A stretch of 39,419 nt of DNA, taken from positions 1-39,419 of the forward strand of contig NZAC01000063.1 of NCBI GenBank assembly GCA_002686085.1, given 5' to 3'. The notes under the pieces are model-generated. The model searched no databases, was not told where the DNA came from, and saw only the letters and a list, made by a program, of their open reading frames with translations. Within the stretch, counting starts at the first letter, position 1. Each line of letters begins with the position of its first letter. The position numbers and the translations under genes were made by a program. This DNA is from Roseibacillus sp. GTDB lineage: Bacteria; Verrucomicrobiota; Verrucomicrobiia; Verrucomicrobiales; Akkermansiaceae. This document shows, piece after piece, positions 1 to 39,419 of this stretch.

Positions 1-2
1 CG

Positions 3-2222
3 GAACGAGAGGCGGGTTTTAAGAAGGGTGCCGGAGCGAAGGTTCGACCAGCCCCGGCACCCCAGAAGAAAAACTCTCCAAGCGTCGCTTCACCGGAGCC
101 CGCGCTCACCGGCAAAGAAATTCAGCCTGAAGCAACCCCAGCGCCGAAGGCGATCCCAGCCACAGGTATTCTACTGCCCGCCGATCTCGAGATTACAACC
201 TGGGCTGAAGGGCCGATGCTGGCCCGGCCCCTGAGTATGGATACGGACCACGCCGGGCGGATCTGGGTGGCAGAACGTCACGCCACCGATACACACCCGA
301 ACGGGTCTCGCATCGTCATCCTGGAAGACAAGGATCACGACGGCAAGGCCGACAAATCTCATGTTTTCATCGAAGATAGCGCGCTGGAGGGGCCCCTGGA
401 AATTAGCGTCTTCGGAAACAGGATCGTGGCCTTCAATCCTCCTCATCTGACCGTTTACACCGACACGAACGAAAACCTCGTCTTCGAACCAGAAATAGAC
501 AAGTGCGAGAATCTCCTCAGCGGATTCAAGCGGGACAGAGATACTGATCGCGTGCCGGCGATCTTCGGCGGTCCGGATGGAAGGTGGTACTTTGGTCATG
601 ATCAGGCAGGAGCGGAGTTCAAGGACAAGGGCGGAGTGAACTTCGTCGTGAGGAGCCCAGCTCTGCGCGACGAACCGAACAAGCCCGAGAACGCCCGTGA
701 CCTGACCAGCCAGACCAGCGGGGACGGGAAAGTCTGGGTCGGGGGTTTCGCCGCCAGCGTCAATCCGGACGGGTCCGGATTACGTATTGTAGGTCATGGT
801 TTCAACCGGAGTGTGGGACAGACGATGACCTCTTTCGGAGATATGTTTCAAAATGACCAAAGTGACACCGGGTCCTGCCGAGTTACCTGGCTCATGGAGG
901 GCAGCTTCCTTGGATTCTGTTCTCCAGATGGTCGACGAACGTGGCAAATAGATCAGCGTCCTGGCCAGCCAGACTCCGATGCTGAATGGCGGCAGTGGGA
1001 TCCGGGAACTCTTTCAGCCGGGGACACCTACGACAGGGGCTCCCCTCGTGGAATGTGCTTTTATGAAAATGGCTCTCTACCCAGAAGATATGCAGGGCTT
1101 CTCGCAAGCTGCGATGCTGAGCGTGGTGAAGTGTTTGGATATTTTCCCGTGATGGAAAAGTCGGGTTTCAAGCTCGAGCGTTTCTCCCTCGTGAAATCGA
1201 AAACGCCAGACGGGTTTCATCCAATTGAGATTCTGGTTGGTTCTGATGGGGCCTTATATCTCGCCACCACTGATACGCTTAAGAATCCCCCCTCCGCACA
1301 GGAGGTCTCGCCCACTGCAGGCACAATCTATCGGATCGCTCCGAAGGACTTCCGCCCTACCCCTAACCCACTGCCTGCAGATCCTATCAAACGCGCTCTC
1401 GCACTTCTCTCCAGCCCGGCCCAGAACGTGAGGTTCTCAGGGATTGAAACATTACGGACTGCAGGAGAAAAGGCACTCCCTGCTCTCCGGGGGATGCTGG
1501 GGCACTACGATGGATATCTTCAGGCACGGGCTCTCTGGGTGCTTCCCCACCTCGGGGCCGAAGGCAAGCGCATTACCCGAAGCCTGCTTGAAAGCTCGGA
1601 TGCCTCGACCCGGCTTCTCGCCTTTCGTTCACTCCGGGGCGCGGGCGAAGACTTCCTGGGGGCAGGAGCTCAGCTGGTTCCCGGGGGATTACTCAGAAAG
1701 TTCTACTCCGAAGAACCCAGCCCTGCAGTGCGGCGGGAGGTGGTCCTCTCCCTGCGCGACGCCAACCCCCAGCAGAAAGCAACCTCTGTGAGTTATTTTC
1801 TTCGCCGATGCAGCGCGAGTGACCCGGCCTATCTCGAAGCCTGCGGCCTCGCTTCCGAAGGTGCCGAGGAGCTCATCTGGTCGAGGTTAAAAACATTGGC
1901 CGGTATTTCTCTCGCGCTGGAGTGGCCGGAAGCCTTCACGAAAATCACTTGGCGCCTCCGTCCCAGCACTGCCATTCTCGATCTCCGTAAACGTGCGCTG
2001 TCCGAAAGCCTTTCGGATGACGCTCGAATCATGGCGGTAGAGACTCTTGCATTGAGTCGTGACGTCGAAGTTGTCCGAACTCTCATTGAAATCGCTAAGA
2101 CTAAAGGCCCGGTTGGGAAAGAAGCCCGGCGCTGGCTCTTCCATCTCGCCGGGACGCGATGGGTCGACCTCGACCTTGTGCCCCTCCTCAAGGCACACGG
2201 TATCATTGAACAGGAAAACTAA
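3..2222 (+). CDS. PVC-type membrane-bound dehydrogenase, 5' end missing
   Basis: The frame is open from the first complete codon at position 3, so the gene begins outside the window; the ATG at 216 is internal. About 739 residues are visible. After a Pro/Ala-rich linker comes a beta-propeller of the kind seen in the very large PVC family of putative membrane-bound dehydrogenases (distant soluble glucose/sorbosone dehydrogenase relatives). Typical phrases are RIWVAERHATDT, LEDKDHDGKAD, GPDGRWYFGHD, a TSFGDMFQND blade and a RGSPRGMCFY blade. The last ~270 residues look like HEAT-type alpha-helical repeats. No CxxCH heme site is visible, unlike the relative at 33708-36266, so any heme domain must lie upstream. 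Likely an extracytoplasmic oxidoreductase; the substrate cannot be deduced. Family call firm, function tentative. Confidence 0.8.
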   Translation, partial: EREAGFKKGAGAKVRPAPAPQKKNSPSVASPEPALTGKEIQPEATPAPKAIPATGILLPADLEITTWAEGPMLARPLSMDTDHAGRIWVAERHATDTHPNGSRIVILEDKDHDGKADKSHVFIEDSALEGPLEISVFGNRIVAFNPPHLTVYTDTNENLVFEPEIDKCENLLSGFKRDRDTDRVPAIFGGPDGRWYFGHDQAGAEFKDKGGVNFVVRSPALRDEPNKPENARDLTSQTSGDGKVWVGGFAASVNPDGSGLRIVGHGFNRSVGQTMTSFGDMFQNDQSDTGSCRVTWLMEGSFLGFCSPDGRRTWQIDQRPGQPDSDAEWRQWDPGTLSAGDTYDRGSPRGMCFYENGSLPRRYAGLLASCDAERGEVFGYFPVMEKSGFKLERFSLVKSKTPDGFHPIEILVGSDGALYLATTDTLKNPPSAQEVSPTAGTIYRIAPKDFRPTPNPLPADPIKRALALLSSPAQNVRFSGIETLRTAGEKALPALRGMLGHYDGYLQARALWVLPHLGAEGKRITRSLLESSDASTRLLAFRSLRGAGEDFLGAGAQLVPGGLLRKFYSEEPSPAVRREVVLSLRDANPQQKATSVSYFLRRCSASDPAYLEACGLASEGAEELIWSRLKTLAGISLALEWPEAFTKITWRLRPSTAILDLRKRALSESLSDDARIMAVETLALSRDVEVVRTLIEIAKTKGPVGKEARRWLFHLAGTRWVDLDLVPLLKAHGIIEQEN

Positions 2223-2267
2223 GCCAGCTTCCGGCATGGAAGTTACGTGAGTAACATTCGCAGAGAC

Positions 2268-2439
2268 ATGAAACTCGCAGCTCTGATCTTCGTCCTCAGC
2301 CTTGGAATTGGCTCTTCAGCGAGAGAGGAGGTTCGACCCAGCCTTGTTCTCAACTAAACTGATGACCAAGGCTACGAGGAATGATGCCCCTCGCTCGACC
2401 AGACCTGATCTGGCTGCCCCACTGAACAGACCCCTTACC
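2268..2439 (+). pseudogene. relic of a sulfatase 5' end (signal peptide plus first metal-binding strand)
   Basis: From the ATG at 2268 one frame reads a signal peptide (MKLAALIFVLSLGIGSSA), then RPSLVLN, a TAA at 2355-2357, TDDQGYEE and a TGA at 2382-2384. Ignoring the first stop, this aligns without gaps to the N-terminal sulfatase signature (RPN-I-V-x-I-L-x-DDQGYGD), where the two Asp residues bind the metal. The similarity fades after CPSLDQT, and the intact sulfatase starts at 2440. I read this as the decayed beginning of a second sulfatase, cut short by deletion or recombination. The alternative, a free 29-residue secreted peptide with chance similarity, seems less likely because the match continues in frame past the stop. 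Confidence 0.6.
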
Positions 2440-3861
2440 ATGCGCTATCTCATCACCATTTTGGCCCTTCTCTCAGCTAGTATGGGCTCCGCGATTTCTG
2501 GGGACAAATTACCACATATTCTGATCATCCTTGTTGACGACATGGGATACGGTGACGTGGGCGCTTATAATCCTGACTCCAAAATTCCCACCCCTCATCT
2601 CGACAAACTTAGTCAGGAGGGCATGCGATTTACCGATGCTCATGCCCCGGGGCCCTTATGTCACCTTTCCCGATACGGTCTTCTGACTGGGCAATATCCC
2701 TTTCGAGCCAACACCAGCGCATGGCGCAGACAGCCCTCCATAAAGAGCGGGCAGCTCACCATTGCTACGCTCCTTAAGAACAAGGGCTACAACACAGCCA
2801 TGGTAGGAAAGTGGCACCTAGGATTCCGGGAAGAGGGATACGAAAAGCCTCTGGCCGGCGGACCGGTGGATGTTGGATTTAATTCATTCTTTGGCATCAG
2901 AGCCTCAACCGACATCCCTCCATATTACTATATCCGCGGCAGCAAAGCTGTTCAGCCCCCGACGAACACCATCGGAGCTAATAGCAGTGAGGGGTGGTCC
3001 CGCATTCAGGGTGCATTCTGGCGAGCCGGAGGCATTGCCCCGGACCTGAAACTCGCCGAGGTTCTTCCCCGTTTCACCAGCGAGGCAATTTCCGTGATTA
3101 AAAACCACAAGCCTTCAGATCCCGATCCCCTGTTTCTATATCTCGCTTACCCCGCACCCCATACCCCCTGGCTTCCCTCACGTAAATTCAAGGGAAGAGG
3201 AGGCGCGGGCATGTATGGGGAGTTCTGCAGCATGGTGGATGCCGAGGTAGGCAAAGTCCTGCAAGCCTTGGAAACGCAAAAGCTCGCCTCCGACACCATG
3301 GTCATCTTTACCTCTGACAATGGCCCAGTCTGGTATGATGTGGACATCAAGCGATTTGGACATGACTCCGCAGGAGGCCTTAGGGGAATGAAGGCCGACG
3401 CATGGGAGGCTGGTCATCGAATGCCCTTCCTACTGCGCTGGCCCAAGGTAGTGAAGCCAGGCTCCATTTCCTCACGTCTCATTTGCTTCACGGACCTGAT
3501 GGCAACTTTTGCAGACCTGACCAGCACCACGCTGCCCGCCGGCAAGTCTCTGGACAGCCAGAGCTTTCTCCCCGCGCTCACTCATCCTTCCGCTCCGCAC
3601 CTGCCAAGGGAGCCGATCGTCATGAAAGCTGGTAGTGGCGCCATGATGATCAGAGAGGGAAAATGGAAACTGATTGACCAGCTTGGCTCTGGCGGATTCT
3701 CAAGCCCCAAGCGGGTCCGCCCGGAAAAGGGAGGGCCAAAAGGTCAACTTTACGATCTTTCCTCGGATCCCTCCGAGAAAACAAACCTGTGGAGTGAGTA
3801 TCCGGAGTTGGTCCAAAGGCTTAGCAAGCGACTGGAGCAGATCGCCGGCGAGGACCTTTGA
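2440..3861 (+). CDS. secreted sulfatase (arylsulfatase family) with atypical signature
   Basis: A 473-residue sulfatase that would hydrolyse sulfate esters, probably of polysaccharides, outside the cytoplasm. I chose the ATG at 2440 because it opens on a clear signal peptide (MRYLITILALLSASMGSAIS); the frame extends upstream to an ATG at 2302 but without a secretory start. Visible family marks are DD at residues 33-34 in ILVDDMGYGD, the GKWHLG block, and FTSDNGP for the C-terminal metal ligands. The active-site motif, normally C/S-x-P-S-R, reads C74-H-L-S-R78: the nucleophile and Arg are kept but Pro is Leu. Maturation of Cys to formylglycine needs a partner enzyme that is not in the window. 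The preceding relic suggests a former tandem sulfatase pair. Confidence 0.9.
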   Translation: MRYLITILALLSASMGSAISGDKLPHILIILVDDMGYGDVGAYNPDSKIPTPHLDKLSQEGMRFTDAHAPGPLCHLSRYGLLTGQYPFRANTSAWRRQPSIKSGQLTIATLLKNKGYNTAMVGKWHLGFREEGYEKPLAGGPVDVGFNSFFGIRASTDIPPYYYIRGSKAVQPPTNTIGANSSEGWSRIQGAFWRAGGIAPDLKLAEVLPRFTSEAISVIKNHKPSDPDPLFLYLAYPAPHTPWLPSRKFKGRGGAGMYGEFCSMVDAEVGKVLQALETQKLASDTMVIFTSDNGPVWYDVDIKRFGHDSAGGLRGMKADAWEAGHRMPFLLRWPKVVKPGSISSRLICFTDLMATFADLTSTTLPAGKSLDSQSFLPALTHPSAPHLPREPIVMKAGSGAMMIREGKWKLIDQLGSGGFSSPKRVRPEKGGPKGQLYDLSSDPSEKTNLWSEYPELVQRLSKRLEQIAGEDL

Positions 3862-4046
3862 GCGATCCGCCTCGAACGGCATTTTCCCGCGATATAGCCG
3901 CTGTTTGCCGTAAATATCACTACAACTCGGCTCCCAAACCCCATCTCCGTTCAAGAGCAGGGTTGACGCAAAGGCCTCAGAGTCTAAGGATCCGCGCCCC
4001 AATCACCCGCGGCACCGGAATCTGCTGCGCCAACCGACACTACCTC

Positions 4047-5336
4047 ATGAACATAGAAACACTCTGCCTCCACGGTGGTCAGGAACCGGATCCATCTACG
4101 AACGCTCGTGCCGTTCCCCTGCACCGGACCACATCGTTTGTCTTCAACAGTACCGAGCATGCCGCGAATCTTTTCGCCCTGAAGGAACTCGGTAACATCT
4201 ACAGCCGGATCATGAACCCCACTCAGGCGGTCCTTGAATCACGGGTTGCTCTTCTTGAGGGGGCACATGAGCTTGCCGCTCTCGCTCTTAGCTCTGGCAC
4301 GAGTGGAGTATTCTATTCCATTATCAACCTCGCCCAAGCTGGCGACAATATTGTCTCTGCCCGCAATCTCTATGGAGGGTCCTACACTCAGTTCAACGAT
4401 ATCCTCCCTGCTCTTGGTATCGAAGTGCGGTTCGTGGACTCACAAGATCCGGACGAATTTGCCCGGGCTGCAGATGAGAATACCCGAGCCTTCTTCACCG
4501 AGACGGTTTCCAATCCCGCACTTGAGGTCGCTGATCTCGAGGCCATCTCACGGCATGCCAAAGCCTGCGGGGTTCCCCTGATCGTAGACTCGACATTTTC
4601 CACCCCCTACCTCACCAAGCCCATCGAGCACGGCGCTGATATTGTCGTTCATTCTCTCACCAAATGGTTCGGTGGCCACGGCACAGGAATCGGAGGCGTT
4701 GTGGTCGACGCTGGCCAGTTCAACTGGGGAGCGGGAAAGCACCCACTCTATGACACTCCGGACTCGTCCTATCACGGACTGCGCTGGGGTCATGACCTTC
4801 CCCCGGAGCTGTCCCCTCTCGCTTTCATTCTACGGATGCGGACTGTTCCCCTCCGTAATCTCGGCGCATGTATTTCACCTGATAATGCCTGGATCTTCCT
4901 GCAGGGCATCGAAACTTTGCCACTCCGCATGGAGCGCCACTGTGAAAACGCCCTCGCGGTCGCCAAGCATCTGCAGAACCACGAAGCCGTGGAATGGGTC
5001 CGATATCCCGGCCTGGAAGACAGTCCGGAGTATGAGAAAAATCAAAAATACATCCGGGGTAAAGGTGGCGCCATGGTGGTCTTCGGCATCAAGGGTGGCG
5101 CTGACGCGGGAAAGGCTTTTATTGAGGCCCTCGAGCTGCACTCACACCTTGCCAATGTGGGTGACGCTAAGTCTCTTGCCATCCATCCCGCGACCACGAC
5201 CCATTCGCAGCTCAACGAGGAGCAGCAAGCGGCGGGTGGAATCACTCCCGAGCTGATTCGTCTGTCAGTCGGCATTGAGAGTATCTCAGACATTGTAGCC
5301 GACCTCGACCAAGCTCTTGCGAAAACCAGTTCCTGA
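4047..5336 (+). CDS. metY: O-acetylhomoserine sulfhydrylase-like PLP enzyme
   Basis: A 429-residue member of the Cys/Met metabolism PLP-dependent family (fold type I), closest in layout to O-acetylhomoserine aminocarboxypropyltransferase, which makes homocysteine from O-acetylhomoserine and sulfide in the cytoplasm. It starts with the typical METY-like opening IETLCLHGGQEPDPSTNARAVP. It has YSRIMNPTQ, the SSGTSGVFYSI loop, DSTFSTPYL, and the PLP lysine K206 in HSLTKWFGGHGTGIGG. It ends with a typical HPATTTHSQL and IRLSVGIES. The start at 4047 fits the family; an upstream in-frame ATG at 3858 would add 63 unrelated residues. Related gamma-synthases and gamma-lyases share these motifs, so the exact substrate is inferred. 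The sulfatase neighbour makes a sulfur-assimilation link attractive but unproven. Confidence 0.85.
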   Translation: MNIETLCLHGGQEPDPSTNARAVPLHRTTSFVFNSTEHAANLFALKELGNIYSRIMNPTQAVLESRVALLEGAHELAALALSSGTSGVFYSIINLAQAGDNIVSARNLYGGSYTQFNDILPALGIEVRFVDSQDPDEFARAADENTRAFFTETVSNPALEVADLEAISRHAKACGVPLIVDSTFSTPYLTKPIEHGADIVVHSLTKWFGGHGTGIGGVVVDAGQFNWGAGKHPLYDTPDSSYHGLRWGHDLPPELSPLAFILRMRTVPLRNLGACISPDNAWIFLQGIETLPLRMERHCENALAVAKHLQNHEAVEWVRYPGLEDSPEYEKNQKYIRGKGGAMVVFGIKGGADAGKAFIEALELHSHLANVGDAKSLAIHPATTTHSQLNEEQQAAGGITPELIRLSVGIESISDIVADLDQALAKTSS

Positions 5337-5399
5337 CTGAGCACTCACAAATAGGGCGATCCGGATCTCTGGGGTCCTCCAACCCCCTGCAATTCCATC

Positions 5400-6176
5400 A
5401 TGGCCTATCCGGGCATTCAGCTCTTCGACCTCAAAGGGCGCACTGCCCTCGTCACTGGTGGATCCAAGGGACTGGGCAAGGCTATCGCGGACGGCTTTGC
5501 TTCCGCTGGCGCCTCAATCGTGCTGGTGAGTCGACACGGCCACGAGGCGGCGAGTGCTGCCGCCGAGATCGCCGCAGACCACGGGGTTCATACTCTGGGG
5601 ATCGAGGCCGACATCACTGATCAGGAGCAGATCGCGTCGATGATCGCCTCGACTACAAAGTCCTTTGGTGGTCTCGACATTCTTGTCAACAGCGCGGGGA
5701 TCAACACCAGAGGGGCGATCGACGACATTACCCTCGAACAATTCGAAGAGCTCATGCAAATCAATGTGACGGGGACCTGGCTGTGCTGCAAAGCGGTCAT
5801 TCCCTTGATGAGGGCCACCGGCTGGGGGCGAATCATCAACCTTTCGAGTGCCATCGGGCTGGTGGGGGTCCCCCAGCGAACACCCTATGCCTCGAGTAAA
5901 GGCGCTGTCACTCAGCTCACCCGCAGCCTTGCCCTTGAGCTGGCTGGCTCTGGCATCCTTGTCAACGCGATCTGCCCCGGGCCGTTTCTCACCGAAATGA
6001 ACGCGCCCCTCGCGGAATCAGAAGAAGCGAAGCGTTTTATCGTAGACCGGACAGCTCTTCGAAGATGGGGCAACCTTCCCGAGATTCAGGGCGCTGCCCT
6101 CTATCTCGCCAGCGAAGCTGCCAGCTATACCACCGGGAGCATGCTCAGTGTAGATGGGGGATGGACGGCCCAGTAA
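5400..6176 (+). CDS. short-chain dehydrogenase/reductase (SDR), gluconate 5-dehydrogenase-like
   Basis: A complete 258-residue classical SDR, expected to be a cytoplasmic NAD(P)-dependent oxidoreductase acting on an alcohol or keto group, perhaps of a sugar acid. The Rossmann motif TGGSKGLG lies at residues 19-26, NSAG starts at N97, the catalytic Ser is at 149/150 in NLSSA, and YASSK gives Y163 and K167. The C-terminal DGGWTAQ is the family's usual ending. The opening [14 protein letters not shown] resembles gluconate 5-dehydrogenase and similar sugar SDRs, but SDR substrates cannot be read from motifs. It sits 63 bases after the MetY-like gene on the same strand and may be co-transcribed with it. 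Confidence 0.9.
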
Positions 6177-6249
6177 GCCCTGCGGGGGGTGCTCATCATT
6201 CCAAGCTGCGACGACATCTCCCCATTCCCGACTCGACAAGACCGGCCCG

Positions 6250-6261
6250 AAAAGGCCTTTT
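6250..6261 (+). terminator. AAAAGGCCTTTT palindrome with T-run, weak terminator-like site
   Basis: The gap between the SDR and the cytochrome gene holds a perfect 12-base palindrome followed by another T and AAA. A GGCC arm at 6244-6247 could pair with the GGCC at 6254-6257. The stem is short, so termination here is only a possibility. Confidence 0.2.
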
Positions 6262-6276
6262 TAAAGCTGCTTGATC

Positions 6277-8898
6277 ATGAGGATTCCCATCTCCTTAGCA
6301 TTTCTGCTGGGCACCATTGGGCCGGTATTGTGCGCTCCCTTTGATTACCACAGTGTGCGTGGACGTGAAGCAAAGGGCCCGGTGGATGGGATCCTTGAAG
6401 GTGAGCTTCTCCCCAAGCACGGAACGGCCCGGACACAGGGAATGAGGAATTTTGGCGAAGGGTGGCGTGGAGATGCCCACCTCCTATGGGATGGAGAGCC
6501 CGGGCAGGAGATGATAACCGAATTTCGTATCGAGGAAGCGGGAATCTACGAGATGTCAGCCCAGATGACCCTCGCGCCCGACTACGGCATCTTCTCAGTG
6601 ATCCTTGACGGCAAGGTCCTCCGACGTGGAATTGATCTTTTCAACCCAAAGGTCTCTGTTGCCCCGGTTATCCAACTCGGAAAGCTCCCTCTCACTCGTG
6701 GAGAACACAAACTGGCCTTTAAGCTGACTGGCGCGAACCCCAACGCCTCAACATTCCAAAAATCCAGATATCTTCTTGGGCTCGACTTCCTCAAGGTAAT
6801 CAATCTCGCCCCACCGGAACAGCCGGTGGCTGAGACCACGAAACCTAAGGAAGTCACCGCGCCGAAACTCACCGTTACCCTCGAAGAAGTACAACCCATT
6901 CTGGCAACTTACTGCTACGGCTGTCATGGCGAAAAAGGGAAGGTGAAAGGCAAGACCAACTTGAAGGAATTAGCATCTCCTCAGGATTTTCTCAGCCGTA
7001 TCGAGCTTGTCGGTAAAGCCGCGGAAGCCACCACCTTTCAGGAAATGCCTCCCGCGGATGCCAAGCAACCAACGGAGGAGGAGCGGCGTAAGCTCGCGAC
7101 ACTTTTCAACGGCTACCTTGAACAGCACCTCCAGGACTCGGGCCGCCTCAAGCCCGTGGTGATGAGACGCCTCAACCGCTATGAATATAACAATGCGGCA
7201 AAAGACCTCCTTGAGCTCAAGGGAGACCTGTATCCATTACCTGAGAAGGTCATCCGTAGCCGCGGCTATTTCAACCCTGCTTCCGGTCGCTTCCCAGACA
7301 CCATCCAGGTTTCGAACCGAGCCCTCGGTAAAAACCAGATCGAGCAGCATATTCTCACCGGGGTAAGCCCCTTCGCCATCGATCTGCAGGCTGAGCACGG
7401 ATTCAATAATCAGGGAGACCAGCTCAGTGTGTCTCCCATTCTGCTGGAGAGCTTCCTCAAGCTTGGGCGTTCAATCGTCAACGCCCGCGAATTCGACGGA
7501 TACTCTGCCCTGACTGACTCCCTCTTCCGCGCTCCCGATGAAAAGGACCATACGCTCTGGCCCCCCATTATCGAGGAGCGCCTGCGCCCCTTCCTCGAGA
7601 GGGCTTTCCGCTCCGCAATCAACGATGCTACCCTGAAACGCTATGTAAGTTTTGTGATGCGAGAGGTCTCTCGGCACGGCAACTATTCTCAGGCCATGAA
7701 AAGCGTGACCGCTGCGGTTCTCGCCTCTCCTCGCTTCCTTTATCTGACCGAAACCAAGAAGGATGCCTCCGCAGAGGAGCCCCTGACGTCTTATGAGCTG
7801 GCTACCCGCCTTTCCTTCTTTCTCTGGAGCACCCTCCCCGATGAAGAGCTGATCGCGAGCGCACGGAACGGGGACTTGAGCCAGCCAGATGTCTATGCAG
7901 CTCATGTGAAGAGGATGCTGGAAAGCCCCAAGAGTAAGGCCCTCGCCGAAAACTTTGCGCGTCAGTGGCTGCGCCTTGACCAACTCATTACTGCAGTCCC
8001 GGATTTTGACCGATTCCAGATCTATTACTCCCGGATCGGATGCGAACAATGGAAATTCGGACTACAGACCATGGCCGAACCGCTCCTTCTTTTTGAAAGT
8101 ATCATGGTCGAAGACCGCTCTATCATGCTTCTGGTGGATTCAAACTACTCCTACCGTTCAGATGAGATGGCATCGTGGTACAAGGACGCCATCCCCTTTC
8201 GCAACAAGGGCAATCGCAACCGATTCAATACCGGATCACAACGCTTCAGCCGCCGCAGCTTGGAAAGCCGGAGGGAGGGAGGAGTGATTACTTCGGCAGC
8301 CGCCCTGACCATGACCTCCGAGCCTCTCCGAACCAGTCCCATCAGGCGCGGGGCATGGGTCGCCACCGTGATTCTCAACAAACCTCCACCGCCTCCTCCC
8401 GATGTCATTCCGGAAATTGAACAGGATGATGCTGCTATTGAAGCCAAAGGTCAGACCCTCCGGCAGCGGCTTGTCGCTCATCAGGAAAATGAGAGCTGCG
8501 TCTCCTGCCATCAGAAGATTGATCCCCTCGGATTTGCTCTGGAGAACTACGATGCCATCGGGCGCTGGCGCGATACCTACCGGTCAGGACTCCCGATTGA
8601 TGCCAGTGGAACGCTCTACGGGAAAGCCCAGTTTCAGGACGTAATCGGGCTCAAGGACGTTCTTCTTGGAAACCCGGAGTGGTTCATCAGGGGCTTCAGC
8701 GAACACCTTCTGGCTTATGCTCTCGGTCGCGAGATCGATATCTCCGACAAACCTGCTCTGGATAAAATCGTTCGCAAGGCCATGGCTAAAAAGGGTCAGT
8801 TTTCCACCATTGTTTCTGAGATCGCCACGAGTTACCCTTTCATGCACAAGACAAATCAACTAGCTCCTTCTTCCGGAAAAACTCCAAAAAAGCCATGA
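6277..8898 (+). CDS. DUF1592/DUF1588-family secreted cytochrome
   Basis: An 873-residue protein of the PVC-specific family built from a beta-sandwich, a cytochrome c domain and stacked DUF1587/1592/1588/1585 units. I use the ATG at 6277, which begins a clear signal peptide (MRIPISLAFLLGTIGPVLC); a TTG two codons earlier is an alternative. Residues ~20-175 look like a carbohydrate-binding-type beta-sandwich. A first heme site, CYGCH, starts at residue 213, and a second, CVSCH, at residue 741 inside the DUF1588 block (SCHQKIDPLGFALENYD). The DUF1592-like helical part carries SYELATRLSFFLWSTLPDEEL. It overlaps the DUF1552 gene by ATGA, the conserved pairing in these bacteria. Probably periplasmic or surface electron transfer coupled to an unknown oxidation. 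Confidence 0.9.
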   Translation: MRIPISLAFLLGTIGPVLCAPFDYHSVRGREAKGPVDGILEGELLPKHGTARTQGMRNFGEGWRGDAHLLWDGEPGQEMITEFRIEEAGIYEMSAQMTLAPDYGIFSVILDGKVLRRGIDLFNPKVSVAPVIQLGKLPLTRGEHKLAFKLTGANPNASTFQKSRYLLGLDFLKVINLAPPEQPVAETTKPKEVTAPKLTVTLEEVQPILATYCYGCHGEKGKVKGKTNLKELASPQDFLSRIELVGKAAEATTFQEMPPADAKQPTEEERRKLATLFNGYLEQHLQDSGRLKPVVMRRLNRYEYNNAAKDLLELKGDLYPLPEKVIRSRGYFNPASGRFPDTIQVSNRALGKNQIEQHILTGVSPFAIDLQAEHGFNNQGDQLSVSPILLESFLKLGRSIVNAREFDGYSALTDSLFRAPDEKDHTLWPPIIEERLRPFLERAFRSAINDATLKRYVSFVMREVSRHGNYSQAMKSVTAAVLASPRFLYLTETKKDASAEEPLTSYELATRLSFFLWSTLPDEELIASARNGDLSQPDVYAAHVKRMLESPKSKALAENFARQWLRLDQLITAVPDFDRFQIYYSRIGCEQWKFGLQTMAEPLLLFESIMVEDRSIMLLVDSNYSYRSDEMASWYKDAIPFRNKGNRNRFNTGSQRFSRRSLESRREGGVITSAAALTMTSEPLRTSPIRRGAWVATVILNKPPPPPPDVIPEIEQDDAAIEAKGQTLRQRLVAHQENESCVSCHQKIDPLGFALENYDAIGRWRDTYRSGLPIDASGTLYGKAQFQDVIGLKDVLLGNPEWFIRGFSEHLLAYALGREIDISDKPALDKIVRKAMAKKGQFSTIVSEIATSYPFMHKTNQLAPSSGKTPKKP

Positions 8899-10196
8899 TC
8901 CTAAAGCGACCTTCCCTCTCTCGCCGGGCCGTTCTCCGTGGCGCCGGGGCAACACTAGCACTGCCCTTGCTGGAGATCATGGAAACCCGCAGTCTGGCAA
9001 AAGGAACCTCGACCGCACGGCCGCCAGTCCGAGCTGGTTTCTTCTACATCCCCAACGGAGTCGTGCAGAGGGCCTGGCATCCGGTGGACGAGGGAGAAAA
9101 CTTCACCCTGTCGCCAAGCTTGCAGCCTCTTGCACCCGTGCGGGAGCACATCTCCCTGTTTACCAAACTTGATCGAGTGAAAGTGGCAGGCACGGACGGC
9201 CATGCTCAGGCCGGAGCGTGTTGGCTCAGCAGTGCGGCTCCTGATCAGCTCTCTCCCGCCGGCTATCCGCTCAAGAAGACAATTGATCAGATCATGGCCG
9301 AGGAGGCAGGCAAGCATACCGCCTTTCGCTCGCTCGAGCTGAGCTGTAACCCTTACGAAGACAATCGTGAGTCCGTGTATTTCGACAATATTTCATGGTA
9401 TGGTCACGGTCATGTCGCCCGATCCCTTCGGGATCCTCAGGCCGTATTTAACCGGCTCTTTGCCGTTAAGGAGCATCAGGAGCACGGAAGCGTCCTCGAC
9501 CTCGTCATGGATGACGCCAAATCCCTTGACCGCGGCCTTGGGGCAATCGATCGGGGAAAGCTCGAGGAGTATATGGAATCCATCAGGACCGTGGAGCGGC
9601 AGATCGAGCGCGTGACCAAGCGTCAATCAGAGATCGACGAGCTCAGGATCGCGCCTCCCTCGAAGCCTTGGCAGGCAATGACCCGGGACGAGTTCATTCA
9701 GGTCATGGGCGACTTGATGATTCTCGCCTTTCGCACCGACCTCACCCGTGTCTGCTCGATCATGAGCAGCCCGGAACGCTGGGGCTCGCCTCTCACGGTT
9801 CAGGGGCTTTTCGACAAACCGGTGGACCACCATGGGATGACCCACGGACAGGGTCACGATCACGTCCGCACCAAGCTCGAAGCTCTCGACCATTTCCACG
9901 TTCAGCAATTTTCCACCCTGGTGGCTAAGATGGCTGAGGTTAAGGAGGGAGAAGGAACCCTCCTCGACAATTCCATGTTCCTTCTTGGCTCGGGAATCAG
10001 CGATGGATCCCTCCACGTCTACACCGACCTCCCTACCATTGTCGCGGGACACGGAGGCGGCGTAATCGCGGCAAATCGCCACATCAAGTCTGCTCAGGGG
10101 ACTCCCATTGCCAATCTCTGGCTTTCTATGGCGCAAATCATGGGCGTAAAGGTCTCTCGTATCGGTGACTGTACCGGGGCGCTCAGAATGTCTTGA
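8895..10196 (+). CDS. DUF1552 Tat-exported protein
   Basis: A 433-residue DUF1552 family protein. The N-terminus has a twin-arginine signal (SRRAVLRGAGATLALPLL, residues 9-26), so a folded, perhaps cofactor-bearing protein would cross the membrane. Family marks include AGFFYIPNGV near residue 47, the GTDGHAQAGACWLS block, and a His-rich stretch (DKPVDHHGMTHGQGHDH) that could bind metal. The overall plan resembles DUF1501/alkaline-phosphatase-like relatives, but no catalytic role is established. Its start codon overlaps the stop of the cytochrome gene by four bases, which indicates translational coupling and joint function. Confidence 0.9.
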   Translation: MILKRPSLSRRAVLRGAGATLALPLLEIMETRSLAKGTSTARPPVRAGFFYIPNGVVQRAWHPVDEGENFTLSPSLQPLAPVREHISLFTKLDRVKVAGTDGHAQAGACWLSSAAPDQLSPAGYPLKKTIDQIMAEEAGKHTAFRSLELSCNPYEDNRESVYFDNISWYGHGHVARSLRDPQAVFNRLFAVKEHQEHGSVLDLVMDDAKSLDRGLGAIDRGKLEEYMESIRTVERQIERVTKRQSEIDELRIAPPSKPWQAMTRDEFIQVMGDLMILAFRTDLTRVCSIMSSPERWGSPLTVQGLFDKPVDHHGMTHGQGHDHVRTKLEALDHFHVQQFSTLVAKMAEVKEGEGTLLDNSMFLLGSGISDGSLHVYTDLPTIVAGHGGGVIAANRHIKSAQGTPIANLWLSMAQIMGVKVSRIGDCTGALRMS

Positions 10197-10240
10197 GGCT
10201 CCCAATTTACCCTGCATCCCAAGGCCTCCTGCGTTGGCTT

Positions 10241-10268
10241 TTGACAGAGGTGGTGCGCCTTTGAAAAT
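10241..10268 (+). promoter_or_regulatory. candidate sigma70-type promoter before ABC permease
   Basis: TTGACA at 10241-10246 is a perfect -35 hexamer. It is followed after 16 bases by GAAAAT at 10263-10268 (4 of 6 matches to TATAAT). It lies in the 120-base gap before the permease start at 10317. It was found by eye only. Confidence 0.4.
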
Positions 10269-10316
10269 CCTGCGTGCCAACGCCCTGCATCTGTGGTGCC
10301 ATCCCGTGCTGGAATC

Positions 10317-11693
10317 ATGAAGCTCAAGATCAAGTTTGGCGACTACGGGATGATTCTTGTCCTGATGGTTCTCATTCTCCTCTTCAGCCTGCTTACCGTT
10401 AAGGAGGTGGCCCCCTCCGGTAAAAGCAGCGCTCGGGAAGTCGCAGAACGCATCATGAAGGAGGTTCCGGCCGACAAGGCTGTGGTAGTCTACGGAAAGG
10501 ACAAAACCGACTTTGAGACTTTCGCAAGATCCCTGGCCCTCCGGCTCAAAACGGAGGGCCGTGATAACGTGCGGCTTGCCATTGGTGCGCCCCGCAACCT
10601 AAGAGTAAAACTCAACGAGCTCCGCGATGAAGGCCGTCCCCTCGGAGCAATCGCCACCGCGGGACCTGCTGGGATGGAGGTCATCCAAGCTGTGCCTGAA
10701 AAATATCCGGAGTTCCAGAAGTTCCCGGTCCTGACTCCACAACCTCGCAAGAAGTCTACTTTCTTCACCCTCGACAACTTCAAGAATGTCACCCAGCGCG
10801 TGGTGGTTATTGCCATCGTCGCAATAGGAATGACAATGGTGATCATCACCGCCGGAATCGATCTCTCGGTCGGCAGCCTGGTGGGCCTCTCCGCCATGGT
10901 GGGCGCCTGGTTCATCAAGGAGCGGGTCATTGCGGCCGGCGGAGACCCCACCGCCGCGGGAGACTTCACGGTCTACTCTGGCTTTGCGGTTGCGATCCTC
11001 TGCGCGGGGTTGATCGGTCTTTTCTCGGGAGCTCTCGTTGCCTACTGCAAGGTGGCCCCCTTCATCGTCACTCTGGGAGTTATGATGATTGCCCGGGGCA
11101 TGGCCGAGCAAGCCAACGGAGGGTTTACGGTCTCTGACACTCAGCTTCCCGCCGCCTTCCGAGAACTCAATCACGGAACGCTGATCGGGATTCCAAACAC
11201 AGTCGCGCTTCTCGTTCTCTTCTATCTTGCCGCTCATATCTTCATGTCGAAGACCAAGTATGGCCGCTACATCTACGCGGTCGGGGGAAATATGGAGGCG
11301 GCCCGCCTGAGCGGAGTCCCCGTGGCGGGCATTATTCTCCTCGTGTATACTGTTTGCGGCCTCCTCGCCGGCCTTGGAGGCTGTCTGGAGGCCTCCCGGG
11401 TCAATGCAGCTACCACCGTGATGGGAACCGGTCTCGAATTGGAAGTCATCGCGGCTGTGGTAGTTGGAGGCACAAGCCTCTTCGGAGGGAGTGGCCGGGT
11501 CTTTGGTACTCTCATTGGAGCCTTTATCATTGGGGTAATGCGGAGCGGAATGAACCAGCTCAACTTCAAGGATCCCGTTCAGGACATGGTCCTCGGGGCC
11601 ATCATCATTATCGCCGTCCTTCTGGACCGGGCCCGCCAGGTAGGATTCTGGGAGCGCGTTCTCGGGCGGGGAAGCCCGAAGCCCGCCTCCTAA
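10317..11693 (+). CDS. ribose-type ABC transporter permease with inserted extracytoplasmic domain
   Basis: A 458-residue RbsC-like inner-membrane permease (BPD_transp_2 family) for a sugar or sugar-like solute. I chose the ATG at 10317, which begins just before TM1 (MKLKIKFGDYGMILVLMV); an in-frame GTG at 10293 is the alternative. The family core is clear from ITAGIDLSVGSLVGLSAM, CKVAPFIVTLGVMMIARG, YAVGGNMEAARLSGVPV and VVVGGTSLFGGSGRVFGTLIGA. Unlike ordinary RbsC (about 320 residues), some 115-120 residues sit between TM1 and TM2 (roughly 30-150). That part has an alternating beta/alpha look, with a Gly-rich AIATAGPAGMEV turn. The binding-protein gene follows; no ATPase gene is present. Confidence 0.9.
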   Translation: MKLKIKFGDYGMILVLMVLILLFSLLTVKEVAPSGKSSAREVAERIMKEVPADKAVVVYGKDKTDFETFARSLALRLKTEGRDNVRLAIGAPRNLRVKLNELRDEGRPLGAIATAGPAGMEVIQAVPEKYPEFQKFPVLTPQPRKKSTFFTLDNFKNVTQRVVVIAIVAIGMTMVIITAGIDLSVGSLVGLSAMVGAWFIKERVIAAGGDPTAAGDFTVYSGFAVAILCAGLIGLFSGALVAYCKVAPFIVTLGVMMIARGMAEQANGGFTVSDTQLPAAFRELNHGTLIGIPNTVALLVLFYLAAHIFMSKTKYGRYIYAVGGNMEAARLSGVPVAGIILLVYTVCGLLAGLGGCLEASRVNAATTVMGTGLELEVIAAVVVGGTSLFGGSGRVFGTLIGAFIIGVMRSGMNQLNFKDPVQDMVLGAIIIIAVLLDRARQVGFWERVLGRGSPKPAS

Positions 11694-11713
11694 CCTGCCA
11701 AAATACTCGGGAA

Positions 11714-11747
11714 CGCGGAGCTCCTCACCGGAGAGCCACACTCCGCG
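11714..11747 (+). terminator. GC-rich hairpin after permease gene
   Basis: CGCGGAG (11714-11720) pairs perfectly with CTCCGCG (11741-11747), and an inner CTCC/GGAG pair (11721-11724 with 11730-11733) sits inside. No T-run follows, so this could be a processing or attenuation hairpin between the permease and binding-protein genes rather than a strict terminator. Confidence 0.3.
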
Positions 11748-11756
11748 CAACATTGT

Positions 11757-11762
11757 TATAAT
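11757..11762 (+). promoter_or_regulatory. possible -10 element (TATAAT) before binding-protein gene
   Basis: A perfect TATAAT lies 118 bases before the binding-protein start and just after the hairpin, but no convincing -35 hexamer is found 16-18 bases upstream. It could let the binding protein be expressed independently of the permease. Confidence 0.25.
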
Positions 11763-11879
11763 GCTCATTGATTCCGTATTATCACGACTTCCCGTTCATT
11801 CCCTCCCAACGAAGTTCGATTTTAGATTCACAGACGGGGCTCCCGGACTCAATCTCCCTGAACTCGCACTCTAGAATTC

Positions 11880-12932
11880 ATGAAAAGAAACCGCTTTCTC
11901 TCAGTTGTCGTATCCGTTCTCACCCTGAGCCTGATCTCCTGTGGCGACAAGAATTCCAGCGCTGGTTCCGGGGAACTTGGCAATGGAGAGACTGATACTG
12001 CGTTTACCGGTAGTGTGTTCAAAGGAGCAGGAGAGTTTATCCCCTGTGAGCACTACTTCTTCGCCGACGCGGAAAAAGACCCCAATCGGGAATCTTTTGC
12101 TGGCGCGAGTAGTGACGAAGCCACGAAACCAGAGGAGAGCAAAGGGACGGTCGGGATGACCTGCATGAACCTCAATAATCCCTTTTTCCAACTCATCGCC
12201 CAGGAGATGGAAAAAGCTGCCAGTGCTGCTGGATACACCTTGAAAGCTATGGACGGCAAGGGCGATGCAGCCCTGCAGAATACCCAGATCGATGAATTCA
12301 TTACTCAGAAGTGCGACGCAATCTTCCTGAATCCAGCCGATTCCAAGGCCACCGGATCAGGGGTTCGGGCCGCTCATGACGCAGGCATCCCGGTCTTCAC
12401 TTTCGATATCCAGATGGAAGATCCCGAAGTCCAGAAACTGGTGACCTACCATGTTGGCAGCGACAACTACCAGGGCGGCCGCCTCGCCGGGGAGTCCATG
12501 ATGAAAGCTACCGGGGGCATCGGCAAAATCGGCATCATCAACCTGCCCGAGGCCAACTCCTGCAAAAAGCGGGTGGATGGGTTCAAGGACTATCTCATGG
12601 AGAACAACAGCAAGCTGGAGATCGTCACAGAGTTAAACGGCAAAGGAGACCGGGTGAAAGGCGCCGAGGTCGCTGCTGACATGCTCGCAGCCCATGGCGA
12701 TCTTGTCGGGATCTTCGGCATTAACGACCCCTGCGCCCTCGGGGCCTGGGCCTCGGTCAAAGAGGCCGGAAAGCTGGAGCAAATCACCATCATAGGGTTC
12801 GATGGCTCCCCAGACGGAAAAATCGGCGTCTTCGAGAAGAAGCTCTACGACACCCCCATGCAGTTCCCCGGGCAAATGGCCACCAAGACCGTAGAGGCTT
12901 TCCTCAGGTATGTCGCCGGGGACGAGCTATAG
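11880..12932 (+). CDS. sugar-binding lipoprotein of ribose-type ABC transporter
   Basis: A 350-residue periplasmic binding protein of the RbsB class (Peripla_BP_4). It starts with a lipoprotein signal whose lipobox is LISC, so it is probably tethered to a membrane through the Cys at about residue 21. The binding fold begins late, near residue 96 (TVGMTCMNLNNPFFQLIAQ). It continues with QNTQIDEFITQKCDAIFLNP, GIPVFTFDIQ, VGSDNYQGGRLAGE and IIGFDGSPDG, all normal family features. The ~70 residues between the lipobox and the fold are unusual: polar, with FIPCEHYFFADAEKDP. It follows the permease on the same strand and presumably feeds it. The solute is unknown; the lack of an ATPase gene nearby is odd. 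Confidence 0.88.
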   Translation: MKRNRFLSVVVSVLTLSLISCGDKNSSAGSGELGNGETDTAFTGSVFKGAGEFIPCEHYFFADAEKDPNRESFAGASSDEATKPEESKGTVGMTCMNLNNPFFQLIAQEMEKAASAAGYTLKAMDGKGDAALQNTQIDEFITQKCDAIFLNPADSKATGSGVRAAHDAGIPVFTFDIQMEDPEVQKLVTYHVGSDNYQGGRLAGESMMKATGGIGKIGIINLPEANSCKKRVDGFKDYLMENNSKLEIVTELNGKGDRVKGAEVAADMLAAHGDLVGIFGINDPCALGAWASVKEAGKLEQITIIGFDGSPDGKIGVFEKKLYDTPMQFPGQMATKTVEAFLRYVAGDEL

Positions 12933-12999
12933 AATCTTCAGCGACAAGCAGGGGAGGCCTCGGAGAAGACAAGGGTGCTATCCTGTGATGAGGTAAACC

Positions 13000-14502
13000 G
13001 TGGTCCGCCTTCAGCAGCTCCTGTCCATTGCCCTGTTCCTGCTGCTTTCTGGCAGCTCCAAAGGAACACTCGTATCGGGCCTCCTCGCCGAGGGAACAAA
13101 ATGGGAAACCCCCTATTATGTCATCAAGGGCCCCAAGCCCGGCCCCACTGTTTTTCTGACTGGCGGCCTGCACGGGAACGAACCGGCCGGGGCCCTGGCC
13201 GCAGAACAAATTCGCCATTGGACGATTCTCATGGGTCGCCTCGTAGTGCTGCCGCGAGCCAACCAACCCGGGCTCAAGGCCGAAACACGCCACCTGCCGG
13301 AACTGCCCCGGGAACATGCCGACCTGAACCGCAACTTCCCCCGAACTGATGCCGAGAACGAGGCCTCTTCCCTGATCGGCAGGGAAATCTGGAGGCTCGC
13401 ACAGGAAGCCAAGCCGGACTGGGTGATCGATCTCCACGAGGGATATCACTTTCACCAGATCCAATCCAAGTCCGTCGGCTCTACCGTTCTCGCGTCTCGC
13501 CCGGGCGATCAGCGTAGCCGCCCATTCGTCTCCAGAATGCTGGCCACTGTCAATACAACCGTTGAAGATCCGAGGAAGCACTTCGTCCCCCTGAGAGGGA
13601 CCGCCAATGGCAGCCTTACCCGTGCCGCGGCGGAACGCCTCGGGGCCAGCTCCCTGATTCTGGAGACTACCACCAGAGAGCAACCACTTTCACTTCGCGC
13701 CCGCCAGCACAGGCTGATGGTGCGAACCCTCCTCCAAGACATCGGAATACTCGGGGCGGACGCTCCTCCCCTGATCCACCCCCGGGACCCGCTGAGCCTC
13801 CATGTCGCCATCTACGACGGAGGGGGCACCGGCGCAAGCGGGCCTCGCAATTTGCAGAAGGTCATGAAGACAATTCCACGAAGTCTCACCTGGCCCATCG
13901 GCCCCTCTGATATCCTCGAAGGAGCTCTCGCCCATTTTGACGTCGTGATCTTCCCCGGAGGTAGCGGAAGCAAACAGGCCGCCGCACTCGGAATCAAAGG
14001 GCGAGATAAGGTCAGAGCGTTTGTCAAACATGGTGGCGGCTTCATTGGAATCTGCGCGGGAGCCTACCTCGCAGCAGCCAACTACAGCTGGTCCCTCAAG
14101 CTTTGCGATTATAACACCTTCTGCGAGGCGCGTGAGATTCCTGGAGTCGGACGTAAGAGCATGTGGTACCGGGGGCCTTCCTCCACCGTAACGATGCAGC
14201 TTACTCCAGCTGGCAACGAGATTTTTGGCCACGGTGGTGAGCCCTTGAAAGTGCGTTACCACAATGGCCCTATCGTGTCTCGCGCCGGGATCCCCGAACT
14301 CTCCGACTATCAGGTTCTCGCCTGGTTTCGTAGTGAGGTCTCCCGCTACGAAACTCAGAGAGGGACCATGATCAATACCCCAGCCATCGTCAGTGGCAAA
14401 TTCGGGAAAGGCCGAGTTCTCTCAATTAGCCCACACCCGGAATCCTCTCAGAACCTCCACCCCTTGGTCGCCCGCGCAATCCGATGGGCCGGAGGACCGT
14501 AA
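13000..14502 (+). CDS. fusion: AstE/M14-like zinc hydrolase plus glutamine-amidotransferase-like (BPL_N) domain
   Basis: A 500-residue secreted protein starting at GTG 13000. A GAGG lies just upstream and a signal peptide follows (LLSIALFLLLSGSSKG). Residues ~35-245 form a succinylglutamate desuccinylase/aspartoacylase or M14-type domain. Zinc ligands are visible as H58 and E61 in GGLHGNEPAG and H146 in VIDLHEGYHFH, with a candidate catalytic Glu at 222 in SLILETT. Residues ~265-500 resemble the class I glutamine-amidotransferase-like domain called BPL_N: it starts VAIYDGGGTGASG and carries the nucleophile-elbow Cys352 in GFIGICAGAYLAA. Each domain appears complete. It might trim amidated or peptide-like compounds outside the cytoplasm; that role is inference. 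It ends 7 bases before the convergent gene. Confidence 0.8.
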   Translation: MVRLQQLLSIALFLLLSGSSKGTLVSGLLAEGTKWETPYYVIKGPKPGPTVFLTGGLHGNEPAGALAAEQIRHWTILMGRLVVLPRANQPGLKAETRHLPELPREHADLNRNFPRTDAENEASSLIGREIWRLAQEAKPDWVIDLHEGYHFHQIQSKSVGSTVLASRPGDQRSRPFVSRMLATVNTTVEDPRKHFVPLRGTANGSLTRAAAERLGASSLILETTTREQPLSLRARQHRLMVRTLLQDIGILGADAPPLIHPRDPLSLHVAIYDGGGTGASGPRNLQKVMKTIPRSLTWPIGPSDILEGALAHFDVVIFPGGSGSKQAAALGIKGRDKVRAFVKHGGGFIGICAGAYLAAANYSWSLKLCDYNTFCEAREIPGVGRKSMWYRGPSSTVTMQLTPAGNEIFGHGGEPLKVRYHNGPIVSRAGIPELSDYQVLAWFRSEVSRYETQRGTMINTPAIVSGKFGKGRVLSISPHPESSQNLHPLVARAIRWAGGP

Positions 14503-14509
14503 ATCGACC

Positions 14510-15904
14510 TTATTTCATGGCTTGGAGGGAGCTTATCTCCTCAAGCCCGAACCGCACCTCTCCCAACCCGGCAACTGTCGCAACGAGTTCGCCTCGCTCA
14601 AAGCTGGCCTTCTCGGCAAGAAGAACGGACCCGGATTGCGTTGCTATCCGGAACCGGACTGCCCCGGAAACAACCTTGCCCAGCACAAGGCAGTCAGCCT
14701 CGTCCAGAATGGAATGCTGCCGGCTCCCAAAGAGAACGGATCCAAGCCGAATATTTCCTTGCTCCAGCGACTCGAAGCCACCCTCTGAAAAATCCCCTGA
14801 GCGAAGCAGGAGCCCCTTTCTCTCCCCCTCGACGAGAGCCGCTACTTCTACTGGTAGCGGATGGAAAAACTCAAGTCGTGCTACCTGCGGAGTTGTTACC
14901 GTGCGCCCATCCCACCGCCCGCCCAAGTGGAATGCAGAGCGGTTCCCCTCCTTGATTTCCGCTGCCAGCCGGGAGCCCCCACGCAGAACGAGGTGGGGGA
15001 GCATCGCTTCGGCCTCTGCGCCTCCCTCCCCATTGACACTTACCCTGTCGATCACTGCCTCACTAAGGCGATCGTCTTTTCCTATCTGCACTGCGAGTCC
15101 CACAAAGGCTTTCTTGTCCCGCATCCTCCCTGCGGAAACCTTCAGCATCCTCCATCGTCGCCCATCCGGGGAGTGGTAGGCTGTTACATCATAGCCTTCC
15201 CGCACCAACTTGAGCCAGTAGGGCAGCTTTAGCGAAGGGAGCTCCTTTCCCGTGGCACTTCCCCCTTGGTAGCCCCAGCGGCGAAAATTCACCCGCTTCT
15301 CTCCATGAGGATGCAGTCCCAGTAACGCCTTGCGGTTTTCTGGAGTAGTCCCGTCGCATATGACGATGCCCGCATAGGATTCATCGTCCTCGTTGTTGAG
15401 GCTCACAACCCTCGCCTGAATCTCACAATCTCCCTCTACCGGCAAATAAACCAGGTGGAACGCGGCAAAACGCTCATCTTCTGCCTTCGGGGCAGCAAGA
15501 ATTCTGAAGGCGCCATCCTGCCACCTCACCTTGCCGGGCAACAGTGTCCGACCCAGATCCCGATTACGCCACGGAGCAGGAAGCGCCCCTTCAACACCTG
15601 AGTTTCCAACCTGGTCCTCTCTTCCTCTCGCATGCTCAATTGTCACCGTCCCAATTTCTTCAAGAGCCAATGACACCAATTCCTTTTCCTCATTTTCAAT
15701 TTTCAGAGAATTCTCGAAGAAGAAAACTCTCCCCTGATACCGGCGCCCCTCTCTTGTTACAATGACTCCTTCAGGCCATCGTAATACGACCGCCGGATCC
15801 TCTACTCCGTCTCTCTCGTACTGGTCGTTGTCAGATTCATCCTGCGACCACCCATGCAGGCTGGCGAATAAGAACCAGGTCATACATCCCCATAAAACCT
15901 TCAT
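14510..15904 (-). CDS. secreted protein with laminin-G/DUF1349-like domain
   Basis: A 464-residue protein with an N-terminal signal peptide (MKVLWGCMTWFLFASLHGWS). Residues ~40-90 look like a small beta domain found in envelope proteins of this phylum (VIVTREGRRYQGRVFFFENSLKI). Residues ~130-290 look like a jelly-roll of the DUF1349/laminin-G type: CEIQARVVSL, YAGIVICDG, YWLKLVREGYDVTAYHSPDGRRW. Such domains commonly bind glycans. The C-terminal ~170 residues repeat a beta-rich pattern including a second strand-turn unit (SGSVLLAEKASFERGELVATV). It begins two bases after the stop of the toroid gene and is the last gene of the MoxR/VWA operon. Function unknown; a surface or periplasmic recognition role is plausible. 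Confidence 0.75.
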   Translation of the reverse strand: MKVLWGCMTWFLFASLHGWSQDESDNDQYERDGVEDPAVVLRWPEGVIVTREGRRYQGRVFFFENSLKIENEEKELVSLALEEIGTVTIEHARGREDQVGNSGVEGALPAPWRNRDLGRTLLPGKVRWQDGAFRILAAPKAEDERFAAFHLVYLPVEGDCEIQARVVSLNNEDDESYAGIVICDGTTPENRKALLGLHPHGEKRVNFRRWGYQGGSATGKELPSLKLPYWLKLVREGYDVTAYHSPDGRRWRMLKVSAGRMRDKKAFVGLAVQIGKDDRLSEAVIDRVSVNGEGGAEAEAMLPHLVLRGGSRLAAEIKEGNRSAFHLGGRWDGRTVTTPQVARLEFFHPLPVEVAALVEGERKGLLLRSGDFSEGGFESLEQGNIRLGSVLFGSRQHSILDEADCLVLGKVVSGAVRFRIATQSGSVLLAEKASFERGELVATVAGLGEVRFGLEEISSLQAMK

Positions 15905-15906
15905 CG

Positions 15907-16944
15907 CTAGCGCTGATACAACGGAATATACTGATAGGGCATCGCAAGAATCATAACATTGATCGCCGTCTCATAGGTTGGCCCCACGGATGTGTTCTCA
16001 AACCATAGCGAAGCATCTCCATCGTTATGAACCTTCGAGACTATCACGTCTCTGATCATGTCATACCATCTTCGCCAAGTCTTCCCGCCGATCATATACT
16101 GCGCCGGGGCCGCGTAAAAGTTTCCGTAGGTAAACCAGCGCTGTTGTTCTCCAAAATTGTCGAAGAGGTATTTAGATCCCGCCTTGACCAGAGGATCATC
16201 ATAATGGCCGCATACCTGTAGCGAGTAGATTGCGGCCGCCGTACGGGCAAATCCGGCGCCACTACCCGGCTGATAGGAAAACCCTCCCTTTTTCTCACTG
16301 TAGCAGCTTCGAACATAAGCCACGGCGTCATCAATGGTGACCTGGGGCACCTTCAGGCCTCCGCTCTTAGCTGCTCTTAAAGCTACCACCTGCAAGACTG
16401 TCACAGATACATCCGCATCGGTAGCCGTAGGCTTATAACGCCACCCGCCTTCCTGATTTTGGCTGGAGACGATGATTTTCACCATGCTCTCCAGCTTGGG
16501 ACGAATCGACGGGTTGCTGGTCTGACCGTAGAGTTCGGCCAGAGTGATAGCAGAAATGCCATGAAAATACATGTATTGTCCGTTGTTCCGGTCCCCAATG
16601 AGCCCCTCAGGAGAGACCGAGTTCAACAGATAATCTACTCCAAGAGACACTTCCTTTCCATACTCCCCCTCCCCTGGCAGGTGCCCTGCTGCTTGAAAGG
16701 CCATCAGCGCATATGAGGTCATCGCGATTGGGTAATGCCGCTCTTTTTCATTACGGCCCAACCACGAGCCATTTGGCGATTGGTACTTAGCCAGGTATCT
16801 GAGCCCTCGCTTGATGATGCGCTCCGTCGCCGCATCTACCGTAACAGCGTCCGCCTCCTGCGCACCCGCAGAGGGCCACGAGACACCGAAGAGGAGAAGC
16901 GGCAAAACAATACCGCGCATTGATGCCATGAGCTCAGAAGTCAT
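15907..16944 (-). CDS. alpha/alpha-toroid (prenyltransferase/squalene-cyclase-like) secreted protein
   Basis: A 345-residue protein with a signal peptide ending near AGAQEA. The first ATG (16944) overlaps the stop of the coiled-coil gene as ATGA, which decides the start over the nearby Met6 and Met9. The body is made of helical-hairpin repeats with the QxxxGxW-type motif of the prenyltransferase/squalene oxidase repeat family (YQSPNGSWLG, NQEGGWRYKP, KKGGFSYQPGSGAGF). It has no DxDD or DCTAE cyclase signature that I can see, so terpene cyclisation is unlikely. In planctomycetes and verrucomicrobia such proteins often accompany MoxR/VWA operons. Probably a periplasmic binding or scaffold protein. 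Confidence 0.85.
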   Translation of the reverse strand: MTSELMASMRGIVLPLLLFGVSWPSAGAQEADAVTVDAATERIIKRGLRYLAKYQSPNGSWLGRNEKERHYPIAMTSYALMAFQAAGHLPGEGEYGKEVSLGVDYLLNSVSPEGLIGDRNNGQYMYFHGISAITLAELYGQTSNPSIRPKLESMVKIIVSSQNQEGGWRYKPTATDADVSVTVLQVVALRAAKSGGLKVPQVTIDDAVAYVRSCYSEKKGGFSYQPGSGAGFARTAAAIYSLQVCGHYDDPLVKAGSKYLFDNFGEQQRWFTYGNFYAAPAQYMIGGKTWRRWYDMIRDVIVSKVHNDGDASLWFENTSVGPTYETAINVMILAMPYQYIPLYQR

Positions 16945-19900
16945 TCTTTATTGCCCGGCGAGTCGGCCAGATTCTTCAGGTATTGCTCAATCATTCGCCC
17001 ATGCTCCGGTGAGTAGCGCTCCCCCTGTGACTGGCGAAGGGTTCCTCTTTCTCTCTCGGGAAGTCCAATATGCTTACTTCCCCCGGCTCGGCTGCGCTGA
17101 GGCCCATCTGCCCCACCTTTCCCTGTCCAGTTTCCCTCGTTGCCCTCGCCTCTCCCCTGTCCTTGGCCCTGTCCCTGTCCTTGGCCCTGTCCTTCCCCTT
17201 GGCCCTGTCCTTCCCCTTGGCCCTGTCCCGCCCCTTGGCCCTGCCCTTCCCCTTGGCCCTGTCCTTCCCCTTGGCCCTGCCCTTCCCCTTGGCCTTGTCC
17301 TTCCCCTTGTGCTTGTGCCTGTCCCTCGCTCTGCCCCTTCCCTTCCCCATCTCCTGGACTAAGCCCGGCATTGGCCAGAGAGAGCACCGCCGCTGCCTGC
17401 GAGAGAGCATCCTGAGCCTCCCCGGCCTCGGACTTGGAATTGGAGGCGCTTCGCGCATTGGCTTGGGCAGCCGCATTCGCAAGGGACTGCTGCGCTTTCT
17501 GCAGCGCGGATTGTGCCCCCGCAGGGAGAGCCCCCTTGGATCCAGCCGCCAAGGGACTAATTTTACTATTCGCAGTCTGCAGCGGACTCGCCGCGGACTG
17601 CGTTTTCGGGCCAAGCTCCTCAGCGAGCTTCTGAATCGCACCCTGTTCCTGCCCCTGAGGCAATGTTCCTGCCTCTGCGCCGAGGGCATCCTGAGCCCTC
17701 TCCATCTCACCGATCGCGCCTGCAACATCTCCCCGTCCAAGTCTCTGGGCCGCCTCAGCCGCAGAAGGCTGCGCAGCAGCAGCAGCTTCCGCCGCAGCGG
17801 GATTTCCCGAATCCTGCGCTTCGTCCTCTAAAATTCGAGCCAACGACTCTTGTCGATTCTGTAGCTCCTCGAGGGCTCCCGCCTGAGGCTCCAGCTGGGC
17901 CTGCGCCTCCGCAACCTGCTTTTGAGCCTCTTCGATCGCCGCCAGAGCCTCTTCCAAAGGAGCCTGCTCCGCCCCGGAATCTACCCCGAGCTGTTTCTGC
18001 AATTCCGCTATCTTTTGATCGAGTTTACCACGGGCATCCTGCAGGGCTTTCAAAGCCTCGCCTTGCTGAGGTTGAGCTCCCAGAGGATCGGTCTTTTTAA
18101 GATTTGACTCTGCAGCTTTCATTACTTCGGAGGCCTTTCCCAGATCCTCCGCAGCTTCGGGAGCTGGGCCTTCCGTCTTCGCCTCCAGCTTCCCTGCCCG
18201 CTCGCCCAGCTGCTCCTGGCGCTCTGCCAGCTTCTCGGATGTCTCCCCGGCCGGCTGAGCGATTTCGTCAATCGTGTCTTCCTGCAATTCCTGCTGACCC
18301 GTAATAACCTCATCCAGGGTTCCGCGTATTTCCTGCAGGGCGTTTAGATCCTGCTTTGCCTTTTCCAAGGCCGCAACCTGCTCCTCTAACTGCGCTTCTG
18401 CCTGCGAGAGCGCATCAAGAGCTGCCTGCTGAGCTAGCGAATCGTTCTCGCCCCTCGCGAGGGACTGCTGCGAGGCTTCCATCTGTTCAGAGGCCTCTTC
18501 AATAGCCCGCGCAGCTTCCGGAGCGGGTGACTGGGCCTCATTTGCGAGCTTGCTGGCCTCTCCCTGTAAACTCTCCTGCTCAGTAGCCAGCTCCTGCTCC
18601 AACTGCTGCGTCTCTCCCTCCTGCTCAGCTCGAGCACTTTCGATCTTAAGTATTTCCTCGGTCGCCTTCAGGTCCTGGACCTTCGCTAGTAATTCCTTGA
18701 GATGCTCCAGTTTGTCGAGGGGCACCTCCTCGACGAACTCCGCCTTCTCGATTTCCTCAATCAACGCTTTCCGCGCCTCTTCCAGCAGGGCGAGAGCCTT
18801 CCGCTCAGGCGGCAGGGCTTTGTTCTTGAGACTCTCCGGGCTACCCGACTCAGCAAAGACGGCCCTGACTTCCTGCATCGGCGGAACCGAATTAGCCAGA
18901 GTTTCTGCCACCCCTGAAGTGATCTCCGATAGTTCCTGCCTGAGAAAATCCGTGCGATCCACCAATTCCGCCTGAGCCCGCTGCAGTTTTTCTGCCCTGC
19001 GTTCATCACTGAGCTCGGGTCCATCAATACCAAGGCCCTCCCTCACCTTCTCAATTTCCTTGGCCAGGCGCCGCCGGGTGGTTTCAAGCTGGTTTGTGAT
19101 TGCTACCTGTTGCTCCGGCCGGGCTGTTTCAAGGCGCCTCTCAAGGCCGGCCACCTGTTGCTCAAGACTCTGAACCCGTGTATTTTTCAGAACCAGCTCC
19201 TCCGCCTCTTCTCGTTCCTCATTATCAAGATCATCGGTTTTGCGAATGATCTCTTTCTCTCCCGCAATCAGTTGGTCAAGTTGCTCCAATCCTCTGAGAA
19301 GTTTGTCCAGCGGGTCTCGATCCGGCTGCAAGATCACAACCAGACGCCACATGGCATCACGGGCGCTTTGTTCATAACCAGCCGCGCTCATAAGGCGGTT
19401 ACTTTTGAGATCAAGAAGGGCTGACTGAAGAGCCGAAGACAGTTTCTGTTCCGCCACGAAGGCAAGCGCCTCCGCAGGACGATTTTCCAGAGATCCCGTA
19501 AAAGACTGTTCCATCGACTCAAGAGCGGAAAGAACAAGGTCTACCTCCTTCAGTAGCGCCTCCTGCTCCGTCTCCTGTAGACGCTGAGATATCGCAAAGT
19601 CATTCCGGCGGCGACCTGCCGAGGGTTTTCGGGAGGCCATGACCAGAGCCACTGCCTCATGAAGGTTTGCAGACTGGCGGTCCCCAAGTTCCTGCATCCG
19701 TTCTGCCAGTTGGTAAAGCGCAAGCTGACGCTCATACTCAAGAAGAACCTGCCGCATCTGATAGGATGCTGACTTCTGGCCCGCATAAGCATTAAGAGCC
19801 TCCACTCTTCTGCCGGGCGCATTAAGGCCCGTCCGAGCCGCGTTCAGCTGGCCCACAATCTCGGGCATGAGATCGCCAGAAACATTGCCAATGACCTTTT

Positions 19901-20126
19901 GAATTCCTGAAAGGATTTCGACATCGCTGCCTTTCAGGTCATTGCGCTCAAATTCGTCAACCAGTTCCGCAAGCAGAGCCGCACTGGTCGCAGTCGAGTC
20001 TTCGATGCGCTGCTGGCTCTGCTCCTGGTTAAGAAGGTCTGTTTCCCCAGAAAGCAACGCGGCAGGGAGAAGCAGGCTGCCGCTCATGACCGCCCCCATT
20101 CTCAAGACACAAAATCTGGCAAACAT
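16941..20126 (-). CDS. giant periplasmic coiled-coil protein with Gly-Gln-Glu repeat tail
   Basis: A 1061-residue protein starting at ATG 20126, which overlaps the previous stop by one base. A signal peptide covers residues 1-~27. Residues ~30-900 are almost entirely helical and rich in Glu, Gln, Ala and Leu, with long heptad-like stretches that predict extended coiled coils. Around residues 940-990 there is a low-complexity GQGQGE repeat, then a short polar tail (GLPERERGTLRQSQGERYSPEHGRMIEQYLKNLADSP) like those closing similar proteins in PVC VWA operons. No enzyme motif is visible. Its place between the DUF4175-like membrane protein and the toroid protein suggests a structural or tethering subunit of the same envelope complex. 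Repeat copy number may vary between strains. Confidence 0.8.
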   Translation of the reverse strand: MFARFCVLRMGAVMSGSLLLPAALLSGETDLLNQEQSQQRIEDSTATSAALLAELVDEFERNDLKGSDVEILSGIQKVIGNVSGDLMPEIVGQLNAARTGLNAPGRRVEALNAYAGQKSASYQMRQVLLEYERQLALYQLAERMQELGDRQSANLHEAVALVMASRKPSAGRRRNDFAISQRLQETEQEALLKEVDLVLSALESMEQSFTGSLENRPAEALAFVAEQKLSSALQSALLDLKSNRLMSAAGYEQSARDAMWRLVVILQPDRDPLDKLLRGLEQLDQLIAGEKEIIRKTDDLDNEEREEAEELVLKNTRVQSLEQQVAGLERRLETARPEQQVAITNQLETTRRRLAKEIEKVREGLGIDGPELSDERRAEKLQRAQAELVDRTDFLRQELSEITSGVAETLANSVPPMQEVRAVFAESGSPESLKNKALPPERKALALLEEARKALIEEIEKAEFVEEVPLDKLEHLKELLAKVQDLKATEEILKIESARAEQEGETQQLEQELATEQESLQGEASKLANEAQSPAPEAARAIEEASEQMEASQQSLARGENDSLAQQAALDALSQAEAQLEEQVAALEKAKQDLNALQEIRGTLDEVITGQQELQEDTIDEIAQPAGETSEKLAERQEQLGERAGKLEAKTEGPAPEAAEDLGKASEVMKAAESNLKKTDPLGAQPQQGEALKALQDARGKLDQKIAELQKQLGVDSGAEQAPLEEALAAIEEAQKQVAEAQAQLEPQAGALEELQNRQESLARILEDEAQDSGNPAAAEAAAAAQPSAAEAAQRLGRGDVAGAIGEMERAQDALGAEAGTLPQGQEQGAIQKLAEELGPKTQSAASPLQTANSKISPLAAGSKGALPAGAQSALQKAQQSLANAAAQANARSASNSKSEAGEAQDALSQAAAVLSLANAGLSPGDGEGKGQSEGQAQAQGEGQGQGEGQGQGEGQGQGEGQGQGAGQGQGEGQGQGEGQGQGQGQGQGQGRGEGNEGNWTGKGGADGPQRSRAGGSKHIGLPERERGTLRQSQGERYSPEHGRMIEQYLKNLADSPGNKE
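17158..17310. repeat. 18-base tandem repeat coding GQGQGE
   Basis: On the + strand the unit CCTTGGCCCTGTCCTTCC (with small variants) recurs about eight times; read on the - strand it codes Gly-Gln-Gly-Gln-Gly-Glu inside the coiled-coil protein. Frame is kept throughout, so copy-number change would alter length without breaking the gene. The repeat also creates long spurious open frames on the + strand (for example 16811-17362) that are not genes. Confidence 0.85.
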
Positions 20127-21859
20127 TATTCCTGCTTCCTTTCTATCTCTCGTCCTTCGAGCCTTTCAGCCCCAGGCTGGTCACTACGTCTACGTATCCA
20201 ATCGGCGAGGGCGGCGTTCAGGCGATCCTGATCACTGGTGGCTCTGTCGATTCTCCGGAGCGAATCTCCTGCCCGACTTAGCAGATCATCTCTCTTTTCG
20301 CGAGGAGTAACGACCTTGAGAATGCGAGAGGCGCTCTTGCCCTCTTTTGTCCTGTCACTCTGATCATAAGCCTCAACCCAGAATTCGATTTCATCTCCAA
20401 TGCTCAAAGGCGGCTCGATCAGTTCCAGCTTCCATTCAAAATTCTCGGATATTCTGACGGCTCCCGGTTTTGGTAACGGCATTGCAACAAGTCTCTGTTC
20501 ACCCTCTTTGCCAACTTGGTAGCTGAGAGCAACCCTGTCGACCCCGAAGCGGTCTTCCGCCTCATAGCTTACCAACACCCGGGCCTTGGAAGTCACTAAC
20601 TCTCGCTGCCGCGAGGGCCTTACCAGTCGAACCTTGGGCGGCTCGTCGCTGAGCACATCCACACGATAAACGGTAGCATCGCTTGACTCCATCCCCTCCT
20701 CATCCTGGAGCTCCACGGTAAATCCTGTGAGACCCCCCTGAACCGGCAGGACAACCTCCGCAATACGCGGATTCTCTGGGGTTACGACCGCCTCGGTTAA
20801 GGCTTCATTTAATTCCCCTAACAAGCGGACAGACGCATTGGCGAGAGGCTGGCTTGCGGTAATCCTGAGAAGAAGTTCGCTCCCCGGGTAGAGCAGAAAT
20901 TCTCCCGGGCGATGTTCGCTGGAAGGCAGATTCATATAATCCGGGTAGCGCTGCTCACCAGCCAACTCTTCTACCGACGGGCGAGGCAGGGCTATCACCG
21001 ACTGGCGGTCACTTCGCCCGTCCTTGATCGCGATCTGGAAAGTGAACGATTCCTGAACGTTCTCAAGAGTCGCAGCATATCGATTTCTCTCGCTGCCGCG
21101 TTCCATCCGGACAGTTTGACGGCGCCCCGAAGCATACCGAATTCGAAGAGATCCCTCCTCGGGCTGGTAGCCTTGGACCTCCGCCTCAAGAACCACGCTA
21201 TCTCCAATTCCGATTCTGAGATTCTCCGATGTCCAGATAATATAGGTAGCCCTTGGAATTGGTACATCGGAGAGAAAGGCTCGTTTCAATAGGTTCTTTG
21301 TAAGAGAGCCTCCGAGCTGATAGCCACCCCCCGCGAGGGCACCGAGCAGGAGAAGCATCACGAGCACGCGTTTCAGGCGCTGGGTCTTAACGACTTTCGT
21401 GAGCCTGCGAGACCCGGCGTAGGACGCCGTATCCTCGACCATACGATCTATCATGTGCTGGGCGGATCCACCGGGCACGGTTGCCTTTCCCTGTGCAAAC
21501 TGCACCGCGGCAATCAGCCGACTCCGGAACCCCGGGTCCTCCTTCTCGACCATCAGGGCCAGGGTCTCCTCATCACGCCTCTGGCTCACCAGCGCCACCA
21601 GAGCCCAAAGGAGCAGGAGCGCCACGACCAGCCCCAGCGCGATGAGAGTTCCCATCCGGGCCTTGAGGGGGAGTTCAACCAGCCAGTCTGCAGTGGGGAT
21701 CAACGTAAGCCCAAGAAGAGCTGCGATCAAAGCCACCGCAAGGCGGCGCATGAATTCCACTCGGACCAACTTCCGGCGCACCCTGCCCAGTTTCTTCCGC
21801 AGCTGGCTTCCCGGTTCATTGGGAGCAGCGTTCTGGGATAATGCCGGGGAACCGTTCAT
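20126..21859 (-). CDS. DUF4175-like membrane protein
   Basis: A 577-residue protein. The N-terminal ~65 residues are cytoplasmic and basic. Two transmembrane helices follow (about residues 41-60 and 72-94), and a third lies near residues 165-185 (VLVMLLLLGALAGGGY). A cytoplasmic segment between them has the EKEDPGFRSRLIAAVQFAQG motif typical of DUF4175-like proteins. The large C-terminal part is extracytoplasmic and looks like tandem beta-sandwich (Ig-like) domains, ending in a short helical basic segment (RIDRATSDQDRLNAALADWI). The start at 21859 directly abuts the upstream stop, which supports it. It presumably couples the VWA proteins to the coiled-coil partner encoded next. Confidence 0.8.
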   Translation of the reverse strand: MNGSPALSQNAAPNEPGSQLRKKLGRVRRKLVRVEFMRRLAVALIAALLGLTLIPTADWLVELPLKARMGTLIALGLVVALLLLWALVALVSQRRDEETLALMVEKEDPGFRSRLIAAVQFAQGKATVPGGSAQHMIDRMVEDTASYAGSRRLTKVVKTQRLKRVLVMLLLLGALAGGGYQLGGSLTKNLLKRAFLSDVPIPRATYIIWTSENLRIGIGDSVVLEAEVQGYQPEEGSLRIRYASGRRQTVRMERGSERNRYAATLENVQESFTFQIAIKDGRSDRQSVIALPRPSVEELAGEQRYPDYMNLPSSEHRPGEFLLYPGSELLLRITASQPLANASVRLLGELNEALTEAVVTPENPRIAEVVLPVQGGLTGFTVELQDEEGMESSDATVYRVDVLSDEPPKVRLVRPSRQRELVTSKARVLVSYEAEDRFGVDRVALSYQVGKEGEQRLVAMPLPKPGAVRISENFEWKLELIEPPLSIGDEIEFWVEAYDQSDRTKEGKSASRILKVVTPREKRDDLLSRAGDSLRRIDRATSDQDRLNAALADWIRRRSDQPGAERLEGREIERKQE

Positions 21860-24145
21860 TTACTTCAACTCCGAGATTTTGCGAACGATCCACTCGGCAG
21901 CAAGGATCAGGATAATCAATCCGAAAAACAGGGGAGAGGACCAAAGCTCTAGCTCCCTGAGACTCGTCAAACTGGCACGCCGATCCGTGATCGCAGCTGG
22001 CAGCTCCTTAAGTCGAGCAAGCGGAAGGTAGGCTCCGCCCGTGTCTCGGGAAAGATCTCGGAGCAGTCCCTCGTTCAAGGAGGCTCGGGCATATTCACGG
22101 TTGGTATCCGCAACGGTGAAGTCCAACGTCGCAATCTTATCCCCGGCCACGGCGAGTCGGTAGTTTCCGGGCGGGCCAGCGGATAATTCCGCTCGATACA
22201 TCCCTGGCTGACTAGGAATAGCACGAAGGATCACATCCTCTCGGCGGTCCGGGTCATCTCCTGCCGCAAGGACCGCTTCAACCCGCTCATCTTCCCGGGG
22301 ATCCCAGCTGGCCGTAAAGAGCCTCGCATACACCTGCACCCTGTCTCCCTGTTCAAAACGCCGGCCGTTAGAGCGCAGGGTAACCCTTGGGGCTTCAGTA
22401 AGAAGTCGAGCTCCTGCCATACGCTGGATAATCTGGCCCCATAAAATAGTGTGATACCTATCACCAACATTCCGACGGAAACGCCAGAAATTATCGGTCC
22501 CGACAAAAAGAACCTCCCCAGCGCCATACCGATGCAGGGCAAGCACGGGCGCTGCTCCCGAGGCGGAATTCTGATCAGGGCGGGTCAGAAGGACCTCGGC
22601 CGCAGGTTTCGCGCGCTGCACTCCTGCCGCCCAGTAAATCGGGGGCAGGTTGCTCCAGAGTGCTTCGCTGGCCTGGGGCTCGTCCCCAAGCCGGAGCATC
22701 ACACTTTCCCGCCCTGCCGGCGTAAGACTAAGCCGGAGCGGACGAGCCGAAAGAGACTTGGCCGAGCTAACGGATGCCCCTGCAAATTCGACTGGCAGAA
22801 GTTGCTCCAGTTCCGTCCGCGCAAAGGCCGACGGCATAAACCGTTTTCCTGCAATCACAGTCAAGGCACCCCCTGCAGTCGCCACATAGTCCCCCAGCAG
22901 GGAGAGGCGGTCCTCAGTGAGAAGGCGGGGGTCAATATCACCGAGCAAGATCAGATCAAAATCGAATAGATCCTCAGCCCGGGCAGGAAACTGCTCTAGA
23001 TAGGGGCTCCCGGGAATGCGCGCTACTTCCCGGTCTCCCTCGAAGAGAAAACAAGACAGATCCACCCGTCGCTCCCGAAGCAGCATGGCCTCCAGATACT
23101 TGAATTCCCAACGTGGCGCCTGATCCAACAGGAGCACCTTCAGACGACGATCGACTACGCGGAGACCAGCGCGGCCGGTATTGTTCTCAGCCAGGGCCTC
23201 GACCCCATTATCAACCTCAAACCGGGCTTCCATGACATACTCACCTTCCTGCTTAGGAACAAATAGAGTGGTAACCTGTTGAAGCCCATCCGCCTCTATC
23301 CTCACCTCTTCCTCTGCCACATCTACTCCCGATAAAGAAAAGACAATGCGGCCAGAGTCTCCCATCATCCCCTGCGTCCGGAACTTTACTGTCACCGGCA
23401 CGGCGTCATCGGCTAACAGAACTTCCCGCACCTCCACCTCTTCCACCGCAACATCCCGCATCTTGGGGTCTCCCACCCCAACGGTGTAGAGCGCAACCCC
23501 AGATTCCTTCAATTGGCGAGCTACCGCACCAAGCGATACGCCACTATTCTGGCCCCCATCAGAAACTACCAGCACCCCTGCAAGAGGCGCTCCACGATAG
23601 CGCTCGAGGACCTTACGGACGGCTTCTCCAACGGCCGTTTTTTCGCCTGCGGCAACCAAAGGAAGCTCGAGTTCCTCCCACTCTCGCAGAGAACTCCCGT
23701 GAAAAGTAAAGGTGGGAACACGCATATCCTCCTTCAAAGACCGGAGCATTTCCTGCCCGCCGGGAGAGGCAAAGGCTCCCTGCGCCTTCTGAAGTCGACT
23801 CACCCCGTCCGATTCCCGAAGGGACATACTTCCACTTCGATCCACAAGGATCGGCAGGGTTCGTGGCACCTCTTTCTCCAGGGTCAGAACAACAACTGGT
23901 TGCAGGAAGATCGCAATAACGAGACCAAGAAAAATCATCCGCAACGTGGCCAGAAGGAATCGCCTGCCACCCGGGAGTTCCCTGGGACTCCTGCGATAAA
24001 GCTCCCACGATAGGAATGAAAGCCCCCCCATGAGCACTGCAGCAAAAATCCCCCACTGGGCCGTTTCCCAGCGGACTGACCAATCAGCAATCCTGTCAAC
24101 CTCGCCAACGTCGAGGCCAAGAGCCCTCATGATCCAGCGTGTCAT
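21860..24145 (-). CDS. VWA-domain membrane protein with glutamine-amidotransferase-like fold
   Basis: A 761-residue inner-membrane protein. TM helices lie at about 33-49 and 66-88, with a C-terminal TM near 735-755 (LFFGLIILILAAEWIV). Right after TM2 comes a von Willebrand A domain with the MIDAS motif D102-R-S-G-S106. Residues ~340-520 look like the class I glutamine-amidotransferase-like fold often found in these VWA proteins (RLKVLLLDQAPRWEFKYLEAML, FDLILLGDIDP, GGALTVIAGK). Beta domains follow. It sits between the BatA-like protein and the DUF4175-like protein in a tight operon headed by MoxR. Metal-dependent protein binding by the VWA domain is expected. Confidence 0.85.
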   Translation of the reverse strand: MTRWIMRALGLDVGEVDRIADWSVRWETAQWGIFAAVLMGGLSFLSWELYRRSPRELPGGRRFLLATLRMIFLGLVIAIFLQPVVVLTLEKEVPRTLPILVDRSGSMSLRESDGVSRLQKAQGAFASPGGQEMLRSLKEDMRVPTFTFHGSSLREWEELELPLVAAGEKTAVGEAVRKVLERYRGAPLAGVLVVSDGGQNSGVSLGAVARQLKESGVALYTVGVGDPKMRDVAVEEVEVREVLLADDAVPVTVKFRTQGMMGDSGRIVFSLSGVDVAEEEVRIEADGLQQVTTLFVPKQEGEYVMEARFEVDNGVEALAENNTGRAGLRVVDRRLKVLLLDQAPRWEFKYLEAMLLRERRVDLSCFLFEGDREVARIPGSPYLEQFPARAEDLFDFDLILLGDIDPRLLTEDRLSLLGDYVATAGGALTVIAGKRFMPSAFARTELEQLLPVEFAGASVSSAKSLSARPLRLSLTPAGRESVMLRLGDEPQASEALWSNLPPIYWAAGVQRAKPAAEVLLTRPDQNSASGAAPVLALHRYGAGEVLFVGTDNFWRFRRNVGDRYHTILWGQIIQRMAGARLLTEAPRVTLRSNGRRFEQGDRVQVYARLFTASWDPREDERVEAVLAAGDDPDRREDVILRAIPSQPGMYRAELSAGPPGNYRLAVAGDKIATLDFTVADTNREYARASLNEGLLRDLSRDTGGAYLPLARLKELPAAITDRRASLTSLRELELWSSPLFFGLIILILAAEWIVRKISELK

Positions 24146-24170
24146 CGTTTAGGGGGTCTCCTCCTTTCCA

Positions 24171-26267
24171 TCACTTTGAGCGGCTGAACCATTGCGCGAG
24201 AACGATTTCGATTCCCGCAAACACAATCACGACAAGAAGAAGAGGCCACCAAAGCTCCGCCCCCTTGCGCTCTTTTCCAAAGGAGCCCTTATTACTATCG
24301 GAATCCCATCGGAAAAGCTCCACGGACGCTCCAAGGCGCTCAAGCTGCTGCGAGCCGAGCACCTCAGGGTTCGACTCACGCTCACTCGGGCGCACGGAAA
24401 AAAGCACAGGCTCAGCCTCACCCTCAATCGCAACCTGATAGGCTCCCGCACGATCGGCACGATCAAACTCAAGAACGGAGCTGCCTTCCCCTTCCGAGAG
24501 AGTAGTCAGATACCCCAAGGCTTCCGGATCCCTCATCTCGTAGACCGTTGCCGGACGGCCGGCCAGAGCAGCGCTAGCACGATGACGCAGGGTCTGTCCG
24601 GCTTCGACATTCAAACCGTTTTCCCGATTCTGGATAATTCTCCCCAGCAGCCTGTTGACAAAGGGAACAAAAGCGGGGCGGATCGCAAAATCATTCCAGT
24701 CCAGATCTGCACTACTATTAAAGACAAAGACCTTGCCCCGGCCATACTCACTCTCAACAAGAGCAAGTTCACCGTCATCATAACGCAAAGCCGGTCGGTA
24801 TTCCCCATCACCAGCCTCCAGTCCCAGCGCGTCGCGAAACATCACCCCCGCAAGGAGGTCACCATCGAGCTCGAGAGGGTTGGTCTCCGTAGGGACCGCT
24901 CTACGTGGCTCCGCAGGGGCCTCCCCATCGGGAGAAAAAGTAATGGGCAGAAGACCATGCTTTCTATGCAGAAGGGTATTGTAGGATTCCGGTCGGAGAT
25001 TCCCTCCTGCAAAAATGATTAACCCTCCCCCGGCCTCCACATAAGAGGCGAGACGGTCCGCAAAGCCCAGCGGAACATCCGCAACATTAGCCAGAACAAC
25101 AGCGTGGTGCTGATCGAGGTTCTCCCCTCCAAGATCCGAGACAGAAACAATGCTTGGTTGCACAGGATAGTCAGCCTGCTCCTCCTCAGGAACCGGCGCC
25201 AGGGCGTGGCGAAGAAAGAAGGTTTCCGAATCCCGGGCCTCCTGTCCAGGGTCCCCGTCGACCAGCAACACACTCACCTTCTCTCTCGCATTCATCACCA
25301 CCGTACGACGATCGTCAAAAGGCATCTCATCTCCCTCCAGCATCACGGTGACCCGGTGGTATCCCGGGCTGGGAAGAGACGCATACAGGGTGGCACTCTG
25401 GCTGCCTCCCGGCTTCAATTCATTGATGATCCACGGCTCCCCCTCCACTTGGCCATCAACCAGTAGTTTCACCGGGACCGCCGACATCGACACAGCCCCA
25501 TGGTTAGTGACGTCGACATCGACACGGAACGGCTGATCCACGGAAGGCAGGGTCACCGCAGGCCTGAGGCTACTAATGCCCAGATTGGACCTGACCGGCG
25601 CTCCCACCGTAACCAGATGCACTTTTACCCCCATCGCGATTTCCCGTAACCGGGCCTCGAGAGCCGCAAAGTTCCCCCACTCCGGGGCATGAGCATCAGT
25701 AACGAGATAGAGTTCCTTCACGGATGCCGCCTGCCCCTTCAAGCTGCGGGCGGCTCCCTCTAATGACTGCTGCAGGTCGGCATGGCGATCAGTCTGCGAA
25801 ATTTCATCGATTCGAGAGGCTACCAGTGCAAGATCATTGCTCGCTTCGTGCGCGTGAAAGGCACCCGCAAGAGCCACCGAAGTTCCACCCGGCAACCCGG
25901 AGAGAATCGCATGAGCCGCCTCCTGAGCTCGGGCGAGCCGGGTGGAGTCGTTCTCGCGTGTTCCCATGCTCGCTGAATTATCTACTATGATGGCAGCAGC
26001 CACCTTGGACCCAGGAACACCCGATAACCCCTCCATTACCGGCCGGGCCATCAGAAACGCGAGAAGAGCTATCATGGCACAACGCACAAGAAGAAGAATC
26101 CAGTCCTCCAGCTTCATCCGTCTCTGGTTCTGCTCTACACTGACCTTTAAAAAGCGCATCGCGGCCCACGGCACCTTGCGAAAACGCCGGCGGTTCAAAA
26201 GGTGGATGACAACGGGGAGCGAAACTGCTGCGAGACCCCATAGTAATGCCTGATTCAGGAAGTTCAT
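24171..26267 (-). CDS. BatA-like membrane protein with VWA domain
   Basis: A 698-residue protein. Residues 1-76 match the aerotolerance regulator N-terminal (BatA) domain: TM1 (about 7-24), the basic loop LLNRRRFRKVPWAAMRFL, then TM2 (about 56-76). A VWA domain follows, with MIDAS D96-N-S-A-S100. The middle and C-terminal parts include a glutamine-amidotransferase-like stretch (LASYVEAGGGLIIFAGG) and a closing TM helix (LLLVVIVFAGIEIVL). These double-VWA proteins regularly follow DUF58 and MoxR genes. It ends 25 bases before the next gene. Role inferred: envelope complex assembled or activated by MoxR. Confidence 0.88.
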   Translation of the reverse strand: MNFLNQALLWGLAAVSLPVVIHLLNRRRFRKVPWAAMRFLKVSVEQNQRRMKLEDWILLLVRCAMIALLAFLMARPVMEGLSGVPGSKVAAAIIVDNSASMGTRENDSTRLARAQEAAHAILSGLPGGTSVALAGAFHAHEASNDLALVASRIDEISQTDRHADLQQSLEGAARSLKGQAASVKELYLVTDAHAPEWGNFAALEARLREIAMGVKVHLVTVGAPVRSNLGISSLRPAVTLPSVDQPFRVDVDVTNHGAVSMSAVPVKLLVDGQVEGEPWIINELKPGGSQSATLYASLPSPGYHRVTVMLEGDEMPFDDRRTVVMNAREKVSVLLVDGDPGQEARDSETFFLRHALAPVPEEEQADYPVQPSIVSVSDLGGENLDQHHAVVLANVADVPLGFADRLASYVEAGGGLIIFAGGNLRPESYNTLLHRKHGLLPITFSPDGEAPAEPRRAVPTETNPLELDGDLLAGVMFRDALGLEAGDGEYRPALRYDDGELALVESEYGRGKVFVFNSSADLDWNDFAIRPAFVPFVNRLLGRIIQNRENGLNVEAGQTLRHRASAALAGRPATVYEMRDPEALGYLTTLSEGEGSSVLEFDRADRAGAYQVAIEGEAEPVLFSVRPSERESNPEVLGSQQLERLGASVELFRWDSDSNKGSFGKERKGAELWWPLLLVVIVFAGIEIVLAQWFSRSK

Positions 26268-26272
26268 GACGA

Positions 26273-27172
26273 TCAGCCAGCTGTGCTTTTCCTGAAGGTG
26301 AGGTAATTAGCCAGAACCTCGTCGAGAGGCTGATCCGTCCGCACCCCGACAAAATGGCACTGGTGACGCTCTACATCTGACCGCAATCGTTCCCGGAATT
26401 TTTCGAACTCACGGTGGTAGCTTTTTTTGATCTGGCTCGGACGCGTCCGGATGATCGGAAGATCTTCCAAGCCCTCAAACTCCACATTCCCAGTGAAAGG
26501 AAAATCGATTTCGCAGGGATCGAGAACCTGCATCATGATCACTTCGTGCCCCTTGAACCTGAGGTGCTGCACACTCTGCAGGAGCTCCTCCTCGTCATCA
26601 AAGAAATCGCTGATCACGATAACGATTCCCTTGCGCTTGATCTGACCAGCCATCCCATGAAGGACCGGGGCAAGGCGAGTTCCGCGAAGAGGCTCAAACC
26701 CGGCAAGTCGATCCATGATCCGGAAAAGGTTATCGCGATTGTCGCTGCGAGGGAGGTATTCCTGAACCTCTTCATCAAAGATTCCAAGTGCCACGGCATC
26801 TCGTTGATGAAGAATGAGATAGGCAAGGCAGGCCGCCATCATCTTGCCATACTCCAATTTGCTGATCTCCCCCGAGCCGTATTTCATGCTCTCGCTGCCA
26901 TCAAGCAGGAGGTGCGCGACAAAATTGGTCTCCTGCTCATACTGCTTGATATAATAGCGCTCCGTCTTGGCCTGAACCTTCCAATCGAGGTGCCTTACAT
27001 CATCACCTGGAGCATATTCCCGATGCTGGGCAAACTCTATTGCGAAGCCCCTGTAGGGGGATTTGTGCTCCCCCGCCATGTAACCCTCCACAATGAACCG
27101 TGCATTCATTCCCAGAGCTTCCGCCCGGGCGATAGCGCGGGGATCAAGAAGTTTTCGGGTTTCGGCGTCCAC
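26273..27172 (-). CDS. DUF58 VWA-like protein
   Basis: A 299-residue DUF58 protein. The hallmark region is EYAPGDDVRHLDWKVQAKT (about 53-70), and the VWA-type metal site is D91-G-S-E-S95. It lacks the two N-terminal TM helices seen in longer DUF58 proteins, so it is a soluble cytoplasmic version. It lies 62 bases after the MoxR gene, and DUF58 proteins are the standard partners of MoxR AAA+ ATPases. It may bridge the ATPase and the membrane VWA proteins encoded downstream. Confidence 0.9.
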   Translation of the reverse strand: MDAETRKLLDPRAIARAEALGMNARFIVEGYMAGEHKSPYRGFAIEFAQHREYAPGDDVRHLDWKVQAKTERYYIKQYEQETNFVAHLLLDGSESMKYGSGEISKLEYGKMMAACLAYLILHQRDAVALGIFDEEVQEYLPRSDNRDNLFRIMDRLAGFEPLRGTRLAPVLHGMAGQIKRKGIVIVISDFFDDEEELLQSVQHLRFKGHEVIMMQVLDPCEIDFPFTGNVEFEGLEDLPIIRTRPSQIKKSYHREFEKFRERLRSDVERHQCHFVGVRTDQPLDEVLANYLTFRKSTAG

Positions 27173-27234
27173 GGGTAAAAAGCGTTGCCGGGAGAGTTAA
27201 AAAGGGAGCCTGCACCATGAGCAGGACGCAACTC

Positions 27235-28248
27235 CTAGTCCAGTTTCCTGTCTTTCGGCACGGATTCGAGAATCTTGGAAGTAATATCATCCGCAGTCAG
27301 CCCTTCGCTCTGCGCGCTGAAATTAGGAATGATGCGATGACGGAAAATGGGAGGGGCGACCGTAGCCACATCGTCACAACTCACATGACTCTGACCATTG
27401 AGAAGCGCATTTGCCTTGGCGGCTAGCACAAGGTTCAAGCCTGCCCGAGGGCCCGCTCCCCACGTCAGCCACTTGGAGCAGAATTCAAGGGCTTCTTCGG
27501 AGCCCGGCCGCGTAACCCGCACCAGTCTTTCCGCATAGCGCAGGATATGATCTGCAACCGGCATATCGCGAACGGCTCGCTGCATGTCGAGAATTTCACC
27601 AGCCCCGAGGACGGGATCCGGACGAGCCCCTTCATTGCCGGTATACGACTTGAGGATCTGGAACTCCTCTTCCTCCCCTGGGTAGTCTACCTTGATCATG
27701 AACATGAAGCGGTCCAGCTGGGCCTCTGGCAGCGGATAGGTACCTTCCTGTTCGATCGGGTTTTGCGTGGCGAGAACAAAGAAGGGCTCCGGAAGCGGGT
27801 GATCTTCGCCGCCTACTGTCACCTTTCGCTCCTGCATGGATTCAAGCATGGAAGCCTGAGTCTTGGGAGGCGTCCGGTTGATCTCATCCGCCAGAATAAT
27901 GTTGGCGAAAATCGGCCCCGGCAGGAACTTGAACTGCCGCTCATTAGTCTCCGGATCGGAGTAGATTACTTCGGTTCCCGTGATGTCGGAGGGCATCAGG
28001 TCCGGCGTAAATTGAATACGCTTGAAGGATAGATCCAGAGACTCGGCCAAACTCGAGATCAAAAGAGTCTTGGCCAGACCGGGAACCCCTACAAGAAGGG
28101 CATGACTTCGAGTGAGAATGGCGATCATCACCTCGTTAATGACCTCGTCCTGTCCGATAATCACCTTCCCGAGTTCCGCTCGGACACGCTGGACAGCATC
28201 TTGTAGCTGGCCCGGACTCTGAGGGGCCGTTTCTGCGGTAGTGCTCAT
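27235..28248 (-). CDS. MoxR-family AAA+ ATPase
   Basis: A 337-residue cytoplasmic AAA+ ATPase of the MoxR family, thought to act as a chaperone that activates or assembles protein complexes. Walker A is GVPGLAKT (residues 54-61) and Walker B is ILADEINRTPPKTQ. Also visible are the MoxR-typical QNPIEQEGTYPLPEAQLDRF block and a C-terminal helical lid with GAGPRAGL (sensor 2). It is the first gene of the long minus-strand operon 28248-14510. No Shine-Dalgarno is evident, but the start fits the family length. Confidence 0.95.
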   Translation of the reverse strand: MSTTAETAPQSPGQLQDAVQRVRAELGKVIIGQDEVINEVMIAILTRSHALLVGVPGLAKTLLISSLAESLDLSFKRIQFTPDLMPSDITGTEVIYSDPETNERQFKFLPGPIFANIILADEINRTPPKTQASMLESMQERKVTVGGEDHPLPEPFFVLATQNPIEQEGTYPLPEAQLDRFMFMIKVDYPGEEEEFQILKSYTGNEGARPDPVLGAGEILDMQRAVRDMPVADHILRYAERLVRVTRPGSEEALEFCSKWLTWGAGPRAGLNLVLAAKANALLNGQSHVSCDDVATVAPPIFRHRIIPNFSAQSEGLTADDITSKILESVPKDRKLD

Positions 28249-28400
28249 TTATAGGAGAATCTTACGACCCACAGGCTGAGGCCTTTTCAAAGGCGGTGCA
28301 ATCGCGACCATCCACTTCGGCCAACTTTGCCCCTGCCAGCACCCCCTACGATAAGGCGACCCCTGTTCTACATCCGCCTTCCTCTGGAGCCACAGGGACT

Positions 28401-29375
28401 CTACTTTGCCTCGAGGGCACTTTCCCGCTTCTCCGGACTTTCGGCTTCCTTCTCCTCTCCCTTACGAGGGATCTTCGCCTTTTTTGGAACGTCCCATGCG
28501 GTCAACCATTCTTGTCCGCCCTTTGTATAGCCCATCTTTAGAAGGCGGGCCTCCAGGTCGGGGTTATGAGCCGCTCCGTAAAAAACTCCGATCGTCTTGC
28601 GCCCTTTTTTTACCTGCTTGCGAAGGACCCTGATACATTTGGCGTTGCGATCCCCGATGATCACATTGTCTCCGGCGAGAGCCGTAATCTGATCGTCTCC
28701 ATTCCCAAGGTTTTTCATCATTTCGAGCTTAAGCATATTTGAGTCTCCCGAGAGCAACGCCGCGAACAGCTTAGCCGGACTGGGTTGCTCCACACCTTCA
28801 TTCTGTGCCTGCTGGGCCGCTGACATCGCGAAGCTCAGAAGGGACTCTCCTTTGGCGTCCTGCTTCTTTGCAAACTGCTTTGCCGTCAGATCTGCGTGAA
28901 CAAAGTTCTTCGCCGAGTAATCAATCATCTGAACCTGACTGGAGAGTTTGAGAAAGCGCGACATCCCCTCCACCATTCCACGCAGCAGATTTGTCTGGAG
29001 ATCTCCACCTTGCTGCTCCTGCCGAGCAGCCTCTTTCTGGTTGATATTCTCACCCCCAACCATTTCGAAAAGAAGAGCATCATACTTGGCGAAAGACGCA
29101 TTAAGGATCTCATAATATTTCTTGTCCGCAATATGCACCGCTCCGATCAGGTCGACGGTGACATCCCCCTTATGGTATCCAGTGATTGAGGTTTGCAGGC
29201 GAGCGAACTGCTCATTCTCATCGATTCGGATGAAATCCGTCGCTTCTACGGCCGGCTTTTCGCCACCGGGAACCTTCTCGACTGAAGGGGTAGCGGGCTC
29301 ATCCTGAGCCAATACAGGGCTAAAAAGGTGGGTGAGGACCACCGTAAGAGAGAAAAATGGAAGAATTCGGTTCAT
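28401..29375 (-). CDS. secreted TraB/GumN-like protein
   Basis: A 324-residue protein from ATG 29375, chosen because it opens a clean signal peptide (MNRILPFFSLTVVLTHLFSP...LAQ); the frame runs back to 29453 through a T-rich stretch that looks untranslated. The family signature is two blocks: DLIGAVHIADKKYYEIL near the start and IGVFYGAAHNPDLEARLLKMGY near the end. These resemble the conserved His/Glu positions of TraB/PrgY/GumN proteins, which are predicted metal-dependent hydrolases. The middle part is helical and poorly conserved. Divergent from ispG across a 129-base gap. Downstream (28249-28400) I see nothing but weak hairpins. Confidence 0.75.
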   Translation of the reverse strand: MNRILPFFSLTVVLTHLFSPVLAQDEPATPSVEKVPGGEKPAVEATDFIRIDENEQFARLQTSITGYHKGDVTVDLIGAVHIADKKYYEILNASFAKYDALLFEMVGGENINQKEAARQEQQGGDLQTNLLRGMVEGMSRFLKLSSQVQMIDYSAKNFVHADLTAKQFAKKQDAKGESLLSFAMSAAQQAQNEGVEQPSPAKLFAALLSGDSNMLKLEMMKNLGNGDDQITALAGDNVIIGDRNAKCIRVLRKQVKKGRKTIGVFYGAAHNPDLEARLLKMGYTKGGQEWLTAWDVPKKAKIPRKGEEKEAESPEKRESALEAK

Positions 29376-29431
29376 TGCAGCAGCTTGAGGACACTTGAGC
29401 AGCGCGACAAGAACAGGGATTTGTCCTTCAT

Positions 29432-29441
29432 AAAAAAAAAA
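29432..29441. promoter_or_regulatory. A10 tract in divergent ispG/TraB-like intergenic region
   Basis: The 129-base gap between the two divergent starts holds a run of ten A and nearby AT-rich sequence (CTATATTAAT at 29475-29484, before ispG). Such tracts can act as UP elements or curvature, but no clear -35/-10 pair was found. Confidence 0.2.
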
Positions 29442-29504
29442 GAGGGAAAACATCCGGTGCCCTTGCTGGGTAGCCTATATTAATCCACGATAAAAAGGCT
29501 CCAG

Positions 29505-31310
29505 ATGACCGAATCCTCTCATCTCAGTTACTGCCCGGACCTCTTTCGCTACCAGCGAAGAGGATCGCGCGAGGTGAATGTTGGGGGCGTCGGCGTGGGC
29601 GGTGGGAATCCAATCCGGGTTCAATCCATGATCACCGCAGACACGCTCGATACTAAATCCTGTGTCGCCGAGGTTCTCGAACTCGCAAATGCTGGATGTG
29701 AAATTGTCCGAATCACCGCCCAGACCAGAAAATACGCAGCCAATCTTGAGCATATCCGAAGCGGGGTAAGAGCTGCAGGATGTCAAGTTCCCCTCGTCGC
29801 AGATATTCACTTCAAACCAGATGCCGCACTGGAAGCGGCCAAGTGGGTTGATAAGGTCCGGGTGAATCCGGGGAACTACGCGGACAAGAAAAAATTCGAA
29901 GTCCGCGAATACTCGGATGTCGAGTATGAGGAAGAACTAGACCGAATCCGGCTCAAATTCGTTCCACTTGTCGAGCTTTGCAAGGAATTGGGTCGCGCCA
30001 TGCGGGTGGGAACCAATCACGGCTCTCTCTCAGATCGAATCATGAACCGGTATGGGGATACCCCCCTCGGCATGGTGGAGAGCGCCCTCGAATTTGTCCG
30101 GATTGCCCGGGATCTTGACTACCACGATCTCGTCTTTTCGATGAAGGCCTCTAATCCCAAGGTCATGATCGAAGCCTACCGCCTGCTGATTGCGCGCCTT
30201 GATGAGCAGGGCCCGGACTGGAATTATCCGATACACCTTGGAGTGACGGAGGCCGGAGATGGCGAGGATGGCCGGATCAAATCCGCAATTGGAATTGGGT
30301 CTCTACTTAACGATGGAATCGGTGACACGATCCGAGTCTCCCTGACCGAAGACCCGGTCCACGAAATCCCAGTGGCCCAGGCGATCGTTGAGAACCAGAA
30401 CCGAGACTCGGGCTCATGCTCTCTACGGAAAGATACCGCCGCGACCACGGCTCCCTCATGGGATCCCTTCTCGTATCGAAGGCGCACCAGTGATGTAGTT
30501 GAGATTAATGGCCATGAACTAGGTGGAGACAAGGTGTTCAGGGTGCTTACCAGCAGGCGCAAATGGGAAGCCCTCGCCCACAAGCTCGACAAACTGGGTG
30601 ACTTTCAGCCCGAGATAATCATCGAGGAAAGTGGGGTCAGGGCCATCGACCCAAGAGATCCTGCGGCGATCGAGGAAATCGATGCCCTGAAGATACCGGC
30701 TCTGATAACTGTCCTCGACGGCATCGACATGGAGGTCGTTCCGGCCTTCCGGCTCCTCGCCTCGAAGATGACTGCCGCTCATCCGATTCTTCTCAAGGAT
30801 ACCCTCCGGACACATGGAGAAACATCCCGGGATTTCCTCGATACCTTGCTTACGGCGTCGCGAAATATCGGCTCTCTCCTCTGTGATGGGATAGGAGACG
30901 CTATTATTATTCAAGGAGAGGACGCTCCCGGACAAAGCCTTCGCATCAGTTACAATATTCTCCAGGCTGCAGGAGCCCGGATTTTCAAGACCGACTATGT
31001 GGCCTGCCCCAGCTGCGGCCGCACGCTATTTAACCTTCAGACGACCACTCAGAAAATCCGCGAAGCTACCGGACATCTCAAGGGTGTTCGGATTGCGGTG
31101 ATGGGGTGTATCGTCAACGGCCCCGGAGAAATGGCTGATGCTGATTTCGGCTACGTTGGGGGGGCTCCCGGAAAGATCAATCTCTACGTAGGAAGAGAAG
31201 CGGTGAAATTCAATATTCCGGAGGAAGAAGCAGTGGCTCGCCTCATCGGCCTGATCAGCGAGCACGGAAAGTGGGTTGATCCTCCGGTCCGGGAAACCGC
31301 AGAAATCTAG
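29505..31310 (+). CDS. ispG: 4-hydroxy-3-methylbut-2-enyl-diphosphate synthase, long form
   Basis: A 601-residue IspG (GcpE), the penultimate enzyme of the MEP isoprenoid pathway, converting ME-cPP to HMBPP with a [4Fe-4S] cluster. The N-terminal TIM-barrel is clear (IRVQSMITADT, VPLVADIHFKPDAALEA, KVRVNPGNYAD). The C-terminal domain holds cluster ligands CPSCGRTLFN and MGCIVNGPGE. Usual bacterial IspG is ~370 residues; this is the long form with an extra domain between the barrel and the cluster domain (about residues 300-470), as in plants, Chlamydiae and Bacteroidetes. The start at 29505 is the first ATG. It shows the organism makes isoprenoids by the MEP route. Confidence 0.95.
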   Translation: MTESSHLSYCPDLFRYQRRGSREVNVGGVGVGGGNPIRVQSMITADTLDTKSCVAEVLELANAGCEIVRITAQTRKYAANLEHIRSGVRAAGCQVPLVADIHFKPDAALEAAKWVDKVRVNPGNYADKKKFEVREYSDVEYEEELDRIRLKFVPLVELCKELGRAMRVGTNHGSLSDRIMNRYGDTPLGMVESALEFVRIARDLDYHDLVFSMKASNPKVMIEAYRLLIARLDEQGPDWNYPIHLGVTEAGDGEDGRIKSAIGIGSLLNDGIGDTIRVSLTEDPVHEIPVAQAIVENQNRDSGSCSLRKDTAATTAPSWDPFSYRRRTSDVVEINGHELGGDKVFRVLTSRRKWEALAHKLDKLGDFQPEIIIEESGVRAIDPRDPAAIEEIDALKIPALITVLDGIDMEVVPAFRLLASKMTAAHPILLKDTLRTHGETSRDFLDTLLTASRNIGSLLCDGIGDAIIIQGEDAPGQSLRISYNILQAAGARIFKTDYVACPSCGRTLFNLQTTTQKIREATGHLKGVRIAVMGCIVNGPGEMADADFGYVGGAPGKINLYVGREAVKFNIPEEEAVARLIGLISEHGKWVDPPVRETAEI

Positions 31311-31370
31311 ATCCCTAGAAACACTGGTGATATCTGCACCTGCTCCGATTCACACCCCAAGGCGCCTGGC

Positions 31371-31676
31371 ATGAATCCTCTCGAAGCAACATCAGCCACC
31401 ACTCTCACCGAAGAAGAAACGAAAGCTTCAACGGAACTTGCCAGCGCATGGAATATTCTCGTTTTCGACGATCCCGTGAACTTGATGGAGTATGTGACTA
31501 AGGTTCTGCAAAAGGTATTCGCCTACCCCCGTGAGCAGGCGGAAGACCTCATGTTAACCATTCACACCGCGGGTAAAGCACTGGTATGGACCGGTGCCCG
31601 GGAACCCGCAGAGCTTTACGTCCAGCAGCTGCATGGTTTCCAGCTGCAAGCCAGTCTCGAGAAAGCTAGTTCATGA
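31371..31676 (+). CDS. clpS: ClpS, N-degron adaptor for Clp protease
   Basis: A 101-residue ClpS that delivers substrates with N-degrons to the ClpAP or ClpCP protease. The fold is recognisable from WNILVFDDPVNLMEYVTKVLQKVF, LMLTIHTAGKALV and the C-terminal LHGFQLQASLE. The DDPVNLM and LHGF sequences are closer to the actinobacterial ClpS type than to the E. coli type. About 25 N-terminal residues are poorly conserved and probably flexible. Its stop codon overlaps the start of the DUF2017 gene, so the two are translationally coupled. Confidence 0.92.
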   Translation: MNPLEATSATTLTEEETKASTELASAWNILVFDDPVNLMEYVTKVLQKVFAYPREQAEDLMLTIHTAGKALVWTGAREPAELYVQQLHGFQLQASLEKASS

Positions 31677-32152
31677 TGAAGGTCGTCCCTACTGTGGAAG
31701 GCGGCCTTCGCATCGAAGTCGGAACCGCTACGGACTGGCTCGTGCTGGAGCAGATTGCGCCTGATGCGTTGAAGATGAAAAAGGAAAGCCTTGCCTCTCG
31801 CCTCAGCGCACTCATGGATGAGGCTTCCGAATGGGATGAGATGGTCGTTCCTGAGTTAAGCGACCTCTTCAATAGACAGCTACACTGTGTGCAGGAAACA
31901 GTTCAAGGGGCCCAGAAAGCCTCCGAGGAGGACCCGGGCCTTGGCCATCTCTTTATATCCCAGGAGGACGGGCCAATTTGGTACGGAGCGCTCAATCAAG
32001 CGCGGATTGCCCTCGAAGGCTACTACCGCTTTGGTCCTGCCCAGGAGATCGAGGAAGTTGAATCATTCCCTCCGCCAAAGAGATCTGCCTTTATCCGGAG
32101 CCAGTTTTACTCCGCCCTGCAAAGCGTTCTTCTGGAGCATGTGATTGAATAG
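31673..32152 (+). CDS. DUF2017 protein coupled to ClpS
   Basis: A 159-residue soluble protein of the DUF2017 type, mostly helical. It starts at the ATG in ATGATGA at 31673 (or the next ATG at 31676), overlapping clpS. The central part is rich in acidic residues (EEDPGLGHLFISQEDGPIWYGALNQARIALEGYYRF). DUF2017 genes also follow clpS in actinobacteria, so the pairing is conserved across distant phyla. A role as a ClpS partner in regulated proteolysis is an inference from this linkage. Confidence 0.8.
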   Translation: MMKVVPTVEGGLRIEVGTATDWLVLEQIAPDALKMKKESLASRLSALMDEASEWDEMVVPELSDLFNRQLHCVQETVQGAQKASEEDPGLGHLFISQEDGPIWYGALNQARIALEGYYRFGPAQEIEEVESFPPPKRSAFIRSQFYSALQSVLLEHVIE

Positions 32153-32157
32153 GAGCC

Positions 32158-32751
32158 TCACTCGGCTTGCTGACCCTCCTGACGCCAGGTCAAGAAATGA
32201 TCCGGACGGTGGAAATCCGGATCTCCACCCCCAAGATCTGCCACGCTGAGAAAACGCTGTGACGGAGAGTCGAGGATGAACGTAACGTTCAGCCTCGCTT
32301 CCACTCCGAAATGAAGATGCTCCCTCATCCACGCAAGCGGCACATCAAACCGGGCTTCCCATCCCCCCTCCCTGCATCTGCCGCGGGAACTTGCGCCCGA
32401 GTCCCTCACCTCCGCAAGCTGGCGACGAGGTGCGTCAAACAAACAAGCCCAATGAGCCCCATTGGGAGAAAGGTTTACCTCCAGATAATGGCCCGTCACT
32501 GGATCGCTGACAAAAAACTCTGCCACGTCATGGGTCCACAGACTCTCCATGAAGCGACCCGGCGTAGCGTCCGGATGAGATCGCGCTTCCGCCTTCCGGA
32601 GAGCACGAAATACGAGCAGCTCACTCTCGAATGAGAAGCTGAACTCAGCGGGCGGATCCATGCGCTCACCGAACCAGTCCAATCTCACAAGGGAGAGCGG
32701 AGGGTGACCGGGGTCACAGGGCTCATGGATGATCAATTCGTTGGTGTTCAT
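32158..32751 (-). CDS. CBM9-like carbohydrate-binding domain protein, no signal peptide
   Basis: A 197-residue protein resembling the family 9-like carbohydrate-binding domain (CBM9): WTHDVAEFFV, YLEVNLSPNGAHWACLFDAPR and the later WEARFDVPLAWM...LNVTFIL strands are the typical sequence. It lacks a signal peptide, so it appears cytoplasmic despite a fold usually exported. It occupies the space between DUF2017 and the DUF1287 gene and is convergent with DUF2017 with a 5-base gap. Function unknown. Confidence 0.7.
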   Translation of the reverse strand: MNTNELIIHEPCDPGHPPLSLVRLDWFGERMDPPAEFSFSFESELLVFRALRKAEARSHPDATPGRFMESLWTHDVAEFFVSDPVTGHYLEVNLSPNGAHWACLFDAPRRQLAEVRDSGASSRGRCREGGWEARFDVPLAWMREHLHFGVEARLNVTFILDSPSQRFLSVADLGGGDPDFHRPDHFLTWRQEGQQAE

Positions 32752-32757
32752 CTGACC

Positions 32758-32800
32758 TATTTTGATTTAATAAATATTTAATAATTGTGAATAATTTAAC
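32758..32800. promoter_or_regulatory. AT-rich divergent intergenic stretch
   Basis: The ~104-base gap between divergent genes (CBM9-like and DUF1287) contains a sharply AT-rich stretch (TTTAATAAATATTTAATAATT), unlike the GC-rich surroundings. It probably holds promoters for both genes, but I cannot assign hexamers; TATACA at 32822-32827 could be a -10 for the DUF1287 gene. Confidence 0.35.
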
Positions 32801-32855
32801 TCGCCGAAATTCACTGAAACTTATACAGTGCAGACCCTCCTAGGACCTTCGATCC

Positions 32856-33671
32856 ATGCTGAATTTGCGCCCCATCGAATATGTCGGCAAATCACCCCGC
32901 ACCAAACCGCGGAAGAGAAAACGAAATGGCGGCTTTTTAGGAGGGTGGTTCCTTCTCATGCTCGTGATCGGGATCAGCTTTTTTTATCTTCGTCCGATTA
33001 TTCCCTTCCTTCAATCCCAGCGAGCAGAGGCCACTACAGTAAATAAAGTCAAGGCTATCGAGACCCTGCAGAACTCTGATGAGTTCTCAAAAAAACTCGC
33101 TGCCGCCGCTCTTAAGCGAACTGCGGAAGACGTCGAATATGACCCCGGGTATTACGATATCGCTTACCCGGGAGGGGATCTCCCAGCAAACAAAGGGGTC
33201 TCAACCGATCTCATCGTCCGAAGCTACCGCGCTCTCGGTGTCGATCTACAGCAGCTTGTCCATGAGGACATGTCTGAACACTTCCGGCTCTATCCTCAGC
33301 TCTGGGAGCGTAAGGGTCCGGATCGTAACATCGACCACCGTCGAGTTCCCAACCTGCAACGCTATTTCTCCCGCTTCGGCAAGGTCCTGAACAATTCCCA
33401 CTCACTTGACGACTACGAGATAGGAGACGTTGTTACTTGGAGCCTTCCTTACGGTGCAGCCGAACAGGCCGGGAGTCACATTGGGATTATCGTTCCTGGA
33501 CCCGGTGCCCGCAGCGGTGAAAAATGGGTAGTACACAATATCGGATCCGGCCCTAAATGGGAGGACAAGTTGTTTGAATACGAAATCGCGGGGCACTTCC
33601 GGTTTGGTCCGATCCGTGAGAGTATGACCGCAGCTGCCGACACCAAGTCCGGAGCGACCCTCTCCAATTGA
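32856..33671 (+). CDS. DUF1287 membrane-anchored protein
   Basis: A 271-residue DUF1287 protein. The N-terminus has a basic cytoplasmic stretch and a TM helix (about residues 30-52, FLLMLVIGISFFYL), so it is anchored facing the periplasm. The family core is intact: YDIAYPGGDLPANKGVSTDLIVRSYRALGVDLQQLVHEDM, then PDRNIDHRRVPNLQRYF, and GSHIGIIVPGPG. The Cys-to-Ser change (VSTD where many members have VCTD) is worth noting, as DUF1287 proteins resemble NlpC/P60-type folds in which that Cys could be catalytic. Function is not established; it may be a degenerate peptidoglycan-related enzyme. Confidence 0.85.
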   Translation: MLNLRPIEYVGKSPRTKPRKRKRNGGFLGGWFLLMLVIGISFFYLRPIIPFLQSQRAEATTVNKVKAIETLQNSDEFSKKLAAAALKRTAEDVEYDPGYYDIAYPGGDLPANKGVSTDLIVRSYRALGVDLQQLVHEDMSEHFRLYPQLWERKGPDRNIDHRRVPNLQRYFSRFGKVLNNSHSLDDYEIGDVVTWSLPYGAAEQAGSHIGIIVPGPGARSGEKWVVHNIGSGPKWEDKLFEYEIAGHFRFGPIRESMTAAADTKSGATLSN

Positions 33672-33707
33672 GCACGGTCTCAGGTGACCCGCTCCAGACT
33701 CAAAGGT

Positions 33708-36266
33708 TCAATTCTTGAACATCGGGTCATCGCGATCCCCGGAGGAGAGAAGGTAGGCAAGGAGATCCAGGATGTCACTATCCTCCATTGTGGAGAGCAA
33801 TCCACGAGGCATCATCGAAATGCCTGACGGCTCGATAGACACAATCTCATCTGCTTTGACTGCCCGGGTTTCGTTCGGCCGCATCATATCCGTAGTGATT
33901 CGGTAGACGTCACCTCCCGTTCCATCTCTCCTCCTGTTAAGGTTCATAATACGACCCACCACTTGGCTCCCATCCTGGAGGGTAAAAGCACTGGCGCCAT
34001 ACTGATCGCTGACTTCAGCCTCTGGCACCACGATAGATTCCAGAAGGTCGTAGGGGCTGAACTTACCATGGACAGCTGTGAGGTCGGGGCCCACAGCTCC
34101 TCCTTCTCCATCAAAGCGGTGGCAGGCATGACAACTCCCAATTCCAAACATCCTCCGCCCATTCGCGAAATTTCGGCCCCCCTCCAGCCCCGCACCCAGC
34201 AGCCCCTGCAGATCTTCCATGGCCCAATCCTTGACTACCTTACGAGGCTTGCTGCTGAACTGGGCTGGGCCCTTTTCTCCCGGGGCTCTAAACCACTTTT
34301 TGAGCTCTGCGGTCCTTTCCCCTGCCGGAATAGAAGCAATGGCGTCTCTCCGAATATCAGAGAGATAGCCCCTGAACCGAGGACCCCCGTTATAGTTTTC
34401 CGATCTGGCAAGCCACTGGAAATACTGAAGGCGCAAGGGAGGATTCCACCCCTCCTTGATGAACCGAAGGTTCATGGCATACGTAATTTGCTCTTCCTGA
34501 CTCGTCGAGGTCTCGAGGAGCATCATGGCCCTCGGGACTAGCGAGGGACTTTCAAGCGACGCCAGCAACGCCGTCAGGTCGCGGTTTTCTCGTGCTGATG
34601 CTGCCGGGTAAATATCTTCCAGCCACCTCAGGACTCGAAGACGGATTTCAGGTTCCGGCTTCCCTCCACGGGTCAAGGCCAGAGTAAGAGCCCGCAGGAG
34701 GTTGAGTCTATTCTGCTCCGCTTTAATAGCCGCATAATCAAAATCCATCACCTTGTTCATTACATCTCCAGCAGACCCCGGAGCTCCAGCCCGGGCCAGA
34801 GCGATCAGCCCAAGGCCGGCCCGATGGCAGTTTTCTTCCTTGATCACCAGCTCTCTCCACATTCCGGCCGGGTGCATTTCAAGGACGGCTCTCGCTGCGT
34901 GCCGCAGCGCACGATCATCATCTGGAGACAAGTTGCGCCAGAGATCGGCCAGCTCATTGCGTGAAAGCCGCCTCGCCCCCTCGAGAAGAAGAGATTCTAA
35001 TCCCAAGCGCTTTCTTCGAAGGTCCTGCCCCGGACGGAGTGCGGACTCCTGCACCTCTCCCGCGGCATTCCAATTGCCGCGATAGGTCACCCGATACAGC
35101 CCAGACTGCACCCGCCGCCCCCCGACGATACAATACATGGCTCCATCCTTCGGGTGAATGAGGATATCGGTTAGCGGAAAAGGGGCTCCGCTCGCGAACT
35201 CCTCAAAGCGGCCCTCGTAGGTCGAACCCTTCTCGCTGAGATGCACAGCGTAGAGTTTGCCGTAGGACCAGTCGCATACGAACAGAGCCTCCCTGTACTT
35301 TCGTGGAAACTTAGCTCCATACCCGAAACAAACTCCCGTTGGCGAACCCGGCCCAATATCTACAACTGCACCGAAGCTATCCCGAAAATGATCGGCAAAT
35401 TTGGCCGATCCAGTCCGCCACCCGAAGTCTGCTCCACTGATAACATGGTTAATTCGCGTGGGACGATACCAAGGGGTGTTCAAGTCTCCCTCCATATCCG
35501 CATCGTAGGTGAAAAGCTCCCCCTCTTCGTTAAAAGCGCCATCGTATTGATTCCGGAACCCAGTAGCAATGACCTCCCAGGTCTGCCCCTCGGGGTCAAT
35601 CCGTGCAATATGTCCCACGGGAGCTCTTACTCCCTTCATGAAGTGTTCCATCGGTGGCAACAACTGGTCCTCGCCCCAGAGCTCGGGAACGCGGGAGTGA
35701 GTAAAGTCTTTGGGGAGCCGCGTCTGGTTTCCTATCAGCACCACGAGGCCTTTCCCATCAGGAGAAGGCAGAATCGCATGGGGACCATGCTCCCCGCCAA
35801 TCGCTTCCAGTCTCCTGATAACGACCACCTTGTCGAACTTATCATCGCTATTGGTATCAAGGAGGCGGAATACGCCTGACCCAGTCTCGCTGTGACGCGA
35901 ATTCACAACCACATAGAGACTATCAAAGGCGTAGCAAAGCCCCTGAGCATGCCCAACTGGAAGATCAATCCTCTCGATCGAAGCAGGGTCGAGGCGCTTC
36001 CCCGGAGGCGGCGGAGCAAACCTGTAGAGGCCTCCATACTGATCACTGGTGATCAGCCTCCCCTTGTCATCCTGGCACATCGCCACCCACGACCCCTGCT
36101 TCGCACGGGGAACGGAATAAAGCAGTTCGACGGAAAAGCCCTCTGCCACTCTGATTCGTTCCACCGGTGTGGCCGTTCGCTGCCCGTTGAGAGGTGCCCC
36201 CAGCAGGTAGCCAAGAGAGAAAAATATAAGGCACCGGGTCATTAGAAGGTCGAGCCGAGATTCCAT
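33708..36266 (-). CDS. PVC-type membrane-bound dehydrogenase with C-terminal cytochrome c
   Basis: An 852-residue protein. The start may be ATG 36266 or, if the signal peptide is taken as MTRCLIFFSLGYLLGAPLNG, ATG 36242. The N-terminal two thirds form the beta-propeller of the PVC dehydrogenase family (RIRVAEGFSVELLYSVP, LYVVVNSRHSETGSGVFRL, RNQYDGAFNEEGELFTYDADMEGDLNTPWYRP cut across segments). HEAT-like helices follow. A C-terminal cytochrome c domain has CHACH in GIGSCHACHRFDGEGG and the LLESIVVPEAEVSDQYGA block of the family. An extracytoplasmic redox enzyme with unknown substrate; it is divergent from the ECF sigma gene across 129 bases. Confidence 0.88.
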   Translation of the reverse strand: MESRLDLLMTRCLIFFSLGYLLGAPLNGQRTATPVERIRVAEGFSVELLYSVPRAKQGSWVAMCQDDKGRLITSDQYGGLYRFAPPPPGKRLDPASIERIDLPVGHAQGLCYAFDSLYVVVNSRHSETGSGVFRLLDTNSDDKFDKVVVIRRLEAIGGEHGPHAILPSPDGKGLVVLIGNQTRLPKDFTHSRVPELWGEDQLLPPMEHFMKGVRAPVGHIARIDPEGQTWEVIATGFRNQYDGAFNEEGELFTYDADMEGDLNTPWYRPTRINHVISGADFGWRTGSAKFADHFRDSFGAVVDIGPGSPTGVCFGYGAKFPRKYREALFVCDWSYGKLYAVHLSEKGSTYEGRFEEFASGAPFPLTDILIHPKDGAMYCIVGGRRVQSGLYRVTYRGNWNAAGEVQESALRPGQDLRRKRLGLESLLLEGARRLSRNELADLWRNLSPDDDRALRHAARAVLEMHPAGMWRELVIKEENCHRAGLGLIALARAGAPGSAGDVMNKVMDFDYAAIKAEQNRLNLLRALTLALTRGGKPEPEIRLRVLRWLEDIYPAASARENRDLTALLASLESPSLVPRAMMLLETSTSQEEQITYAMNLRFIKEGWNPPLRLQYFQWLARSENYNGGPRFRGYLSDIRRDAIASIPAGERTAELKKWFRAPGEKGPAQFSSKPRKVVKDWAMEDLQGLLGAGLEGGRNFANGRRMFGIGSCHACHRFDGEGGAVGPDLTAVHGKFSPYDLLESIVVPEAEVSDQYGASAFTLQDGSQVVGRIMNLNRRRDGTGGDVYRITTDMMRPNETRAVKADEIVSIEPSGISMMPRGLLSTMEDSDILDLLAYLLSSGDRDDPMFKN

Positions 36267-36395
36267 ATTTATGGCTTCTGCGCCAGTGCAATTGTCCCCC
36301 TCTTCCCTCGAATTCTCTGGTCTAAGGGCATCCCCTGATTTGTCACTTGCCGAACCGCTCTCTGCCCGCTCCTCTTCCAGACTGACCCCCTGCGC

Positions 36396-37004
36396 ATGGA
36401 ACCGGAGCCTCCCACGATCTCAAAAGAGCTGCTTGCTGCAGTCAAAGAGGGAGACGAATCTGCTAACAGGTCACTGGTGGAAATTCTCTATCCTGCAGTT
36501 CGAGCCAATGTGCGCAACCACCTCCGAAAGAGGGCAGATCACGACGATGTCACCCAGGAAATCTTCCTGAAAATCTTCCTGAAAATTGAGCAGTATCGGG
36601 GACCCCAGCCATTTGTCCACTGGGTGTCTCGTATCGCAGTCACCACTTGCTACGACTGGTTACGCAAACAACGAGTACGCCCTCTGGTCGCATATTCTGA
36701 CCTGAGTGAGCCCGAGGTCGCTGTCATTGAGAACAGCCTGAAAGTAACCAAGGCAGAAACCTCAGATACCCAGAGAGAGCTTTTCTCCGGCCTTCTTGAA
36801 AAACTCATCGCTACCCTGAAGCCAAGGGAGCAGATCGTCATTCGGCTTCTCGACCTGGAAGAGCGCTCCGTTCGTGAGATCGAGGCCCTCACCGGATGGG
36901 GCTCGAGCAAAATCAAGGTAACCGCGATGAGGGCACGCCGCAAATTGGCGGAGCAGATCAAACAACTTGAGATGCAATCTCAGGGAGACCCCGAAACCAT
37001 TTGA
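36396..37004 (+). CDS. ECF RNA polymerase sigma factor
   Basis: A 202-residue extracytoplasmic-function sigma factor. Region sigma2 is visible around residues 25-95 (DDVTQEIFLKIFLKIEQYRG, WVSRIAVTTCYDWLRKQR). Region sigma4 lies around 145-195 (LKPREQIVIRLLDLEERSVREIEALTGWGSSKIKVTAMRARRKL). There is no sigma3, as usual for the class. The next two genes encode a small single-TM protein and a membrane-anchored helical periplasmic protein, 22 bases and 0 bases apart, an arrangement like cnrH-cnrY-cnrX. It probably directs transcription of envelope or metal-stress genes once released from the membrane. Confidence 0.92.
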   Translation: MEPEPPTISKELLAAVKEGDESANRSLVEILYPAVRANVRNHLRKRADHDDVTQEIFLKIFLKIEQYRGPQPFVHWVSRIAVTTCYDWLRKQRVRPLVAYSDLSEPEVAVIENSLKVTKAETSDTQRELFSGLLEKLIATLKPREQIVIRLLDLEERSVREIEALTGWGSSKIKVTAMRARRKLAEQIKQLEMQSQGDPETI

Positions 37005-37026
37005 ATTTCCACTACCACAGTAATCA

Positions 37027-37332
37027 ATGCCTGAGCCAGAGAAAGAAAATCAATGGAGCCGTCTTGTAGACGCCGCTCGAGACGCAGGTGCGACAACCCG
37101 GGAAGAACAGCACGATGCTGCGCCCTCGACCTTCATCTCCCGAGTTATTACACTGAGGAAGGGCCTCTGGAAGTTTGCGAGAACCGTACTCTGGCGACGT
37201 TGGTCGCTGGTCGCGGCTCTTCTGGCCCTGCTCCTCTACCTAACCTTCTTCCTGATTTTACGATCTACTTCACCCAGCTCTATTCCATCCCCAGCACCTT
37301 TGTTCCTTCCCCAGCCACCCGATCCTGAATAG
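37027..37332 (+). CDS. small single-TM protein, candidate anti-sigma factor
   Basis: A 101-residue protein. Residues 1-~58 are polar and probably cytoplasmic, with a short helix-like opening (ENQWSRLVDAARDAGA). Basic residues (FARTVLWRRW) precede one TM helix (about 60-78, SLVAALLALLLYLTFFLIL), which by the positive-inside rule puts the N-terminus inside. The C-terminal ~20 residues are proline-rich and outside. This matches the size and topology of single-TM anti-sigma factors such as CnrY (a short cytoplasmic sigma-binding segment plus one TM). The sequence itself has no family signature that I recognise, so the role is inferred from position and topology. Confidence 0.6.
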   Translation: MPEPEKENQWSRLVDAARDAGATTREEQHDAAPSTFISRVITLRKGLWKFARTVLWRRWSLVAALLALLLYLTFFLILRSTSPSSIPSPAPLFLPQPPDPE

Positions 37333-37722
37333 ATGAAGCCCACCTTTAAACACTATCTCAGTATTGCCTTTGCCCTGCTCGCGATCTTCCTTTGCGGGTA
37401 TGGGATAGGATTTCTTCTGGGCGAACGGAAGGGAAGCCAGCCCCAGTCCACATCCCATACCAAGGTGTCCGGCAGTCCCAGCAGCCGCGATTTCGATTGG
37501 GCGACCTGGGAACGTTCAACCAGTCGTGTCATTGAGAACGCGATCCGCGATTTGACCCCGGAGCAGATGCAGGCAATCCACGTTGAGATCGCAAAAACCT
37601 CAGAGCGCATCAGGGCTGCAAGGCAATTAGGGCGAAAGGAGTTCCGGGACCTCAACGAGCGCCTCAGGCAACACCTGACTCCGGAGCAGCAGACCCAGCT
37701 CCCCGGGGCCTCCCCCGATTGA
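37333..37722 (+). CDS. membrane-anchored Spy/CnrX-like periplasmic sensor candidate
   Basis: A 129-residue protein directly abutting the previous stop. TM or signal anchor lies at about residues 7-29 (YLSIAFALLAIFLCGYGIGFLL), then an extracytoplasmic helical part. Two LTPEQ segments (LTPEQMQAIHVEIAKTSERI and HLTPEQQTQL) flank a basic helix, the pattern of the LTxxQ/Spy or heavy-metal resistance (CnrX/NccX-like) periplasmic families. Those proteins form helical hairpins and in CnrX bind metal and control the anti-sigma. It lacks the His cluster of CnrX, so the ligand may differ. Confidence 0.6.
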   Translation: MKPTFKHYLSIAFALLAIFLCGYGIGFLLGERKGSQPQSTSHTKVSGSPSSRDFDWATWERSTSRVIENAIRDLTPEQMQAIHVEIAKTSERIRAARQLGRKEFRDLNERLRQHLTPEQQTQLPGASPD

Positions 37723-37803
37723 GGGAGAGCTCGAAGACATTTATACTCTTCCCGAGGCTCATCTGTAACTCCCTCGGCAACTTACTCGTCAGCCTTATCT
37801 GAG

Positions 37804-37858
37804 GAGTTTTTCTGCCCTTTCAGCTAAATCCCCACATGGGCTGAAAGGGTAGAAACTC
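37804..37858 (+). other. strong long-arm hairpin in the gap after the sensor gene
   Basis: In the 239-base gap a left arm (37804-37824) pairs with a right arm (37840-37858). The ten-base core CCCTTTCAGC is perfect, then one mismatch, CT, a two-base bulge and GAGTTT. The loop is about 15 bases. No T-run follows, so it could be an RNA-processing, attenuation or regulatory element rather than a plain terminator. The rest of the gap shows nothing I can assign. Confidence 0.6.
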
Positions 37859-37961
37859 TCCCACGCAGCCCTGAGAGCACCTCCTGTTTTACAAAACCTT
37901 AACGCAACCTGTCCTCGACACTCGCCCCCGGTTTAGGCAATGATGCACTTCCCCCTAACCA

Positions 37962-38722
37962 ATGAAGCTTAGTAACTTAATATTTGGCGTGGCCCTGCTT
38001 CTGGTCGCGGCCACGCTAGCTCTGACCATCACTTTCAGGAAGAGTCCTGATGAAGGAGATAACGTCGCTCTACCTGGGGGAAGGCGAAATACTCCAAACG
38101 CGAAACGGGATCTCTCCCCTCAAGAACTTCAGCGAGCCCAGCAGCCATGCGCTCTAACCCAACCCGCGGGTCACAGCCGCGACTGCCCAAGGTCGAAGAG
38201 TTGGAAGTAACGATCGATGATGGCCCGGCAACCCAAGGGATGACACCCGCACAGCGTCAGGATGTGGCCAAACGCCTCCCATGGGTGAGGAAAAATGCGC
38301 TCTCACGCCTGAGCCGGATGACAGATCGACTGGACCTTACCCCGGCACAACGCCAAAAGGTGTTTCCCCAGCTCCTCCGGTCGACCAATGGCTACCACCC
38401 GGCAATGATCATCAGTTACCCCCCTCAAGTTGCTGCGCCGCCGGAGAGCCTCGCCGAGAGCGAGAAAACACCGGACGAAGCCATCCACGATTCCCTCGAT
38501 CCCGAGCAACAAGATGATTTCATCCAGCAAAAATTGGACGATCAGGCCTGGTGGGAGGAAATCGTCGCTCAATTGGAAGAAGATTTTGATGCCTCGGTCA
38601 CCACTGACGAGGACGCAGTAGCAGCAGGGCAAGCTCCTCCCTCGCCCGGCCAGAGCACCACCCCTCAAGCTGAACCTCAGCCCCAGCAAGGAATAAACCT
38701 TTTTGACCTGCTTGACGAATGA
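37962..38722 (+). pseudogene. membrane-anchored LTPAQ-motif protein, apparently frameshifted
   Basis: Two overlapping frames look like one gene. From ATG 37962 there is an N-terminal TM/signal segment (LSNLIFGVALLLVAATLALTI) and a polar stretch with DLSPQELQRAQQP. This frame ends at 38210 with an unconvincing tail. From about 38147 another frame carries the conserved body: MTPAQRQDVAKRL, LDLTPAQRQKVFPQLLRSTNGYHP and an acidic C-terminus ending NLFDLLDE at 38722. The LTPAQ hairpin is the pattern of Spy-like periplasmic proteins. The crossover lies near 38140-38200. Alternatives are a true overlapping gene pair, programmed frameshifting, or a sequencing error. Joined, the product is about 250 residues. 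Confidence 0.55.
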
Positions 38723-38796
38723 ACCGATTTAAGGTGTAACCATACTCCCTTAGGGCCTGTCAGACGGAAAAAGAACGCCAGTTCCCTTCAATTATC

Positions 38797-39419
38797 ATGA
38801 AACTAAACTACCTAGCCCTTGCCAGCCTTACCCTTGGCATTGGCCTTGCCAACGCTGACCGTGACCGGACCTTCGGTAACGGAGAGCTGCCTGAAATGCT
38901 CGAGCAGTTCGATCTCAACGAAGATGGGGCTATTGATGAGGAAGAGCGCCAAGCTGCCAAGGAAGCTCGCAGAGCCGCCCGGGCAGAACGTCGTGAAGCA
39001 CACATTGCAGAATTCGATACGGATGGTGATGGAGAGCTCTCCGACGAAGAGCGGGAAGGAGCCCGGGACGCCCGGAGGGCAGCCCTGCAGGAGAGAAGGG
39101 AAGCAAAATTTGCCGAGATCGCTGGTGAAGACGGCTGTCTCGATGCAGACGAATTTGCCGCTCTCCCTCCACTGGAGGGCAGAAATGCTGAGCGCGTAGC
39201 TGCAATCTTTGACCGACTTGACTCTGATGAAGATGAGTGCGTCAGCCTCGAGGAGTTCACCGCCCGCCTCCGCCACCACCGGAAGCCCGGCGGACATCGT
39301 CCTGCACCTCCAGAGCGCCCCGAGCGCCCTGCACTTCCAGAGCGTCCCGAGCGTCCTGCACTTCCAGAGCGCCCCGAGCGTCCTGCACTTCCAGAGCGCC
39401 CCGAGCGTCCTGCACTTCC
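38797..39419 (+). CDS. secreted EF-hand calcium-binding protein with PERPERPAL repeats, 3' end missing
   Basis: The frame is open to the window end, so the C-terminus is missing. It begins with a signal peptide (MKLNYLALASLTLGIGLANA). Four EF-hand loops are visible: D39-E50 (DLNEDGAIDEEE), D74-E85 (DTDGDGELSDEE), a degenerate I108-E119, and D142-E153 (DSDEDECVSLEE). Highly charged Arg/Ala/Glu helices lie between them. From residue ~169 a proline-rich PERPERPAL repeat runs off the end. Secreted EF-hand proteins with LTxxQ or sigma neighbours are common in PVC genomes; here it follows the ECF/Spy-like module and may be one of its outputs. Confidence 0.85.
   Translation, partial: MKLNYLALASLTLGIGLANADRDRTFGNGELPEMLEQFDLNEDGAIDEEERQAAKEARRAARAERREAHIAEFDTDGDGELSDEEREGARDARRAALQERREAKFAEIAGEDGCLDADEFAALPPLEGRNAERVAAIFDRLDSDEDECVSLEEFTARLRHHRKPGGHRPAPPERPERPALPERPERPALPERPERPALPERPERPAL
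39301..39419 (+). repeat. 27-base tandem repeat coding PERPERPAL
   Basis: Units of CCTGCACYTCCAGAGCGYCC plus CGAGCGY (27 bases) begin at 39301, 39328, 39355, 39382 and 39409, the last cut by the window end. The unit codes Pro-Ala-(Leu/Pro)-Pro-Glu-Arg-Pro-Glu-Arg. Frame is kept, so length variation is tolerated. Confidence 0.9.

Follow-up and report, generated by a model that had tools for sequence, protein, structure and literature searches.

A conserved ECF sigma factor locus of Verrucomicrobiota with a likely short anti-sigma factor, a likely periplasmic sensor and a candidate EF-hand regulon

Introduction

Many LTXXQ proteins of the bacterial envelope are stress-induced chaperones. In the CnrYXH system of Cupriavidus metallidurans, the anti-sigma factor CnrY, which belongs to class II, wraps its sigma factor with two helices, helix 1 lying on sigma4 and helix 2 on sigma2 (PMC7406223; PMC4598750), and the sigma factor CnrH is freed when either CnrY or the periplasmic protein CnrX is lost (PMC4803752). 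In Caulobacter, a periplasmic EF-hand gene is switched on by the sigma factor SigV when calcium is depleted, and the link to the membrane is unknown (PMC13171946). Here, we describe a locus that encodes an ECF sigma factor followed by two small membrane proteins, Y and X. In the literature searched, there was no publication on a sigma-Y-X module and no such system was described in Verrucomicrobiota.

Results

Sigma, Y and X are genuine genes

The window, i.e. the whole stretch of DNA analysed, is a contig of 39,419 nt (C63) from a genome of 3.95 Mb in 73 contigs, and the named genomes closest to it are Roseibacillus and Akkermansiaceae metagenome-assembled genomes. Its features are listed in Table 1. 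When their coordinates were re-read, the three open reading frames had the lengths, strand and spacing described in the original prediction, i.e. sigma, Y and X are co-directional and separated by gaps of 22 and 0 bases. In comparisons with 11 congeners, pN/pS was 0.03-0.26 for sigma, 0.18-0.38 for Y and, counting comparisons with pS > 0.2, 0.20-0.38 for X. Because synonymous changes are in excess in all three genes, Y and X are real proteins, and we conclude that sigma, Y and X are genuine genes under purifying selection. Upstream of sigma lies a divergent gene (33708-36266, minus strand) for an 852-aa protein with a CHACH motif that is c-type cytochrome-like; it occupies this place in Roseibacillus and is absent from it in other genera.

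Table 1. Features of the locus in the 39,419-nt window
Feature	Position	Strand	Support
Degenerate promoter copy/conserved block 5' of sigma	36338..36354	+	Footprint in 11 congeners; full match in L072
ECF sigma factor, 202 aa	36396..37004	+	Pfam and NCBIfam matches above cut-off
Y, 101 aa, single-TM, proposed anti-sigma factor	37027..37332	+	Kept in 49/51 loci; pN/pS
X, 129 aa, membrane-anchored, periplasmic, proposed co-sensor	37333..37722	+	Alignments; AlphaFold helices; TM conservation
Predicted promoter TGTAAC-N17-CGTC upstream of D	37764..37790	+	Pattern count in window; conservation in congeners
D, ~253 aa, TM-anchored X paralogue, frameshifted	37962..38722	+	Intact copies in relatives; profile match
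Predicted promoter TGTAAC-N17-TGTC upstream of EF-hand gene	38735..38761	+	CGTC in congeners
Secreted EF-hand protein gene, contig ends inside	38797..39419	+	Pfam EF-hand_1, E 3e-11

The gene order is conserved

A sigma-profile scan of 84,980 species genomes returned 59 loci, 51 of them usable. All except one were from Verrucomicrobiota or relatives (58/59), the exception being a 44-residue match in a gammaproteobacterium (L120). In the 51 Verrucomicrobiales loci, profile HMMs detected Y and X in 49 each and D in 48, in the same order and all on the sigma strand, and an EF-hand gene usually follows D. Overlap of the sigma stop codon with the start codon of Y is common, and 4-base ATGA overlaps are frequent between genes of the module. 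Since the sigma-Y-X order is kept in 49 of these 51 related loci, the arrangement is not due to chance. Moreover, when 288 genomes of the phylum were searched, the X profile matched in 48, and sigma, a single-TM Y and X occurred in this order in 10 of the 11 loci inspected thereafter, other orders and classes included; within the family, X is present in 42 of 195 genomes. Thus, conservation of the triplet in related genomes, to which the original prediction was tied, was found by sequence comparison both in close relatives and phylum-wide. In two loci (L096 and L112), sigma is followed directly by D, neither Y nor X is present, and a gene of the EF-hand type with the promoter motif described below comes after; the sigma factor is therefore able to exist without both proteins.

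Y has the likely layout of a class II anti-sigma factor

The sigma factor matches Sigma70_r2 (E 6e-13) and Sigma70_r4_2 (E 3e-9) of Pfam as well as the sigma70-ECF family of NCBIfam, all above cut-off. Aligned with CnrH by hhalign, it scores 97% (E 3e-11), and its modelled region 4 superposes on that of CnrH with an rmsd of 1.4 over 67 residues; its sequence is closer to the structures of RpoE, AlgU and SigW than to CnrH. It may fall in an ECF group that already has a number.

As originally described, Y has a single hydrophobic segment behind a cytoplasmic N-terminus of ~58 residues. It begins with a conserved cytoplasmic helix 1 (residues 6-19, about 37042-37083) with the motif W-x-R-L-V-D-A-A, followed by a variable linker and by helix 2, which runs through a positively charged WRRW or WRKW into the TM segment (about residues 59-79, 37201-37263); a Pro-rich periplasmic tail of ~22 residues ends the protein. 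CnrY similarly has almost no periplasmic part. With class I anti-sigma factors of the RseA type, Y shares the single TM segment and the cytoplasmic, sigma-facing N-terminus; however, RseA and the ZAS proteins have a four-helix domain of ~100 residues (average 101, PMC7406223) in place of the ~58 residues of Y. Y matched no anti-sigma family of Pfam and lacks the zinc motif, and neither Y nor X matched any family of Pfam or NCBIfam above cut-off. Likewise, hhalign detected no homology between Y and CnrY (probability 0.2%).

For structure prediction with AlphaFold, we used the L064 copy, in which sigma and Y form a natural read-through fusion (stop read as Gly); in the window, sigma and Y are out of frame with each other, and the Y copy of L064/L005 is 89% identical. 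The model contains two Y helices (fusion residues 217-230 and 245-291). It has a pTM of 0.43 and a pLDDT of about 55-63 in Y helix 1, and the interface is modelled without confidence; fold comparison recovers the sigma domains alone, and the arrangement of sigma2 and sigma4 is unlike any known complex. In total, the predicted helices and topology indicate that Y likely shares the architecture of class II anti-sigma factors.

A conserved promoter motif precedes D and the EF-hand gene

In an alignment of the intergenic regions of congeners, TGTAAC and CGTC are invariant upstream of both D and the EF-hand gene, and the spacer sequences have diverged. TGTAAC-N17-YGTC occurs twice in the window, exactly before these two genes (0.01 expected), and 8 times in the entire 3.95-Mb genome, compared with 13 for the reversed control; because the motif is rarer than its control in the genome, the pair of sites beside sigma stands out. 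In the 51 loci, TGTAAC-N16/17-CGTC has 70 sites on the sigma strand and none on the opposite one (shuffle mean 0.95), and a non-redundant set of 28 loci (<85% sigma identity, 251 kb) gave 40 forward and 0 reverse sites. By target, in part assigned by eye, the 70 sites precede ~39 EF-hand genes, 12 D genes, 12 sigma starts, 4 subtilase genes and 1 CotH gene; the remaining 2 lie inside the sigma coding sequence (L093 and L094) and were taken as chance matches. EF-hand genes are thus the commonest target in relatives, and they bear the motif even 2 kb upstream of sigma or as a second copy: in L067, L070, L071 and L073, an EF-hand paralogue with its own promoter copy lies ~4.3 kb past the sigma start.

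Sites at the sigma start lie between -43 and -66 in the diverged clades, and two loci from outside the order have one at -61, which ties the motif to this sigma factor. In the window, a conserved block upstream of sigma, ATTTG..ACTTGCCGAA, reads TGTCAC-N17-GCCC, i.e. a degenerate promoter copy, and in the congener L072 the match at the same spot, at -62, is complete. The poor match of the Roseibacillus sigma promoter, together with the ten region-4.2 sigma matches in the genome of origin, could mean that TGTAAC-N17-CGTC is read by another ECF sigma factor and that this one has other targets. We regard this as improbable: the motif lies at the start of this sigma gene in many clades, also outside the order, and always on the sigma strand; moreover, genomes with X are richer in sites, the stricter TGTAACC-N16-CGTC occurring 2.6 times per family genome with X vs 0.36 times in those without (Mann-Whitney p 6e-6, uncorrected for relatedness).

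Away from the locus, a site shared by the genome of origin (G000:C6:32388-32414, L122) and a close relative (G046:C36:2471-2497, L139) precedes the gene for a secreted TSP3-repeat protein, a likely further member of the regulon. Other unlinked sites precede matrixin, CotH and EF-hand genes. Genes of the CotH kinase family stand behind the same promoter in L010 (G099) and L140 (G037), in one genome directly after X. In total, the shared ECF-type promoter motif gives good support to the suggestion, made from the window alone, that the LTPAQ gene (D) and the EF-hand gene form the regulon, and on the strength of its conservation both are very probably targets.

D is related to X

D is TM-anchored, longer than X, and has two LTxxQ-like motifs. 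In the window it is broken into two frames (37962-38210 and 38147-38722) at a run of 5 G (38076-38080), where relatives, including L062/G106, have 6; intact copies of 253 aa occur in G106, G046 and G062. Because D is intact in all close relatives, the break is either an error of sequencing or a recent frameshift. Profile-profile comparison by hhalign matched X and D over the LTxxQ region (E 1.5e-5, probability 80%), and it alone supports their kinship, single-round HMM matches being weak (E 0.02-10).

The EF-hand gene closes with PERPERPAL repeats (39260-39419) at the contig end, and this repeat probably broke the assembly. In many genomes, the EF-hand gene is followed by a gene for a conserved secreted protein of ~330 aa with the pattern YFTDFDDFPEG..NxW and no Pfam match (L062:8174-9199, L080:7870-8886, L109:7862-8812).

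X differs from CnrX and is a distant relative of the LTXXQ proteins

X follows the pattern MKP....Y..I..AL.AIFLCGYGIGFLLGE, a low-complexity linker and a pair of LTPEQ motifs. Its N-terminal TM segment (about residues 9-30, 37357-37422) is G.G.G-rich, and the LTPEQ motifs, at residues 74-78 (37552-37566) and 115-119 (37675-37689), are spaced by 41 residues, the two segments having been read from the sequence at the outset. AlphaFold predicts helices at residues 56-70 and 76-112 with a pLDDT of mostly 87-96, i.e. one helix between the motifs, whereas CnrX, a four-helix hook, has about 78 residues and two long helices between its LTxxQ-like motifs. The TM segment is the most conserved region of X, with a mean pairwise identity of 0.71 vs 0.37-0.43 in the periplasmic part, suggesting that it has a role beyond anchoring.

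With Spy, CpxP and ZraP (LTXXQ) and with Metal_resist proteins, X shares the two LTPEQ motifs and a helical periplasmic domain; it differs in being shorter, TM-anchored and operonic with sigma and Y, and in scoring below the family cut-offs. Against LTXXQ (PF07813), X reached 13 bits at a curated cut-off of 24.3, and the best relatives of X examined in detail reached 20.3 and 21.3 bits at cut-offs of 24.3 and 29.2 (LTXXQ and Metal_resist, respectively). Metal_resist (PF13801) gave weak matches in 7 of 38 X members (best E 1.2e-4) and no match in a search of the genome of origin. In a PDB search, the X profile matched Spy weakly (E 0.16-1.4) and did not recover CnrX at E 10; Foldseek with the X model, a helical hairpin too short to be informative in such a search, returned no significant match, neither CnrX nor Spy; and hhalign of X with CnrX aligned the TM segment alone (0.9%), no homology being detected. 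At the level of sequence, X is thus a sub-threshold relative of the LTXXQ and Metal_resist families and no closer, and the original description of X as Spy/CnrX-like holds for its LTPEQ motifs and does not extend to family membership or to homology with CnrX.

These comparisons bear on whether the module is genuinely related to CnrYXH and senses Ni/Co or a different transition metal. Three matching kinds of protein of similar sizes, along with the weak Metal_resist matches, would fit such a sensor. By contrast, Y and X show no homology to their Cnr counterparts in hhalign, and all Metal_resist matches examined in detail stay under the curated cut-off. Moreover, the His/Met/Glu metal-binding cluster of CnrX has no equivalent in X: the X alignment contains no conserved His/Met/Cys cluster, and H114 is its sole nearly invariant His, as had been anticipated. 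Finally, the gene order is sigma-Y-X, and the predicted output consists of EF-hand and further secreted proteins in place of RND efflux. Altogether, we consider a transition-metal sensor of this descent very improbable.

Alternatively, Y alone would be the anti-sigma factor, cut by regulated intramembrane proteolysis, and X and D would be CpxP/Spy-like envelope chaperones and not sensors. X and D are related and D bears a sigma-type promoter, as expected of a target. However, X has no visible promoter of its own, and in every locus inspected it either overlaps Y or adjoins it and is read in the direction of sigma; the short Pro-rich tail of Y is poorly suited to receive a signal or a site-1 protease; and a TM segment that is better conserved than the periplasmic part is unlike a plain membrane anchor. 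A chaperone role for X in place of sensing is therefore doubtful in our view.

The betaproteobacterial sigma/DUF3619/DUF3106 set, which we took to be a possible match to the module, was rejected, as the matches were weak only (DUF3619 in 2 of 19, E 0.16; DUF3106 in 3 of 38, E 0.019); a separate DUF3619 search gave no match anywhere and is uninformative, and the literature searched contained no paper on DUF3619 or DUF3106.

Discussion

The locus resembles CnrYXH in combining, in one operon, an ECF sigma factor, a short single-TM protein with two cytoplasmic helices and a membrane-anchored periplasmic protein of the LTxxQ type. It differs in gene order and output, i.e. Y-X-sigma followed by RND efflux on pMOL28 compared with sigma-Y-X-D-EF-hand here, with D and EF-hand genes as predicted targets. 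The proposal of a CnrYXH-like module therefore stands for the conserved three-gene set and for the class II layout of Y, and falls for homology of Y and X, for gene order and for the helices of X. We conclude that CnrYXH is a good working analogy, that the module is not a CnrYXH homologue, and that it is a variant of ECF signalling of an already known type.

We consider it probable that the sigma factor is held at the inner membrane by Y and X, and that its release turns on the TGTAAC-N16/17-CGTC regulon. In this mechanism, Y, likely a short two-helix anti-sigma factor, would keep the sigma factor inactive at the inner membrane, and X, likely the sensor, would work jointly with Y from the periplasmic side of the same membrane. 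Because Y is nearly without a periplasmic domain, a signal from outside must come through X, or perhaps D, and because X always adjoins Y, it is the natural signal partner; the signal would be relayed via the TM segments. We infer that Y binds the sigma factor, that Y and X form a complex, and that the signal is an envelope or divalent-cation cue, the ligand possibly being calcium, the sensing of which would free the sigma factor. The freed sigma factor would then read TGTAAC-N16/17-CGTC promoters, with D (likely for feedback or as a chaperone) and secreted EF-hand proteins as outputs; many clades would add the gene for the sigma factor to these targets, and some clades genes for secreted subtilase, matrixin or CotH proteins. 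Against this mechanism speak the degenerate copy of the sigma promoter in Roseibacillus, the ten region-4.2 sigma matches in the genome of origin, the two loci in which sigma occurs without Y and X (L096 and L112), and the sigma-Y model, which supports no interface.

In SigV-CaBP of Caulobacter vibrioides, an ECF sigma factor also activates a neighbouring secreted EF-hand gene, as the motif predicts here; in contrast, no Y/X pair is reported for it, and its promoter has GGAAA at -35 and CGTTCA at -10 (PMC13171946). Together with this analogy, the targets suggest a link to calcium. The module might be a calcium response specific to Verrucomicrobiota, in which the EF-hand protein, X or D gauges the calcium outside the cell or the calcium load of secreted proteins, and EF-hand, TSP3-repeat, subtilase, matrixin and CotH proteins would form its regulon; we put this forward as a tentative and, at present, rather unlikely reading.

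Short class II anti-sigma factors are hard to detect by sequence, and here a likely one is the conserved companion of an ECF sigma factor, with a plausible sensor as its partner and a promoter whose pattern is specific enough for targets to be listed. All parts, from the sigma factor and the anti-sigma pair to the promoter and its output, can be tested in Escherichia coli from synthetic genes, with no need for the uncultured host. If the calcium reading is true, the system would provide a membrane link of the sort that is missing, and has been proposed, for SigV-CaBP of Caulobacter. The predicted output, EF-hand and further calcium-binding proteins that are secreted, raises a concrete question about the physiology of these bacteria.
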